Shown piece after piece: positions 1 through 64,000 of a DNA stretch of 64,000 bases. This stretch comes from Salinimonas chungwhensis DSM 16280 (GTDB lineage Bacteria; Pseudomonadota; Gammaproteobacteria; Enterobacterales; Alteromonadaceae). Both the position numbers and the translations under genes were made by a program. The stretch is taken from the NCBI RefSeq assembly GCF_000378185.1, contig NZ_KB899376.1, forward strand, positions 462,357-526,356. The letters run 5' to 3'. Positions within the stretch are counted from its first letter, which is position 1, and every line of letters starts with the position of its first letter. The notes below the pieces were generated by a model. The model was not told where the DNA came from. It ran no database searches and saw nothing but the letters and a program-made list of their open reading frames with translations.

Positions 1-636
1 AAGCTGGAAGAGTGGCCGGAAGTGACTTGGGAAGTTGGGGCTAATACCCGCCGGGTAAATCTGGATAAAGTGACCAAAGAAGCTATCCAGGATTGGAAAG
101 TCGGTGAAACAGTGCTGCTTTCCGGCAAAATGTTGACCGGCCGTGATGCTGCTCATAAACGTATTCAGACCATGATGGAAAATGGTGAAGGTTTGCCTGA
201 TGGCGTGGATTTGACGAACCGCTTTATTTATTACGTGGGCCCGGTTGATGCAGTTGGAGATGAAGTGGTCGGGCCTGCGGGCCCGACCACCGCTACGCGC
301 ATGGATAAATTTACCGATATGATGCTTGAACAGACCGGCCTTATCGGCATGATCGGTAAAGCCGAGCGTGGGCCTGCCACCGTTAATTCTATCGCTAAAC
401 ACAAAGCTGTCTATCTAATGGCAGTGGGCGGAGCGGCTTACCTGGTATCCAAAGCCATTAAAAAATCCCGCGTCGTTGCTTTTGAGGATTTGGGGATGGA
501 AGCAATCTATGAATTTGAGGTTGAAGATATGCCTGTGACGGTTGCTGTGGACAGCACCGGTGCCAATGCGCACGAAACAGGGCCAGCCATATGGAAAGCC
601 AGAATTGAAGAACTTGACAGTGAGTTGGCTAAATAA
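1..636 (+). CDS. Fumarate hydratase class I, C-terminal part (5' end outside window)
   Basis: The reading frame is open from base 1 and ends with TAA at 634-636, so only about 211 C-terminal residues are present. They match the C-terminal (beta) domain of class I, iron-sulfur fumarases (FumA/FumB type), which interconvert fumarate and malate in the TCA cycle. Recognisable stretches are the GPTTATRMD segment and the DLGMEAIYEFEVEDMP segment near the end. The cysteines that hold the 4Fe-4S cluster lie in the missing N-terminal part and cannot be checked. A GTG at 22 is internal, because coding sense continues upstream. A hairpin follows at 660-686. Confidence 0.9.
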   Translation, partial: KLEEWPEVTWEVGANTRRVNLDKVTKEAIQDWKVGETVLLSGKMLTGRDAAHKRIQTMMENGEGLPDGVDLTNRFIYYVGPVDAVGDEVVGPAGPTTATRMDKFTDMMLEQTGLIGMIGKAERGPATVNSIAKHKAVYLMAVGGAAYLVSKAIKKSRVVAFEDLGMEAIYEFEVEDMPVTVAVDSTGANAHETGPAIWKARIEELDSELAK

Positions 637-659
637 AGCTTAGCTGTTATAGGATTAAA

Positions 660-686
660 CGGGCACCCCAGACGGTGCCCGTCTTT
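660..686 (+). terminator. Hairpin terminator after the fumarase gene
   Basis: An 8-bp perfect stem (CGGGCACC with GGTGCCCG, loop CCAGAC) is followed by a short, weak T tract (TCTTTG). It lies between the fumarase stop and rmuC, so it probably ends or attenuates the fumarase transcript. Confidence 0.6.
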
Positions 687-706
687 GTATTTGCAGGTGA
701 AAAAGA

Positions 707-2182
707 ATGAATACAGAAGCAATGATGCTGCTGGGTGGCGCCTGTGCTGCCGGATTACTGGCTGGTGCTATTGTGACGTACGCTGTTACGCAGCGCCGTT
801 TCGGTAAAGAACGCTCAGCGCTCAGTGAGCAAGTCTTAGTGTTACAGCAACAAACTGAACAGGCAGAATCATATTTTAACCAGCAACTGACAGCGAAACA
901 GAACGAGCTGACCGCTGCCCAGGAACGCTTATATCAGTGCCAGATACAAGTAGGGGAGATGGGCCAGAAAGCGGCACAGTTAACGCGACTGGAAGCTGAT
1001 TACCGTGAACAGCAAAATGCGTTGAGCCAGACCCGGCAGTCATTGTCAGATCTTAATGCCAAATATGAAGCCCAGTCTGCCAGTTTTGAACATTCCTCAC
1101 GCAGTAATGAGGAAAAAATAGCCATGCTGGAAGCGGCTGAACAACGCTTGCAAACCCAGTTTGAGAACCTCGCGAATAAAATTTTTACAGAAAAAAGCGA
1201 ATCCTTCACTCAGGCTAACAAGTCAGGCATGGATGCGCTGCTAAATCCGCTAAAAGAGCAACTGGAAAGTTTTAAACGGCAAATTAACGATCAGTACAGC
1301 CGCGAGGGTCAGGAACGCGCATCGCTGAAAACAGAAATCCTGTCGCTGAAATCTCTGAACCAGAAAATCACCGAAGAAGCTGCTGCATTGACCATGGCCC
1401 TGAAAGGCGATAACAAAAAGCAGGGCAATTGGGGGGAAGTGGTGTTAGAGCGGATCCTTAAAGAGTCCGGCTTACGAGAAGGTCATGAGTTTGAAACCCA
1501 GGTGTCCGCCCGCAGCGCCGAGGGTCGCCTACAACAACCGGACGTAGTGGTACATTTGCCCAATGATAAAGATGTCATCATTGATTCCAAAGTCAGTCTT
1601 TCAGCCTACGAACGCTATTTTAATGCAGATGATGAAACAGCCCGTCAACAACTGTTAAAAGAACACGTCGCGTCATTAAAAGGGCATATTAAAGGCTTGG
1701 GTGCCAAAGATTACCAAGAACTGGCCGAACTCAAGACGCTGGATTATGTACTCATGTTTATTCCGATAGAACCTGCCTTTTTGCTGGCTATAGAACATGA
1801 GCCTGAACTGGTTTCTCTGGCGCTTAATCACAATATTATGCTGGTCAGCCCGACCAATTTGCTGGTTGCCTTGCGCACCATTAATAATATATGGCAGTAC
1901 GAATACCAGAATCAGAACGCCCAGAAAATTGCGGCACAGGCAGCTAAACTGTATGACAAGTTTTCCGGCTTTGTGACGGATATGGATAAAATTGGGAAAT
2001 CTCTTGAAGTGACCCAAAGACACTATGACAGTGCATTTAACAAATTGACAGCGGGCAAGGGTAACCTGGTCAGACAGGTGGAACAGTTCCGGGTCCTTGG
2101 CGTTCAACCAAGTAAAAAACTATCGCGCGCCATGTTAGATGCTTCCAGTATGGATGATGAAACAGACGTTGCAGTAAAGTAG
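707..2182 (+). CDS. rmuC: DNA recombination protein RmuC
   Basis: 491 residues, close to the 475 of E. coli RmuC. An N-terminal membrane anchor (about residues 5-27) is followed by a long Gln/Glu-rich coiled coil (about 30-210) and then the conserved RmuC domain, which has a restriction-endonuclease-like fold. The domain shows GNWGEVVLERIL and DVIIDSKVSLSAYERY; the Asp and Lys of IIDSK fit the PD-(D/E)XK active site. RmuC limits inversions and rearrangements at repeats in E. coli, but its exact biochemical role is unsettled. The ATG at 707 follows a GGTGAAAAAG stretch. The SRAP gene starts 20 bases after the stop. Confidence 0.93.
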   Translation: MNTEAMMLLGGACAAGLLAGAIVTYAVTQRRFGKERSALSEQVLVLQQQTEQAESYFNQQLTAKQNELTAAQERLYQCQIQVGEMGQKAAQLTRLEADYREQQNALSQTRQSLSDLNAKYEAQSASFEHSSRSNEEKIAMLEAAEQRLQTQFENLANKIFTEKSESFTQANKSGMDALLNPLKEQLESFKRQINDQYSREGQERASLKTEILSLKSLNQKITEEAAALTMALKGDNKKQGNWGEVVLERILKESGLREGHEFETQVSARSAEGRLQQPDVVVHLPNDKDVIIDSKVSLSAYERYFNADDETARQQLLKEHVASLKGHIKGLGAKDYQELAELKTLDYVLMFIPIEPAFLLAIEHEPELVSLALNHNIMLVSPTNLLVALRTINNIWQYEYQNQNAQKIAAQAAKLYDKFSGFVTDMDKIGKSLEVTQRHYDSAFNKLTAGKGNLVRQVEQFRVLGVQPSKKLSRAMLDASSMDDETDVAVK

Positions 2183-2202
2183 CCCAGTAAAAGGAGAGCA
2201 CC

Positions 2203-2907
2203 GTGTGCGGCAGACTCAATGTAACAGATTCACCCGGCGTTAACGCCTTATGCGATCAGCTGGAAATAGCATTGTGGCCACAAATAGGTATGCGGTATTC
2301 CCGGTTTATCAGGCCCACTGAACAGGTTTCCATTGTCATGAAACAGGGCCGGCAACATAACATGGTCAACGCGATTTGGTGGTTACTGCTGGAACGTGAA
2401 GGTCATCGGTTCAAGCCCTCTCGGTACACCTCATTTAATACGCGTTATGACAAACTGAATAAGCCAGGTACTGCCGGCTACCAGGCATTTCGACAACAGC
2501 GTTGTATTATTCCTGCCGGTGGATTTGGCGAAACTATCACGGTCAACGGTAAAAAATACTATCACGATTTGCTTGTTGCTAATGATGAGGCGCTGGCCAT
2601 GGGCGGGCTCTACCGTATGTGGACGGGTAAAGACGAACTTGGCCGTACTTTTACTGAATATTCATGCTCGATAGTCACTTTGCCGCCACATGATAAACTT
2701 GGCCATGTTCATAAAAAAGCCAGCCCTTTAATGCTTAGCCTGAAAGATGGCAGTTTGCAGAGCTGGCTCGATCCGTCTGTTAGCACTGATGTTCTTACCG
2801 ATTTACTGGTTCCGAAAATTCGCCAGGAACTGACCGCACTGCCTGTGGACAGCCCCTCAGGATATAATCAGATCAATTCTTCATTTTCTATCACCAGCGA
2901 TGTGTAA
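2203..2907 (+). CDS. SRAP domain protein (HMCES/YedK family), abasic-site protecting
   Basis: 234 residues. The GTG at 2203 is chosen because the next codon is Cys2, the residue that becomes the N-terminal nucleophile after Met removal; it has a good ribosome site (AAGGAGAG). SRAP proteins crosslink covalently to abasic sites in single-stranded DNA. The Asn (FNTRYDKLN), Glu (RCIIPAGGFGE) and His (VHKKASP) of the family active site all seem present, but the surrounding motifs are divergent: GFGET where GFYEW is usual, and HKKASPLML where HDRMPVIL is usual. It lies directly downstream of rmuC, a second DNA-maintenance gene. The stop codon abuts the stop of the convergent protease gene. Confidence 0.88.
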   Translation: MCGRLNVTDSPGVNALCDQLEIALWPQIGMRYSRFIRPTEQVSIVMKQGRQHNMVNAIWWLLLEREGHRFKPSRYTSFNTRYDKLNKPGTAGYQAFRQQRCIIPAGGFGETITVNGKKYYHDLLVANDEALAMGGLYRMWTGKDELGRTFTEYSCSIVTLPPHDKLGHVHKKASPLMLSLKDGSLQSWLDPSVSTDVLTDLLVPKIRQELTALPVDSPSGYNQINSSFSITSDV

Positions 2908-5900
2908 TCATTGTCTTGACCAGGCACGCTGGCAAACCATTATAAGTAAGCAACACAGCACAATATAATGCATCGAGCCACCCCCGGCATCACCTCCACC
3001 GGACGATCGGGCTGGCGTGATTTGCACCGTCACAGAATCAGTGGCCTGATTAGCAAAACCATCGTCAACTGTTACTTGTAAGGTCAATGTTGTTGCTTCA
3101 CTGATACCTGACGCCCGTAAGGTAACCGTTTCAGACTGCGCATTGCTCAGCGTGACACCGGACGCAGCCTCAACCTGCCACTGAAATCGCAGTTCATCGC
3201 TATTGGCGTCACTGGCAGTGGCCGATACCTGTATGGATTGGCCAGCCACGAGATTGACTAGCTCCGGCCCGTCAATGGTAACCCGCGGCGGAGCATCAAT
3301 TTGAACGCCGGTAAAACTGGCAGCTGTTTCTTCCTGCGTATTTAACACGTTGGTCACACGTGAACGGACCTGGATGTCTAATGGGCCTGGCATCGCATTT
3401 TGTTGCACAATGGCTTCAAATTGCAGTTGTTCAATTACCTGTACCGCATTGTCCATCGGATAGAAACACAGCACATCACCATTGGCTATATCCATGGCGT
3501 TATCGCTTGACCATACTTTTCTTTTGTTGTTAATCAGTGTCGCTGATGCTCCTTTAGCAATTGATGGATAAGCCATGACAATTGCAGGCTGGCTATCGCG
3601 TTCAGATGAATCAAGCATTAACAATACGTGCGTGCCTGCATCGGGTGTGGTCCATTGGACAATGGTCTGATCCTGAGCGTTTTGCAGAACACGTGAGGCC
3701 ATATTCTCGGTATCGCCACGGGCACTTATTACCGCGTTAATCTGCGCAAACGCATTGTTAGCATTGCCTGGCAGAGCAGATAAGGTGGGATCAAAGTTTA
3801 CCGCCCCCTCACGCAAAATGGTCATGTAACTGAAGGCGTTACCCATATAGCTTGAATCAATGTTATAAGTTTTGAATGCAGCGGTATCAGCCTTGGCTGG
3901 CTGCCAGCCAGCCAGCGTATTGAGTTGCTGTCCGCTTTGATGACATTGTAAATCGGTATCTCCGGTCGTCATTGCCACGTTATGTTCGGGCCGTTCTACA
4001 GCCGGCTGCGTAACCTGCCACGTCAGCACATTGTCGCTGACCGAGGCAGCTCCGCTTACACTGTCTTCAACCAGCGTTAGCGTGTCTCCCAGCAAAACAT
4101 CAATAACGTAGTCACGGTCTTGTTGCGTATCGTTAGTCAAAATATTAACTGTAAAAGGCACCCTGTCACCGGGTGCTACCCTGGCTGGTGCAGATGAGGT
4201 CAGGTAAACATCGTCTTGCTCACGGACCAGGTCTACTGTCGTTAAACCGATATCACCAGTGGCCTGCGCACTACTATTTAGTTCAAATGCACCGTAGTAT
4301 CTGTCTCCAGGTTCGGCTTGCGACAATGCCCAGCTTATCTGTAAATCAAATTCTTCTTCTGCAGCCAGCGTCGCGGGTGCCTCTACAGTCAGATTGGATT
4401 TTTCCGATCGGTCCAACACCGCAGTAAACAAAGTGAACGCATCGCGTGCTGCTCCTGAGCCCGCCCAATTCTGTACTACAACCCAGTAGTCGCCGGCATC
4501 TGGCTGGTTCAGATTAATGTATTCCACCACACTGAACGACGTGCTTTCGGCAACAATTTCAGTCTCTTCGGGTAGACCATTCTGGTTTTCATCAAAAACC
4601 ACGTACAGGTCCAGATCCTGAGCACTGGATTGTGTAATTTCAGCCACCAGTCGCAGATCATTCTCCGTTACTGTCACGGGGAGTAGGTAAAGGCCGTCTT
4701 CTATGTCATCAAGCACGGCGCTATTATCGGAATCTGGTGCCAGCATTTGTTCAGTCCGGCTACCGTTTATCAGACCAAATGAGGTCACGGTGAGCGCATC
4801 TACTTCAGAGGTGTAAACATCTTCAATTGACAAGCTGTCATAATCACGGTGCGCCTGGATATCCACAGAATCAGGGATAGTACCGTTACTGGCGAAGGCG
4901 ACCACGGGAATGTGCAGGTTGTTGCCACTGGCGTCGGTAATGGCAATCTGGCCAAACCCGCGTTGGTTACTGCTAAGTGATTCAGTATTCATTATTATAG
5001 TCAGAATTTGTGATTCACCGGCAGCGAGATTAAATGAGGCGGGCGACACTGAGACAAGGAATCCGGCGTCCTGTGAAATAGCCTCAGTGGTCCAGGTTCC
5101 GTCCTGCGTAGCAGTTACCGTGCGTTGCCACTGACAATTCGTAAAGCATTCGCTATCAATAACAGCTGGCATATTCAAATCTCTGGGATCACCCCCTTCA
5201 GCCGGGTTGGCTGCAAGATACCGAGCCGAGGTTTCTTCCATTATGAGTGAGGAGCGGATTGCGGCGTCCACCTGCACCCGCCCGGCACCCATCTCAAACC
5301 AGTTTGCGGCTCGTCCACTATTGCCACTGCTGACGGCCGTGTGCGCTGTTAACATCATTGCTGAACGAATCTCATCTGGCGACCAGTCAGGATGGACGGC
5401 TTTTATCAACGCCGCGGCCCCGGCAACATGCGGGCTTGCCATTGATGTTCCCGATAGATAAGCAAAATCGGCCGGCGCCGGATCGGAGATATCATGGCCG
5501 TATTGTTCATCAGAATACGCCGCAAATATATCAACGCCCGGGGCTGTAAGGTGAGGGGTAAGGGTACTGATTAGTGAGTTAGGCCCCCGCGAAGAAAAAT
5601 CAGCGACGATATCAGCAGCGTCAGGATCTACCGATATACCACCATCAGCGGCCGTAATGGTTGCGACATGATTGTCACCACTGGCTAACCAGTTTTTTAA
5701 GGCCGTCGCATCTGAAGCATCGATGTGGATACCGGGCACAACGTAGGTGTCGTTGGCCAAATTGGTAGCGCCACCTTCTACATTGGCCAGTACAAATCCG
5801 CCAGCACCACCGGCTGCCACATTTTTAGCTTTTTCAATGCGCGCGATATCGCCCCTGTCACAGACCACGATTTCTCCGTTGAACGTTCCCGCTGGGTAGG

Positions 5901-7341
5901 GCTCCAAACACTGTGCCGGATCGTTACCGGGATCGTTGTCGTTAGGAACATTGCCAGCATAAATAACCGGAGCCCTGATTTCGCCGGTATTACTGGATCC
6001 CGTTATCGGAGCCGGTGTAAACGTGCCACCGTTAAAGCTGTTGATTTGTTTCTCGTAATCTACCAACCGGCCGTGAGTACTGGCGCCGACTACTGTCATC
6101 CAGGGTGATTGTTTTTCGGTGGTATAAGCGTCTGGCCCCGAGTTACTGGCAGAGTGAGTGGTAAAGATGCCTGCGCTATGCGCAGCAAGCCAGGCCTCGT
6201 TGACTGCACCGGTCCAGGGATCCCCCCCACCAGAGATAGAAAAATTGATAATATCCACAACGCCAGAGGCAATGGCATCTTCAATGGCGCGGGCTATTAC
6301 AGAGTCATAACAGCCGTTATAGGTATCATCATCTTCACCGGGCAGACATACCTGAAATGAAACAATGTTTGCATGCGGCGCCACGCCTGCTATCTGGTCA
6401 TAGACAAAACCGGATTCTATCCCTTCACTCTGGTTTTGACCTGCATCCGGCAGCACCTCGGCTACGTTGGTAAGAATATTACCAGCAGCTGTTGCTGCGA
6501 CATGAGTGCCGTGACCGTTATAGTCTTCACCGTTGGCAGGAAGTACCCGCGCAAAGATGTCCTCATCGGAATAAACATCGGTTATTGCCGGATAGCTGTA
6601 CACCCCAATGAGCTTATCATTACATAATGTGGCAAACCCTTTATTGCAATCACCCAGATAACGCCCCGGGCCCAATGGGTTCGTATGTGTATAACCGTCA
6701 GCACCGGTAGCAGCAAATGAAGGATGACCGGTATTAATTCCGGTATCCAGCACAGCCACAGTAATTCCCTCACCAAGAGTTTGTGTTGCTGCACCTGACA
6801 GACCACTCCAGATCGACTCAGCGCCAATCAATAAAGGCCCAGTGTCAGTGGTAAGCTGCCTGACTGCGTCAGCTTCAACTTTTTTGACACCGGGGAAGTT
6901 ACGCAGCATAGCAGCTTGTTTTGCCGAAGCATTAATCGCAATGCCATTAAATGCATAGCGATAGTGCGTTAACACCCTGAATGGCCCAACAGCGTGTTGC
7001 ATACTGGAAATATGAGCGCTTTGTTCTTCTTTGAGCCTGGCAACGTATTGTGTTACATCACTACCAGCGGATACGGCCCGGCGTTTGTCCGCCGCAGTCA
7101 GTGCGCTAAGTTGGTGCCTGCCGGCGGTTATAATATTTTCATGGTAGTTAACTGCAGAAGGTGCATCAAAACGAACAATGAATATTTCTTTTGACGCATC
7201 ATCAGTCTGACGCGGTAGCGCATGATTGTACGCGGTGACTTTATTGTTAGAAACCGGGTCTATCTGTTCAAACTTAGCAGGCGCGACAGTTGCTCCGGTA
7301 GTAAGTAGCAGCGCAGCCAGGGCGGAAATCATCGACGTCAA
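2908..7341 (-). CDS. Large secreted S8 (subtilisin-like) serine protease with PA insert and GlyGly-CTERM tail
   Basis: 1477 residues. In order: signal peptide (about 1-22); inhibitor I9-type propeptide (about 50-163); subtilase domain with catalytic Asp199 (VAVLDTGIN), His277 (NGHGTH) and Ser633 (SGTSMASP), and Asn400 in SASNSGP for the oxyanion hole; and a protease-associated (PA) insert near 450-560. Long beta-rich regions follow, including a PKD/Ig-like repeat (about 1350-1440). The extreme C-terminus has a Gly-rich stretch (GGGDAGGGS), a hydrophobic helix and a basic end: the GlyGly-CTERM sorting signal cleaved by rhombosortase in type II-secreting marine bacteria. It probably degrades extracellular protein. 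It is transcribed alone and diverges from the bkd operon. Confidence 0.93.
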   Translation of the reverse strand: MTSMISALAALLLTTGATVAPAKFEQIDPVSNNKVTAYNHALPRQTDDASKEIFIVRFDAPSAVNYHENIITAGRHQLSALTAADKRRAVSAGSDVTQYVARLKEEQSAHISSMQHAVGPFRVLTHYRYAFNGIAINASAKQAAMLRNFPGVKKVEADAVRQLTTDTGPLLIGAESIWSGLSGAATQTLGEGITVAVLDTGINTGHPSFAATGADGYTHTNPLGPGRYLGDCNKGFATLCNDKLIGVYSYPAITDVYSDEDIFARVLPANGEDYNGHGTHVAATAAGNILTNVAEVLPDAGQNQSEGIESGFVYDQIAGVAPHANIVSFQVCLPGEDDDTYNGCYDSVIARAIEDAIASGVVDIINFSISGGGDPWTGAVNEAWLAAHSAGIFTTHSASNSGPDAYTTEKQSPWMTVVGASTHGRLVDYEKQINSFNGGTFTPAPITGSSNTGEIRAPVIYAGNVPNDNDPGNDPAQCLEPYPAGTFNGEIVVCDRGDIARIEKAKNVAAGGAGGFVLANVEGGATNLANDTYVVPGIHIDASDATALKNWLASGDNHVATITAADGGISVDPDAADIVADFSSRGPNSLISTLTPHLTAPGVDIFAAYSDEQYGHDISDPAPADFAYLSGTSMASPHVAGAAALIKAVHPDWSPDEIRSAMMLTAHTAVSSGNSGRAANWFEMGAGRVQVDAAIRSSLIMEETSARYLAANPAEGGDPRDLNMPAVIDSECFTNCQWQRTVTATQDGTWTTEAISQDAGFLVSVSPASFNLAAGESQILTIIMNTESLSSNQRGFGQIAITDASGNNLHIPVVAFASNGTIPDSVDIQAHRDYDSLSIEDVYTSEVDALTVTSFGLINGSRTEQMLAPDSDNSAVLDDIEDGLYLLPVTVTENDLRLVAEITQSSAQDLDLYVVFDENQNGLPEETEIVAESTSFSVVEYINLNQPDAGDYWVVVQNWAGSGAARDAFTLFTAVLDRSEKSNLTVEAPATLAAEEEFDLQISWALSQAEPGDRYYGAFELNSSAQATGDIGLTTVDLVREQDDVYLTSSAPARVAPGDRVPFTVNILTNDTQQDRDYVIDVLLGDTLTLVEDSVSGAASVSDNVLTWQVTQPAVERPEHNVAMTTGDTDLQCHQSGQQLNTLAGWQPAKADTAAFKTYNIDSSYMGNAFSYMTILREGAVNFDPTLSALPGNANNAFAQINAVISARGDTENMASRVLQNAQDQTIVQWTTPDAGTHVLLMLDSSERDSQPAIVMAYPSIAKGASATLINNKRKVWSSDNAMDIANGDVLCFYPMDNAVQVIEQLQFEAIVQQNAMPGPLDIQVRSRVTNVLNTQEETAASFTGVQIDAPPRVTIDGPELVNLVAGQSIQVSATASDANSDELRFQWQVEAASGVTLSNAQSETVTLRASGISEATTLTLQVTVDDGFANQATDSVTVQITPARSSGGGDAGGGSMHYIVLCCLLIMVCQRAWSRQ

Positions 7342-7675
7342 AATGCAACTCCGTATACTGACGACCAGTTTAAAGGGTAACTATACCAGTACAATGATGA
7401 ATAGTAGATGAATTAAGCGTCATCAATCGTATCAGTGCATCCCTGAAAGAGGCATCATACAATACATATAAATGTTAAATTATATGAGTATACTTTAACG
7501 GCAGGTTAAAATGTTAGGATGTAAATTCTATTTTGTCATGGTTAAAAAGGACAGAATGTCTATTTTGAGCTAATTCATGATGGAAATAGCAAGATGTGTA
7601 AATCCAACATGCACTAGCATAGTTTCTCATAAATAGACCGTTTTTCTTACCTCAACGCAACAAGAGGGATTCACA
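7342..7675. promoter_or_regulatory. Divergent intergenic region between the S8 protease and the bkd operon
   Basis: 334 AT-rich bases between two divergent start codons, so it must carry promoters for both directions. A TATACT at about 7489 could be a plus-strand -10 element, but no convincing -35 partner or operator could be assigned. No small ORF with a ribosome site was seen. Confidence 0.4.
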
Positions 7676-8863
7676 GTGCAAGACAGAAATCATCTGGCAC
7701 GGGTTAAAACCACTCATCAGGTACACATCATTGAAAATGGCCTGATTGATATACCCATGCTCCAAATCCTTAAGCCTGACGGCACCCTGCATGAAGAAGC
7801 ACAAGAGCCTGACTTGAGCAAAGATGTTGCTCGTAAAATGTATGACACCATGGAATATATCCGGGTGCTGGATGAGCGCATGATCGGTGCGCAACGTCAG
7901 GGCAGAATCAGCTTTTATCTGGCATCAACAGGTGAAGAGGCGGCGGCTGTAGGTAGTGCTGCTGCGTTATCGCCTGACGATATGATCATGTCACAGTATC
8001 GTGAACAGGGTGCATTGGCCTATCGTGGTTACACGACTTCACAATTTATGAACCAAATGTTCAGTAACGAGAAAGACCCTAACAAAGGGCGGCAGATGCC
8101 CATTCATTATGGGGACAAAGCACTCAATTTTATGACCATTTCATCGCCACTGGGCACCCAGATCCCGCAGGCGGCCGGCTATGCATATGGTCAGAAAATG
8201 GCGGGCAATGAGGCGATTACAATCTGCTACTTTGGTGAGGGTGCGGCCTCAGAAGGTGATTTTCATGCCGGTCTTAATATGGCTGCGGTTTTAAAGTGTC
8301 CGGTCATATTTTTCTGTCGTAACAACGGTTATGCGATTTCCACACCGGCAGACGAACAATTCGCCGGGGATGGCATAGCTTCACGTGGTCTGGGCTATGG
8401 CGTTAAAACGATTCGTGTGGATGGTAATGATCCACTTGCAGTGTTTGCCGCCACTAAGCGGGCCCGTGAACTGGCGTTGGAAGAACGTTGTCCGGTTCTT
8501 ATTGAAGCAATGACTTATCGACTGGCTGCGCATTCGACCTCAGATGATCCCACTGGCTATCGTTCTCGCGATGAAGAAGATAAGTGGCGAGCCAAAGATC
8601 CCATCCAGCGGATGGCGAAATGGTTACAACAGAAAGGCTGGTATGATGAAGCGGCCAATAAGCAACTCATTGATGAAACCCGTCAGGAAGTGCTTAAAGC
8701 CCTTAAAGAAGCAGAAAAAGTACCGGTAAATCCCATTGAAGATATCGTCAATGATGTTTATGACAAGGTCCCCTGGCATCTTGAAGAGCAGCTTGATCAG
8801 CTTAAAAAACACATTAGCCAGTATCCTGACGCCTATCCTAAAACATCAGGGAGAGTGAAGTAA
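7676..8863 (+). CDS. bkdA1: Branched-chain 2-oxoacid dehydrogenase E1 alpha subunit
   Basis: 395 residues. It is the thiamine-diphosphate E1 alpha chain of the complex that oxidatively decarboxylates the 2-oxoacids of Val, Leu and Ile. The ThDP/Mg2+ motif is visible as [16 protein letters not shown] followed by [10 protein letters not shown], and the phosphorylation-loop-like [12 protein letters not shown] also matches the family. The start is GTG at 7676 after an AGAGGGA ribosome site. The next gene starts at the last base of this one (TAATG), so E1 alpha and beta are translationally coupled. The branched-chain rather than pyruvate type is inferred from the separate alpha/beta subunits and the sequence style. 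Confidence 0.9.
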
Positions 8864-9840
8864 TGGCGAAAATGAATCTTTTGCAGGCAATCAACAGTGC
8901 CCTTATAACTGTTATGGATCAGGACGAGCGAGTGATGGTTTTTGGTGAAGATGTCGGCCATTTTGGCGGCGTGTTCAGAGCTACCAGTAATCTGCAGGAA
9001 AAATATGGCAGAGATCGGTGTTTCAATACACCATTAACGGAGCAGGGTATTATTGGGTTTGCCAATGGACTTGCGTCTCAGGGCTCAGTGCCGGTAGCTG
9101 AAATTCAGTTTGGCGATTATATTTTCCCTGCATTCGACCAGATTGTGAATGAAACCGCTAAGTTTCGGTATCGCTCCGGGGGGCAATTTTCCTGTGGCAC
9201 GCTTACCATCCGTACTCCATATGGGGGCGGCATTGCAGGCGGACATTATCATAGTCAATCTCCTGAAGCCTTTTTTGCGCATATACCGGGCATGAAGATT
9301 GTTATTCCCCGCAATCCTTATCAGGCGAAGGGATTGCTTCTGGCGTCTATTCGCGACGACAATCCAGTGTTGTTTTTAGAGCCTAAGCGCCTTTACCGGG
9401 CTTCGGTAAGTGATGTACCCGATGAGGATTACGAGCTGCCACTTGGTAAGGCTGATACAGTGCAGGAAGGTAACGACATTACCCTGCTGGGCTGGGGTGC
9501 ACAGATTGAGATCTTGCAAAAAGCGGCAGACATGGCGCTGGAAGATGGTATTTCCTGTGAAATTATCGATCTCCGCTCAATATTGCCCTGGGATGCCGAC
9601 GCGGTGGCAGAATCAGTCATGAAAACCGGAAGGTTGCTAATTAACCACGAAGCGCCACTCACCGGTGGTTTCGCCAGTGAAGTGGCGGCAACCATTCAGG
9701 ACCGGTGCTTTTTGTACCTGGAAGCTCCGATTTCCCGTGTTTGTGGTTTGGATACGCCGTATCCGCTGGCACATGAAAAAGAGTACATGCCAGACGAGCT
9801 GAAAACCTATGAAGCCATCAAGCGTACACTTAAGTACTAA
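8863..9840 (+). CDS. bkdA2: Branched-chain 2-oxoacid dehydrogenase E1 beta subunit
   Basis: 325 residues, the usual size for E1 beta of 2-oxoacid dehydrogenases. The N-terminal pyrimidine-binding domain carries [15 protein letters not shown] and [17 protein letters not shown], and the C-terminal transketolase-like domain carries [10 protein letters not shown] and INHEAP. It pairs with the alpha chain to form the ThDP site and hand the acyl group to lipoyl-E2. The ATG overlaps the alpha stop by one base, and E2 starts nine bases after its own stop. Confidence 0.92.
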
Positions 9841-9849
9841 GGGTCAGGA

Positions 9850-11508
9850 ATGACAACAGAATTTATTTTACCGGATATCGGCGAAGGCATTGTTGAGTGT
9901 GAACTGTTGGAATGGCTGGTGGCTGAAGGTGATACCATCGAAGAAGATCAGCCGGTGGCTGAAGTGATGACGGATAAAGCCACGGTTCAGATTCCTGCAA
10001 TGCATGCTGGTATTGTCAAAAAGCTTCACTACAAAGTGGGTGATATCGCAAAAGTACACGAACCGCTGTTCGCCATGGACATTGACGGTGACGGCGAGTC
10101 CGCTGACGCTGAGCAGGCGTCAGCGAGCGAGCAAAATACGCAAAAGAATGAAGAGGCAACGCCGGGACGTGAAAATAATGCTGCAAAGGACGAAACAGGT
10201 CAGGGCGATATAGAAGACTTTATTCTTCCGGATATCGGTGAAGGCATTGTCGAGTGTGAGATCGTTAAATGGCACGTTGAGAAAGGCGATGTCATTGAAG
10301 AAGATCAGCCGGTAGTCGAAGTAATGACAGATAAGGCCATGGTTGAAATACCGGCAAAACATGCCGGTAAAGTCCATGAGCTTTATTATCAGCAGGGGGA
10401 CATTGCTAAAGTCCATGCCCCATTATTTGCGCTACTTGTGGAAGGTGCTCAATCTTCGGCCACTGAAGCGTCAGGTAGTGATGCTAAGCAGTCATTCTCG
10501 ACAGATCAAAACCAACCAACTCAGCGCAAAGCCGCTGAAGATAAAGCGAGCAACCAAAAATGGCCGGATGGCGAATTTGAACCGCCAGTGGAAATACCCG
10601 GCCGGGTACTCGCTAGTCCGGCGGTTCGACGCGTCGCCCGCGAAAAAGATATTGACCTGACTGCTGTAGAGGGGTCCGGTAAAAAAGGCCGAATTTTAAA
10701 GAAAGATGTGCTGAATATCGGATCACAGCAATCTTCTTATAAGGCTGATGCAGCAAACGTTGAGGGTGAGTCGGAACCGGCTCCGACGACTACGTCAAGC
10801 GGGGGAACGCGTACCGAGCCAGTTAAAGGCATTCGGGCGGCAATGGCGAAACAGATGACGGCCTCGGTGCAGACAATTCCGCATTTCACCGTCAGTGACG
10901 AGTTGCAGATGGATGCGTTAATGGCGCTGCGTAACGAATTGAAGCCGGTATTTGCTGAACAGAATGTCAAACTGAGCTTCATGCCATTCTTTGTTAAGGC
11001 ATTGTCACTAGCGCTGACAGAGTTTCCTGTTATAAACAGTCAGCTAAATGATGATGCTACAGAGCTGACGTATTTTGATGATCATAATATTGGCTTTGCG
11101 GTGGACTCAAAAATTGGTTTGCTGGTACCTAATATCAAGCGCGTACAGGATTTGACCTTATTTGAGCTTGCACAGCAAATGCAGGAAATTATTGATAAAG
11201 CGCGCGACGGTAAACTCGGTGGAGATACGTTAAAAGGTGGCACTATCAGTATCTCTAACATTGGCGCTATTGGCGGCATGACAGCTACCCCGGTAATCAA
11301 TAAACCAGAGGCTGCCATCGTGGCGCTGGGGAAAACGCAGAAGCTGCCGCGCTTTGATGAACATGACAACATTATTGCCCGGCACATGATGCAGGTTAAC
11401 TGGTCCGGAGACCACCGCATTATTGATGGGGCGACTATGGTCAGGTTCAATAATCTGTGGTGCAGTTATCTGGCCAATCCCACCCGTATGTTGATGCACC
11501 TGCGCTAA
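9850..11508 (+). CDS. bkdB: Dihydrolipoamide acyltransferase (E2) of branched-chain 2-oxoacid dehydrogenase, two lipoyl domains
   Basis: 552 residues. Two lipoyl domains (about 1-78 and 121-198), each with an MTDKA motif, put the lipoylated lysines at about K43 and K162. They are joined by Ala/Glu/Gln-rich flexible linkers. Next come the E3/E1-binding domain (SPAVRRVAREKDIDL, about 257-290) and the catalytic domain, ending with the active-site DHRIIDGATMVRF. It transfers the acyl group to CoA. Two lipoyl domains is more than the single one usual in branched-chain E2. No E3 (lpd) follows, so E3 must be supplied from elsewhere. A hairpin at 11517-11546 closes the operon. Confidence 0.93.
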   Translation: MTTEFILPDIGEGIVECELLEWLVAEGDTIEEDQPVAEVMTDKATVQIPAMHAGIVKKLHYKVGDIAKVHEPLFAMDIDGDGESADAEQASASEQNTQKNEEATPGRENNAAKDETGQGDIEDFILPDIGEGIVECEIVKWHVEKGDVIEEDQPVVEVMTDKAMVEIPAKHAGKVHELYYQQGDIAKVHAPLFALLVEGAQSSATEASGSDAKQSFSTDQNQPTQRKAAEDKASNQKWPDGEFEPPVEIPGRVLASPAVRRVAREKDIDLTAVEGSGKKGRILKKDVLNIGSQQSSYKADAANVEGESEPAPTTTSSGGTRTEPVKGIRAAMAKQMTASVQTIPHFTVSDELQMDALMALRNELKPVFAEQNVKLSFMPFFVKALSLALTEFPVINSQLNDDATELTYFDDHNIGFAVDSKIGLLVPNIKRVQDLTLFELAQQMQEIIDKARDGKLGGDTLKGGTISISNIGAIGGMTATPVINKPEAAIVALGKTQKLPRFDEHDNIIARHMMQVNWSGDHRIIDGATMVRFNNLWCSYLANPTRMLMHLR

Positions 11509-11516
11509 TCTTGATG

Positions 11517-11546
11517 GAGTGCGACTCACGTCGCACTCTTGTTATT
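11517..11546 (+). terminator. Terminator hairpin of the bkd operon
   Basis: A perfect 9-bp stem (GAGTGCGAC with GTCGCACTC, loop TCAC) is followed by a T-rich run (TTGTTATTTATT), nine bases after the E2 stop. Confidence 0.7.
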
Positions 11547-11598
11547 TATTCCCCGGCACAGGTAATATAGCGGAATCACCCGTTTTTCCAGGATTTTT

Positions 11599-12468
11599 GT
11601 GCTTAGTTACCGTCATGCCTTTCACGCTGGCAATCATGCCGATATTCTTAAACATCTGACATGGTTAGGTGTTATTTCTCATCTGAAGCAAAAAACCAAG
11701 CCATTTGTCGTGTTTGACACCCATGCAGGTGCCGGAGAGTATCCGCTAAGCAGTGAACAGGCTCTAATGAACCGAGAGTTCGACAGTGGCATTGCCCGTC
11801 TTGAAAATCTGACCCCGGCCAGTGCATTGCTCAATGATTATCAAACAATAGTAAACCCGTTATGGCAAGCCGGTATCTATCCCGGCTCCCCTGTCATCAC
11901 CACAATGGCGATGCGGGGTCAGGACACAGCCCATATGATGGAGTTACATCCAACAGAGTTTCCGGCGCTACAGAAAAATATGTCGGAGCAGAATAAGCAA
12001 ACCCCGACCTCTGCAAATGTTCATTTGCATTACCGCGATGGTTTTGAAGCACTGATAGCACTTACACCACCAACGCCTAACAGGGGCGCGGTACTGATAG
12101 ATCCGCCGTATGAGCAAAAATCTGAGTACGAAAAAGTCACTCAGTCAGTAGATGCAATGTTTCGTCGCTGGCATAACGCCCAGGTTGTCTTGTGGTATCC
12201 GTTACTGTCCGACCGGGCAAAAGACAAAGTATTGGCCTGCCAGACCATGATAAATAGCGTATCGAAACTGGGCAAGACTTGCTTTAGTGCTGAACTTACG
12301 GTGGCACCCAATACTTATGATGCTGGAATGTATGGATCAGGGGTTTGTGTGGTGAACCCTTCGTGGCAACTTGATGAGCACCTTACGCAGGCTATGAAAG
12401 AAGTCTGTAAAGCCATGGGTGAGAGTACGCATTTTTCACTAAACTGGCTGAAACACGAAAACTCATGA
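11599..12468 (+). CDS. rlmJ: 23S rRNA (adenine-2030-N6)-methyltransferase RlmJ
   Basis: 289 residues (E. coli RlmJ 280). The N-terminus LSYRHAFHAGNHADILKH is diagnostic of the family. The N6-adenine methyltransferase motif IV DPPY is present in VLIDPPYEQKSEYEKV, and the region around FDTHAGAGEY is the SAM-binding part. It modifies A2030 of 23S rRNA. The start is GTG at 11599, preceded by CAGGA. The next gene's ATG overlaps the stop codon (ATGA), so the kinase-like protein is coupled to it. Confidence 0.93.
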   Translation: MLSYRHAFHAGNHADILKHLTWLGVISHLKQKTKPFVVFDTHAGAGEYPLSSEQALMNREFDSGIARLENLTPASALLNDYQTIVNPLWQAGIYPGSPVITTMAMRGQDTAHMMELHPTEFPALQKNMSEQNKQTPTSANVHLHYRDGFEALIALTPPTPNRGAVLIDPPYEQKSEYEKVTQSVDAMFRRWHNAQVVLWYPLLSDRAKDKVLACQTMINSVSKLGKTCFSAELTVAPNTYDAGMYGSGVCVVNPSWQLDEHLTQAMKEVCKAMGESTHFSLNWLKHENS

Positions 12469-14309
12469 CTGATGCTGCCGGCGCGCTAAAACATTTTTAT
12501 ATTCCAGAAGAGCAGTCCATATACCTATTAAGTCATGCTGATGCAAAAAAGCTTAAAGACTGGGTTAATTTATGTATAAAACAGCTTGCTCAGCTTGGTT
12601 ATTCAGATATTGGCCTTATCGGTAAGGGGGCTTTTGGGTTTGTATTTGCCGGCATATCTGGCGATGGCGAACGGCATGTGTTTAAGTTTTCGCGCATCAC
12701 CTTACCGCAGCATGTCAGAGACCGGCTGGAAGATGAGGCGTTTATGCTGTCTCAGGTAGACCATCCCAATGTACCGGCTTTGGTTGCTTTTCAGCAGGTA
12801 AGAAAGCAGGCTATTCTGGTCATGCAGCGAGCCGAAGGGGATGATCTTGAACAGTTAAGCCTGAATGTTGGCCCCCTGTCGGCGCGTATTATCGTTAAAA
12901 TTACCGTACAACTGGCCCAGATTCTTAAAGCATTGCGTGGGCACCGGGTTCAGGAAGAGCCAAAGCCTATTGTGCACGGTGATATTAAGCCTTCAAACCT
13001 GGTTTGGGACCCGATCGGTGAGCGTGTGCAACTTATCGACTGGGGCTCATCGGTTTTCGCACAACTAGACAGTGAAGGGCAGTTTGTTTCAGGCAATGTT
13101 ATGGATCTGATGTCATCGGATATGCAACAAACCAATGCGCGCCTGGGTGATGTATATTTTATTGGGGATGAACAATTGAATGGGGCTTTGTCTTCGCCGC
13201 GTTTTGACGAGCAAGGGCTCGCCAGTACCATTTATGCACTGGCTTCTGGCCAGTCCAGCCGTTTCGGGCGCAAAGTTATCACACCTCAATCGCTGGGTTT
13301 ACCCAAGATGCTGGCCAATATCCTGGCGCATATGCTCAGCGATGATTTGCATGAACAACAAAAAGGGGCCGACTATCTGTTTGCTCACATCCATGTACTT
13401 AATCACATGGTATTTGGTGATGATCGGCCAGTACGCTTTGTACCGATGATTCCGGTTTGGATAAGCAGTCAGTCTAAAGATATTGAAACTGTGGTTTATA
13501 GCTCCAGAAAGTCGTATTTACGACAACATGCACCCGAAGCAGATGCTCAGCTGAAATACGTTAACGATGCGCAGTTTGAACGTTATTACAAAAACTATCT
13601 GATGGGGATGGGTGAAACAGAAAAAGGCTTTATTGCCGCGGTCAGCCGCTTAGGAAAATTTCCGGTGGTTGGGGGAATGGCAATTCGGTGGGAACCGGAT
13701 GGCGTGTATGTGGATTCCAGTCTAAACCTGTATGATGAATCGAGACAGGCAGCATTTGAACAATCGGTTAATAATGTGATCAGTCTGGCCAGAGCCATTC
13801 ATCGCTCTGGCATTTTTAAATGTTGTATGTTCAATGCTAAAGATACACTTCACATAGAGCGTGACTCACCAGATACTGCCTTTATGCCTTCGGCAACGTG
13901 CAAGATCCCTTTTGAATTATCACGCACGCCGGCGGTAAAAGATAACAGCCGCACGCACTCTTACTTTGAAGATGGCGAGGATCCGGATGAGTTACTTAAA
14001 CTTCCTGAGTCGATTATGCAGCGCCTGGAACAGCTCAATAATATTCATCATACGGGCTGTATTATTTTTGAGGCGCTTCCGGCCCACCTGAAAATTCACA
14101 GTTATTATATGTTGCTGGACCACAGTAAACAGGCTGTATTTGAGCAACTGCTGGCGGAAATTGTCGCCGCTGTGCCACAAATCAAGGGGCTGGGCATATC
14201 CGGTTTTATGAAATTACCCTATAAAGATACCCGGCTTTTTGAGCACAGAACACAGCAGCCTGAACGGTATTATCCCAGAAACCCAAAAGTTATTAACGAA
14301 ATGGAGTAG
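12465..14309 (+). CDS. Serine/threonine protein kinase-like protein with an unassigned C-terminal half
   Basis: 614 residues. The N-terminal half is a Hanks-type kinase: glycine loop GKGAFGFVF (53-61), candidate ATP lysine K74, candidate helix-C Glu91, catalytic loop HGDIKPSN (171-178, Asp173 and Asn178) and DWG at 192-194 in place of the usual DFG. All main catalytic residues are present, so it is probably active. The C-terminal half (about 310-614) has no domain I recognise, no membrane segment and no PASTA repeats. It is translationally coupled to rlmJ upstream and lies a few bases before tesB. The substrate is unknown. Confidence 0.8.
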   Translation: MTDAAGALKHFYIPEEQSIYLLSHADAKKLKDWVNLCIKQLAQLGYSDIGLIGKGAFGFVFAGISGDGERHVFKFSRITLPQHVRDRLEDEAFMLSQVDHPNVPALVAFQQVRKQAILVMQRAEGDDLEQLSLNVGPLSARIIVKITVQLAQILKALRGHRVQEEPKPIVHGDIKPSNLVWDPIGERVQLIDWGSSVFAQLDSEGQFVSGNVMDLMSSDMQQTNARLGDVYFIGDEQLNGALSSPRFDEQGLASTIYALASGQSSRFGRKVITPQSLGLPKMLANILAHMLSDDLHEQQKGADYLFAHIHVLNHMVFGDDRPVRFVPMIPVWISSQSKDIETVVYSSRKSYLRQHAPEADAQLKYVNDAQFERYYKNYLMGMGETEKGFIAAVSRLGKFPVVGGMAIRWEPDGVYVDSSLNLYDESRQAAFEQSVNNVISLARAIHRSGIFKCCMFNAKDTLHIERDSPDTAFMPSATCKIPFELSRTPAVKDNSRTHSYFEDGEDPDELLKLPESIMQRLEQLNNIHHTGCIIFEALPAHLKIHSYYMLLDHSKQAVFEQLLAEIVAAVPQIKGLGISGFMKLPYKDTRLFEHRTQQPERYYPRNPKVINEME

Positions 14310-14313
14310 AAAC

Positions 14314-15177
14314 ATGTCAGAGGTAAAAATGTCCTCGCTGTTTGAGCTGGAGCTCATAGAAAAAGGACTGTTCCGCGGACAAAGCTGGGATTTAGGCTTT
14401 AGAGCATTGTTTGGCGGACAGGTCTTAGGTCAGGCGTTAGCTGCCGCCCATCGTACAGTAGATGAAAATCGTGTTGTGCACTCATTTCACACTTATTTTC
14501 TATTGCCGGGCGATGCTAAGAAACCCGTGGTGTATGATGTGGAAGTAGTGCGGGATGGACGCAGCTTTTCGGCGCGCCGGGTGAAAGCCATTCAGGATGG
14601 CCGAAACATTTTTTATATGACGGCTTCATTTCAAACCATAGAGGATGGCATGACTCATCAGTACGCTGATATGCCGGATGTGCCTGATCCTGACACGCTT
14701 GAGTCAGACATAACCTTTTACGAAAAAAATTACCATAAACTCTCCACGGGCATGCAAGAAGCACTGAGCTATCACAAACCCATAGATATTCGTACCGTTG
14801 ATGCCGCCAATTCTTTTAAAGCTCAGGCCCGGGATCCAGTCCGACACGTATGGCTTAAAGTGCGTGATGTGATGGATGATGAGCAGGGACTGCATCAGGC
14901 AACGCTGGCTTACGCTTCAGATTATCATTTTCTGAGTACCTCTTTGCAGCCACATGGGATTGCGGTATCAGATAAAAATCTGCGCATGGCCACAATTGAT
15001 CATGCCATGTGGTTTCACCGTCCGGTGAATTTGAATGACTGGTTGTTGTACGCTATGGAAAGTCCTTTCACCGGCAACAGTCGTGGGATAGTAAAAGGGC
15101 AGATATTTAATCGCCAGGGCGATTTGGTCGCCAGTACTATGCAGGAAGGAATGATTCGCAAAAAAGGAGCTGAGTGA
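14314..15177 (+). CDS. tesB: Acyl-CoA thioesterase II (TesB)
   Basis: 287 residues (E. coli TesB 286). It has two hotdog halves: GQSWDLGFRALFGGQVLGQALAAA with VHSFHTYFLLPGD in the first, and ATIDHAMWFHRP with LLYAMESPFTGNSRGIVKGQ in the second. It hydrolyses medium- and long-chain acyl-CoA to free fatty acid and CoA in the cytoplasm. ATG 14314 is preferred over in-frame upstream codons because GGAG lies 8 bases before it and family homology begins just after it. The gene follows the kinase gene by four bases and overlaps or abuts the next gene. Confidence 0.93.
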   Translation: MSEVKMSSLFELELIEKGLFRGQSWDLGFRALFGGQVLGQALAAAHRTVDENRVVHSFHTYFLLPGDAKKPVVYDVEVVRDGRSFSARRVKAIQDGRNIFYMTASFQTIEDGMTHQYADMPDVPDPDTLESDITFYEKNYHKLSTGMQEALSYHKPIDIRTVDAANSFKAQARDPVRHVWLKVRDVMDDEQGLHQATLAYASDYHFLSTSLQPHGIAVSDKNLRMATIDHAMWFHRPVNLNDWLLYAMESPFTGNSRGIVKGQIFNRQGDLVASTMQEGMIRKKGAE

Positions 15178-15179
15178 TC

Positions 15180-15719
15180 ATGCTTTATCAATTGAGTGAC
15201 AAAAAACCAGATGTGTCTGAAGGTGTTTATATCGCACCGGGCGCCCATGTTATCGGCGATGTAAGGCTCGGGGAGAATGTTAGCGTATGGTTTAATGCCG
15301 TTATTCGGGGCGATTCAGACACCATTGATGTGGGCAGAGACTGTAACATTCAGGATGGCAGTGTTTTACATACTGACCATGGTGAAAAAATGACATTGGG
15401 CCAGGGTGTAACCGTTGGCCATAAAGCCATGCTGCATGGCTGTACAATCGATGATTATAGCCTGATTGGCATCAACGCAGTGGTTCTGAACCGGGCAAAA
15501 ATTGGTAAGTTTTGCGTTATCGGCGCCAATACGCTGATCACTGAGGGGACTGAGATCCCTGACTATTCGGTGGTTATGGGTTCGCCAAGTAAGGTAGTTA
15601 AAACATTGGATGAAGACACTGCGAGCATGCTCAAGGCGTCCGCCCAACATTATGTGAAAAATGGCCGTCATTTTAGTGAGCATCTCACCACAATTAGCGG
15701 GTTAGCTGACGGGTTATAG
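15180..15719 (+). CDS. Gamma-class carbonic anhydrase-like hexapeptide protein (YrdA family)
   Basis: About 179 residues. The protein is a left-handed parallel beta-helix built of hexapeptide repeats (NVSVWFNAVIRGD, NIQDGSVLHTDHG, VTVGHKAMLHGC). The three metal-binding histidines are seen in LHTDHG and VGHKAMLHG. Such proteins are trimeric zinc/iron enzymes or remnants of gamma carbonic anhydrase; activity of YrdA-type members is often weak or unproven. ATG 15180 sits 10 bases after AGGAG. A GTG at 15174, overlapping the tesB stop, is the alternative start. It ends the rlmJ-kinase-tesB string. Confidence 0.88.
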   Translation: MLYQLSDKKPDVSEGVYIAPGAHVIGDVRLGENVSVWFNAVIRGDSDTIDVGRDCNIQDGSVLHTDHGEKMTLGQGVTVGHKAMLHGCTIDDYSLIGINAVVLNRAKIGKFCVIGANTLITEGTEIPDYSVVMGSPSKVVKTLDEDTASMLKASAQHYVKNGRHFSEHLTTISGLADGL

Positions 15720-15726
15720 TATCCAT

Positions 15727-15813
15727 AAAAAAAGCCCAGAACTTGCGTTCCGGGCCTAGGGGAATGGCTCATTGCTGAGCCGTGCGCTAACTATTGCAAA
15801 GGGAGAAGTGCTA
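15727..15813 (-). ncRNA. Candidate small RNA on the minus strand
   Basis: Reading the minus strand, a sigma70-like promoter (TTGTGA at 15847-15842, 16-base spacer, TATAAC at 15825-15820) would start a transcript of about 87 bases. It contains a perfect 6-bp hairpin with a GCAA loop (15781-15766). It ends in a 9-bp stem with one mismatch (GCCCGGAAC/GTTCTGGGC, loop GCAA) followed by seven U (15733-15727), a textbook Rho-independent terminator. No minus-strand gene lies upstream that could use this terminator. The 5' region has an unpaired CUUCUCCC tract complementary to Shine-Dalgarno sequences. No known sRNA family was recognised; this is inference from sequence signals. Confidence 0.5.
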
Positions 15814-15841
15814 ACAATCGTTATAGCAAATTAATCATAGC

Positions 15842-15847
15842 TCACAA
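15842..15847 (-). promoter_or_regulatory. -35 element of the candidate small RNA (with -10 at 15820-15825)
   Basis: Minus-strand TTGTGA, 16 bases, then TATAAC: 4/6 and 5/6 matches to the sigma70 consensus, correctly placed upstream of the hairpin-rich transcript that ends at 15727. Confidence 0.4.
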
Positions 15848-16142
15848 TTGTTCGATTTATAAACAAAATTTTATGAATTTTTTTTGACTTCTTATCGCCT
15901 GATAAAAATGTATTTCATATCTTACGGCGGGACAAGCATTTTCTTAACCGGTCCAACCTGTGAGTATGCCAAAACCGGTAATCATAAAAATGTGTTTCCT
16001 GATCCTCTACGCGGATCAGGCCTTACGGATCACCAGCCTGCCAGGCATCTATATTCATCACAATGATAGTGGTAATGCATACATTGAGCTTTGCTGAATA
16101 TGCTGACACAATCGCGATACGCATAAACTACCAGGAAATGAT
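15848..16142. promoter_or_regulatory. Intergenic leader before the aminotransferase, with a hairpin
   Basis: AT-rich intergenic DNA. A perfect 8-bp inverted repeat (CCTGATCC at 15998-16005, GGATCAGG at 16013-16020) could form a leader hairpin or bind a regulator of the following gene. It has no T tract. A short open frame here lacks a ribosome site and is not called. Confidence 0.35.
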
Positions 16143-17261
16143 ATGGCTTATCCAACTTTTATACCGCCGGAACGGACACTTATGGGCCCAGGCCCCTCAG
16201 ATGTGAGTCAGCGCGTTTTAAACGCGATGGCGCGCCCGACTATAGGCCATCTGGACCCGTTATTTATTGACTTGATGGATGAGATCAAAGCACTTCTGCA
16301 GTATGCCTTTAAAACCAGCAACGCGCTGACCATGCCAGTTTCTGCGCCAGGGTCAGCCGGCATGGAAGCCTGCTTTGCAAATTTGGTGGAGCCAGGTGAT
16401 AAAGTCCTGGTTTGTGTTAACGGCGTGTTCGGTCAGCGTATGGTCGAAAACGTCATACGCTGTGGCGGGCAGGCTGTTGTAATAGAGGATAGCTGGGGCT
16501 CGCAAACAGATGCACAGAAGGTTGAAGATACGTTAAGCGCACAACCAGACATAAAAATTCTTGCATTTGTGCATGCAGAGACTTCTACAGGTGTACGTAA
16601 TGATGCTCAGCAATTATGCCGGTTAGCACAAAAATATGATTGCCTTAGTATTGTGGATGCGGTTACCTCGCTGGGCGGTATCGAAGTGGATGTAGATGGC
16701 TGGGGTATTGACGCTATTTATTCTGGTTCGCAAAAATGCCTTAGCTGTGTTCCGGGTTTATCGCCGGTGTCTTTTGGCCCGCGGGCGGTTGAGTGCATTC
16801 AAAGTCGTAGCACACCTGTGCAGAGCTGGTTTTTGGATATGAATTTAATTATGGGGTACTGGGGCCAGGGGGGCAAACGTGCCTATCATCATACTGCGCC
16901 CGTTAACAGTCTGTATGCCCTGTATGAGTCTCTGCGAATGCTTAAAGAGGAAGGGTTGGAGCATGCATGGGACAGACACCGCAGCGGCCATGAAAAACTG
17001 TTAAAAGGCCTCAGTGATCTGGATATTGAATTTACTGTTGATGAGGCATACAGACTACCTCAGCTTAATGTGGTCAATATTCCTAAGGGTGTCGATGATG
17101 CCAGAGCCCGTCAACAATTACTGGAAGACTTTAACCTGGAAATTGGTGCGGGCCTTGGCGACCTGGCCGGGAAGGTCTGGCGTATTGGTCTGATGGGCTT
17201 TGCCTGTAAAGACCGAAACATTGACCACTGTATAGCCAGTATCGCAAACGTTATTCGCTGA
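16143..17261 (+). CDS. Class V PLP aminotransferase, alanine-glyoxylate / serine-pyruvate type
   Basis: 372 residues. It is a fold-type I PLP enzyme of the AGXT/serine-glyoxylate aminotransferase family. The N-terminus LMGPGPSDVSQRVLNAM, APGSAGMEA, the PLP Asp172 in VDAVTSLGG and the Schiff-base Lys198 in SGSQKCL are visible. It likely converts glyoxylate with alanine or serine to glycine and pyruvate or hydroxypyruvate; the exact amino donor cannot be read from sequence. The ATG follows CCAGGAA. It appears to be a single-gene transcript, with convergent genes downstream. Confidence 0.9.
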   Translation: MAYPTFIPPERTLMGPGPSDVSQRVLNAMARPTIGHLDPLFIDLMDEIKALLQYAFKTSNALTMPVSAPGSAGMEACFANLVEPGDKVLVCVNGVFGQRMVENVIRCGGQAVVIEDSWGSQTDAQKVEDTLSAQPDIKILAFVHAETSTGVRNDAQQLCRLAQKYDCLSIVDAVTSLGGIEVDVDGWGIDAIYSGSQKCLSCVPGLSPVSFGPRAVECIQSRSTPVQSWFLDMNLIMGYWGQGGKRAYHHTAPVNSLYALYESLRMLKEEGLEHAWDRHRSGHEKLLKGLSDLDIEFTVDEAYRLPQLNVVNIPKGVDDARARQQLLEDFNLEIGAGLGDLAGKVWRIGLMGFACKDRNIDHCIASIANVIR

Positions 17262-17289
17262 TACTAGATGTTTGCCATCGTTTTGAATA

Positions 17290-18024
17290 TTAAGCCAAAT
17301 TTGGAACGATGGCGATTATTACCCAACCCACAATTAATGCCAGGGCGAAACTAAACAGCGTACCCAGCATCATATATTCGGTCAGGCGCATATCTTTCGC
17401 CTTAGACAAATCGCCAATCCGAAAGACTGTCTTAGTGGCAACTAAGAACCCTAATCCGGTGTATTGACCCACCAGTATAAAAGAAAGAGCTAGTGTACGC
17501 TCAACATAGCCAATCCAGCGTCCGGCATCACCCAGGCTGCGGTTTTCTGCAGCGGCCAGAATTTTTGTATGCCGGGAAAGTATCTGCGCAATCAGAATAC
17601 TGGCTGGGTTAAGAATCAGAATATAGCCAAGAATATATATTAGTTTTTCCGGTTGCCTGAGGGTTTTTGCCAGCGCTAAAAGGGTTTCAACCGTTATCTG
17701 TGAAAGAAATACAGTTACTGCAATAACCACTATAAAGTGGGCTATCTGATCGAGAATAAAAGCCTTCAAGCCATGGCGGCCTGATTTGGCCCAGTCTATA
17801 AGCCAGTGCGTTACAGCAATAATTGCGCCCCATAAACATGCCTGCATAACCGAGTAATCAGCAATCAGAAGAGCAATTAACGCCAGAATAAAGTGCACCA
17901 AACTATGCTTATACAATGCTGCCGCGCGAATACCATAAGCATGTCGGTTATCAATCCAGGCGGCTGGCTGCAAATAAAAGTCGCCAATAAAGTGTGCGGT
18001 GAGCAGTAAAAGTAGCAATGTCAC
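17290..18024 (-). CDS. DUF3307 family integral membrane protein
   Basis: 244 residues with about six to seven hydrophobic segments. The N-terminus carries the DUF3307 signature (LLTAHFIGDFYLQP, later KHSLVHF and THWLIDWAK). The biochemical function is unknown. The start is GTG at 18024, immediately after the TAA of the SatD-like gene and behind an AAAGGAAAAG site, so the two are co-transcribed. This pairing with a SatD-like regulator is recurrent in bacteria and suggests a functional module. Confidence 0.85.
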   Translation of the reverse strand: MTLLLLLLTAHFIGDFYLQPAAWIDNRHAYGIRAAALYKHSLVHFILALIALLIADYSVMQACLWGAIIAVTHWLIDWAKSGRHGLKAFILDQIAHFIVVIAVTVFLSQITVETLLALAKTLRQPEKLIYILGYILILNPASILIAQILSRHTKILAAAENRSLGDAGRWIGYVERTLALSFILVGQYTGLGFLVATKTVFRIGDLSKAKDMRLTEYMMLGTLFSFALALIVGWVIIAIVPNLA

Positions 18025-18660
18025 TTACTTTTCCTTTTGCATCTGCTGTTGTATCAGGTTGTTCATGTAATCAATAAATCCCGGTAGCAGGTCAGCCCCG
18101 GCTGCGCTTAACCGCTCACTGATGTTTTGGCGGGATGTCGCCAGCTTATCAGCCAGATTTTGGTGAGTAGGAAAGTCTTCATACACATAATCGTAAAGCA
18201 AGGTAGTTTGACTGGTATTAAGTCGGTTCAGAATATAGCTCAACTGTTGACATATAACCGTCAGCGCCGGCGTTTCTTTATGCAGAAGATTTATCGCCAA
18301 TTGACCCGGGCGCATTTTATCCAGCGTTCGCCCGGCCAGTATAAATGTTTCGCCGTTGGCTTTACCGGGATCTTCGCCGGTCAGTTCACCTGGACCGTAA
18401 GCCAGACTGATTGTACTTTGCAATGGATGTGACAGGTTCGCACTGGCTAACCATAACTTCAGCTTGAGGAGGGTAGTCACGGCGGCTTCAGGATGTTCAA
18501 ACGCAACTTGGAACTCATCGCCTCTGTAAAGGGAGTAAATAACATTATGCTGATGCTTCAACCCCTGCAAATAGTCCTCGATATCTGCAATAGTTTGCGT
18601 GTAGTCTTCCGGTGTTAGCCGGGTGGAGCCGACCAAGTCAGCATTCAATACCGCAATCAT
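18025..18660 (-). CDS. SatD-like regulator with C-terminal helix-turn-helix
   Basis: 211 residues from the ATG at 18660, which has an AAGGA site; the frame stays open upstream to 18723 but without a better start. The N-terminal part (MIAVLNADLVGSTRLTPEDY, SLYRGDEFQVAF) resembles the nucleotide-cyclase-like fold of SatD family proteins. The C-terminal part (about 160-190, THQNLADKLATSRQNISERL) is a plausible helix-turn-helix. It is upstream of and abutting the DUF3307 gene. Dense inverted repeats upstream (18720-18787) are candidate binding sites for this protein. A role in sensing a nucleotide or stress is inference only. Confidence 0.75.
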   Translation of the reverse strand: MIAVLNADLVGSTRLTPEDYTQTIADIEDYLQGLKHQHNVIYSLYRGDEFQVAFEHPEAAVTTLLKLKLWLASANLSHPLQSTISLAYGPGELTGEDPGKANGETFILAGRTLDKMRPGQLAINLLHKETPALTVICQQLSYILNRLNTSQTTLLYDYVYEDFPTHQNLADKLATSRQNISERLSAAGADLLPGFIDYMNNLIQQQMQKEK

Positions 18661-18719
18661 CCTATTTTCCTTGTCTTTGTTACAGCTATCTTCTTTTACT
18701 ATTTTTCTATGCATATACT

Positions 18720-18787
18720 GCAAGGCTATAGGCTTGCTATTTTAAATGCAAGTTTATAGCCTTGCGCTAAAGGTTTATGATTTAGCG
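18720..18787. promoter_or_regulatory. Clustered inverted repeats, candidate operator of the satD-like operon
   Basis: A perfect 11-bp inverted repeat (GCAAGGCTATA at 18720-18730, TATAGCCTTGC at 18755-18765) encloses a smaller imperfect one (CTTGC/GCAAG). It is followed directly by a 7-bp repeat pair (CGCTAAA at 18765-18771, TTTAGCG at 18781-18787). The cluster sits in the divergent space between the SatD-like gene and the SpmAB-like gene, where promoters for both must lie. Confidence 0.55.
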
Positions 18788-18838
18788 TTAAACGGTTTCT
18801 GATACACTGCCTAAAAGGAATAAAAACAACAAGCGCGA

Positions 18839-20068
18839 ATGATTCATAAAATTTGGTTAACTTTCATTCTGACTGCTTTTCTGGCGACTTGCTTTCAGGT
18901 AGTAAGTGGCACTAACGATGCCGGTTTTGCTCAGGTAATGACCGCAGTTAACAGCATGGCCGAGTTAAGTGTAGAAATAGCGTTGGGTCTTATCGGTGTG
19001 CTGGCGTTCTGGCTCGGCATTTTTGAAGTGGCAGAAAGGTCTGGGATGATTCAAAAATTTGCCCGATTACTTTCACCTTTATTGTGCAAGTTAATGCCTG
19101 AGCTGCCCAGAGACCATCCTGCGCTTGGTAGCATTACCATGAATTTATCGGCTAATGTAATGGGCCTGGACAATGCAGCTACGCCGTTCGGCATTAGGGC
19201 AATGCAGGATATGCAGAGTCTTAATCCTCATCGTGAGACCATTTCCAATAGTCAGATACTGTTTTTGGTTCTTAATACCTCATCAGTGACATTGTTCCCC
19301 ATTGCAGTCTTTTTATACCGGGCAGAGCAGGGTGCAGCCCTGCCAACGGATGTATTTATCCCTATCTTACTGGCCACCAGCGCCTCGACCATCGCTGGCG
19401 TCGCAGTTACCGCTTTGGTTCAGAAGATCAATTTATTTCAAAAGACCATTATTATTTATGCCACGCTGATATTTGCAACGTTAACTGCCATAGTCATGTA
19501 CTTTTCGACGCTGGCCACGGACGTATTGGCCAGTCAGTCCTCAATGGTGGCTAACTTCTTATTATTAAGCTTTATCGTTACAGTCCTACTGGCCGGCTAT
19601 AAAAAGCAGTTAAATACTTATGATGTATTTATCGAAGGGGCGAAAAAAGGCTTCGAGGTGGCAATTTACCTGATTCCCTATTTATTAGCGATGTTGATAG
19701 CAATTGGTATGCTGCGTGCCAGCGGTGTTCTTGAGCACATCTCAACGCTGATAGCCAGTGGAGTTGCGATGTTAGGTGGGGATACGCGTTTTGTTGATGC
19801 ACTGCCAACTGCACTGATGAAGCCGTTGTCAGGCAGTGGCGCCCGGGCATTAATGATAGAAACAATGCAATACCAGGGCGCTGACTCTTTTGCCGGAAGA
19901 CTATCCTCCGTATTGCAAGGCTCTACCGAAACGACATTTTACGTGTTGGCTGTGTACCTTGGTGCAGTTGGGATAAAACATGCCCGGCATGCGGTAGCGT
20001 GCTGCCTGGCGGCCGATGCCGCCGGTATAATAACAGCTATCACAGTTAGTTATTGGTTCTTTGGCTAG
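18839..20068 (+). CDS. Nucleoside-recognition (Gate) domain membrane protein, fused SpmA-SpmB type
   Basis: 409 residues, polytopic. Two nucleoside-recognition/Gate domains are visible: SpmA-like in the first half (VLAFWLGIFEVAERSGM, NLSANVMGLDNAATPFGI) and SpmB-like in the second (FIEGAKKGFEVAIYLIPYLLAMLIAIG, LMKPLSGSGARALMIETM, STETTFYVLAVYLGAVGIK). In spore formers SpmA and SpmB are separate proteins; here they are one chain, as is common in proteobacteria. The substrate is unknown, possibly a nucleoside or other small solute. It is divergent from the SatD-like gene. Confidence 0.85.
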   Translation: MIHKIWLTFILTAFLATCFQVVSGTNDAGFAQVMTAVNSMAELSVEIALGLIGVLAFWLGIFEVAERSGMIQKFARLLSPLLCKLMPELPRDHPALGSITMNLSANVMGLDNAATPFGIRAMQDMQSLNPHRETISNSQILFLVLNTSSVTLFPIAVFLYRAEQGAALPTDVFIPILLATSASTIAGVAVTALVQKINLFQKTIIIYATLIFATLTAIVMYFSTLATDVLASQSSMVANFLLLSFIVTVLLAGYKKQLNTYDVFIEGAKKGFEVAIYLIPYLLAMLIAIGMLRASGVLEHISTLIASGVAMLGGDTRFVDALPTALMKPLSGSGARALMIETMQYQGADSFAGRLSSVLQGSTETTFYVLAVYLGAVGIKHARHAVACCLAADAAGIITAITVSYWFFG

Positions 20069-20149
20069 CGGTTGTTCATTCAGTATTCACGTTGAGGTAT
20101 TCATAGTGTCAGCAAAAATTCACCGTCACACGTTAAACAGGAGTTGTTT

Positions 20150-20857
20150 ATGACCAAATATAAATGCGGCCGTTTTTTATCTGCAATCTGCTCAGTTGCA
20201 ATCACAGCACTGGTTTTTTCTGCATCCGCACTTGCTCAGCAAAGTAAACCAGCGCAGATACAGGTTCAGGGAAGCGGAAGCGCCTCTGTAACGCCGGATG
20301 CTTTCACAGTGACTTTTGTACTGGAACAAAAAGGGGAGACAGTAAGTAAGCTGAACACGCAGCTGCAGCATCACCTTAACCAGCTGACCGACTTTTTACT
20401 TGAGCAGGATGTGCCGGCTAAGCAAATTCAGTCAATGCAGGTAAGACTGGCACCTTGGTATGAAAATGCCAGAGAAGGCAGAAAGCAACAGGGTTTTATA
20501 CTTACGCGCGAAATTTCAGTTACGCATAACCATATTGAACACTATGACAGAATTATAGATGGTGCGCTCAAGCGAGGGGTAACCCGGATAAGTCAGTTTG
20601 ATCTTATTTCACAGGATCAGCAAAATGCGTTTAAGCAAGCCTTGATAAATGCTATCCGTGACGCCAAATCCAAGGCTGCGCTGATTGCCGGAGAGCTTGA
20701 TGTAAACGTGGGCGATGTCATTGACGTTACTCAACAATATGGCGGAAGAATAATGACTTCCAGCAAGGCAAGTATGGCGATGGCTGATGAAAGCGGCAGT
20801 ATGCCAGGTCAGCAGCAAATAGAAGCAAATGTAAGTGTCACATTTGCACTTAATTGA
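20150..20857 (+). CDS. SIMPL (DUF541) domain periplasmic protein
   Basis: 235 residues from ATG 20150, which sits after CAGGAG; an in-frame TTG six bases upstream is less likely. A signal peptide (about 1-26, ending SASALAQQ) precedes a SIMPL/DUF541 domain with IQVQGSGSASVTPDAFTVTF near the start and a later IRDAKSKAALIAGELDVNVGDVIDV. Bacterial homologues such as YggE are implicated in oxidative-stress tolerance; a defined activity is lacking. It is 16 bases upstream of msrC and probably co-transcribed with it. Confidence 0.85.
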   Translation: MTKYKCGRFLSAICSVAITALVFSASALAQQSKPAQIQVQGSGSASVTPDAFTVTFVLEQKGETVSKLNTQLQHHLNQLTDFLLEQDVPAKQIQSMQVRLAPWYENAREGRKQQGFILTREISVTHNHIEHYDRIIDGALKRGVTRISQFDLISQDQQNAFKQALINAIRDAKSKAALIAGELDVNVGDVIDVTQQYGGRIMTSSKASMAMADESGSMPGQQQIEANVSVTFALN

Positions 20858-20873
20858 ATTTTAATGGAGAACA

Positions 20874-21332
20874 ATGGTGTCCGAACAGATTTATGAGCGT
20901 TTAGTAAAACAAGCTGAAGCACTGGTCAGTGGCGAGCATGATCTTATCGCGAATATGGCCAATCTGAGCGCTCTGCTTTACAACAATCTGGAGCAGGTCA
21001 ACTGGGCAGGCTTTTATCTTTATAAAGAAGAACAATTAGTTCTGGGGCCATTTCAGGGTCAGCCAGCGTGCATACGCATTCCCATGAATAAGGGGGTATG
21101 TGGAACTGCGGCTCAGCAAAATAAAACGCTCGTGGTGGAAGATGTCCACACCTTCGATGGACATATAGCGTGTGATGCAGCCTCTAATTCAGAAATTGTT
21201 ATACCACTGTATGTTAATAACCAGTTGCTGGGAGTGTTAGATATCGATAGCCCGGAGATAGGGCGCTTTGGAGCAACTGATCAGACCGGTCTCGAAAAAA
21301 TTGCCCGAATTTTAGAGACAACGCAGTTATGA
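20874..21332 (+). CDS. msrC: Free methionine-(R)-sulfoxide reductase, GAF domain
   Basis: 152 residues. A single GAF domain carries the three family cysteines C66 (PACIRIP), C76 (GVCGTAA) and C100 (HIACDAASNSEIV) at the same 10- and 24-residue spacings as the E. coli enzyme (YebR/fRMsr). It reduces free Met-R-SO, repairing oxidised methionine. The order msrC-proQ-prc matches E. coli yebR-proQ-prc, with one extra gene inserted here. The ATG of that gene overlaps the stop (ATGA). Confidence 0.93.
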   Translation: MVSEQIYERLVKQAEALVSGEHDLIANMANLSALLYNNLEQVNWAGFYLYKEEQLVLGPFQGQPACIRIPMNKGVCGTAAQQNKTLVVEDVHTFDGHIACDAASNSEIVIPLYVNNQLLGVLDIDSPEIGRFGATDQTGLEKIARILETTQL

Positions 21333-21619
21333 AGGATAATGTAGACATTCATGTTGTGCTTGCAACGCCTCAGGATATGGATGACTTTCATACCGATCCG
21401 GTGGAAGCCGCAGAACGTTTAAATTTTATCCTGCATGGTGTGTATGACAACGCTGATGAGGATATCGATACCGAGCGGCTTGAACGAATATTGCACTATA
21501 CTTGGGAAGAGTGGCACCGAAATGCCAGTTTATTAGACATTGATGATGATGAATTACTGGATTGGGTTGACCACACGCTGGCAACTTGGGATGATGCGGA
21601 TAATTCGGAATTTTACTAA
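21329..21619 (+). CDS. Small acidic protein of unknown function
   Basis: 96 residues, strongly acidic (many Asp/Glu, very few Lys), with no signal peptide or membrane segment. I do not recognise the family. It starts at an ATG overlapping the msrC stop (ATGA) and ends 14 bases before proQ, so it is translated as part of the msrC-proQ-prc operon. The tight coupling and normal codon use argue that it is real. Sequence features (helical middle, LDIDDDELLDWVD near the end) suggest a soluble cytoplasmic adaptor, but that is speculation. Confidence 0.7.
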   Translation: MKDNVDIHVVLATPQDMDDFHTDPVEAAERLNFILHGVYDNADEDIDTERLERILHYTWEEWHRNASLLDIDDDELLDWVDHTLATWDDADNSEFY

Positions 21620-21633
21620 CTAGCGTTAAATTA

Positions 21634-22299
21634 ATGGAATCAGCAGAGAAGTTTTCTAACAGCAAAGAAGTTATTGCCTATTTGGCAGAGCGTTTTCCTC
21701 ACTGTTTTTCTACCACCGGCGAAGCACAGCCGCTGAAAATCGGTATCTTTCAGGAACTGGCGCAACGATTGGAAGATGAGGAACGTATCAGTAAAACACT
21801 GCTGCGCTCTACATTAAGACATTACACTAATAGTTGGCGTTATCTGCATAGCATCAAAGAAGGCGCCTACCGCGTGGACCTTGATGGTAATCAGGATGCC
21901 CAGATAGAGAAAGAACACGCCGACCACGCCAGGCAGCAACTTGACGAAAGCAAAGCCAAGGCAGCAGAGAAACGCAAGGCGAAACAGCAACAGGATGGTG
22001 AAAAACGTCCGCCCCGTCGTAATACTGCGAAACCTGCTGTCGGACCAGCAAAGCGGGCGAACGAGACAAAAAAGGGAACTAAACCGAAATCTGATAGACC
22101 AATGAAGACACCCCCGGCACGTTTGTCTGAGTCCGATCTTCATGCCGGGACGAAAGTGACGGTTAAGTTGGGCAAGGCACCAATGCCTGCCGTAATTACT
22201 GAAGTTGCCAAAGATGGCATCCATGTTCAGCTTGATACCGGAATGGTAGTAAAAGTGAATTCGGACGCATTACGTTTGGCTGGCTCCAAGAGGTCGTAA
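21634..22299 (+). CDS. proQ: RNA chaperone ProQ
   Basis: 221 residues. The N-terminal FinO/ProQ domain (about 1-115) shows NSKEVIAYLAERFPHCF, PLKIGIFQEL and LRSTLRHYTNSWRYL. A Lys/Arg/Ala-rich linker (about 100-165) follows, then a C-terminal Tudor/SH3-like domain (GTKVTVKLGKAPMPAVITEV). This is the standard ProQ layout. It binds structured sRNAs and mRNA 3' ends. prc follows three bases after the stop, as in E. coli, where the pair controls osmoprotection and cell-wall functions. Confidence 0.94.
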   Translation: MESAEKFSNSKEVIAYLAERFPHCFSTTGEAQPLKIGIFQELAQRLEDEERISKTLLRSTLRHYTNSWRYLHSIKEGAYRVDLDGNQDAQIEKEHADHARQQLDESKAKAAEKRKAKQQQDGEKRPPRRNTAKPAVGPAKRANETKKGTKPKSDRPMKTPPARLSESDLHAGTKVTVKLGKAPMPAVITEVAKDGIHVQLDTGMVVKVNSDALRLAGSKRS

Positions 22300-22302
22300 A
22301 AC

Positions 22303-24342
22303 ATGAAAGATATCCTTCGTATTTCCATTGCAACTGCATTTCTGACCATGGGGGTTGGTGCGGGTGCTGTTACAACAACACCTGATGTTGAAGAGTTGCC
22401 TATTCTGCAACAGGAGACTCAACATAGCGTTGCGGCGAAACGGGTGAGTGCATTGTTCACCCGGGCGCACTACAAGGAAATAGCGTTGGATAACGCATTG
22501 TCGGAAAAAATCTTCAGCCGTTTTCTCAAGGCATTAGATAACAACAAGCAAATTCTGCTTGCTTCCGATGTCGAAAACTTTTCCCGCTATCAAGACGATT
22601 TTGATGAGGCGCTGACCCGTGGCAATTTAAAAATCGCGTATGATATGTTTAATCAGACCTCAGAACGTCGTATGCAACGTTACGAGTATGCGTTGTCTCT
22701 GCTTGATGAACCGTTTGATTTTGAGAAGAAGGACGATAAGTTTTATTACGACAGAGAAGACGCCACGTGGGCCGAATCAGAAGAAGCCCTGAATGAAATC
22801 TGGCGTCAGCGTGTTAAATATGATGCGCTTAACCTGATTCTGGCGGATAAAGACTGGGAAGAAGCAAAAGAGCTTCTTACTAAACGATACAAGCGGGCTA
22901 TCAAGCGCATTAAGCAAACGCAAAGCGAAGACGTTTTTCAAACGGTCATGAACAGCTTTGCACGCAGTATTGAAGCACATACCAGTTATCTTTCCCCCCG
23001 CAATGCGGACCGCTTTCAAATGGAAATGAACCTTTCATTTGAAGGTATTGGGGCAGTTCTGCAAAGTGAAGAAGATTTTACTGTTATAAAAAGTATTGTT
23101 CCGGGTGGGCCGGCAGATAAGTCAAAGGCACTTAAGCCTGAAGATAAAATCATTGGTGTTGCCCAGGATGACGATGAGTTTGTTGATGTGGTTGGCTGGC
23201 GACTGGATGAGGTTGTCGAACTGATTAAAGGTCCGAAGGGCTCCACGGTGCGATTACAGGTTCAAAAAGGAGCCAGTGAAAGCAAATCCATGTCGGTAGT
23301 CGATTTGACCCGTGACAAAATCAAACTTGAAGATCGCGCCGCGAAATCAGAAGTCTACGAGCCTGAAAGTGGTCCGCATCAAGGTGAAAAGCTGGGCGTT
23401 ATTACGATCCCAAGCTTTTACAATAATCTGCATGAGGATGTCAGTAAGGAGCTCGACAAGCTGAATGCACAAAACGTTAAAGGGATCATCGTCGATCTGC
23501 GCGGCAACGGTGGCGGCTCACTTACTGAAGCAACCTTGCTGACTGGCCTGTTCATTGAAAAAGGTCCGGTGGTCCAAATTCGCTACGGTGAGGGCAAAGT
23601 CAGTGTTAATCGGGATACAGACGGTGATGTTGCTTATGAAGGTCCTTTGACTGTGTTGGTTGATCGTTACAGTGCGTCTGCCTCAGAAATCTTTGCTGCT
23701 GCCATGCAGGATTATAACCGTGCATTAATTATCGGTGAGCAAACTTTCGGAAAAGGCACCGTGCAGCAACATCGTGGTTTAGGTCGCATCTATGATTTGT
23801 ACGAAAATCCATTAGGCAGTGTGCAATTCACTATTGCTAAATTTTACCGTATTGACGGGGGGAGTACGCAGCATAAAGGCGTAGTACCGGATATTAAGTA
23901 TCCAAGCCCGATAGAACCGGCTGAATGGGGTGAAAGTCAGGAAGAAACGGCACTTCCGTGGGACAGCATTGACCGGGCAAATTACGCAACATTTGGCGCC
24001 GACCAGGGTGCGGTAGATGTACTGACGGCCAAGCATAATAAACGCATCATGGAAAACCCTGAGTTCAAATATATCTACGAAGATATTGAAGACTATAAAA
24101 AGAAGAAAGATCGTGACTATGTCTCCTTGGTTAAGTCGGAGCGACTGGCGGAAAAAGAAGAAGAAGAGAATGAAGAATTGTCTCGTGCCAATGAGAGACT
24201 GGCTCGTCTGGGTAAAGAACCGATAGAGTCAATGGACGATTTGCCAGAAGATATTGAAGAGCTTGACCCTTTCCTTGACGAAGCAGCCAACATCACATTT
24301 GATATGCTGAACACTGGAAAGTATGCAATAAATCATAAATAA
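22303..24342 (+). CDS. prc: Tail-specific (C-terminal processing) protease Prc
   Basis: 679 residues (E. coli Prc 682). A signal peptide (about 1-22) directs it to the periplasm. An N-terminal helical domain comes next, then a PDZ domain around 240-320 (SFEGIGAVL, IKSIVPGGPADKS), then the S41 catalytic domain with the Ser in YSASASE (457-461) and the general-base Lys484 in TFGKGTVQ. A C-terminal DUF3340-like acidic coiled region closes it. It degrades periplasmic proteins and cell-wall hydrolases (MepS in E. coli). It is the last gene of the operon, with a strong terminator at 24355. Confidence 0.95.
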   Translation: MKDILRISIATAFLTMGVGAGAVTTTPDVEELPILQQETQHSVAAKRVSALFTRAHYKEIALDNALSEKIFSRFLKALDNNKQILLASDVENFSRYQDDFDEALTRGNLKIAYDMFNQTSERRMQRYEYALSLLDEPFDFEKKDDKFYYDREDATWAESEEALNEIWRQRVKYDALNLILADKDWEEAKELLTKRYKRAIKRIKQTQSEDVFQTVMNSFARSIEAHTSYLSPRNADRFQMEMNLSFEGIGAVLQSEEDFTVIKSIVPGGPADKSKALKPEDKIIGVAQDDDEFVDVVGWRLDEVVELIKGPKGSTVRLQVQKGASESKSMSVVDLTRDKIKLEDRAAKSEVYEPESGPHQGEKLGVITIPSFYNNLHEDVSKELDKLNAQNVKGIIVDLRGNGGGSLTEATLLTGLFIEKGPVVQIRYGEGKVSVNRDTDGDVAYEGPLTVLVDRYSASASEIFAAAMQDYNRALIIGEQTFGKGTVQQHRGLGRIYDLYENPLGSVQFTIAKFYRIDGGSTQHKGVVPDIKYPSPIEPAEWGESQEETALPWDSIDRANYATFGADQGAVDVLTAKHNKRIMENPEFKYIYEDIEDYKKKKDRDYVSLVKSERLAEKEEEENEELSRANERLARLGKEPIESMDDLPEDIEELDPFLDEAANITFDMLNTGKYAINHK

Positions 24343-24354
24343 AACGGTAAAGTC

Positions 24355-24386
24355 AAAAAAGGCTGGTGTTGAGCCAGCCTTTTTTA
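24355..24386 (+). terminator. Rho-independent terminator after prc
   Basis: A six-A run, the stem GGCTGG/CCAGCC (loop TGTTGAG) and a six-T run. Its symmetry makes it able to act in both directions. Confidence 0.85.
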
Positions 24387-24440
24387 TGTGCTTAGCACTC
24401 ATAATAAAACAACAAAACAATAATAAACAGGAACACAATC

Positions 24441-25775
24441 ATGGCTATGCGAGGTGAATTCTCGTCGCGTATCGGCTTCATATTGGCCGCAGCGGGTTCT
24501 GCCGTAGGGTTAGGGAATATATGGGGCTTTCCGACACAAGTTGCCAGTAATGGTGGCGCAGCATTTGTGCTGGTCTATCTGCTTTTAGCGTTTGTACTGG
24601 CGTACCCCGTACTCATGGCAGAATTGATCATTGGCCGGGCCAACCGATCAAATATGGTTGATGCACTGGGGAAAATTTCTAACAGTGTTTTGGGCAGAGC
24701 AACAGGTATTTGGGGGTGTGTGACTGTCTCCATGATTCTGGCCTTTTATGCCATTGTTGGCGGCTGGATGCTGGCTTATTTTGCAGATGCCGGTGTATCT
24801 ATGGTCGGGGCAACATCAGTCTCTGACTGGCTAATGGGCTTTTCAGTACCCCGAAATATGATTTTTTGCGGGATTTTTCTTACCCTGACTTCTCTGATTG
24901 TGCTTGGCGGAGTCAGAGCTGGCATTGAGAAGTGGTCGGTGCGCCTGATGCCGACACTGGTTATCATTATTTTGATGTTGATCGTCTATGTAAGCTTCCA
25001 GCCAGGCGCTGTAGAAGGGTGGAGCGCTTACCTTGTTCCTGACTTTTCTCGTGTTTTAGAACCAGATTTGTTGATCAGTGCGATGGGCCAAGCATTTTTC
25101 TCTATGTCCCTGGGTGTGGGTACCATGCTTGTATACGGCTCCTATGTTAGTAAGGAAGAAAACCTGCCTTCTATTGGCGCTTCCGTGGCGTTAGTGGATA
25201 TTGGTGTCGCCATCATAGCGGGTATGCTCATTATACCGTCAATGTATGTCGCCCTGCATAACGGTGTCGAAATTTTCTCACCTGATGGTGCACTGATCGA
25301 GGGTGATAAACTTATCTTTACCGTTCTGCCTGCACTTTTTGATTCAATTGGCAGTGTCGGACTCTTTGTCTCTTTTGCCTTTTTTGCACTGATGGTTATC
25401 GCTGCTGTTACTTCGTCAATCTCTATGCTTGAGGTGCCTGTAGCTTACATGGTTGAAAGCCGGGGCATTGCGCGTCAAAAAGCAGTATGGTTGATGACGG
25501 CAATTATATTTTGTTGCAGTACTATTATCATTTTCAATTTTGAAGCGCTGTTCGGGCTTGTCATTGCCGCCACTACGCAGTGGAGCCAGCCTTTGCTGGG
25601 ACTGGTATTGTGTATCTTCGCTGGCTGGGTATGGCGACGGGATGCTATTTTGCAGGAACTTAAATCCGGCAGTCCTGATGCAGAAAATGGTATGTTCTGG
25701 AAGATCTGGCCATGGTATGTTCGGTTTGTCTGTCCGGTTGTAATTGCCATCATGTTTGCACGTACGGTGCTGTAA
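24441..25775 (+). CDS. Sodium-dependent transporter, neurotransmitter:sodium symporter (SNF) family
   Basis: 444 residues, about 11-12 membrane helices. TM1 holds the family sodium/substrate motif GSAVGLGNIWGFPTQVASNGGAAF, and the segment MGQAFFSMSLGVGTMLVYGSY corresponds to TM6. It likely imports an amino acid or amine with Na+; the substrate cannot be named. It is followed 18 bases later by an NhaC-type antiporter that could recycle the sodium. The start at 24441 follows AACAGGAAC. Confidence 0.9.
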   Translation: MAMRGEFSSRIGFILAAAGSAVGLGNIWGFPTQVASNGGAAFVLVYLLLAFVLAYPVLMAELIIGRANRSNMVDALGKISNSVLGRATGIWGCVTVSMILAFYAIVGGWMLAYFADAGVSMVGATSVSDWLMGFSVPRNMIFCGIFLTLTSLIVLGGVRAGIEKWSVRLMPTLVIIILMLIVYVSFQPGAVEGWSAYLVPDFSRVLEPDLLISAMGQAFFSMSLGVGTMLVYGSYVSKEENLPSIGASVALVDIGVAIIAGMLIIPSMYVALHNGVEIFSPDGALIEGDKLIFTVLPALFDSIGSVGLFVSFAFFALMVIAAVTSSISMLEVPVAYMVESRGIARQKAVWLMTAIIFCCSTIIIFNFEALFGLVIAATTQWSQPLLGLVLCIFAGWVWRRDAILQELKSGSPDAENGMFWKIWPWYVRFVCPVVIAIMFARTVL

Positions 25776-25793
25776 AGCGGGATAAAAATAATA

Positions 25794-27266
25794 ATGAATA
25801 AAGATGTCAAAGCTCCATCCCTACTGGATGCTCTCCTGCCTGTTATAGCACTTATCATTATGATGAGTGCTGCAGTTTATTTGTTTGGCGATAACTCCTC
25901 GTTTGGTCCCAACCAGATTGCACTGTTACTGGGGACCGGCCTTGCAGCAGTAATAGGCATGAAAAACGGCCATAAGTGGAAAGATATTGAGCAGGGCATT
26001 GTTAATGGGATATCCATGGCGCTGGGTGCCTGTTTGATTTTACTCGCTGTAGGCTCTCTCATCGGTACCTGGATGCTGGCGGGCACTGTACCAACTCTCA
26101 TTTATTATGGTCTGGAATTACTTAACCCTTCTTTTTTCTATGCTGCCACCTGCCTGATTTGTGCTGTGGTTGCAATGAGTATCGGTAGCTCCTGGACTAC
26201 CGCGGCAACCGTCGGTGTCGCGCTGATGGGCGTAGCATCGGGCATGGGTATGTCAGAAGCGGTTACTGCTGGCGCGGTTATATCCGGATCCTATTTTGGC
26301 GACAAAATTTCGCCACTATCGGAAACCACTAATCTTGCACCTGCGGTAGCAGGCACTGATTTATTCGAACATATTCGTTACATGCTGTGGACCACGATTC
26401 CCAGCTTTTTAATAGCATTACTGGTTTTTGTATTTCTGGGGTTCAATGAATCCGGGGATGTTACTGCTCAACGTATTGAACAAATGCAGGCGCTGTTGGA
26501 TGAATCATTTACGCTGGGCTGGCATTTGCTTATTCCGTTAGTCGTTTTACTGACTCTCGCGGTACGTAAGATGCCCGCGTTCCCGGCCGTGTCCATTGGT
26601 GCGCTGGTTGGTGCGTTGTGGGCTGTTATATTCCAAAGTGATGTTGTCCTTAATATGGTCGCGACCGGCGATAATGGCGCGGTAGGAATGCTCAAGGTGG
26701 TCTGGAAAGCACTGTACGACGGTGTTGCTTTTGCAACCGGCGATGACAACCTTAATAGTTTGTTAAGCAGGGGCGGTATGTCTTCCATGCTTAATACGAT
26801 CTGGCTGATTATTTGCGCCATGTCATTTGGTGCCGTGCTGGAAAAAGTCGGCTTATTGAAACGAGGCGTCACGACAATTTTGCGCGGGGCTAAATCCGCG
26901 GGTGATATGATCAGTCGTACCATCCTTACGTGTTTAGGTACCAATCTTGTAACAGCAGACCAGTATATGGCCATCGTTATGCCGGGCCGGATGTATAAAG
27001 AAGAATTCGAAAAACGTGGATTACATCAGCTTAATCTTTCCAGAAGTCTGGAAGATGGCGGTACATTGACCTCGCCGCTGATCCCCTGGAATACCTGTGG
27101 CGCTTACATGCAGGGCGTGCTCGGTGTACATCCGTTCGAATACATCTTCTACGCCGTTTTCAACGTAGTAAACCCGATTTTGGCGGTGATCTACGCCTAT
27201 GTCGGTATTAAAATTCTTCAAATTAAGCCTCCTTTTGACGCAGAAGCGAAGGAGTCAAACGCATAA
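25794..27266 (+). CDS. nhaC: NhaC-family Na+/H+ antiporter
   Basis: 490 residues, about 12 membrane segments. The family-conserved stretches MSIGSSWTTAATVGVALMGVASGMGMS, GAVISGSYFGDKISPLSETTNLA and EDGGTLTSPLIPWNTCGAYM are present. It exports Na+ in exchange for H+ (some members exchange malate/lactate). It is probably co-transcribed with the upstream Na+ symporter and lies 14 bases before pepN. The gene symbol denotes the family rather than proven orthology. Confidence 0.88.
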   Translation: MNKDVKAPSLLDALLPVIALIIMMSAAVYLFGDNSSFGPNQIALLLGTGLAAVIGMKNGHKWKDIEQGIVNGISMALGACLILLAVGSLIGTWMLAGTVPTLIYYGLELLNPSFFYAATCLICAVVAMSIGSSWTTAATVGVALMGVASGMGMSEAVTAGAVISGSYFGDKISPLSETTNLAPAVAGTDLFEHIRYMLWTTIPSFLIALLVFVFLGFNESGDVTAQRIEQMQALLDESFTLGWHLLIPLVVLLTLAVRKMPAFPAVSIGALVGALWAVIFQSDVVLNMVATGDNGAVGMLKVVWKALYDGVAFATGDDNLNSLLSRGGMSSMLNTIWLIICAMSFGAVLEKVGLLKRGVTTILRGAKSAGDMISRTILTCLGTNLVTADQYMAIVMPGRMYKEEFEKRGLHQLNLSRSLEDGGTLTSPLIPWNTCGAYMQGVLGVHPFEYIFYAVFNVVNPILAVIYAYVGIKILQIKPPFDAEAKESNA

Positions 27267-27280
27267 TCCCGGGAGGATTA

Positions 27281-29890
27281 ATGAGTATGCAGGCCAAAAA
27301 ACGGGCGGATTATCAGCCGCCCGCATTTTCTATTTCTGATGTAAAACTAGATGTCAGACTTCACCCTACCGCAACTAACATCATCAGTACGCTGGCAGTT
27401 GCGCGTAATGGTTCACATGATCATGCGCTTGAATTAGACGGTGATAAGCTAAAACTTATTAGTGTAGAAGTGGCTGGTGAAGCATTCGAACACTTTACAC
27501 AAACCGATGATAAACTGGTGCTGGAAAATGTACCGGATACCTTTACGCTAACCATTGTCAATGAGGTTGATCCACAAAATAACCAGGCGTTAGAAGGGCT
27601 TTATCTTTCCCAAAATACCTACTGTACCCAGTGCGAAGCCGAAGGCTTTCGCAGAATAACGTATTACCTCGACAGGCCTGACGTTCTGGCGACGTTCGAA
27701 GTTACCATGCATGCGGACAAAGAGACGTATCCAACACTATTGGCAAACGGTAACCTGATCGATAAGGGTGATAATGAAGATGGCACCCACTGGGTGAAGT
27801 GGCAGGACCCATTTCCTAAGCCCTGCTATCTTTTTGCGATGGTCGCCGGCGACTTTGACCTGCTTCAGGATACATTTACCACAGCTAGTGGTAACGATGT
27901 AAAGCTCGAACTGTACGTGGATAAGGGTAAAAAGCATCGAGGTGATTTTGCCTTAGCGTCTCTGAAGCGTGCGATGAAATGGGACGAAGAGACCTATGGC
28001 CTTGAGTACGATCTTGATATTTACATGATTGTAGCCGTCGACTTTTTTAATATGGGAGCAATGGAAAACAAAGGCTTGAACATTTTTAACAGCAAATTTG
28101 TTCTCGCTGATCAGCAAAGTGCTACTGATGAAGACTTTTTCAATGTAGAGTCCGTCATTGCCCACGAATATTTTCATAACTGGACAGGCAACCGTGTTAC
28201 TTGCCGTGATTGGTTCCAGTTGAGCCTCAAAGAAGGACTAACAGTATTTCGGGACCAACAATTCAGCGCTGATATGACCAGCGCTCTTAGCAACCGTATC
28301 AAACACGTTCGCGTAATGCGGGAGCATCAGTTTGCCGAGGACGCCAGTGCGATGAGTCATCCTATTCGGCCTGAAGAAGTTATTGAGATGAATAATTTCT
28401 ATACAGTGACTGTCTACGATAAGGGCGCAGAAGTTATACGCATGTTTCATACTCTGCTCGGGGAAGACGGTTTCCGCCGTGGTATGGATGAGTACTTCCG
28501 GCGCCACGATGGCCAGGCGGTAACCTGTGATGATTTTGTTGCCGCGATGCAAACAGCGACCGAACTGGATCTGACACACTTTGCCCGCTGGTACTCACAG
28601 TCTGGCACCCCGGTTATTACAACGACCACACGCTATAGCGAAGACAGCAGGCTGATGGACATTACCATTGCGCAACATACACCACCTACTGCAGATCAAG
28701 GCACCAAGCAGCCTTTGTTTATTCCCGTTGCGTTTGACTGCATCGATTCAAAGGGCAATCATTACTCGGATGTGGACAGCAAAGTCAAAGATGGTGTATT
28801 GATGCTGGACGCTCCCTCAGTCACATTGCATTTTACTGAGGTTGATGAACCGCTCATTCCAGTATTATTAGGAAATTTTTCTGCTCCGGCTAAAGTAAAA
28901 AATGCTTTAAGTGTCGAGCAATTGCTTAGTATTTTTAAGTACGCCAATGATGCGTTTAATCGGTGGGATGCCCTGCAGTCGGTATATAGTTGGTGCATCG
29001 ATGAATTCGAACAGGGGCAGGGTGACCAGATATCTGCAAGCGTCTGGCAGGCTTTAAGTGATGTGATTAGCAGCGAAAAAGACAATCTCGAGTTATTGGG
29101 AGAATGTCTGGTTATTCCGTCGTTTGAAACGCTCAGTCAGGCGCGGGTGCTGGTCGATCCGAATACATTAAACCCGGCGCGCGAATTATTTTGCAAGGCA
29201 TTCGCAACGCAGCTTGAACCAGAGCTAACCAACTTATATGAGGCCATTGAAACAGGTACTTACGCATACAATCAACAGGCGGTAAATGCCAGACGTTGCC
29301 GTAATGTTGTTCTTGGTCATCTTGCCCGAACGTCAAAAGGCGCCGAACTTACCAGTGAACAGTTTACCTCGGCTGACAATATGACCGATTCACTGGGTGC
29401 TTTGAAGGCGGCACAGGGTGCTGTTCCCGAGACATTTGAAACATTGATGCAGCAATTTGAGAAAACCTGGAATAATGATCCTTTAGTTTTGGATAAATGG
29501 TTTGGCCTACACGCAACCACTGAACGGGATGATATACTCAGCCAGTTATCGCTGCTCCAGCAGCACCCTCAATTCACTATCAATAATCCGAATCGGGTGC
29601 GAGCGGTAATTGGCACTTTTGCTTTTTTCAATACAGCAGGATTCCATGATAAAAGTGGATCGGGTTATAAATTTGTCACCGATTACTTGCTGAAACTGGA
29701 TGAAGTGAATCCCCAGGTGGCGGCTCGAATCGTTACACCGCTAACTCAGTGGCATAACTATGCGCCTGCGTATCAAACCCTGATGAAGACACAGCTGAAT
29801 CGCTTGCTGGGAAAAGAAGGTCTGAGCAAAGATCTGTTTGAAAAAGTCAGCAAAAGTCTGGCTTATGAGACGATAAGTGAGCGCATATAA
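27281..29890 (+). CDS. pepN: Aminopeptidase N
   Basis: 869 residues (E. coli PepN 870). An M1 zinc metallopeptidase with the exopeptidase motif GAMEN (259-263), zinc site H295-E-Y-F-H299 and E318, and the usual long C-terminal helical domain. It removes N-terminal residues in the cytoplasm and is a main aminopeptidase in gammaproteobacteria. The start ATG has a GGAGG site (CCGGGAGGATTAATG). The next small gene overlaps its 3' end. Confidence 0.96.
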   Translation: MSMQAKKRADYQPPAFSISDVKLDVRLHPTATNIISTLAVARNGSHDHALELDGDKLKLISVEVAGEAFEHFTQTDDKLVLENVPDTFTLTIVNEVDPQNNQALEGLYLSQNTYCTQCEAEGFRRITYYLDRPDVLATFEVTMHADKETYPTLLANGNLIDKGDNEDGTHWVKWQDPFPKPCYLFAMVAGDFDLLQDTFTTASGNDVKLELYVDKGKKHRGDFALASLKRAMKWDEETYGLEYDLDIYMIVAVDFFNMGAMENKGLNIFNSKFVLADQQSATDEDFFNVESVIAHEYFHNWTGNRVTCRDWFQLSLKEGLTVFRDQQFSADMTSALSNRIKHVRVMREHQFAEDASAMSHPIRPEEVIEMNNFYTVTVYDKGAEVIRMFHTLLGEDGFRRGMDEYFRRHDGQAVTCDDFVAAMQTATELDLTHFARWYSQSGTPVITTTTRYSEDSRLMDITIAQHTPPTADQGTKQPLFIPVAFDCIDSKGNHYSDVDSKVKDGVLMLDAPSVTLHFTEVDEPLIPVLLGNFSAPAKVKNALSVEQLLSIFKYANDAFNRWDALQSVYSWCIDEFEQGQGDQISASVWQALSDVISSEKDNLELLGECLVIPSFETLSQARVLVDPNTLNPARELFCKAFATQLEPELTNLYEAIETGTYAYNQQAVNARRCRNVVLGHLARTSKGAELTSEQFTSADNMTDSLGALKAAQGAVPETFETLMQQFEKTWNNDPLVLDKWFGLHATTERDDILSQLSLLQQHPQFTINNPNRVRAVIGTFAFFNTAGFHDKSGSGYKFVTDYLLKLDEVNPQVAARIVTPLTQWHNYAPAYQTLMKTQLNRLLGKEGLSKDLFEKVSKSLAYETISERI

Positions 29891-30107
29891 CTATTATTTT
29901 TTCTCTCTGGCTGCGACTTATCGCGAGTGTGAGAAGCTCTATCGCAGCCCGGGGGGAAACATATTACTCACGTCAGAAAGCGGGCACCGGGTCCAGGTGC
30001 CTTGTGCCACATTACGCCCCTTCCTTACCTCTATAGGAATACACGGACGCTTTAGACTGACTGTTTCTCCTGCCAACAAAATCATTCGCTTCGAAAAAAT
30101 TCAGTAA
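29877..30107 (+). CDS. DUF2835 family small protein
   Basis: 76 residues, beginning at GTG 29877 inside the end of pepN (14-base overlap) in another frame. The sequence (YYFFSLAATYRECEKLYRSPGGNILLTSESGHRVQVPCATLRPFL) matches the DUF2835 family of small proteins found next to pepN in marine gammaproteobacteria. Its function is unknown. It has PilZ-like beta-rich character (conserved RVQVP, GRFRL), but binding of a nucleotide is only a guess. Confidence 0.82.
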   Translation: MSAYNYYFFSLAATYRECEKLYRSPGGNILLTSESGHRVQVPCATLRPFLTSIGIHGRFRLTVSPANKIIRFEKIQ

Positions 30108-30290
30108 TATTATTCGCTAGTGTGACATTGCGTGCCATCCCCATAATATAAAACCCTGCTCGTAATCAAATTGTTAACTGGTACGATTAGTTCTTGCGAT
30201 TCGTTGAAAATGATGTAATGATTTTGTTAATCGTTATGGTAGGTTAACCTTACAGCGCCACCACAACGTCAACTTGGGAGAATAAAAATT

Positions 30291-32357
30291 ATGACAACAA
30301 GGTTACGCGCATTTAACAAATCACCTGTCGCGGCTGGCGTAATTGCTCTGTTGGGCGTTGCTTCTACACCCACGCAAGCAGCAAACTGGCAGATTGGCGA
30401 TGCGAATGTCACGCTAGATTCAACATTTACCTTGGCTACCAGTATTCGAGTAGAAGACAGGGATTACAGTCTTATTGGTAACAGCAATCATCCACAGTTT
30501 GACTGGTCAGGATATAATGCTGCTAGCAATATCATTTACCCAAGTGCCGACGTGTGGGCACTGTCTGGCGATGGTTCCTACTCCACAAACGGTGATTTGG
30601 GCAATCTTGCTCACGATCCCGGTGAAGCTTTCTCGACTCAGATCGCAGGTAACCATGAACTGGATGTTAACTTTGGCGATTATGGCTTTTTTGCCCGGGG
30701 TTTCTGGTTCTATGATTTTGAACAGGAAAACGGTACATCAGCTAACGCCAACCCGATAACCGGCGAACATTACGATTTGTGTAAAGATTCTGAAGCCAAA
30801 GATTTGCTATGTGCAGATATTCGGTTACTTGATGCATTTTTCTACGGTGACTGGTGGCTGGGTAACAAGCCATTGACCGTTCGTGTAGGCCAACAGGTTA
30901 TTAGCTGGGGCGAAAGTACGTTTATCCAGCATGGTATTAATACTACAAACCCTATTGACGTTACTCGTGCTCGCGCACCGGGTGCCGAATTGCGTGAAGT
31001 GTTTATTCCAGTAGGCATGGTCTACGCGTCTTTGGGATTAACCATGAACGTTAGCGTGTCAGGTTATTATCAGTACGAATGGGAGCGCAGCTGGCTGCCT
31101 GTGGCAGGCAGTTATTTTGCCACTAACGATTTCGCTGGTGAAGGCGGTCAGTTTAATAACGTACAACTTGGTTTTAGTGGTAACCCGGATATCAATCTTG
31201 ATACCTTGCTTACACAGCTAAATGAATTGGGGGCTGCGCTCAATGGTGGTGCTGATCCCTCTCAGATATCTCAGGCATATCTTGCTTATCCAACCAAAGT
31301 TGCAGTGCGCGGGTACTCTGACCAGGCGCATAATGATGCGGATGATCAGGGCCAGTACGGCCTTCGTCTTACCTGGTTTGCTGAAAATCTAAACGAAACA
31401 GAGTTTAGTTTTTATCACATTAATTATCACAGTCAGAGACCGCTGATTTCAGGCGTAACCTCTGATTTTACCCAAGAGGGTATTGCCAGTGATATCGCAT
31501 TTCTACAGCAAAATAACATCACTCGTGAAAATATCACTGAATTAGGTGCATTTACCCAGTCGCGTTTCTTCTATCCTGAAGATATCAAGCTTTATGGCAT
31601 GAGCTTCAATACCAACATTGGTACCACTGCATTCGCCGGTGAATTTGCTTATCGCAAAGATGAGCCGCTGCAAATCGATGATGTGGAATTGCTCTATATG
31701 GGCATGCCAGAACAGTTAGCGAATGCCGGGTTACGCCCTGACTTAGCCGGCATCTCTCAGCTTAATAATATTGGCCGTGATGTAGGGCCGGGTGAGACCG
31801 CTCAGGGGTTCGTATTTTCTGATACCTGGCAGGCGCAGTTTACGCTTTCTCACGTGTTTGGCCCAATGCTTGGCAGTGACAACCTCGTTTTGCTCGGCGA
31901 AGCTGGTTACGTAGATGTCATGGATTTTCCGGATCCAAATGTACTGCGTCTGAATGCTCCAGGCACCGCGCGTACGCCTTCTTTAGAGCCTACACCAAGT
32001 GGAAATCCACGGACCGGGTTACATGAAGGTCTGTCAGACGGACCTGAGGATAATCCTTTTGCCACAGATTCTGCCTGGGGCTATAGACTTTTAGCCGTTG
32101 CAGATTTCAATAGCATCATGGCAGGCGTAAATATGCGCGCCCGAGCGACCTTCTCCCACGATGTTGATGGTACGACGCCTGATCCGCTGTTTTTGTTCAT
32201 TGAAGATAGAAAGTCAGCTAATATCTCATTAACGTTTGATTATCTGAATAGATGGTCTGCAACGGCATCCTACAATACCTTTTTTGGTGGTGTAGGAACT
32301 ACAAATCAGTTATCGGATCGCGACTTTATTTCTTTCAACATCAAGTATGCAATCTAA
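30291..32357 (+). CDS. DUF1302 family outer-membrane-type protein
   Basis: 688 residues. A signal peptide (about 1-30, ending PTQAAN) precedes an aromatic-rich beta-strand pattern, with VRVGQQVISWGESTF near 200 and a C-terminus ending ISFNIKYAI, typical of an outer-membrane beta-barrel. DUF1302 proteins occur with DUF1329, a YCF48-like protein and an RND permease, and are thought to handle hydrophobic compounds at the outer membrane; no reaction is established. First gene of this cluster; DUF1329 starts 12 bases after its stop. Confidence 0.88.
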   Translation: MTTRLRAFNKSPVAAGVIALLGVASTPTQAANWQIGDANVTLDSTFTLATSIRVEDRDYSLIGNSNHPQFDWSGYNAASNIIYPSADVWALSGDGSYSTNGDLGNLAHDPGEAFSTQIAGNHELDVNFGDYGFFARGFWFYDFEQENGTSANANPITGEHYDLCKDSEAKDLLCADIRLLDAFFYGDWWLGNKPLTVRVGQQVISWGESTFIQHGINTTNPIDVTRARAPGAELREVFIPVGMVYASLGLTMNVSVSGYYQYEWERSWLPVAGSYFATNDFAGEGGQFNNVQLGFSGNPDINLDTLLTQLNELGAALNGGADPSQISQAYLAYPTKVAVRGYSDQAHNDADDQGQYGLRLTWFAENLNETEFSFYHINYHSQRPLISGVTSDFTQEGIASDIAFLQQNNITRENITELGAFTQSRFFYPEDIKLYGMSFNTNIGTTAFAGEFAYRKDEPLQIDDVELLYMGMPEQLANAGLRPDLAGISQLNNIGRDVGPGETAQGFVFSDTWQAQFTLSHVFGPMLGSDNLVLLGEAGYVDVMDFPDPNVLRLNAPGTARTPSLEPTPSGNPRTGLHEGLSDGPEDNPFATDSAWGYRLLAVADFNSIMAGVNMRARATFSHDVDGTTPDPLFLFIEDRKSANISLTFDYLNRWSATASYNTFFGGVGTTNQLSDRDFISFNIKYAI

Positions 32358-32369
32358 AGGGTAGTTACT

Positions 32370-33737
32370 ATGATAAGAAAATTTGGCTTTATCGCAGCAA
32401 CAGTTTCGTTAGCACTGGCCAGTACGGCAGCTATAGCAAAAGTATCACAGGAAGAAGCAGATAAGCTGGGGAATTCATTGACCCCGCTGGGCGGCGAAAT
32501 GGCTGCCAATGCTGACGGCAGCATTCCTGCATGGACCGGCGGCATTACCGAAGCGCCAGCAGGGTTTGAAGTCGGCGACCACCACCCGGATCCATTTGAG
32601 GGTGATGAAGTCTTGTTTACCATTACAGCAGACAACTACAAAGAATATCAGGAGCATCTTTCAGAAGGGCAGATAGCGCTATTTAAAGCCTATCCAGAAA
32701 CGTTCGAAATGCCGGTATATAAAACTCGTCGCTCTGCCTCAAATCCGCAGTCGGTTTATGAAGCAACAAAAGAAAATGCTACCAGAGCAGAGCTTATTGA
32801 AGGTGGAAATGGGCTTAAAGGCGCGGTTATGGGCATTCCATTTCCGGTGCCTGAAAATGGTTTGGAAGCAATCTGGAATCATATCTTACGATATCGTGGC
32901 GAGGCGGTTCAGCGTTATGGTGGTCAGGCAGCAGTAACAGCATCTGGCGACTATAACGTGATTGGATTTGATGAGCAGCTGTTAATTAAATATGCTCAGG
33001 ATGATATGACGCCTGAAGAGCTGCTCGATGAAAATATATTGTTCATGTTTAAGCAAAAGGTCACCAAGCCTGCGCGTCTGGCTGGCACGGCACTACTGGT
33101 GCATGAAACGGTAGATCAGATTAAAGAGCCTCGTCGCGCCTGGACATATAATACCGGACAACGCCGGGTCAGAGCGGCACCGAACATTGCTTATGATACG
33201 CCGGGAACAGCTGCTGATGGCCTTCGTACTACCGATGATTTCGATATGTTTAATGGTTCCCCCAACCGTTATAACTGGGAATTAAAGGGTAAAAAAGAAG
33301 TTTATGTTGCCTACAACAACTACAAACTACATGGTGAAGATGTATCTTATTCGGATATTTTGACCCCAAACCATATTAATCCAGACTTAACCCGCTGGGA
33401 GAAGCACCGTGTTTGGGTGGTAGAAGCCACTCTTAAAGAAGGTTTTCGTCATGTTTATCAAAAACGCGTATTTTTCATCGACGAAGACAGCTGGCAAATA
33501 CAGATAGCCGATATGTATGATAACCGCGGCGAGTTGTATCGTGTGGCTTTTGCATACGGGGTTAATTATTACGATGTGCCTACACAGTGGTCAACATTAG
33601 ATGTCTACCATGATTTAAATTCACGTCGTTACCTGGCGATAGGTCTGGATAACGAAGAAGAAATCTATGACTTCAATATACGTCCTCGTGATGTAGAGTT
33701 CACACCTCAGGCGCTGCGTCGCGAAGGCATGCGATAA
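32370..33737 (+). CDS. DUF1329 family periplasmic/outer-membrane lipoprotein-like protein
   Basis: 455 residues. The signal peptide (about 1-23, ending AIAK) is cleaved by signal peptidase I, as no lipobox Cys is seen. The mature protein has the DUF1329 signature LTPLGGEMAANADGSIPAWTGG at the N-terminus and a LolB/LppX-like fold is known for the family. It is the partner of DUF1302. A hairpin follows at 33749-33774, so part of the transcripts may stop before the downstream YCF48 and RND genes. Confidence 0.88.
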   Translation: MIRKFGFIAATVSLALASTAAIAKVSQEEADKLGNSLTPLGGEMAANADGSIPAWTGGITEAPAGFEVGDHHPDPFEGDEVLFTITADNYKEYQEHLSEGQIALFKAYPETFEMPVYKTRRSASNPQSVYEATKENATRAELIEGGNGLKGAVMGIPFPVPENGLEAIWNHILRYRGEAVQRYGGQAAVTASGDYNVIGFDEQLLIKYAQDDMTPEELLDENILFMFKQKVTKPARLAGTALLVHETVDQIKEPRRAWTYNTGQRRVRAAPNIAYDTPGTAADGLRTTDDFDMFNGSPNRYNWELKGKKEVYVAYNNYKLHGEDVSYSDILTPNHINPDLTRWEKHRVWVVEATLKEGFRHVYQKRVFFIDEDSWQIQIADMYDNRGELYRVAFAYGVNYYDVPTQWSTLDVYHDLNSRRYLAIGLDNEEEIYDFNIRPRDVEFTPQALRREGMR

Positions 33738-33748
33738 ACGTCCAAACT

Positions 33749-33774
33749 GGCAACCGTACGTGCGGTTGCCTTTT
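33749..33774 (+). terminator. Hairpin terminator or attenuator between DUF1329 and the YCF48-like gene
   Basis: A perfect 8-bp stem (GGCAACCG with CGGTTGCC, loop TACGTG) followed by TTTTC. The short T tract suggests partial read-through into the two downstream genes. Confidence 0.55.
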
Positions 33775-33802
33775 CATTTATATTTTCAGGATTGTTTCTC
33801 AT

Positions 33803-34837
33803 ATGAAAAAACCACTGGCAGCATTCGCTGCGCTGGCAATTAGTACTGCTGTTTTTGCTCAGGATGCCTACCAGGCTCCGCTAGTTGAGCAGTCATTATT
33901 GCTTGATATTACGGCAGGTGAGCAGGTTGTCATAGTGGGAGAGCGCGGTCATATTTTACTCTCTTCTGATGGCGAAACATTTGCACAGGCGAATGTGCCA
34001 ACCACTGCCACACTGACAGCAGTAACACTTATCGACAACCACATCTGGGCCGCAGGTCATGATGCCACCATTATTCACTCTGCAGATGGCGGTCAAACAT
34101 GGAACCTGCAATTTGAAGCGCCCGACAAGCAACGTCCCTTTCTGGACATTACATTTTTCAATAAACAGCACGGCGTTGCAGTAGGCGCTTATGGCATGTT
34201 TTATCGTACACAAGATGGCGGTAAAAAGTGGCAGTCAGAACAACATGTGTCGTTACTTGATCCTTACGACAGGGAATATCTGGAAGAGGTAAGAGCTGAA
34301 GATGAAGCATTCTATCAGCAAGAGCTGAACTCTATATTACCTCATATCAACCGTGTTACGTTGGTCGATGATCGCTTATATTTAGCCGGAGAAGCTGGAA
34401 CGCTGGCTTATAGTAACGACATGGGGCATACCTGGCAGCGGTTTGAGGTCGATTACACGGGCTCATTTTTTGACATTAAGCCCCTTGATGCATCTACGCT
34501 TCTTGCTGTTGGCTTGCGGGGAAATATATTTGTAATGCGGGATGACCAGCAATGGGAATATGTGAAAACCTGCTCAACAAGCACCCTTAATTCTATTTAT
34601 CTGGAAAACGATGACACTGTTTATGCCCTGGGTAACAATGGCATGGTGGTGTCATTGTCCCGGCCGCTTCCGGTAAGTCAGCATGATCCTTATGCCAACC
34701 CGGCAAACTGCGAACCTGCGGAGGGGGTTTCAGCCAGACAAGTCGCCAACAAAGCTGCCATCGTCAATGCTGAAGGCTTCCAGGGTAAAGTCATCGCCGT
34801 TACTGCTAACGGTATTGAATCGCTAAATTTACAATAA
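33803..34837 (+). CDS. YCF48-like / BNR-repeat beta-propeller protein, secreted
   Basis: 344 residues with a signal peptide (about 1-20, ending VFAQ). Repeats of the type WAAGHDATIIHSADGGQTW and GAYGMFYRTQDGGKKW are BNR/Asp-box blades of the photosystem-II-stability-factor (YCF48/HCF136) fold. No photosynthesis is implied; in marine gammaproteobacteria this protein travels with DUF1302/DUF1329 and an RND permease. It probably acts as a periplasmic assembly or binding partner. The RND gene starts nine bases after the stop. Confidence 0.85.
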   Translation: MKKPLAAFAALAISTAVFAQDAYQAPLVEQSLLLDITAGEQVVIVGERGHILLSSDGETFAQANVPTTATLTAVTLIDNHIWAAGHDATIIHSADGGQTWNLQFEAPDKQRPFLDITFFNKQHGVAVGAYGMFYRTQDGGKKWQSEQHVSLLDPYDREYLEEVRAEDEAFYQQELNSILPHINRVTLVDDRLYLAGEAGTLAYSNDMGHTWQRFEVDYTGSFFDIKPLDASTLLAVGLRGNIFVMRDDQQWEYVKTCSTSTLNSIYLENDDTVYALGNNGMVVSLSRPLPVSQHDPYANPANCEPAEGVSARQVANKAAIVNAEGFQGKVIAVTANGIESLNLQ

Positions 34838-34846
34838 GAAGTTGCC

Positions 34847-37168
34847 ATGTCGAGTATTACCCACTTTTTAGAAAGGCTGATTTTCGCCAACCGAATAATC
34901 GTTATTGCCTTGTTTGCCATAGTTACACTTTTTCTGGGCTATCAATCCTCGCAAATCCGTTTGGATGCTGGTTTTGAAAAAAATATTCCCCTTAACCATG
35001 AATATATGCAAACTTACATGGCTCACCGCAAAGATTTTGGCGGTGCTAATAGTGTCTATGTTTCCGTGTGTGATAAGAGCGGTAATATCTTTAATCCGGT
35101 CTTTTTCGACACCCTCAAAAATGTTCACGATCAGCTTTTCTTCATCAATGGTGTAGACCGTTCATTAGTGGTATCACTGTTTTCGCCATCCACCCGTTTT
35201 ACCGAAATCGTCGAGGGAGGTTTTGCTGGCGGCCCCGTCATCCCGGCTGATTTTGACTCGAAAAACCCAGCAGCGCTGGACAAGGTTGCCGCAAATATTG
35301 AGAAAGCTAATATTGTCGGGCGTCAGGTAGCGAGCGATTACAGTTGCGCTATGGTCACCGCTCAATTACTGGAGCTGAACCCGGAAACGGGCGAACCTTT
35401 GGATACGTTGGCGCTGGCAGAGCAACTGGAGAACAAATTACGCGGTCAGTTTGAAAATGATCGCATTTCTATTCACGTCATCGGCTTTGCGAAAATGATC
35501 GGTGATGTTGCTGACGGTGCCAAAGATGTAGTGTTCTTCTTTGCTATCGCGTTAGCTATTACCGCGATCATGGTTTATTTCTTCTCTCGAAGTGTCATGT
35601 TGACAGTACTTCCGCTTACATGCTCATTCATTGCTGTGGTCTGGCAAATGGGATTATTGTCGCTGTTAGGCTTTGGTATTGATCCGATGTCTATTTTGGT
35701 GCCATTTCTCGTTTTTGCTATCGGTGTGTCTCACGGCGTACAAATGATCAATGCAGTAGAGAAAAAAGCGATAGGGGGGGCCGGCGCTAAACATGCAGCT
35801 ATGTTCGCGTTCAAAAGTCTGCTCATACCCGGTGGTATCGCGCTGCTCTCTGATACCGTAGGCTTTATGACATTGCTGGTGATTGATATAGGTATTATAA
35901 GAGAGTTGGCCATTACCGCCAGTATTGGGGTAGCGGTAATCATCCTCACTAATCTTATTCTGCTACCGGTACTGATGAGCTACTTGAAACTTGACCACAA
36001 ATACGTGGCTAAGTTTGAGGGTAAAGAAGCGCATTCGCTACGTTTCTGGCAATTTGTATCACGTTGTTCTGATAAAAAGCCTGCTTATACTATTCTTGCG
36101 ATAACAGCGCTGCTTCTCGTTTTTGGTCTATATCAGTCGCAGCAAATGAAAATTGGTGACTTACATGCAGGCGCACCAGCTTTGCATGAATCCTCCAGGT
36201 ATAATCAGGATACATTTTTAATCACTGATAAATATGAGGTTACGGTAGATTACCTTTCTGTCCTGGTTGAAACCACCGGAGATGCCTGTACCAGTTACGA
36301 CGTGATGCGCTCCATTGATGATTTTCAGTGGAAGATGGAAAACGTCCCTGGCGTACAATCAGCCGCTTCACTGGCCTCAATTGCTAAAGTGGTTAACGCA
36401 GGTTATAACGAAGGCAACGTAAAATGGGAAGTATTGCCACGTAACCAACAGACATTGGTGCAGGCCATAGCCAGAGTTCCAACCTCATCGGGCTTACTCA
36501 ATGGTGATTGCTCCGTTATGCCCGTTATCCTGTTTATGGAGGATCATAAAGCAGAAACCATTACCCGTGTCGTGGATGCGGTAAAAGCGTATCGTAAGCA
36601 ATACGAAACCGATGACCTTAAATTCAGCCTGGCCTCAGGACCGGTTGGTGTAATGGCAGCGACCAATGAAGCTGTCAAAAATGCTCAGATACCTATGATG
36701 GCATACGTATTTGGCGCGGTTATTCTGCTTTGTCTGCTTTCCTTTCGCTCACTACGCGCAACACTGTCTGTTGTTCTGCCACTTTATGTGGTGTCGGTGC
36801 TGGCTCAGGCACTGATGACATTTTTAGAGATCGGCCTGACAGTTTCGACATTGCCCGTCATTGCGTTGGGCGTGGGCATTGGTGTTGACTATGGTATTTA
36901 TATTCTGTCCACCATGAGCTATCGACTTAAACATGGAGATAGCGTACAACAAGCTTATCTGACCGCCTTGCAAGAACGGGGTAGTGCGGTCCTGTTTACC
37001 GGTATTACTTTGGCGGTAGGCGTAAGCACCTGGGTGTTTTCATCTCTGAAGTTCCAGATGGACATGGGTATTTTGCTCACCTTTATGTTCTTGGTGAACA
37101 TGTTGGGCGCTATTATCGTATTACCGGCATTGGCTAGGGTGCTTTGGTTTAAGCGTAACGAAGACTAG
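34847..37168 (+). CDS. MMPL/RND-superfamily transporter
   Basis: 773 residues, about 12 membrane helices: one near the N-terminus (about 15-35), a large periplasmic loop, a block of five helices around 225-375, a second loop, and a second block of helices near the end. It has the HAE3/MMPL (sterol-sensing-domain-like) layout rather than the tripartite drug-efflux AcrB type, and no membrane-fusion protein is nearby. The LPVIALGVGIGVDYGIYI segment is characteristic of the second helix block. It likely moves lipids or other hydrophobic molecules with the DUF1302/DUF1329 proteins. A terminator follows at 37209. Confidence 0.88.
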   Translation: MSSITHFLERLIFANRIIVIALFAIVTLFLGYQSSQIRLDAGFEKNIPLNHEYMQTYMAHRKDFGGANSVYVSVCDKSGNIFNPVFFDTLKNVHDQLFFINGVDRSLVVSLFSPSTRFTEIVEGGFAGGPVIPADFDSKNPAALDKVAANIEKANIVGRQVASDYSCAMVTAQLLELNPETGEPLDTLALAEQLENKLRGQFENDRISIHVIGFAKMIGDVADGAKDVVFFFAIALAITAIMVYFFSRSVMLTVLPLTCSFIAVVWQMGLLSLLGFGIDPMSILVPFLVFAIGVSHGVQMINAVEKKAIGGAGAKHAAMFAFKSLLIPGGIALLSDTVGFMTLLVIDIGIIRELAITASIGVAVIILTNLILLPVLMSYLKLDHKYVAKFEGKEAHSLRFWQFVSRCSDKKPAYTILAITALLLVFGLYQSQQMKIGDLHAGAPALHESSRYNQDTFLITDKYEVTVDYLSVLVETTGDACTSYDVMRSIDDFQWKMENVPGVQSAASLASIAKVVNAGYNEGNVKWEVLPRNQQTLVQAIARVPTSSGLLNGDCSVMPVILFMEDHKAETITRVVDAVKAYRKQYETDDLKFSLASGPVGVMAATNEAVKNAQIPMMAYVFGAVILLCLLSFRSLRATLSVVLPLYVVSVLAQALMTFLEIGLTVSTLPVIALGVGIGVDYGIYILSTMSYRLKHGDSVQQAYLTALQERGSAVLFTGITLAVGVSTWVFSSLKFQMDMGILLTFMFLVNMLGAIIVLPALARVLWFKRNED

Positions 37169-37208
37169 CCACCCGAATGCAAAATATTTTTGCATAGGTA
37201 AGCACCAG

Positions 37209-37231
37209 AAAGGCCCGTTAGGGCCTTTTTT
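37209..37231 (+). terminator. Terminator after the RND transporter
   Basis: AAGGCCC / GGGCCTT stem with a GTTA loop and a T6 tail. Confidence 0.8.
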
Positions 37232-37357
37232 ATAGGTGTTTTCTGCATACTTATCTATGCTGTTAATTTAACGTTAAAACAGGCCTTTTAATACGTTCCT
37301 GTTTTAGCGAAAATGGTTAAGGTTTTTCCGCACTTACGACAAACTTAAGGTTTATAC

Positions 37358-40300
37358 ATGACAGTCACCACCAAGCGACACTCTGTACTTCTTGATAACG
37401 TTTTTTCGCTAATTGATAAAAAGGTGGATACAAACCAACAAGCGCTGGTGAAACAGTTCGGTGAGCTTCTTTATAAAAACATCTCTAACGAAGATTTGGA
37501 ACACCGTAACGACAGCGACCTGTATGGCGCCACTCTCAGTCTCTGGAACACGCTCTACGACTTTGATGAGACCAAACCCTACATCAAAGTTTTTAATCCC
37601 GAAATCTCCAAACATGGCTGGCATTCAAGCCATACCATCGTAGAAATCGTCGTAAAAGACATGCCATTTTTAGTTGATTCTGTGCGCATGTCTTTAAACC
37701 GTTTGGGAATAACTGCGCATCTTCTGCTACATAGTCCGATAGGCCTCAAACGTGACAAAAATGATAAAATCACTGAATTTAAAGAGCCGGGTAAGAACGG
37801 TAAAGACACCCGTAAGGAAACCGTCCTTTTCATTGAAATAGATCGGCAGACCTCACGTAAAGATGTTGAGGCGCTTACCAAAGAATTGCATTCTGTAGTA
37901 GATGAGGTTTCTCTGGCAGTTAATGACTGGCAGGAAATGGCCAATCAACTTAAAGCCGTTAAAGACGATACTAGCAAGTTAAACTGGCCGGTTGACGAAA
38001 CCGGACAAAAGAAAATCAAACAATTTTTGGACTGGCTGGGCGACCATAATTTCACCATGATGGGTTACCGTTTCTACAGTGTAAAAGCTATCGAAGGCGA
38101 TCATCGCTGGATACCAGATAACGACAGTAGCCTTGGTCTGATGAAAAACTCGATCAGCGACCGTGAACGGCTGTTATCCAAACTTCCGGCCTCTGCCCGA
38201 GAAGAGGCATTAAGCGACAACCCGCTGATGCTGACCAAAACCAATACCCGTTCCCGGGTCCACCGCCCAGCGTACATGGATTATGTCGGCGTAAAAGCCT
38301 ATAACGACAAAGGCCATGTAATCGGGGAACATCGTTTTCTGGGTCTGTACTCCGCCTCCTTCTACAATGCCAGCGTTACGCAGTTGCCTATATTGCGCGA
38401 AAAAATTCAGGAGATTTGTGACTTAAGCGGTTTTGAGCCCGGTACGCATGCTTATAAAGCATTTGTCAATATCGTAGAAACCTATCCGCGAGATGAATTA
38501 CTGCAGACCCCCGCCGAAGAGCTCAAGCAAATTGTAATGGGTATCTTTCAAATGCAGGAGCGCGGTATTACGCGACTGTTTATTCGCAAAGATGTGTTTG
38601 GCCGGTTTTTCTCCTGTATGGTGTTTGTGCCCAGAGAGCGTTACAACACCCAATTGCGTAAAGAAACCCAGGCACTATTGAAAGAGTCGCTGGGAGCCAC
38701 TGAAGAAGTCGAGTTTACTACATTTTTCTCAGAATCGGTTTATGCCAGAACGCACTACATTGCCAGGGTAGACAATAACAACGCGGAATATGATGTGAAG
38801 GAAATTGAACAGAATATTATTGAGCTGACAAAAACCTGGAATGACCGACTGGCCTCAGCCATCAGTCAGGCTCATGGTGAAGCCAGCGGAAAAGCACTGG
38901 AACGTAAATATAATAATGCGTTCAGCCGAAGCTACATGGAACAGAATTTACCCAGTGTGGCATTAGTTGATATCGGCAAGCTGGAATCGCTTAACGATGA
39001 ACACCAGCTGGATATGCTGTTTTATCGGCCTCAGGAAGAGGGCAAAGACAGCGATGTTGTAAAACTCAAGCTGTTTCATAGAGCAGAGCCAATACATCTG
39101 TCTGATGTGTTACCAATGCTGGAAAACTTTGGCTTGCGCGTTATTGATGAAAGTCCGTTTAAAATCACTTGCTCAGAAGGGGAGCTAAATTATGTGATGG
39201 ACTTCACTATGTTGCATAAAGCAGGCGATAAACTGGATATGGAAAAAGCGCAAAGCCTTTTCCAGAATGCTTTTGCCAAAGTTTGGAAAAAGCGTTTAGA
39301 AGATGATGCTTTCAATCGGCTCGTACTTGGCGCCGGGCTGACCGGTCGTAAAGTTACAATATTGCGGGCTTACGCAAAATATATGCGTCAGACTGGGAGT
39401 TCCTTTAGCCGCGATTATATCGCCAATACGTTGTCAAACTATCCAAAAATTGCCAAATTACTGGTGACATATTTCGAACTTCGCTATCACCCACATAAAA
39501 CACGGACTAAAAAACGCGAAGAAACCGTGCTTAATGAAATTAAGGCCCAGCTTGACAATGTTAGCAACCTGGACGACGACCGGATAATTCGCCGTTATCT
39601 GGATTTGATGCAGGCTACTTTGCGGACAAACTTCTACCAAAATGATAGTGAAGGTAAAGAGAAGCCGTATGTTTCATTTAAAATGGCGCCGGAGAAAATC
39701 CCGGAAATGCCACTACCTTTGCCAAAATTTGAAATATTTGTCTACTCACCGAAGGTCGAGGGCGTGCATTTGCGCGGCGGCAAAGTTGCCAGAGGGGGCC
39801 TGCGCTGGTCTGATCGGCAGGAAGACTTCCGTACCGAAATTCTGGGTCTGGTAAAAGCACAGCAGGTTAAGAACACGGTAATCGTGCCGGTAGGTGCAAA
39901 AGGCGGTTTTGTCTGTAAAGATATTCCTGCTGGCGCCAGTCGTGAAGAAATTCAGGCTGAAGGTAAAGCCTGTTATCGGACGTTTATAAGAAGCCTGCTC
40001 GATATTACCGATAACATTGTAAACGGGGAAGTGGTTCCCCCAGAAGATGTTGTACGTCTTGACGATGATGACCCTTATTTGGTTGTTGCCGCTGATAAAG
40101 GCACTGCAACATTTTCGGATATCGCTAATGGTATATCTGATGAATATAATTTCTGGATGGGGGATGCCTTTGCTTCAGGCGGCAGTATCGGTTATGACCA
40201 CAAAAAAATGGCTATTACTGCACGTGGCGCCTGGGAATCGGTTAAACGTCACTTCCGTGAGATAGGCGTTAATTGCCAGACTACCGAGTTTAGTTGTGTG

Positions 40301-42196
40301 GGTATCGGTGATATGGCAGGGGATGTATTTGGTAACGGTATGCTTCTGTCTGAACATATCCGTTTGATCGCAGCATTTAACCATATGCATATCTTTTTTG
40401 ACCCTGATCCCGATGTGGCAAAAAGCTACGCCGAGCGTCAACGTTTATTCGAAAATCCAAGCCTAAGCTGGGACGATTACGATAAAAAGCTTATTTCAAA
40501 GGGTGGCGGCGTTTTCAGTCGCAAAGATAAATCTATCAAGCTCACGTCAGAGATGAAAAAGTGGCTGGATACTCGCCAGACCACCATGACGCCGAACGAA
40601 CTTATTCACAATATTCTTAAGATGTCAGTGGATCTTATTTGGAACGGTGGCATCGGTACCTATGTGAAAAGTAAAAAGGAATCCCATGCAGAAGTTGGCG
40701 ATCGCGCCAACGACGACCTACGTGTCAATGGCCGTGATGTTAAAGCCAAAATAATTGGAGAGGGCGGTAACCTGGGTCTGACTCAGCTTGGCAGGATCGA
40801 ATATGCTGCTCAGGGTGGTCGGGTCAATACCGATTTCATTGACAATGTGGGTGGCGTGGATTGCTCAGATAATGAAGTAAATATCAAAATTCTGCTGAAC
40901 AACCTTGTAAGCAATGGCGATCTGACGATTAAGCAGCGCAATAACTTGCTGTTTGAAATGACCGACGATGTGGCCAAACTTGTGATAGAGGATTGTTACC
41001 GTCAGACCCAGTCTATTTCTATTACCGAGCTAGCCGGGGTTTCTGCGTTGAAAGAGCAGCTACGTTTCATCCACGGACTGGAACGTGAAGGGCGTCTTAA
41101 CAGGGAACTTGAGTTCATACCTTCCGACGATGAAATCTCTGACCGTGTTGCAGAAGATAAAGGCTTGACCCGGCCGGAATTAAGCGTATTGATCGCGTAT
41201 GGAAAAATGGTTTTGAAGGATGAGCTCAACATCCCGGCTATTACTGAAAATCCTTACCACGGTCAGCTCTTAATAGAAGCATTCCCTAATGTATTGCGCG
41301 ATAAGTTTGAAGAGCAGATGCAACAGCATCCACTGCGTGGTGAAATTATCGCCACCAAGCTTACCAACAATATGATCAACGATATGGGTCTCAATTTTGT
41401 TTTTCGTATGCAAGAGGAAACCGGCGCAACAGTGGACGAGATAGCTAACGCTTACAGTATCGTTAAAGGAATTTTCAATATTGGTCCGTTGTGGCGCCGT
41501 ATTGAAGAGCTTGATACGAAGATTGATGCTAAGTTGCAGCTTAAAATGCTTGAGGAAGCGCGACGTATTATGCGCCGGACAGCGCGCTGGTATATTCGTC
41601 ATGGTAATCAATCGTTAGGTATTCAGGAAGCCATCGATGCGTATCGTGGGACCTGCGAAAACTTGCGTGAAAATCTTGAACAGTATCTTGTAGAAGCAGA
41701 ATTCGCCACGCTGAATAAAAATACAGACTCGCTTATTGAGCAAGATGTACCAAAAGATATTGCCTTTCAGGTTTCCAGTTTCTCGAACTTGTTCTCAAGT
41801 CTGGATATTGCGCAGATAGATGAGTCTTCTGAGCATAAAACATCTGTCATCGCGAAATTGTATTTTCAGTTGGGCAATCAGCTTGAACTTCACTGGTTCC
41901 TCGATCAGATTAATAATCAGGCTGTCAGTAACCATTGGCAGGCACTCGCCCGGGCATCATACCGTGAAGAACTGGATTGGCAGCAGCGTTCTATCACTGC
42001 AAATCTGTTGCAAAGTCGTCCTGATGCCTCTGATGCCGACGAAATACTGAGCAACTGGATGGACAATAATCAGGCGTTACTTAAGCGTTGGTATCATATG
42101 ATGTCTGAGTTCAAGACCAGCTCAGCGCATGACTTTGCTAAGTTTTCCGTCGCTTTACGTGAATTGATGCTTTTAAGCGTGAAGGCTAGCCATTAG
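37358..42196 (+). CDS. gdhB: NAD-specific glutamate dehydrogenase, large (180-kDa class)
   Basis: 1612 residues, the size of the L-GDH180 class. The N-terminal half holds ACT-like regulatory regions. The catalytic domain (about 720-1200) has KVARGGLRWSDRQEDFRTEILGLVKAQQVKN, then VPVGAKGGFVCKD with the active-site lysine region, then the NAD-binding part (GVGIGDMAGDVFGNGMLLS). It oxidatively deaminates glutamate to 2-oxoglutarate and ammonia with NAD, a catabolic role. It is monocistronic, between terminators at 37209 and 42218. Confidence 0.95.
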   Translation: MTVTTKRHSVLLDNVFSLIDKKVDTNQQALVKQFGELLYKNISNEDLEHRNDSDLYGATLSLWNTLYDFDETKPYIKVFNPEISKHGWHSSHTIVEIVVKDMPFLVDSVRMSLNRLGITAHLLLHSPIGLKRDKNDKITEFKEPGKNGKDTRKETVLFIEIDRQTSRKDVEALTKELHSVVDEVSLAVNDWQEMANQLKAVKDDTSKLNWPVDETGQKKIKQFLDWLGDHNFTMMGYRFYSVKAIEGDHRWIPDNDSSLGLMKNSISDRERLLSKLPASAREEALSDNPLMLTKTNTRSRVHRPAYMDYVGVKAYNDKGHVIGEHRFLGLYSASFYNASVTQLPILREKIQEICDLSGFEPGTHAYKAFVNIVETYPRDELLQTPAEELKQIVMGIFQMQERGITRLFIRKDVFGRFFSCMVFVPRERYNTQLRKETQALLKESLGATEEVEFTTFFSESVYARTHYIARVDNNNAEYDVKEIEQNIIELTKTWNDRLASAISQAHGEASGKALERKYNNAFSRSYMEQNLPSVALVDIGKLESLNDEHQLDMLFYRPQEEGKDSDVVKLKLFHRAEPIHLSDVLPMLENFGLRVIDESPFKITCSEGELNYVMDFTMLHKAGDKLDMEKAQSLFQNAFAKVWKKRLEDDAFNRLVLGAGLTGRKVTILRAYAKYMRQTGSSFSRDYIANTLSNYPKIAKLLVTYFELRYHPHKTRTKKREETVLNEIKAQLDNVSNLDDDRIIRRYLDLMQATLRTNFYQNDSEGKEKPYVSFKMAPEKIPEMPLPLPKFEIFVYSPKVEGVHLRGGKVARGGLRWSDRQEDFRTEILGLVKAQQVKNTVIVPVGAKGGFVCKDIPAGASREEIQAEGKACYRTFIRSLLDITDNIVNGEVVPPEDVVRLDDDDPYLVVAADKGTATFSDIANGISDEYNFWMGDAFASGGSIGYDHKKMAITARGAWESVKRHFREIGVNCQTTEFSCVGIGDMAGDVFGNGMLLSEHIRLIAAFNHMHIFFDPDPDVAKSYAERQRLFENPSLSWDDYDKKLISKGGGVFSRKDKSIKLTSEMKKWLDTRQTTMTPNELIHNILKMSVDLIWNGGIGTYVKSKKESHAEVGDRANDDLRVNGRDVKAKIIGEGGNLGLTQLGRIEYAAQGGRVNTDFIDNVGGVDCSDNEVNIKILLNNLVSNGDLTIKQRNNLLFEMTDDVAKLVIEDCYRQTQSISITELAGVSALKEQLRFIHGLEREGRLNRELEFIPSDDEISDRVAEDKGLTRPELSVLIAYGKMVLKDELNIPAITENPYHGQLLIEAFPNVLRDKFEEQMQQHPLRGEIIATKLTNNMINDMGLNFVFRMQEETGATVDEIANAYSIVKGIFNIGPLWRRIEELDTKIDAKLQLKMLEEARRIMRRTARWYIRHGNQSLGIQEAIDAYRGTCENLRENLEQYLVEAEFATLNKNTDSLIEQDVPKDIAFQVSSFSNLFSSLDIAQIDESSEHKTSVIAKLYFQLGNQLELHWFLDQINNQAVSNHWQALARASYREELDWQQRSITANLLQSRPDASDADEILSNWMDNNQALLKRWYHMMSEFKTSSAHDFAKFSVALRELMLLSVKASH

Positions 42197-42217
42197 AATA
42201 GAGCCATTCGTCTAAAC

Positions 42218-42243
42218 AAAGCCCTGTCTGACAGGGCTTTTTT
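42218..42243 (+). terminator. Terminator after gdhB
   Basis: A perfect 10-bp stem (AAAGCCCTGT / ACAGGGCTTT, loop CTG) running into a T tract; it ends about 15 bases before pyrD. Confidence 0.88.
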
Positions 42244-42258
42244 ATAGCTTGTTGAGAT

Positions 42259-43266
42259 ATGCCAACCATAGCCCAGAACCTGTTACTCAAAATTGAACCG
42301 GAAAAAAGTCACGACTTAGCCCTTAAGTGGTTGAAACGTACACAGCACACACCGTTTAAGTGGCTGTATAGCCAGTCGCAAGTAAACAAGCCGTTGACTG
42401 TTGCGGGTGTTGACTTTCCCAATCCCGTTGGGCTAGCTGCCGGTCTGGACAAAAATGGTGATTGCATCGATGCGTTTGCAGCCATGGGATTCGGATTTAT
42501 TGAAATTGGTACGGTAACGCCTAAACCACAGCCGGGTAATCCAAAACCCCGGTTATTCCGCATCGAAGAAAAACAGGCGATCATCAATCGCATGGGTTTC
42601 AATAATAAAGGCGTGGATTATCTGGTTGAGAATGTCAAAAAAGCAAAGTTTGATGGCGTAATCGGTATTAATATTGGCAAAAACAAAGATACGCCAGAGG
42701 ACAAGGCACTGGATGATTATCTGATTTGCCTGAATAAAGTTTATCCTTATGCCAGCTATATTACGGTGAATATTTCATCTCCCAACACCCCAGGTTTACG
42801 GGAATTGCAGTACGGTGATGCGCTGGACGCGCTGTTAGTTGGCCTTAAATCCGGTCAGGAAAAGTTAACCAAAACCCATGGTCGTTACGTCCCGTTATTT
42901 ATTAAAATCGCCCCTGACTTAAATGATGCACAGATTGACAGTATTGCCGCCTCATTATTGCATGCAAAGATGGATGGCGTTATAGCGACTAACACGACAT
43001 TGAGCCGCGAGTCGGTTAAGGGTTTAGCTCACAGTGAAGAGGCCGGCGGCCTTAGTGGTGCAGTTCTCACAGAACAGGCGACTTACGTGACCCAACGACT
43101 TAATCAGGCCCTCGACAGAGCAATTCCTATTATTGGGGTAGGCGGCATAGATAGCCCGAAAGCTGCCCAGGACCGATTCAACGCCGGTGCATCTCTGGTT
43201 CAGGTATACTCCGCGTTTATTTATCAGGGTCCTGAACTGATAAAATCCATTGCTCGCGCTATTTAA
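42259..43266 (+). CDS. pyrD: Dihydroorotate dehydrogenase, quinone-linked (class 2)
   Basis: 335 residues (E. coli 336). An N-terminal membrane-association helix region precedes a beta/alpha-barrel with the FMN motifs [34 protein letters not shown] and [14 protein letters not shown] (catalytic Ser), and the C-terminal [32 protein letters not shown]. It oxidises dihydroorotate to orotate in pyrimidine synthesis, passing electrons to quinone. Next gene is rlmKL, as in the E. coli pyrD-rlmL-uup region. Confidence 0.95.
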
Positions 43267-43304
43267 TTTTTCCTGACGCCGGCATAGTCTGGCAAGGCAC
43301 CAAT

Positions 43305-45404
43305 ATGAATACCATCTTAGTTACCACCAGTCGCGGACTGGACGAGCTGCTCAGGCAGGAAATCGAAACGCTATGTCCACAGGCGGAAGTAAAAATGTCG
43401 CCCGGCGCGCTTAGCTTTACTGGTTCTCTGGAAAATGCCTATACCCTGTGCTTATGGTCCAGGCTTGCTAACCGCGTAATTTGGGTTTTAAGCTCAGGTA
43501 AGTGTGATTCAGCAGAAGATTTGTACGGATTGGCAGACAATGTTGACTGGCCGCAGCATTTACGTTCCAACGATACGCTGAGCGTACAATTTGTCGGTAC
43601 CAATCGAGCCATCAACAACACCCAGTTTGGTGCCGTCAAAATAAAGGACGCCATTGTTGATCAGTTTTTGCAGGAATGTTCCCAGCGTCCGTCTGTTGAG
43701 CGCAAACAACCTGACTTACCCATCTACGCCAGATGTCAGCGCGAACAGGTGACGCTGGGTATCGATTTGAGCGGGAATAGTCTTCACCAACGAGCCTACC
43801 GCCAGCAAACCGGCGATGCGCCATTAAAAGAGCATATTGCCTGTGCGATGTTAATGCGCTCGGGCTGGGCTCAGGATACCGCAAAACCCCTGGCAGATAT
43901 GATGTGTGGCTCTGGCACCCTGGCCATTGAAGCCGCCTATATAGCGCGTAATATTGCGCCGGGGATTAAGCGCTCTTATTGGGGCTTTAACGGCTGGCTA
44001 GGCCATGACAATGTAACCTGGGACAGGCTGGTCACTTCGGCAATCGAGGCGCAAAAACCATCCTCAACCACAATATTTGCCTCTGATATCAGTAAAAATC
44101 TGATAAACATCGCCCGTAAAAACGCGGATGAGGCAGGGGTATATCAAGATATTCAGTTTGCCAGTCAGGACGCGACAAAAGCCGCACCACCGCACAAGGA
44201 TAAAGGGTACCTTGTATCAAACCCGCCATATGGAGAACGGCTGGGCGAGCTCACGGAGCTGTTGCCTCTGTTCTCACAGTGGGGTAAGCATCTTAAAACT
44301 GCCTGGAAAGGATGGCACATAACACTGCTTTCAAGTAACCGTGATTTATTGCGCGTATTAAAACTGCGGGCAAGTAAAGACTACGCCATGAATAATGGCA
44401 AGCTTGAATGCCGGCTGGTTAACTATATTATGGACGCTGCTAATTGTGAGCAGTTTTCCGGTGATGCCCAGGACCATGAATTTGCCAACCGAGTGCGCAA
44501 AAACCTGAAGAAGTTGAAAAGCTGGGTGAAGCAACAAGATACCAATTGCTATCGTATTTATGATGCAGACTTACCTGACTATAATGTCGCTATCGATCGC
44601 TATGACGACTGGCTGGTTGTACAGGAATACGCTCCTCCAAAAGATATCGATGAAAACAAGGCTCGTCGGCGCTTGCAGGAAGTATTACTTCACTTGCCAG
44701 CAGTCACTGGAGTACCTGCATCAAAAATATCGCTGAAAGTAAGAGAGCGTCAGAAGGGGACTGCTCAGTACGATAAGTTTGATCAAAAAGGTGTCAAAAA
44801 AGTTGTTTACGAAAACGACGCGAAGCTATTGGTGAATCTGACTGATTATCTTGATACGGGTCTTTTTCTTGACCACCGTGATACCCGTAAACGTGTTCAT
44901 CAGATGTCAAAGGATAAAGATGTACTGAATTTATTCGCTTACACAGGCAGTGTGTCTATTTTTGCGGCGTTAGGCGGTGCACGCTCGGTATGTACAGTAG
45001 ATATGTCTAAAACCTATTTGGACTGGGCCAGAGAAAACTTCCGGCTAAATAATCTTAGTGGTCCCTATGTATTTGAACAGGCCGACTGCACTCAGTGGCT
45101 CGCCAGTCACCGTGGTCAGTATGACCTTATTTTTGTTGACCCGCCCTCATTTTCAAACTCCAAACGAATGCAGTCTACCTGGGATGTGCAGCGTGACCAT
45201 GTCGCCTTGCTGACAGATGCATGTAAATGTCTCAAGGCAAACGGTACAATTATTTTTTCAAACAACAAGCGGGGCTTCAAACTTGATAGCTCCGCAATGA
45301 GCGCACTGGGGCTGGGGGTTGAAGACATCACTGCGCAAACCATTCCCGGTGATTTTGCTCGTCATGCAAATATTCACAAATGCTGGATTTTGAAAAAATG
45401 TTGA
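43305..45404 (+). CDS. rlmL: Bifunctional 23S rRNA methyltransferase RlmKL
   Basis: 699 residues (E. coli RlmKL 702). THUMP domain (about 1-155), then the RlmL half with DMMCGSGTLAIEAA and the NPPYGERLG motif (m2G2445), then the RlmK half with LFLDHRDTRKRVHQMS, LNLFAYTGSVSIFAALGGA and VDPPSFSNSKRM (m7G2069). The two activities are fused as in all gammaproteobacteria. The start of the following glutaredoxin-like gene overlaps its end. Confidence 0.95.
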   Translation: MNTILVTTSRGLDELLRQEIETLCPQAEVKMSPGALSFTGSLENAYTLCLWSRLANRVIWVLSSGKCDSAEDLYGLADNVDWPQHLRSNDTLSVQFVGTNRAINNTQFGAVKIKDAIVDQFLQECSQRPSVERKQPDLPIYARCQREQVTLGIDLSGNSLHQRAYRQQTGDAPLKEHIACAMLMRSGWAQDTAKPLADMMCGSGTLAIEAAYIARNIAPGIKRSYWGFNGWLGHDNVTWDRLVTSAIEAQKPSSTTIFASDISKNLINIARKNADEAGVYQDIQFASQDATKAAPPHKDKGYLVSNPPYGERLGELTELLPLFSQWGKHLKTAWKGWHITLLSSNRDLLRVLKLRASKDYAMNNGKLECRLVNYIMDAANCEQFSGDAQDHEFANRVRKNLKKLKSWVKQQDTNCYRIYDADLPDYNVAIDRYDDWLVVQEYAPPKDIDENKARRRLQEVLLHLPAVTGVPASKISLKVRERQKGTAQYDKFDQKGVKKVVYENDAKLLVNLTDYLDTGLFLDHRDTRKRVHQMSKDKDVLNLFAYTGSVSIFAALGGARSVCTVDMSKTYLDWARENFRLNNLSGPYVFEQADCTQWLASHRGQYDLIFVDPPSFSNSKRMQSTWDVQRDHVALLTDACKCLKANGTIIFSNNKRGFKLDSSAMSALGLGVEDITAQTIPGDFARHANIHKCWILKKC

Positions 45405-45625
45405 TCACTCTGTACACCGGTCCGGCCTGCTCAATATGTGATAAAGCCCTGGCGATGTTGCGCACGCTGCGTCCTACCCCCTCTGTTGAAACGGTGAACG
45501 TGCGCACAGACAGCGACCTGTATCATCGCTATGGCGCGCGTATTCCGGTTATTATGCGCAGTGATACTCAACAGGAGTTAGGCTGGCCCTTCGATCAGCA
45601 AATGTTGAAAAGGTTTATTGAATGA
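45398..45625 (+). CDS. Glutaredoxin-like (DUF836 family) small protein
   Basis: 75 residues from ATG 45398, overlapping the rlmKL stop; the in-frame ATG at 45380 would add six residues with no better ribosome site. It has the thioredoxin-fold start ITLYTGPACSICDKALAML, with a CxxC motif (CSIC), and RIPVIMR holding the cis-proline. It ends with an ATGA overlap into uup. The redox partner is unknown. It occupies the position between rlmKL and uup and is probably co-transcribed with both. Confidence 0.82.
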   Translation: MLITLYTGPACSICDKALAMLRTLRPTPSVETVNVRTDSDLYHRYGARIPVIMRSDTQQELGWPFDQQMLKRFIE

Positions 45626-47562
45626 GTATTTTGCAATTAAAAAACATTACCGTTATTTACGGTAATCCACCGCTGTTAAACGGTGTCGACCTGATCGTGC
45701 AGCCCGGTGAAAGGGTGTGCCTGGTGGGGCGCAATGGGAGTGGTAAATCTACCCTGATGAAGGTAATTTCCGGCGACGTAATAGCGGATGATGGGCAACG
45801 TATTATCGACAACCAGACTATAGTCGCCCGGCTTGAACAGGATCCTCCTCAAACTACCGATGTCACACTTTACGATTATGTGGCCGAAGGTCTGGCTGAT
45901 GTAGGTAAAGTATTAAAAGATTACTATCATCTGGCGCGGGTTATTACAGATGATCCCAGCGAAAAAAATCTCGCTCGGCTGGAAACACTACAGTCAGAGA
46001 TAGAATCCCGGGATGCGTGGCAAATTGAACAGCAAATTTCTCAGACTCTGACCATGCTCAAGTTGGATCCTGACGTTTCGCTGACCACACTTTCAGGCGG
46101 CTGGCGGCGTAAAGCGGCATTGGCAAGAGCACTGGTTCGCGCCCCTGATCTATTGTTGCTGGACGAACCCACCAACCATCTGGATATTGAGATGATCCGA
46201 TGGCTGGAACAAAGCCTGGTCAATTTTCAGGGCGCGATTGTGTTCGTCAGCCACGATAGGGCGTTTATCCGCAATATGGCTACACGAATTGTCGATCTGG
46301 ACCGCGGGACGCTGGCCAGCTATCCGGGTGACTATGACAGTTACTTACAGAAAAAACAGGAAGATCTTGAGGTTGAATCATCTCAGAATGCTGAGTTTGA
46401 TAAAAAGCTAGCACAGGAAGAAACCTGGATCCGGCAAGGGATCAAAGCCCGCCGTACCCGCAATGAAGGTCGTGTCAGAGCGCTTAAAAAGTTGCGGGAT
46501 GAGCGTAAGGCTCGCCGTGAGCTGCAGGGTAATGTTGTTGCCAGTCAGCATCAGGGCGTGCGTTCAGGAAAAATGGTTTTTGAAGTTAATGACTTGTCTT
46601 ATCAAATTGAAGGGCGTCCTATTGTCGATAACTTCAGCATTAATGTTCTACGCGGTGACAAACTCGCACTTATCGGACCCAATGGAAGTGGAAAGACAAC
46701 CCTGATTAAGTTGTTACTGGACCAGCTTACCCCACAATCGGGCTCAGTTCGACAGGGCACGAATCTGGAAGTTGCTTATTTTGATCAACATCGTTTTGGC
46801 TTGGATTTGGAGCAGTCTGTTATTGATGCCGTAAGTGATGGCAAACGAGATCTTATGGTTAACGGGCATCCGCGCCATGTTATCAGTTATCTACAGGATT
46901 ATTTGTTTACGCCCGATCGCGTCAATGCACCGGTCAAATCGTTATCAGGTGGCGAGAAAAACCGTCTGATGCTGGCTAAGTTAATGCTGCGACCCAGCAA
47001 CTTACTGGTGCTGGATGAACCGACCAACGATCTTGATGTTGAAACCCTTGAGATGCTGGAAACATTACTTTCTTCCTATCAGGGCACTGTGTTACTGGTT
47101 AGTCACGATCGAGAATTTGTGGATAACGTTGCGAACAGTTGTGTGGTTTTCGAGGGGCAGGGTAAATTGAAGGAGTTTGTTGGCGGCTTCACCGACGTTG
47201 AGCAATGGTACAAGGCTCAGGATGTACAACGTAGCCAGCAAAAAAAGAACTCAGCAAAACCAAAGTCAGATGAAACTAAATCGGATAAAGAAAGCTCTAA
47301 GGCAAACACTTCTGTCAGCAAGCCGAAAAAGTTATCATATAAAGATCAACGGGAACTGGAGCAGCTTCCCCAACAAATAGAAGACTTGGAGAATAAAGTC
47401 AGTAGCTTACAAGAACTGGTCAACTCCCCAGCGTTTTTCAAACAGGATAGCGAGAGCACAGCCGGAACGTTAAGCGAACTGGACAATACAGAAACAGCGT
47501 TGTCACAACTTTATACGCGCTGGGATGAATTAGAAAGCATGCTGGAAGAGACTCAGCAGTAA
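45622..47562 (+). CDS. uup: ABC-F ATP-binding protein Uup
   Basis: 646 residues (E. coli Uup 635). Two ABC domains: Walker A GRNGSGKST and GPNGSGKTT, signature LSGGWRRKAALARAL and LSGGEKNRLMLAKLML, and Walker B LLLLDEPTNHLD and LLVLDEPTNDLD. A charged linker between them and a C-terminal coiled coil (about 565-645, DNA-binding in E. coli Uup) complete the layout. It has no membrane domain: a cytoplasmic ABC-F involved in ribosome quality control and limiting transposon excision. The ATG overlaps the preceding stop. Confidence 0.94.
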   Translation: MSILQLKNITVIYGNPPLLNGVDLIVQPGERVCLVGRNGSGKSTLMKVISGDVIADDGQRIIDNQTIVARLEQDPPQTTDVTLYDYVAEGLADVGKVLKDYYHLARVITDDPSEKNLARLETLQSEIESRDAWQIEQQISQTLTMLKLDPDVSLTTLSGGWRRKAALARALVRAPDLLLLDEPTNHLDIEMIRWLEQSLVNFQGAIVFVSHDRAFIRNMATRIVDLDRGTLASYPGDYDSYLQKKQEDLEVESSQNAEFDKKLAQEETWIRQGIKARRTRNEGRVRALKKLRDERKARRELQGNVVASQHQGVRSGKMVFEVNDLSYQIEGRPIVDNFSINVLRGDKLALIGPNGSGKTTLIKLLLDQLTPQSGSVRQGTNLEVAYFDQHRFGLDLEQSVIDAVSDGKRDLMVNGHPRHVISYLQDYLFTPDRVNAPVKSLSGGEKNRLMLAKLMLRPSNLLVLDEPTNDLDVETLEMLETLLSSYQGTVLLVSHDREFVDNVANSCVVFEGQGKLKEFVGGFTDVEQWYKAQDVQRSQQKKNSAKPKSDETKSDKESSKANTSVSKPKKLSYKDQRELEQLPQQIEDLENKVSSLQELVNSPAFFKQDSESTAGTLSELDNTETALSQLYTRWDELESMLEETQQ

Positions 47563-47574
47563 ATAGGATAGTAC

Positions 47575-49323
47575 ATGAAATTAAAACAGCTTGCCGCCGC
47601 CATGCTTATGGCAACAGGCAGTGTGTCTGCACTGGCTGCTACGTACGATGTCACCCCTTTACCCGTTACCGATATCGCGAAGAGCAATTTTGGTAAGTCT
47701 ATCGACAATACCGGAGCTATGTTAACCGCGGTTTCACAAGAGTTTAATCCGCGTATCGATCTTGCGTTACTTGAGGAGAGCGGTTTTTTTAATGTGGTTA
47801 CCACGCTTGAAAACCCCGAAGATGCGCAAAATGGTGTATTCACATCGGTAGACTACCAGATTATAGTCAATTTTTTGTTAAATAATCAGAATCAGGCGAG
47901 TATTGTGTACCCGTCGCTGGCATCTTTTCGTTCGTATGTCACTGATACCGTAGATGCTGAACTGGTGCCGGGTCTGGATCGTTTGATTGACTCTGGTGAG
48001 GGATTTACCCAGAGCGCTGAATCCATTGCCAGGGACAGTATCAGTCGTGACTTTATTGTCGGCTCATCAGAACTACCATTTGAACGGGTAGAGTACACTG
48101 ATGAAGATGGCGAAACTGCTTATGCGCTAATCAGCGAAGGTCTGGAGCAGGCTTATGCGCAGGTAAACGGGCAAACAGTACGACTGCCTTCACCGGATGA
48201 TTTGTTAAATGGTTACGCCACCGCTTTTGCTGTCAATGAAAGCTTTCAGGTGGCCGGATTCGGTACGACTGATTTCACAGATGCTATTCGCGAAGACATC
48301 GAAGAATGTAGCGATGATGAATTACGCGGTGATACACCCATTGAGTTGTGCCTGAAAAATATCGTCTACCAGCGCCGCTCAAACGGTAACTCCGTCAGTC
48401 TTGTCTATCCGTTGAAAGTTGCTTCTCAAATTCGTCCTGTGATATGGAGCCTTAATGCCTCAGGGGACATTGTTGATATTACCAGTTACCCGCTAGTGTA
48501 TGAGCCTGAAGGCGAACAGCTTGACTCATATAACTATGGCCGCGCGTATGACATAAATAACAACGGAATCGCGGTAGGTATTTCTGCTACTGATGAAAAT
48601 ACAATTCTTTCTCGCCTTGGTGCAAACCGTACCCGTGAACGCGGCGAGGTTGCTGCCGTGTTTAGCAATGGCGAAACCACCGAGTTACTCAACCGAGAAG
48701 AGAATCTGCAAAGCCGCGCGATTTCCATTAATGACACAAACTGGATTACCGGTTATGTCACCCGCGAACCGAACAGTGTCGCCCGCAATTTCTTATTCGC
48801 CCATAACCTGGATACCGAAGAAACTCTATATCCGCAGGGCTTTTTTGAAAATGCTCAAACTGAACCAGCCGCAATCAACAACAATAATATTGTTGTTGGT
48901 GCCTCTCAGTTTGAAGCTGTGGCTTCAGGAGTCACGCCGAAAACTCACGCCTTTATGTACAAAATCGGCGATGACGCTATTGTGGATTTAAACAATCTTA
49001 CCAGCTGTGATAGCGAATACTTGCTGGTTGATGCCCTGGATATAAACGACAACAATGAAATTATTGCTAATGCACTGATTCGCCGGCCTTCACAGTTTGT
49101 TGATGGCGAAGATATTCTCGAAGATGGTGAACCGGCATTTGAGGATCGCATTGTTGCTGTAAAATTAACACCTAATCCGAATGGTGAAATTGAAACCTGC
49201 GATGAAGACGACATTGGTAATGTGGAAGATGAAAAATATGAACGCAGTGGCGCTTCATTTTCGTTTAGCGCATTACTGGCACTATTCGGCTTTGCCGGCT
49301 TCAGACGACTCACTCGTCGATAA
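47575..49323 (+). CDS. DUF3466 family secreted protein with a GlyGly-CTERM-like tail
   Basis: 582 residues with a signal peptide (about 1-20, ending SALAATYD). The body matches DUF3466, with several beta repeats of the type YDINNNGIAVGIS, ISINDTNWITGYV, AAINNNNIVVGAS and LDINDNNEIIANA, similar to HAF-type repeats. The C-terminus (SGASFSFSALLALFGFAGFRRLTRR, split here as SGASFSFS, then a hydrophobic helix, then RRLTRR) resembles a degenerate GlyGly-CTERM surface-sorting signal. Its function is unknown. It lies 12 bases after uup and is closed by a strong terminator. Confidence 0.85.
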   Translation: MKLKQLAAAMLMATGSVSALAATYDVTPLPVTDIAKSNFGKSIDNTGAMLTAVSQEFNPRIDLALLEESGFFNVVTTLENPEDAQNGVFTSVDYQIIVNFLLNNQNQASIVYPSLASFRSYVTDTVDAELVPGLDRLIDSGEGFTQSAESIARDSISRDFIVGSSELPFERVEYTDEDGETAYALISEGLEQAYAQVNGQTVRLPSPDDLLNGYATAFAVNESFQVAGFGTTDFTDAIREDIEECSDDELRGDTPIELCLKNIVYQRRSNGNSVSLVYPLKVASQIRPVIWSLNASGDIVDITSYPLVYEPEGEQLDSYNYGRAYDINNNGIAVGISATDENTILSRLGANRTRERGEVAAVFSNGETTELLNREENLQSRAISINDTNWITGYVTREPNSVARNFLFAHNLDTEETLYPQGFFENAQTEPAAINNNNIVVGASQFEAVASGVTPKTHAFMYKIGDDAIVDLNNLTSCDSEYLLVDALDINDNNEIIANALIRRPSQFVDGEDILEDGEPAFEDRIVAVKLTPNPNGEIETCDEDDIGNVEDEKYERSGASFSFSALLALFGFAGFRRLTRR

Positions 49324-49339
49324 TCTGTATTGGTAATTT

Positions 49340-49377
49340 AAGCCCTGCAATTTTTACTTTTTGCAGGGCTTTTTTTT
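49340..49377 (+). terminator. Terminator after the DUF3466 gene
   Basis: A perfect 11-bp stem (AAGCCCTGCAA / TTGCAGGGCTT) with a T-rich loop and an eight-T tail. Confidence 0.9.
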
Positions 49378-49606
49378 GCCTTTTGTCATAGGCAATGTGT
49401 TCAGAGCAAAAATATTCAAAATAAAAAACTCCCACAGTTCCACAAGTTAGTTTATGTCAAGAGAATTTTTTGTGAATTTTACTTGAACCTTCGCGCTACA
49501 ATGACTATCACATTATTGTACACGAAAAAAAACAGCACTCGTCGACAATCTAAGCTTAAGGTGACTGCATTGATTGTGTACATAATCTGACAAAAGAGGC
49601 TAATCA

Positions 49607-49783
49607 ATGAAACGACAAAAAAGAGACAAACTGACTCGCGCCCATGCGAAAGGGTATCAGGCTGGTATCAGCGGTCGCTCTAAAGAAAACTGTCCATTTC
49701 AATCGTTTGATACACGTTCACATTGGCTAGGAGGATGGCGAGAAGCCGCAGAAGACCGTAGTGTCGGTCTAACGGTACGTTAA
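49607..49783 (+). CDS. rmf: Ribosome modulation factor
   Basis: 58 residues (E. coli Rmf 55), too short to be obvious by length alone. It is highly basic and begins MKRQKRDKLTRAHAKGYQAG, with the family SGRSKENCPF, and a WLGGWREA segment near the end. It dimerises 70S ribosomes to 100S in stationary phase. Its place between uup/DUF3466 and fabA matches the conserved rmf-fabA arrangement. The 230-base upstream region between the terminator and the start probably carries a growth-phase or ppGpp-responsive promoter, as known for E. coli rmf. Terminator at 49803. Confidence 0.95.
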   Translation: MKRQKRDKLTRAHAKGYQAGISGRSKENCPFQSFDTRSHWLGGWREAAEDRSVGLTVR

Positions 49784-49802
49784 ATCTCTTTGACGTTTAG
49801 GT

Positions 49803-49826
49803 AAGCCCCTTACCGGGGCTTTTTTA
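49803..49826 (+). terminator. Terminator after rmf
   Basis: AAGCCCC / GGGGCTT stem (loop TTACC) with a T6 tail, in the 49 bases between rmf and the convergent fabA. Confidence 0.85.
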
Positions 49827-49832
49827 TTTTTA

Positions 49833-50351
49833 CTAAAAATTCGATGTATCCTGAAATAGGCCAACCTTCAAATCTTTCGCAGCGTATATCTCACGCCCAT
49901 CGACCTCTACCGTTCCATCAGCCAGGCCCATAAACAAACGCCGTTTTACCACCCGCTTCATAGTTATTTTATAAGTCACTTTCTTGGCCGTAGGCAGAAT
50001 CTGCCCGGTAAATTTAACTTCACCGACACCCAGCGCGCGACCCTTGCCAGGACCACCGCTCCATCCCAGGAAAAAGCCTACCAACTGCCACATTGCGTCC
50101 AGGCCCAGACATCCTGGCATAACAGGGTCACCGGGGAAGTGACAGTCAAAAAACCACAAGTCAGGGTGTATATCCAGTTCAGCAACAATCTCGCCTTTAC
50201 CATAGTCTCCGCCTGTATCTTTGATGGAGACGATACGATCCATCATAAGCATATTGGGGGCTGGCAGCTGGCTGTTTCCGGCACCGAACATTTCGCCACG
50301 ACTGCAGGCCAAAAGATCTTCCCGACTAAAGCTATCTTGTTGTTGAGACAT
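49833..50351 (-). CDS. fabA: 3-hydroxydecanoyl-ACP dehydratase/isomerase FabA
   Basis: 172 residues, exactly the E. coli length. The catalytic His71 and Asp85 lie in [20 protein letters not shown]. It makes trans-2- and cis-3-decenoyl-ACP, the branch point to unsaturated fatty acids. Convergent with rmf, as in E. coli. It is likely regulated by FadR/FabR in relatives; no operator was identified with confidence. Confidence 0.96.
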
Positions 50352-50580
50352 AAACTCTCTTCTTGTAATGGATTAAGCGCCATAATTTAGCGAACACTTG
50401 TACGCTAAACAACTCTGAACAGTCATTTTCTTGAAGTTTTTAGTTTTTACAAGGTAACCGAACAGATAATAAACAACAATTGTCGTTTAAAATAAAGCAC
50501 TGACCGCCAAACTTCGACTAGGCGGGAGTAATTTTCTGTGTAGTATAGACACAGACGTGGTTAGTGTTTAACGTGTTGAA

Positions 50581-50841
50581 ATGGCAAATACGAAAAAAAT
50601 CAATTCACAGGCGAACGCAGACAAGCAACGTCGTTTTCGTGATAAGCAGCGTGAAGCAGGCAGAAAAATGGTCCGCGGGTATGTTTCTCCCGAGGCAACG
50701 ACGTGTTATGACGAAATGCGTGATAAAACCGGATGGAGCGATAATGAAATGTTGTCGAACGCAATACGCATCATGTACGCGGCTCATAAGTGCGGCCAGA
50801 TCAAACTGCTTAATGAGTGGTTGAAGGACCATAAACGATGA
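50581..50841 (+). CDS. Small basic protein of unknown function, possibly DNA-binding
   Basis: 86 residues. The N-terminal third is very basic (QRRFRDKQREAGRKMVRGYV), followed by a helical region with GWSDNEMLSNAIRIMYAA. The general pattern (basic arm, short strand, two helices) resembles ribbon-helix-helix proteins, but I do not recognise the family. The ATG at 50581 has no clear Shine-Dalgarno. It ends one base before the convergent photolyase-like gene stop. Of moderate confidence as a real gene. Confidence 0.55.
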   Translation: MANTKKINSQANADKQRRFRDKQREAGRKMVRGYVSPEATTCYDEMRDKTGWSDNEMLSNAIRIMYAAHKCGQIKLLNEWLKDHKR

Positions 50842-52308
50842 TTAAGGCTTGCGGTCTGGTAGTGTATGTCTGGCAAGAATTCGTGCTGCTTCGGTGATTA
50901 CATCCTGGCGCTGTCGGAACGCCCACAATCGTTCCCTTATATTTGCGCCATGCTCATCAATATTGATTATCGGCGCATTGTAAGGAGCGACAATATTGAT
51001 ACCCTCGAGCTCAGCCACCAGCGGTGGTAATTTCCAGGGTTCATGAATATATTGAACCGGAACCGGTTGCAGTTCAGGTACCCATTTTTTAATAAAAATG
51101 CCGTCTTCATCCAGTTCACGGGACTGCTTTACCGGGTTATACAGCCGCAGGGTGTTGGTACCGGTAACGCCAGCCTGCATTTGTATTTGAGGATAATGAA
51201 TGCCCGGCTCAAAATCTAAAAACTGGCGAGCCAGAAACTCAGCAGGGCGACGCCAGTGAAGATTCAGCCAATGGCAGGCAAAGCTGACCACCATCGCACG
51301 CATTCTGAAATTCAAATATCCCGTGGCTATAACGGCGCGCATACAGGCATCCACCAATGGAAAACCCGTCCGACCACGGCACCACTTTTCAAACAGATAT
51401 TGAGCAACCGGCCCATCCTCATAGTTGAATTCTTCGTACGCTTTATTCACACTGCGAAACTCCATCCTGCTTTCACTTTCAAATTTCTGAATAAAGTGAT
51501 CGTGCCAGGCAATCCGGTCGCCAAATGCTTTCATGGATAAGGAGTGGCGCTTTTCACCGCGGGCACATTGACGGGCATACTGATACACCTGGCGCACAGT
51601 AATATTGCCAAACGCCAGGTAAGGGCTGAGTCTGCTACAGCTGCGCCGGGCTGCTTCAGGAAACGAAATATACCGATGATAGTCTGCACAGCGCTTGCCA
51701 AAAAAATGCTTCAGTACAAACCACGCACGGCGTTCTCCGCCAGGTTGTAATTGCTTAGCGCTGCAAGGCAATGGGTGAGTCATATAGCAAGCAAAGCTAC
51801 CCTGATGCCAGTTCACCGAAGATAAATGAATATCCTGACTTGGCTCATTGTAAAAATCTTGCCAGTTTTTACGCCAGTTCTTGCGATTAGTCAGGCCCCG
51901 AACCACAGCATTTTGTCTGTGCTCTGACCAGGAGATCTGGTGTACTGAGCACCATTTATGTAGCGCAACATCACGCTTAAACGTGTTGTTAAGACCAATT
52001 TCCATGTGAGAATGAATGGCCTGTATGGCAAAAATGTGTCGGAGATCCTCAAATACCGCCACAGCCTCACCATAAGCAACGTATACCTGACTGTTATATG
52101 GACGCAATTGCGAATTGATATCCCCTAAACTATCCATGATAAACTGCCAGTGGCGAGGGCTGTAATGAGGATCATCAAGTAGTATCGGTTCTATAATATA
52201 AAGAAGCAAAACACGTTTACCGCTACTGGCAGCAGTAACCAGGGCAGCATGGTCGCGTAGGCGCAAATCACGCTTTAACCAAACGATGTTAACGGATGTT
52301 TTGGTCAT
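50842..52308 (-). CDS. Cryptochrome/photolyase family protein, divergent subfamily
   Basis: 488 residues. The N-terminal photolyase alpha/beta domain starts with [16 protein letters not shown]. The C-terminal FAD-binding helical domain (about 200-430) has [54 protein letters not shown] and [16 protein letters not shown]. The loop that is normally DxDLAxNxxxWQW reads [21 protein letters not shown], so this is neither CPD class I nor DASH type. It is probably a photolyase or blue-light sensor of uncharacterised specificity. Its ATG overlaps the stop of the DASH gene (ATGA), so the two are coupled. Confidence 0.85.
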
Positions 52309-53573
52309 CGAAGCCAGTAATCGATGAATTCGCGGTGAGGGTCGTACCGTTCAGTCTGCGCAGCAATATCAAATTTTCTTTGCCCTCTGGGATCACTGCC
52401 ACCTCCGGCAAGATACAACCAGTTTCCCCAATTGCTGGCCACATCATAATCAATAAGCATATACTCAAAATAGGCAGCGCCATAACGCCAGTGCTGATTC
52501 AGCTCATGAATGAGATAGCTGGCGCACAGTTGCCTGGCTCGGTTAGATAAAAACCCGGTGGTATTTAACTGCCGCATGCCAGCATCAACAATGTCACAGC
52601 CGGTGTTTCCTTCGCACCATTTTCTCACCTCTGTTTTGTCATAATGAAGGTTCGGGTTGTGCTGCTTGAATCCGCCCGCAGCGAAGAAAAGATGGCCGTG
52701 CTTTTTCAGTTGAAGGTGAAAAAACTCACGCCACAGTAATTCAAAATACAACCAATATGTTGATTCGTTTTTTTCTACGTTTTCTTCATATTTCACGATG
52801 CGGGAAGCCACTCGGCGGGGCGAAAGCATGCCACTGGCTAGCCAGGCAGAAAATTTACTGGAAAAATCCCATCCCAGCATGCCATTACGGGTGACTTTGT
52901 ATTGAGAAAGATGCTGACTACCTTCGAAATAATAGTCCAGTTGAGCAAGGCCGAACCGCTCACCACCGTGCCAGTCTTTTGTTAAAAATGCGGTGGGCTC
53001 ACTATTTTGCTGACAGTTTGATTCGAACACTGGGGGCTTAAGACTTTTCACAACTGCCTCAGGTGCTATCGGACTGACAACGTCCTCAATTTTCTTGCGC
53101 CACGGAGTAAAGGTGTTATCCACGCTCTCAAGCGCCATGGGCAATGCGTTTATCCCGAACAGCGTTTCCTGCGTTTGCATGTGCCAGCGCAATAACGGGC
53201 ACTTTTGCTTAATTTTACTCAGTGTTCGCTGCTCATAAACACCGTCCAGGGTTGTAGCACCGATATCACTAACTGCATATTGCTCACAAAGCCGCGCAAT
53301 CTCGTTAATCGTATCGCCATTTAGAACCAACAGGTGTTGACCGAGATCATCAAGCTGGGCCCTTAGGTCCCCGAGACCCTGCTCGATAAATTGTTTGCGG
53401 TGTGGTCCCATCCGCGACCAGCCAAACTCTGCAGTCTTAAAAAGTTGTTCATCAAAAACATAAACGAGAATTAACGAATCAACAACTGAATTTAATTTAA
53501 TTAAAGCGGGCATATCGTCAAGACGCAAATCCCGTGTGAACCAGTATAATCCTGTACGTTGTTCTTTCACCAT
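52305..53573 (-). CDS. Cryptochrome DASH family protein
   Basis: 422 residues from ATG 53573; the frame stays open upstream into the divergent promoter, but homology begins at [13 protein letters not shown] right after this start. FAD-domain signatures of the DASH type are clear: [26 protein letters not shown] and [29 protein letters not shown], ending [17 protein letters not shown] proteins repair CPDs in single-stranded DNA and/or sense blue light. It is shorter than many DASH members because the C-terminal extension is absent. It is first gene of a minus-strand pair and is divergent from phrB. Confidence 0.9.
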
Positions 53574-53652
53574 TGTTGTGCGCTTAACTGAGATCAATTG
53601 ATGGCTGAATACGTATATCTGGTAAACAAAGACCATCAGAATAGGGGATACC
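53574..53652. promoter_or_regulatory. Divergent promoter region of the photolyase block
   Basis: 79 bases between the start codons of the DASH gene and phrB must contain both promoters. A 10-bp palindrome ATCAATTGAT lies at 53593-53602 and could be an operator shared by both directions. No LitR/CarH or LexA box was recognised. Confidence 0.4.
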
Positions 53653-55080
53653 GTGACAGTACCAGTAAGTCTAATGTGGTTCAAAAAAGACCTGCGGGTC
53701 AAGGATAATCCGGCACTGAATGCAGCCTGTGATTTAGGCAAAATTATCCCGATATATATCTATGATACAGGGGCTCCGGATGGCAGATTGCCCGGTGGCG
53801 CGGGGCAGTGGTGGCTTCACCAGTCTTTAACCCGGCTCAACGAGCGATTAAATGGTCACTTACAGGTTTTCAAAGGCGATGCCAAAACGTTGATTCCGGA
53901 ACTGATGGAAGCTTTTAAGGTAAATACAATTTTCTGGAATCGCACTTATGAGCCCTGGGCTATTCGCCGGGATAAAGCCATCAAGAAAACTCTGGAGGAT
54001 AAAGAGCTCAAAGCTAAAAGTTTCAATGGCAGCCTTTTGTGGGAACCGATGAATATTGAAACCAAAAGCGGTACACCTTATAAAGTCTTTACACCATACT
54101 ATAAAAAAGGTTGTCTTAATGCTGCAGAGCCTCGCTATCCTCATGCGCCACCTGATCGAATCACTTATAGCGACGTGCCGAATAAAGGCGAGGGCATTGA
54201 CGCTCTGAATCTCATGCCGGATATTCATTGGTATGACGACATTCAGAAACATTGGCAACCAGGTGAAGAGGGCGCCGCAGATCGGTTAAGTACATTTCTC
54301 AATGACGATGCGACTCAATACCACGAACAAAGGGACCTGCCAGCCATAGATGGCACATCAGGCCTGTCGCCACATTTGCACTGGGGAGAAATATCCCCCA
54401 ATCAGGTCTGGTACGCGGTTAAAGATAAATTCGGTGATAGCGAAAATAAAGACATTGATACTTATTTAAGCGAGCTTGGCTGGCGTGAGTTCAGCTACTA
54501 TTTGCTTTATCATTTTCCCAATATTGTTGATAAAAACTTTAATAAGAAGTTTGATAATTTTTCCTGGCGATACAGCAAGAATGAACTGAAAGCCTGGCAA
54601 CAGGGTAAAACCGGCATTCCCATTGTAGATGCCGGCATGCGCCAGCTCTGGCAGCGCGGCTGGATGCATAATCGCGTCAGAATGATAGTGGGCTCGTTTT
54701 TGGTTAAAAATCTCTTGATGCACTGGCATCACGGTGAACAGTGGTTCTGGGACTGCCTGGTGGATGCTGATTTAGCCAGCAATACCGCAGGCTGGCAATG
54801 GGTAGCGGGTTCGGGCGCTGACGCAGCCCCTTATTTTAGGATATTTAATCCGGTTCTGCAGGGGGAAAAGTTCGATAAAGAGGGTGAATACGTCAGTCAG
54901 TACTGTCCTGAGCTTAAAAACCTGCCCAAAAAGTACATCCACAAGCCCTGGGATGCACCAGATGATGTATTGCAAAAAGCTGGCGTAACACTGGGTGACG
55001 AGTATCCCGAACCACTTGTGGATTTAAAAGCGAGTCGCCAGCGGGCCCTCGATGCCTTCGACGAAATAAAAGGAAGTTAA
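53653..55080 (+). CDS. phrB: Deoxyribodipyrimidine (CPD) photolyase, class I
   Basis: 475 residues (E. coli 472). The N-terminal antenna domain starts with SLMWFKKDLRVKDNPAL. The FAD domain has [40 protein letters not shown] and DADLASNTAGWQWVAGSGADAAPYFRIFNP, the canonical class I flavin and DNA-contact motifs. It splits cyclobutane pyrimidine dimers with blue light. The start is GTG 53653 behind AGGGGAT. The next gene's ATG overlaps its stop (TAATG). Confidence 0.94.
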   Translation: MTVPVSLMWFKKDLRVKDNPALNAACDLGKIIPIYIYDTGAPDGRLPGGAGQWWLHQSLTRLNERLNGHLQVFKGDAKTLIPELMEAFKVNTIFWNRTYEPWAIRRDKAIKKTLEDKELKAKSFNGSLLWEPMNIETKSGTPYKVFTPYYKKGCLNAAEPRYPHAPPDRITYSDVPNKGEGIDALNLMPDIHWYDDIQKHWQPGEEGAADRLSTFLNDDATQYHEQRDLPAIDGTSGLSPHLHWGEISPNQVWYAVKDKFGDSENKDIDTYLSELGWREFSYYLLYHFPNIVDKNFNKKFDNFSWRYSKNELKAWQQGKTGIPIVDAGMRQLWQRGWMHNRVRMIVGSFLVKNLLMHWHHGEQWFWDCLVDADLASNTAGWQWVAGSGADAAPYFRIFNPVLQGEKFDKEGEYVSQYCPELKNLPKKYIHKPWDAPDDVLQKAGVTLGDEYPEPLVDLKASRQRALDAFDEIKGS

Positions 55081-56624
55081 TGATGGCAGGGGCATTACGA
55101 CTTATTCTGGCGGACCAGCTCACCGACTCTTTACCCATTATCCAGGATACAGATAAAAGCCAGGATGTGGTGTTAATGGCAGAGGTGAAAGAAGAAGCTA
55201 CCTATGTAAAGCATCATAAAAAGAAAATTGCTTTTTTGTTTTCAGCAATGCGGCATTTTGCTCACGCGCTGGAGGATCAGGGGATTACGGTCCGGTATCG
55301 CCGCTATGATGCAGACGATAATCAGGGGAGTCTGTTACAGGAAGTCAAGCTTGCCTTGGACGATACCGGGTGCAAGAAGGTAATGGTCACATCACCCGGT
55401 GAGTATCGTCTTTTGAATAGCATGTATCAGTGGGAAAATATGCTGGACGCCCCGGTGAAAATCATGGACGACCCGCGTTTTTATGCTACTACGGACGATT
55501 TTTCCCGATGGGCCAAGGATCGCAAGTCGCTTCGCATGGAATTTTTCTATCGTGAAATGCGCAAAAAGACCGGTATTTTGATGGATAGCGGTGGTCCCAT
55601 TGGTGGCAAATGGAATTATGATGACAAGAACCGTGAGTCCTTGCCTAAATCGAAGTCCGTGCCTGCGCCCACAACATTTTCGCCCGATGAGATAACCAAA
55701 GACGTTTTGAAATTAGTAGAAACTACATTCCCCGACCATTTTGGCGATTTAACACCATTTCAGTTTGCAGTTACCCGTGAACAGGCACTTACGGTACTCA
55801 ACGAATTTATCGAACAGCGGTTACCCGAGTTTGGTCAGTTTCAGGACGCGATGCGCAATGATGCCCCCTGGTTGTTTCACTCTCATATCTCGTTTTATTT
55901 AAATTGCGGATTGCTGCTACCGCAGGAAGCCATTGAGCAGGCAGAAGCTGCTTACCAGGCCGGCGCCGCGCCTCTGAATTCTGTGGAGGGTTTTATCCGC
56001 CAAATTCTTGGCTGGCGGGAATTTGTCAGAGGTTTTTACTGGCACTATATGCCCGGCCTGGACAAAGACAACTATTTTAACGCCACACGCGATTTACCAT
56101 CCTTTTTCTGGGACGGTTACACCAACATGAACTGCATGCGCCAGTGCATTACCCAAACCAAACAAAATGCCTATGCCCATCATATCCAGCGCTTAATGGT
56201 CATAGGCAACTTTTCGCTGCTCACAGAGTTGTCTCCTGAGCAGGTTCAGCGATGGTATTTGCTGGTGTATGCTGATGCATACGAGTGGGTAGAGCTACCA
56301 AATGTATCAGCCATGATCCTTTATGCCGATGGCGGTAACCTCGCCAGTAAGCCATATGTGGCCAGCGGTAGCTACATCAATAAGATGTCAGATTATTGCA
56401 AAAACTGTGGCTATAGCGTGACTAAAAAAACCGGTGAAAAGGCCTGCCCGTTTAACTATCTATACTGGCGTTTTCTGGATGCGCACAAAGCTAAACTTAA
56501 AGGAAACCCCCGAATGGGATTGGTGTATAAAAGTTACGAGCGAATGGGGGAAGAAAAAATTCAGGTAATGCGAGAAGACGCGGCAAATTTTTTGAGAAAG
56601 TTAAGCAATAATGAAGAAGTCTGA
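55080..56624 (+). CDS. Bacterial (6-4) photolyase / iron-sulfur cryptochrome-photolyase (FeS-BCP)
   Basis: 514 residues. The N-terminus [16 protein letters not shown] is typical of FeS-BCP proteins. Four cysteines expected to hold the 4Fe-4S cluster are seen: one in NMNCMRQCI, two in CKNCG and one in [10 protein letters not shown]. The FAD domain includes [15 protein letters not shown], and [14 protein letters not shown] follows. The family (Agrobacterium PhrB, Rhodobacter CryB) repairs (6-4) photoproducts. ATG 55080 overlaps the phrB stop; an ATG at 55083 has the better spacing to AAGGAAG. Overlaps the DUF2256 gene by 14 bases. Confidence 0.92.
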
Positions 56625-56775
56625 ATTACCGAAAAAGGTATGCCCGGTATGTCATCGACCCTTCACATGGCGCAAAAAATGGGAAAAAACCTGGGGTGAA
56701 GTTAAGTACTGCTCAAAACGCTGTGCTGGTCAGCGTAAAACTATAAAAGCCAGACATCAGAACGCTGACGGCTAA
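56611..56775 (+). CDS. DUF2256 small zinc-ribbon-like protein
   Basis: 54 residues, starting inside the end of the (6-4) photolyase gene in another frame. Two cysteine pairs (VCPVCHRPF and [10 protein letters not shown]) with a [10 protein letters not shown] segment between them match DUF2256. The family is nearly always next to FeS-BCP photolyases, so a role in photolyase maturation or regulation is likely but unproven. Its stop overlaps the stop of the convergent hypothetical gene. Confidence 0.88.
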
Positions 56776-57083
56776 TGTACAATCGCACCCTGTTCCATCA
56801 GAAACCAGCTTCCTTTTTTAAAGCGCATTATGAAAAATTTTGCCAGCTTTATTGAGTTGGGGCGAAGCTCAAGTTTGACAGTGACTGAATCAATTCGGTG
56901 ACATTGAAGAGATGCACCATTACTTAAATAAGTGGCAATTTTTTCTGACTCACTGGGAAACCAAACATCACGGATCAGGTAGCCAAAAACTTTACAAAAC
57001 AAACTGATAGCATCAATCATGGTATTGTCATAAGTGTCAATACCAATACAAAAATCATCGGAACAAGACTCGCGCATGTGCAT
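56772..57083 (-). CDS. Hypothetical protein
   Basis: 103 residues from ATG 57083, chosen because GGAG lies six bases upstream; the frame extends to 57119 without a ribosome site. No signal peptide or membrane segment. It has several Cys in the first third and a basic end ([21 protein letters not shown]). The family was not recognised. It is convergent with the DUF2256 gene, with stops overlapping by four bases. Codon use looks normal, but there is little other support. Confidence 0.5.
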
Positions 57084-57579
57084 GTACCACTCCATTGTTT
57101 GAAATAGGTTGTACTGCACACCTCAACTATTTTCTAGTGTAGTGCGCGTCGAATATAAATGCCACAAAAACACTTAAGAACTGATGATAAAATAAAAATT
57201 AGTTGATCTGAGATAAGTTTTTTCGGCTTAAATAAATAGATTATCTAGTTTAAGAGAAGTAGGGCAGTGCCATCGCCATTTTCCAGTTTATCGCTCTGGC
57301 AACAGTTATAAATCGTTTTAAACAGCAAGTCTGTTACGTTCGTTATCCTGCACAATAGAGCCACAAGCTCTGCAATCTGCCTCCAGCCTTGCCGAGCAAA
57401 ACTGGAAAGTTTTAATTCTGTATTGTGTTAAAGGGGGAGTGGACAGAACCCTTAGCAGTTTAAAGCAAGCGTAAGGCCGTATTCTGGACCAAAGTGCAGT
57501 TTACCTATTTTGATAAGTGACTAAGATTAGTTCGTCACAAGAAATGAATGACAGTTTATCAATCAAAAGGAATTACTTG
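57084..57579. other. Intergenic region upstream of the peptide operon
   Basis: About 500 AT-rich bases with many stops in all frames. A stretch around 57265-57355 is open for about 28 codons but has no start or recognisable motif and may be a gene remnant. The promoter of the peptide operon must lie here, but no convincing -35/-10 pair was found. This is the left edge of the accessory region ending at the recombinase gene. Confidence 0.4.
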
Positions 57580-57699
57580 ATGAAAGAGTTAACAAAATCA
57601 GATATCCAGGATGTCAGCGGTGGAATAGCTCCCTGGGCCATCATAGTCGGTATTGGCGCTTACGGATCCGCATTGGAAACAGCGTGGACATTTGGTTAA
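57580..57699 (+). CDS. Double-glycine leader peptide 1 (bacteriocin-like precursor)
   Basis: 39 residues from ATG 57580, which has AAAAGGA nine bases upstream. The leader MKELTKSDIQDVSGG has the hydrophobic spacing (L4, I9, V12) and GG at -2/-1 recognised by C39-peptidase ABC exporters. The core after Gly15 is 24 residues, hydrophobic and Gly-rich (GIGAYGSA, GxxxG-like), as in class IIb-type bacteriocins. In frame after the TAA stop, 12 more codons (GLGSGLYDAFHP) run to a second stop and align with the same tail after peptide 2. No exporter lies in the window. Confidence 0.75.
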   Translation: MKELTKSDIQDVSGGIAPWAIIVGIGAYGSALETAWTFG

Positions 57700-57758
57700 G
57701 GGTTAGGTTCAGGTCTCTATGACGCATTTCATCCATAAACTATATACTGGAGAAAAAA

Positions 57759-57884
57759 ATGAGAGATTTGAACTTTACTGAGTTACAAAATTTTTCAGGT
57801 GCTGGTGCAGTAGACAGTTTCGGCTACGGCGTTGGATATACCATAGGTAGTGGCATACGAGAGCTAAACAATTTCGGTTATTAA
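57759..57884 (+). CDS. Double-glycine-type leader peptide 2, paralogue of peptide 1
   Basis: 41 residues from ATG 57759, preceded by a GGAG site (CTGGAGAAAAAA). The leader MRDLNFTELQNFSGA aligns residue for residue with peptide 1 and has Gly-Ala at the cleavage position. The core is Gly-rich (GYGVGYTIGSG). After the TAA stop, in-frame codons LGGAIYNWSHP end at a second stop, matching the tail after peptide 1. Both genes are therefore truncated relative to a common longer ancestor, at positions one codon apart, or the stop is read through. Confidence 0.72.
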   Translation: MRDLNFTELQNFSGAGAVDSFGYGVGYTIGSGIRELNNFGY

Positions 57885-57944
57885 CTAGGTGGTGCAATCT
57901 ATAATTGGTCGCATCCATAAATATAGTAAGTTAAGTTAGATATT

Positions 57945-58154
57945 ATGAAAAAAAAATTTACTTACAGTCTCAGAGCTATCGCGTGCATACCCATTTTAGG
58001 AGCGCTGGCTGAAGCTTTTTTTCATGCATACAGTCAGGATGTCTTTCTATTTTCGACAAATTCATTTCTCTCGGCTATGGTCATGTGTCAACTTTACGCA
58101 TTTATTGAAGTTTACATCTTGAATCACAATAAAAATGAAATTGTTGGCAATTAA
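57945..58154 (+). CDS. Small membrane protein, candidate immunity protein
   Basis: 69 residues. A basic N-terminus (MKKKFTYSLR) precedes two hydrophobic helices (about 12-32 and 40-60) and a polar tail (NHNKNEIVGN). The family was not recognised. It lies 60 bases after peptide 2 and before a strong terminator, which is where the immunity gene of a two-peptide bacteriocin would be. Function is inferred from position and size only. Confidence 0.6.
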   Translation: MKKKFTYSLRAIACIPILGALAEAFFHAYSQDVFLFSTNSFLSAMVMCQLYAFIEVYILNHNKNEIVGN

Positions 58155-58167
58155 GTTATAGATTGAG

Positions 58168-58199
58168 CACCGGTCGATGAAGATCGATTGGTGTTTTTT
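58168..58199 (+). terminator. Terminator of the peptide operon
   Basis: An 11-bp stem with two G-U wobbles (CACCGGTCGAT / ATCGATTGGTG, loop GAAG) followed by six T, 13 bases after the small membrane protein stop. Confidence 0.88.
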
Positions 58200-58243
58200 G
58201 CATTTGCCGCCGTTTACTAAGGCAAAGTGATCTCCAACACATA

Positions 58244-58860
58244 GGTCATCAGAATAGCCATCGCACAGCTGATTTTGTAGGCGTTGCCTTTAAAGGAATC
58301 TTCGAAGAATTTATGACTTGATGGAGAAAACAACTGCAGCGCATTTTCCAGCATAACACTGAAATAAAGCAACTCAGCGGCAGACCGATAAAAATCGAAG
58401 TCCGATATGTCTGGGTTGCTGAGCTACTTAAAAGCGGCGATGTTCTCAATAAAGTTCAAATCTCTCATTTCATTCCCAGATTATCTTCTAGTGCTTTGGC
58501 TACCGATTGGTATCACGTTGCCAAAACCGGACAAGCAAGGTTGGTGGCCACATGGCATGACTCGTATTGAATGGGTTAAACGGCCAGTCGCTTATCTGGC
58601 TAAATATCTGTCCAAAGACGATGTCGATGCATTCCCAAAAGGCTGTCGAATTATGGGCTGTGGCGGTTTATCTGAGCCGGCCAGAAATGAACGTTGTTGG
58701 TGGTTGATGCCAACCTGGGTAAAAGACATCGCCAGCATCGAGGACAAAACCTCGGCGCGCAATCGGTGGAGGGATTGTGCTGAAAAGCTCAGGTGAAATT
58801 GTGCCGTCGCCTTGGAAGGTGCGCATTACCAACATCGGGATCTTCATTATTAAACAGTGA
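58244..58860 (+). pseudogene. Remnant of a filamentous-phage-type rolling-circle replication protein (Rep)
   Basis: Three frame segments together give one Rep-like protein. Segment one (from about 58244) is broken by a TGA at 58319 and carries WRKQLQRIFQ and IKIEVRYVWVAELLKSGD. Segment two, in another frame from about 58470, carries LVLWLPIGITLPKPDKQGWW (split: LVLWLP, then LPKPDKQGWWPHGM), IEWVKRPVAYLAKYLSK with the YxxK nicking motif, and FPKGCRIMGCGGLSEPARN. Segment three, shifted again near 58770, has GEIVPSPWKVRI and ends at the TGA 58858. The HUH histidine motif expected before LVLWLP is damaged. It is certainly inactive. The type is common in inoviruses that integrate at dif. Confidence 0.75.
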
Positions 58861-58951
58861 TAGCGAATGCGAAGAACGACGCGGCATGCCGTGAGGGCTC
58901 GCCGCGACGGACTGAAGCAGACGCGTCACGCAATAGCAGACCCAAACACCC
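58861..58951. other. GC-rich segment with palindrome after the Rep remnant
   Basis: A GC-rich island in AT-rich DNA. It contains a perfect 10-bp palindrome CGGCATGCCG (58882-58891). It could be a leftover phage intergenic region or replication origin hairpin; no gene was seen. Confidence 0.35.
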
Positions 58952-58985
58952 ATAACGCATAATACTTAACTGCGCATAATACTTA
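58952..58985. repeat. Tandem XerC-arm repeats preceding dif
   Basis: Two 17-bp units sit head-to-tail directly before dif. The unit at 58969-58985 is ACTGCGCATAA plus TACTTA; its first 11 bases are identical to the XerC arm of dif. The unit at 58952-58968 is the same with three mismatches in the arm (ATAACGCATAA plus TACTTA). Each is an XerC arm with a 6-bp centre but no XerD arm, as expected for scars of Xer-mediated integration or excision. Confidence 0.75.
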
Positions 58986-59013
58986 ACTGCGCATAATGTA
59001 TATTATGTTAAAT
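58986..59013 (+). other. dif: Chromosome dimer resolution site dif (XerC/XerD target)
   Basis: 28 bases: XerC arm ACTGCGCATAA (58986-58996), centre TGTATA (58997-59002), XerD arm TTATGTTAAAT (59003-59013). Compared with E. coli dif as I recall it, only the first two bases of the XerC arm differ; the centre and XerD arm are identical. XerC/XerD recombine here under FtsK control to resolve chromosome dimers, so this marks the replication terminus. Confidence 0.93.
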
Positions 59014-59691
59014 AGAGTATTATAATGTATATAGCTATCTGGTAAGGCACTGTGGACACTGCGCCCGACAGCTCATGTAATAATTTGGTATAGCACTTTA
59101 CTGGCTTTGTCATAGCAAGGTTGTCACAACTCTCATTTTACTTTTAGTCATCACTATTGATTCAAGCGCTTAAAACGCAGCTTTTATCAAAAATAATTCG
59201 TTGCTTGGCCTGGCGACATTAGCGATTTAGTGAGTTATTGCCTTTATCGCTCCATCCTTTAATTCTTCTTTAGAGACTTCGCTATCTAGCCCACAGGCTT
59301 CTCACCTGATTTAATAAGTAAATTTTTGAGTTATCAGCAACTCGTGTACAGAAAAATCGAATGCGTGTATTGCCGTGAATTTCTCTCAGATTGAACGCAC
59401 GGTCGCCTTAATCCTGTGCGTGAAGACAAGCTAAATGTTTGTAGCGCAGTTATCTGAATCACAGGCCGGTTAACAATAAATCGCGAATGTATTGGAGGTG
59501 TCGAATGTTCCTTAACATCATTCGGTACTAAGTAAGGCACATTGTCTTAATGTTAGTGCAACGATAGCCATACGATGCCAAGCACCTTTAATGCGCCAAA
59601 GTAATATCTTGCATATACGCTTGCAGCCCTTTATTTCTGCGGCATTTTAAACGTATCAATAAATTTCAGATAATTAAAAAAACATAAACCA

Positions 59692-59707
59692 GTGTATATA
59701 TATACAC
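59692..59707. repeat. 16-bp perfect palindrome upstream of the recombinase gene
   Basis: GTGTATATATATACAC, perfectly self-complementary, 110 bases before the recombinase ATG. It may be an operator; being a simple TA run it may also be chance. Confidence 0.5.
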
Positions 59708-59746
59708 ATTTATGAGATTCATTTATACTTGACGATCAATTTGAGA

Positions 59747-59786
59747 TCTATCACGCATGATAATTCCAGTTATCATGCGTGATAGA
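59747..59786. repeat. 17-6-17 bp perfect inverted repeat at the recombinase promoter, candidate recombination site or operator
   Basis: Left arm TCTATCACGCATGATAA (59747-59763), spacer TTCCAG (59764-59769), right arm TTATCATGCGTGATAGA (59770-59786): all 17 positions pair. Two inverted arms around a 6-bp spacer is the architecture of tyrosine-recombinase core sites (loxP, FRT, dif). It lies 30 bases before the recombinase ATG and just downstream of a TTGACG (59729) that may be its -35 element, so binding would also repress the gene. Confidence 0.7.
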
Positions 59787-59816
59787 ATTATTTTCCTTAT
59801 AAATCATTACTTTATT

Positions 59817-60881
59817 ATGAAACTCCCAATTGCCAATGCTGCGTCCTTTACCAGTGAGTATCGTCATGCCGTAAATCAGTATTTCAACGAAATATTCACT
59901 CGTTTGCCCAAAAACACTCAGCGTGCCTACATCAGTGACTTCAATGAGTTTGTAATTTTTTGTAAGCAGTCTGGCTTACCGGGATTTACCGTTTCGTTTG
60001 AGAACAACGAAAACTGTGTAAAACGTTATGTAGAGATGCTGTGCGAATCACCGCTAGCTTACCGAACGATAAAACGCCGGCTCAGTGCGTTAAGCAAATT
60101 TTTACGTATCGCCAAGCTCCCCAACCCCATCATTCAGTCTGTCTATTTGAAAGATTTTGTCCGGCTGTCACTGGCTGAGAATGAAAAATATCAGTTTAGC
60201 CGACATCAGGCGGTACCGCTGACATTGGATTTACTGGAACAAATTAATGATCGTGTTATTCCTGATACACTTTTGGAAATGCGGGATTTGGCGATGGTGA
60301 ATCTGATGTTTGATGCCCTATTACGGGCTGATGAGATTGTCCGTGTTTGTGTTGAAGATCTCGATAAACGCAATAACGCCCTACTCGTTTTAACCTCAAA
60401 AACTGATCAGTCAGGTAAGGGGCAATACCGTTACATTTCTCAGGCAACACTCGACATGATTGATGAGTATGTTAATGAAGCAAACTATGACAAACAACAT
60501 CAGTGCGAGCGCTCTATGGATGATCCAAGAAGAATTAATAAAGGGATTCTGTTCAGACGCTTATCTAACAAAGGACACGCACTCCTTCCTTATGATGAGG
60601 CTAACCAGGGTAAACAAGCCAATAAGTTGGAATACTCCAGCATCTATCGTATATGGAAGCGTATCGCCGGACATGCTCAGATAAAAGAAAATATTACCCC
60701 ACACAGTGGTCGGGTTGGCGCGGCTGTGTCACTGGCTGAGCACGGTGCAACACTTCCAGAGATGCAACTTGCAGGCGGCTGGCGTTCACCGGAAATGCCT
60801 GGTCATTATGGTCAGCAGGCATCGGTAAGCAAGGGTGGAATGGCTAAACTGATTAAGAACAAAAACAAGCCGCGACGATAA
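59817..60881 (+). CDS. Tyrosine-type site-specific recombinase/integrase
   Basis: 354 residues from ATG 59817; in-frame codons back to 59757 lie inside the palindrome and are unlikely to be translated. N-terminal SAM-like domain (about 15-110, LPKNTQRAYISDFNEFVIFCKQSG). The catalytic domain has Arg in FDALLRADEIV, Lys in LTSKTDQSG, HSGR in PHSGRVGAAVSLAEHGA, GGWRS and the nucleophile Tyr in PGHYGQQ, so all active residues are present. It is not XerC or XerD by sequence style. It carries no recognisable cargo and may act on the adjacent 17-6-17 site. Confidence 0.9.
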   Translation: MKLPIANAASFTSEYRHAVNQYFNEIFTRLPKNTQRAYISDFNEFVIFCKQSGLPGFTVSFENNENCVKRYVEMLCESPLAYRTIKRRLSALSKFLRIAKLPNPIIQSVYLKDFVRLSLAENEKYQFSRHQAVPLTLDLLEQINDRVIPDTLLEMRDLAMVNLMFDALLRADEIVRVCVEDLDKRNNALLVLTSKTDQSGKGQYRYISQATLDMIDEYVNEANYDKQHQCERSMDDPRRINKGILFRRLSNKGHALLPYDEANQGKQANKLEYSSIYRIWKRIAGHAQIKENITPHSGRVGAAVSLAEHGATLPEMQLAGGWRSPEMPGHYGQQASVSKGGMAKLIKNKNKPRR

Positions 60882-60954
60882 AACGTTAACTCAGTTTAAT
60901 CTACGGAATAAGTTGCTACGTAAGGGAAAGAAACGTTTTTGTTGCGAACTAGAC

Positions 60955-61485
60955 ATGATTTTTTTTCAAAACTGGGATGAACTGGCGCGAGTGGCAATAA
61001 GCACCGTGCTTATTTATATGTTATGTGTCGGTATGGTTTCTGTGTTCGGAAAGCGGGCCAGTGCCAAAATGAACAATTTTGACTGGATAGTGACAGTGGC
61101 CATGGGTTCAATGCTCGGCTCATCGGTATTATTTAAAAAAGTGGTTGTTCTGGAGCTTTTTCTGGCGCTTTTCCTGCTACTTGCACTGCAATTTTCTTTC
61201 AATAAACTCTCCGTCTATTTTCTGACGTCACGTAAAACAATGAAGAAGTCCCCTGCTCTGCTTTATTTTAGTGGAGAATATGTTGAGCAAACGCTACAAC
61301 GTGAGCGTGTTACCAAAGATGAGGTGCGCACAGGGATCCGAAGTCAGGGGTTAATCGATGAGAATGACGTGAGTGCCGTTATTTTGGAACCCAACGGCGA
61401 GCTGAGTATTATACCTGCAAGTCAGCACAGAGCTGATGACCGTGACGATAAAGCAATCGAAGATGTTGTTAAACATGATCATTAA
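60955..61485 (+). CDS. DUF421 (YetF-like) membrane protein
   Basis: 176 residues from ATG 60955, where homology begins; upstream in-frame codons lack a ribosome site. Three hydrophobic helices (about 10-32, 45-60, 63-85), with NFDWIVTVAMGSMLGS between helices one and two, and a cytoplasmic domain ending the protein (VRTGIRSQGLIDENDVSAVILEPNGELSII), the DUF421 signature. Function is unknown in most bacteria. Confidence 0.85.
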   Translation: MIFFQNWDELARVAISTVLIYMLCVGMVSVFGKRASAKMNNFDWIVTVAMGSMLGSSVLFKKVVVLELFLALFLLLALQFSFNKLSVYFLTSRKTMKKSPALLYFSGEYVEQTLQRERVTKDEVRTGIRSQGLIDENDVSAVILEPNGELSIIPASQHRADDRDDKAIEDVVKHDH

Positions 61486-61565
61486 TTTTCATCTGAGCAC
61501 TTGCAATAATACATTTTTGTTGCAAACTTACAGGACCTGTAGTTCAGAGTTGTAACAGTGTATTT

Positions 61566-62372
61566 ATGAAGTTCGAAAATGTCTCGGCTAAAAACCTCCC
61601 TATTTTTGTGGTTGAAGAAAATGCCCGCGAATTATCTTGTACTGGTTGTCGGAATGGCAAGATGCTTGATTTTGATTTCACCATGGCGTTTCAGCCGCTG
61701 GTTGACTTAGATGCAGGCAAGGTTTTCAGCTATGAAGCGCTGGTTAGAGGACTCGATAATGCGCCAGCCGGGACAATTATAAGTAAGGTTAACGCTGAAA
61801 ACATTTACAAATTTGATCAAACCTGCAGGGTTAAGGCCATTGCACTGGCTGCTGAGAAAAAGCCTGACACAAATTTGAATATCAACTTCTTACCTGGCGC
61901 TGTGTACAGGCCACATATATGTATCCGCACCACCCTGATTGCTGCAGAAAACTATGGTTTCCCGCCACAAAATATTACGTTTGAACTGGTTGAGACAGAC
62001 CACGTCAGTGATATCAATCATCTTAAAGAGGTTATCAACTACTATCAGAAGATTGGATTTTCTACCGCTATCGATGATTTTGGCTCAGGATACGCTAATC
62101 TTGATTGGCTGGCCGAGCTGTCACCGGATAAAATCAAGATAGACATGTCCCTGATCAGAGGCATCAACGAACATCGCAAGAAGCAAATTATCTTATCTAC
62201 TATCAAGCATATGGCTGAACAGATGGATATTACTATTCTTGCAGAAGGCGTTGAAACAAAAGAAGAAAGAGATTATCTCTACGAGTTAGGCGTAACCAAG
62301 CAACAAGGTTATTTTTTCGGAAAACCCGCCTTTGAGGCATTTGAACCTGTAAACCCCGAACTTCTTCGGTAA
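61566..62372 (+). CDS. EAL-domain cyclic-di-GMP phosphodiesterase
   Basis: 268 residues: a short N-terminal region with a CxxC pair (SCTGCRNG), then one EAL domain. Catalytic signature residues are intact: EALVRG, NINFLP, ELVE, DDFGSGYANLDWL, KIKIDMSLI, AEGVET and QQGYFFGKP. It should therefore hydrolyse c-di-GMP to pGpG. No GGDEF, membrane or classic sensor domain is fused. It appears monocistronic. The CxxC may sense redox or metal, by inference only. Confidence 0.9.
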   Translation: MKFENVSAKNLPIFVVEENARELSCTGCRNGKMLDFDFTMAFQPLVDLDAGKVFSYEALVRGLDNAPAGTIISKVNAENIYKFDQTCRVKAIALAAEKKPDTNLNINFLPGAVYRPHICIRTTLIAAENYGFPPQNITFELVETDHVSDINHLKEVINYYQKIGFSTAIDDFGSGYANLDWLAELSPDKIKIDMSLIRGINEHRKKQIILSTIKHMAEQMDITILAEGVETKEERDYLYELGVTKQQGYFFGKPAFEAFEPVNPELLR

Positions 62373-62457
62373 ACTAACCCTATAAATTAATGGACCTAAG
62401 GCGGTGTGAAAATAAAATACTGCCACAGGGAGGAAATACCAGGGAGTTAGTCAGGTA

Positions 62458-63705
62458 ATGAATAAAAAAACAGTGCTCGTTCTTGCGGGGCTTAGTGTGG
62501 TAGCGGCAGGCGGTCAAATTTTTACGCAGTCGCGTTTTGAATCCTCACTCAATGATCAGATAGCGATTGCCAAGCAGACTTATCGCCCCCAGGGCATATT
62601 AATTAACAAGGAAAATATTGATAATAGTTTATTCGGGGCCAGGAACACGTTGAGTGTTACCCTTACCGATACCTATCTGAGTCAGTATAATCTTGCAGAT
62701 TCAGCCCCTCTTTCGTTCACGCTAAATAGCGATTGCGCGTTTTATCCTTTTTATGTTGTCTGTGATTCTCAGGTTAGCTCTGATAGCGAACTGCTATCGA
62801 CCATAGGCTCAGTAGGCCATGAAGCCAACTTTTCAGTAAATGTGCTGTTTAACAGCACAAGTGCAACACTTTCTTTTGATGAGTTTTCGGTTGAGGAAAA
62901 TGACGGTACATTAACCATTTCCCCGCTGACGTTATTCTATGACGGTGACTTATCGATGAGCAGTGCAGAATTTCAGCTGAAGTGGAAAGGAATGAATTTA
63001 TCAGGGTCTTCCAGTGGGACTGCTATTAATTTGCAGAATATGTACGTCAATAGCGAGATGACGCGCATTGCTGAGAATGTCTATGCCAGCGAAACGGAGC
63101 TGACGGTGGAAAGTTTGAATATTACCTCGGCCACTTACAATGCCAACTATCATATTGAAAATATCCGATCGATTACCGAAATTGAACAGGAAGACAGTGA
63201 TACATTCGAAGCGGCGTACGCATTATTTATTGACCGGGTTAGTGCTCAAAACCAGACGAATGCTATTGAGAATTTTGCTTTAAACGTTAGTCTTGACAAT
63301 ATCAGCAGTCAAACGCTGCGCTTTATGAATCAAACCAGTGACGATAGCTCTTCAGCGCAAACTGATAAAGTATTGGCAGAGCTTGGTCAGTCATCTCATA
63401 ACATTGCTGTTGAATCATTCCGTTTTGATATTGCAGATGCGCCATTTAAAAGTGAAGGGAACTTTACATTAGCTCCCTATGACGCGTCGGCTATTCAAAG
63501 CGCATCAGTCTTGCAGAAAATGACTGGTTCACTAAATCTGTATATTGGAAAATCCATTAATCAGGCATTTCCCATGGCAATGCCGGTTATCGAGCAGTAT
63601 CTGGAACAAGGTTTGTTGACCGAAGAAGAGGATCAGTTCCAGGCGACTATCAGACTTAAGCAGGGATTGATTTCAGCCAATGATATTCCGTTGTATCAAC
63701 TGTGA
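62458..63705 (+). CDS. DUF945 (YdgA-like) family protein
   Basis: 415 residues. An N-terminal signal or anchor (about 5-22, VLVLAGLSVVAAGG) is followed by a long Ser/Asn-rich beta-strand-type sequence, as in the DUF945/YdgA family of inner-membrane-anchored periplasmic proteins. Early residues RFESSLNDQIAIAKQ and IDNSLFGARNTLSVTLTD fit the family. No activity is known. It is followed by a terminator at 63746. Confidence 0.75.
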   Translation: MNKKTVLVLAGLSVVAAGGQIFTQSRFESSLNDQIAIAKQTYRPQGILINKENIDNSLFGARNTLSVTLTDTYLSQYNLADSAPLSFTLNSDCAFYPFYVVCDSQVSSDSELLSTIGSVGHEANFSVNVLFNSTSATLSFDEFSVEENDGTLTISPLTLFYDGDLSMSSAEFQLKWKGMNLSGSSSGTAINLQNMYVNSEMTRIAENVYASETELTVESLNITSATYNANYHIENIRSITEIEQEDSDTFEAAYALFIDRVSAQNQTNAIENFALNVSLDNISSQTLRFMNQTSDDSSSAQTDKVLAELGQSSHNIAVESFRFDIADAPFKSEGNFTLAPYDASAIQSASVLQKMTGSLNLYIGKSINQAFPMAMPVIEQYLEQGLLTEEEDQFQATIRLKQGLISANDIPLYQL

Positions 63706-63745
63706 CGTGTAAAGGTTCTGTTTAAACGCATGCCCAACGAGTAAC

Positions 63746-63769
63746 AGCACAGCGAAAGCTGTGCTTTTT
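63746..63769 (+). terminator. Terminator after the DUF945 gene
   Basis: A perfect 8-bp stem AGCACAGC / GCTGTGCT with a GAAA tetraloop and a T5 tail. Confidence 0.85.
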
Positions 63770-63796
63770 CGTGGTAAACAAAAACTGTTTACCACG
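63770..63796. promoter_or_regulatory. 11-bp perfect inverted repeat upstream of the last gene
   Basis: CGTGGTAAACA (63770-63780), spacer AAAAC, TGTTTACCACG (63786-63796). It is directly after the terminator and 42 bases before the next ATG, a suitable place for a dimeric repressor site controlling that gene. Confidence 0.55.
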
Positions 63797-63838
63797 CCTT
63801 TGCGTAGGAATGACATCGTCACTCAAAAGGAGTTTTAA

Positions 63839-64000
63839 ATGAGCAATCAGATCAGCGAACATCATGCTAAGACACTTATTCAGGTAATAGACCAGTCGTC
63901 CAACTGGAAGCTTCATCCGGAAAAAAAACGGGCTTTTGCAAGTACAGATGAAGCACAAGAATATGTAGAGTCGCATAATGAGCCGTTATGCATCAGAGTC
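63839..64000 (+). CDS. Hypothetical protein, N-terminal part (runs off the window)
   Basis: 54 residues are visible from ATG 63839, which has AAAAGGAG seven bases upstream. The protein starts MSNQISEHHAKTLIQVIDQS and looks soluble and charged. No family was recognised; the rest is outside the window. Confidence 0.7.
   Translation, partial: MSNQISEHHAKTLIQVIDQSSNWKLHPEKKRAFASTDEAQEYVESHNEPLCIRV

Follow-up and report, generated by a model that had tools for sequence, protein, structure and literature searches.

The window, a 64,000-nucleotide stretch of the Salinimonas chungwhensis DSM 16280 genome, contains a single ordinary dif site (Table 1), and the array of XerC arms to its left is, with good confidence, one private duplication of 17 bp comprising the left flank and an XerC arm, probably produced by slippage. 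The tandem repeat is genuine, though a curiosity of minor weight. Of greater importance at this locus, in our judgement, is a module of a Cre-like tyrosine recombinase gene and a palindrome about 0.75 kb to the right of dif, which is unrelated to the 17-bp array and conserved in most of the Alteromonas/Salinimonas genus set. Its position, co-occurrence and sequence suggest a function, and from these we infer, with the balance of probability evenly poised, that the terminus of this group harbors a second, Xer-independent resolution system built of the Cre-like enzyme and a 13-6-13 site, and that the same family and arms serve large plasmids as their 'dif'.

Table 1. Positions of the features discussed, numbered from the first base of the window.
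Feature	Position	Strand	Description
Filamentous-phage replication initiation protein, C-terminal fragment	58407..58796	+	phrog_2969, PF23343
'Unit 1'	58952..58968	+	weak arm-like ATAACGCATAA + TACTTA, best read as ancestral left flank
Period-17 perfect tandem repeat, 2.5 copies	58956..58997	+	overlaps dif XerC arm; TRF, 100 % match
Extra 17-bp unit	58969..58985	+	second perfect XerC arm ACTGCGCATAA + TACTTA, without XerD arm
Chromosomal dif	58986..59013	+	XerC arm ACTGCGCATAA, centre TGTATA, XerD arm TTATGTTAAAT
Perfect inverted repeat	59747..59786	.	17-nt arms, 6-nt spacer TTCCAG; proposed recombination site
Cre-like tyrosine recombinase gene	59817..60881	+	likely start 59817

The 28 letters of the dif site read ACTGCGCATAATGTATATTATGTTAAAT, exactly as given with their coordinates in a preliminary description of the locus, and differ in the first two bases alone from what we take to be the E. 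coli dif. A 26-base dif pattern matched once in the window with up to three mismatches (expected 0), and the genome-wide search with up to two mismatches returned one match (G000:C1:521345), so that no better dif was found elsewhere in the genome at this threshold. Around the site the polarity of the KOPS motif GGGNAGGG switches: 32 of the 34 copies within 400 kb converge on dif, which lies between the last forward copy at 509511 and the first reverse copy to the right at 531126. The cumulative GC skew, expected to switch at the same place, peaks 23 kb to the right of dif. Genes for XerC (C13:74985), XerD (C3:115880) and FtsK-gamma are all present in the genome. In 5336 of 5426 E. coli genomes a match covered at least 80 % of a 32-base stretch around dif, with 5324 records at 99 % identity or more. 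Possessing an XerC arm, a 6-bp centre and an XerD arm, being the sole genomic match, sitting at the KOPS switch and accompanied by the genes for XerC, XerD and FtsK-gamma, 58986-59013 is confirmed as the chromosomal dif. It shares with the E. coli-type system the 28-bp site, the KOPS switch, both recombinases and FtsK-gamma, and differs from it by one tandem copy of a 17-bp flank plus XerC arm immediately to the left. The earlier judgement that this is 'not a normal dif' is therefore not upheld: the core is intact and ordinary, and the duplication at its left is the sole oddity.

The 42-bp array at 58956-58997 is the better of two TRF arrays in the window. Across 400 kb of the contig, two of 20 arrays with periods of 10-40 reach a score of at least 80 and a match of at least 95 %, the dif repeat included, and a chance origin was rejected on the basis of this rarity and the 100 % match. 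The locus had been described as three XerC arms with a single XerD arm. Two good XerC arms are indeed present, the extra one lacking an XerD arm, but the arm-like sequence of unit 1 carries 3 mismatches in 11 positions against the other two, and a 12-mer arm pattern allowing three mismatches occurs 74 times in the window against 70 expected by chance; the array hence holds two good XerC arms and a weak one. Among 394 genomes of the order, an exact GCATAA 4-30 bases before dif was found in three, namely the window's own and two with other spacings. A similar exact pattern retrieved 13 loci from 84,980 species genomes, a set that may leave out the genome studied here, and none of them has a 17-bp period; by design both exact-pattern searches miss diverged arms and other dif sequences. 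We recognised no description of a tandem XerC-arm array at dif in the literature searched, which left subscription papers mostly outside. In all four Pasteurellaceae loci found (L098, L103, L106 and L109, from Necropsobacter, Pasteurella testudinis, Testudinibacter and Haemophilus massiliensis), the CGCATAA of dif is preceded at exactly 14 bp by another CGCATAA, possibly a conserved half XerC arm.

To place the repeat among its relatives, we compared left flanks across 58 other genus genomes, which include Alteromonas hispanica (G007), Alteromonas stellipolaris (G037) and Salinimonas iocasae (G004); the species of the window is represented by one genome. Dif was called in 51 of them (7 gave no call), and all 51 flanks were used. 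The 17-bp repeat proved private, being absent from every one of the 51, and in none does CGCATAA occur in the 79 bp next to the XerC arm. Immediately before that arm the most frequent hexamer is TACTTA (14/51), followed by TAGTTA and TATATA (4 each) and by TACCTA and TACTCA (3 each), and the consensus of the 51 flanks is CCCCCCTAATCCTCCAAATACTTA, then ATTGCGCATAA. Since TACTTA is the usual left neighbour in the genus, the unit reads better as flank plus arm than as arm plus centre. The 'different 6-bp centre' of the preliminary description is thus an ordinary dif flank, and TACTTA was rejected as the centre of some element of its own. At -80 to -87 from the arm, 12 of the 51 flanks do have CGCATAA, within a conserved stretch containing CCACGCATAAAAGT (e.g. 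L096) that is shared by a subgroup, apparently non-coding and not tandem.

The flanks were then aligned with the window after omission of none, one or two of the 17-bp units, over spans of 24, 30 and 40. Omission of one unit gave the best alignment with 35, 33 and 37 of the 51 flanks, respectively, omission of none with 12, 16 and 11, and omission of two with 0, 0 and 1, the remainder being ties. Of the two closest flanks, L082 scored 80 with one unit omitted against 67 and 59, and L083 scored 74 against 60 and 56. Because removal of a single unit best restores the flank of the relatives, we favour one 17-bp duplication, with unit 1 as the ordinary flank. The sequence CGCATAAT occurs in unit 1 and in the next unit as an 8-bp direct repeat 17 bp apart, and such repeats, if already at this distance, would suffice for one event of replication slippage yielding the duplication. 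The 11 to 16 flanks that align better with no unit omitted speak against a single duplication, and unit 1 is more XerC-arm-like (8/11) than the flanks of relatives; an earlier second duplication may therefore have occurred. The XerC and XerD arms of dif are likewise spaced by 17 bp (11 + 6), and this agreement with the repeat period could be more than coincidence. Lacking an XerD arm and oriented like its neighbour, the extra XerC arm is not expected to act as a recombination core. Dimers should continue to be resolved at the intact dif, and any XerC binding to the extra arm should matter little. From this locus it seems that DNA immediately adjoining dif can undergo duplication with the core untouched.

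A phage trace does exist at dif, as the preliminary description implied. The ORF 58407-58796 matches phrog_2969 (E 1.3e-20, profile positions 215-315 of 346) and PF23343 (E 2.4e-11), and it ends 190 bp from dif on the XerC side. The encoded Rep fragment is 41-42 % identical to proteins of Xanthomonas filamentous phages (9 records: Cf1c, Cf1t, phiLf, phiXv2, XacF1) and 40-60 % identical to those of 9 viral contigs, 7 of which show an XerC-arm-like site by eye. PF23343 matches occur in 19 of 59 genus genomes; besides the window's own genome, they lie 0.4-0.8 kb left of dif in G035 and G031 and 8-10 kb from dif in G032, G040 and G014. The Rep gene beside dif in the two other species has no evident rest of a phage in either G035 (L154 10227-10997), where it is open, or G031 (L155, about 10445-10735), where it has stop codons inside. 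At contig edges G032 has two extra dif-like sites whose XerD arm is altered. One of these is 10 kb to the left of the true dif, a placement that an integrated element would produce, and G032 appears to contain such an element there. Xer-using elements thus probably do visit this dif. The window shares with IMEX scars (Cf1/phiLf-type phages, TLCphi, VGJphi, GGI) a phage gene next to dif on its XerC side, here a Cf1/phiLf-like Rep; it differs from them in having neither an intact element nor a left attachment site that we could find, no clear XerC arm being seen at 56.6-58.4 kb with up to three mismatches. That attachment site may have decayed or been deleted.

It is unlikely, in our view, that the upstream units record the repeated Xer-mediated insertion or loss events proposed in the preliminary description, as leftovers of elements whose attP would consist of an XerC arm and TACTTA without an XerD arm, comparable to TLCphi, where that arm of attP is degenerate. 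The Rep fragment on the XerC side of dif fits such a history, as do the G032 dif-like sites with their degenerate XerD arm at contig edges, and attP sites of the TLCphi type exist (PMC4246890). However, TACTTA is the normal flank in the genus, none of 15 viral contigs containing CGCATAATACTTAAC looked att-like by eye in 75 bases of context (exact matches only), and the repeat is absent from G035 and G031 despite the same Rep beside dif, and from G032 despite its apparent element. One duplication suffices, and the units do not qualify as IMEX attachment sites. Under the single-duplication reading the phage scar would be an event separate from the repeat, although an indirect phage role is possible with a scar so placed; a striking 'array' at dif need not mark the passage of a phage.

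Even less probable is retention of the extra arm by selection, as an accessory array raising XerC occupancy or tuning FtsK-dependent activation. The repeat is perfect with a spacing of exactly 17 bp, and the upstream CGCATAA of the four Pasteurellaceae genomes could be read in the same sense, but the repeat is missing from all the other genus flanks compared and the spacing differs elsewhere. An assembly or sequencing artefact, finally, is highly improbable: the genome is a single draft assembly of 30 contigs, but 42 bp is shorter than an ordinary read and a 916-kb contig passes through the site. A single slippage duplication beside an intact dif accordingly remains our preferred explanation of the array.

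Turning to the module at the right of dif, the palindrome has a conserved core at 59751-59782 of the form TCACGCATGATAA-N6-TTATCATGCGTGA (13-6-13) and ends 30 bp before the likely start of the recombinase, whose ORF opens at 59757, inside the palindrome. The protein is neither XerC nor XerD, which are encoded on other contigs. It matches Pfam Phage_integrase (E 2e-18) and scores far below the cut-offs of the NCBIfam XerC and XerD models (58 and 66 bits versus 335 and 330). All 17 PDB sequence matches at E <=0.001 are Cre (16) or Tre recombinase (1), the best at 7e-13, and matches among phage records include P1 Cre (23 %) and D6 Dre (25 %). Residues R170, K195, H296, R299, W322 and Y331, which we take to be the catalytic R-K-H-R-W-Y set by correspondence with Cre, are invariant in 24 aligned recombinases. 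With these presumed catalytic residues and an inverted-repeat site with an asymmetric spacer close to the recombinase gene, the module resembles a Cre/lox-type system. It shares with P1 Cre/loxP the inverted 13-bp arms, the asymmetric spacer, the Cre-dominated PDB matches and a presumed resolution function; it differs in that the recombinase is about 23 % identical to P1 Cre, that the module is chromosomal and lies beside dif, and that its spacer has 6 bp, whereas that of loxP has 8 bp. No viral contig contained the palindrome in an exact search. No description of this Alteromonas recombinase/palindrome module was recognised in the literature covered, again with subscription papers mostly outside the search.

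Within the 59 genus genomes, own included, the palindrome core was found with up to three mismatches in 37 and a close recombinase in 38 (64-82 % identity besides its own). Site and gene go together: all 37 site carriers have the gene, so that the site is present in 37 of 38 genomes with the gene and in none of the 21 without it. In G017, the lone genome with the gene but no site, a contig ends 254 bases from the start of the gene. The distance from site to dif is 0.6-1.3 kb in 35 cases, with a median of 985 bp. The exceptions are G047, without a dif call, and G013, where 31 kb separates the palindrome from dif and where the lack of KOPS between 2240653 and 2381872 keeps their polarity from pointing to one of the two. 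Among the loci read, the usual arrangement places the gene to the right of dif on the same strand; L060 and L094 have it to the left and in the opposite orientation. The centres beside dif are mostly CTGTAA or CTGGAA. Sampling of 395 genomes of the wider family returned the site in 26, including 4 from outside the genus.

The same arms, around different centres, were also located on secondary contigs of six genomes (G000:C22 of the window's own genome, G004:C2, G022:C18, G025:C8, G034:C9 and G037:C2), of which only G037:C2 and G004:C2 are known plasmids (records CP013927.1 and NZ_CP039853.1), and in all six the second centre differs from the dif-side centre. Plasmid records matching the site number 18 from Alteromonas and one from Salinimonas, some with arm mismatches, and the plasmid centres are GTGTAA, ACGGAA, ATCCGA or CAAGCA. 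A relative of the recombinase (27-29 % identity) is encoded 1-2 kb from the site on pAMDE1, pAlt76 and plas12 and about 50 kb from it on pAM1A3. The search for a relative on pASTE61-200 was negative (best E 0.075), and an annotated 'integrase' lies 3 kb from the site there. On pAMDE1 and pAlt76 an annotated replication-terminus-binding (Tus-like) gene lies no more than about 1 kb from the site; on pAM1A3 it is near parAB, not near the site.

KOPS polarity was analysed for these five of the 19 plasmids. The numbers of KOPS consistent with convergence at the site were 24/26 for plas12, 21/21 for pASTE61-200, 12/14 for pAlt76, 16/21 for pAMDE1 and 8/8 for pAM1A3; in the same order, the share of terminus positions scoring as well was 0.08, 0.024, 0.15, 0.086 and 0.19, and 0, 0, 11, 38 and 15 of 500 polarity shuffles reached the observed value. 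The evidence from each plasmid's convergence alone is modest, and all five agree, the single site falling inside the KOPS-convergence interval each time. Origins implied by KOPS are at or within about 2 kb of replication/partition genes on the three plasmids checked (pAMDE1, pAlt76 and pAM1A3). The GC-skew terminus agrees clearly with the KOPS result only for pAlt76 (63.5 vs 64.1 kb). It deviates by 12 kb on pASTE61-200, and it conflicts with KOPS on plas12 (239 vs 160 kb), pAMDE1 (148 vs 95.5 kb) and pAM1A3 (34 vs 129.7 kb), the last of which has its skew 'origin' near the site. The best dif-like sites on the five plasmids score 15-17 of 20, within the shuffle maxima of 15-18, and the palindromes themselves score 11-12, compared with 20 for the window dif. 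Dif-like XerC and XerD arms were thus not detected on these plasmids. The arrangement shares with the XerCD xrs/dif2 sites of megaplasmids and chromids the large replicons, a single site in the KOPS-convergence interval and replicon-specific centres, and differs from them in that the palindromes are not dif-like and accompany a Cre-like gene. For pAM1A3, GC skew speaks against a second resolution system and the absence of dif speaks for it.

If such a system operates, the Cre-like recombinase would act at its own site about 1 kb from dif, in the zone processed by FtsK, and the same family and arms with replicon-specific 6-bp centres would serve large plasmids as 'dif'. Cells would then have XerCD/dif and Cre-like/lox-like systems operating side by side at the terminus. 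In Enterobacteriaceae all replicons above 250 kb carry an FtsK-controlled XerCD site, according to PMC11724359. On the 126-348 kb plasmids of the present group, a Cre-like enzyme with a non-Xer site appears to fill that role, and a copy is retained next to the chromosomal dif. Were this true, whether FtsK/KOPS can serve a non-Xer recombinase would become directly testable, and the group would be a source of naturally occurring Cre/lox-like recombination with 6-bp spacers. A reading of the palindrome as a mere operator of the recombinase gene is disfavoured, because plasmid sites stand 1 to 50 kb from the gene and pASTE61-200 has the site with no relative found. Short GATAA-N6-TTATC palindromes precede the plasmid-borne recombinase genes on G000:C22, plas12 and pAlt76 (L221 10925, L222 10433 and L240 7088), and hence autoregulation by the same enzyme may exist too. 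A third copy of the palindrome was observed on the Alteromonas stellipolaris chromosome (G037:C1:4277151-4277182), 3 Mb from dif; it has a plasmid-type centre and one arm mismatch, and is perhaps a captured piece of plasmid.
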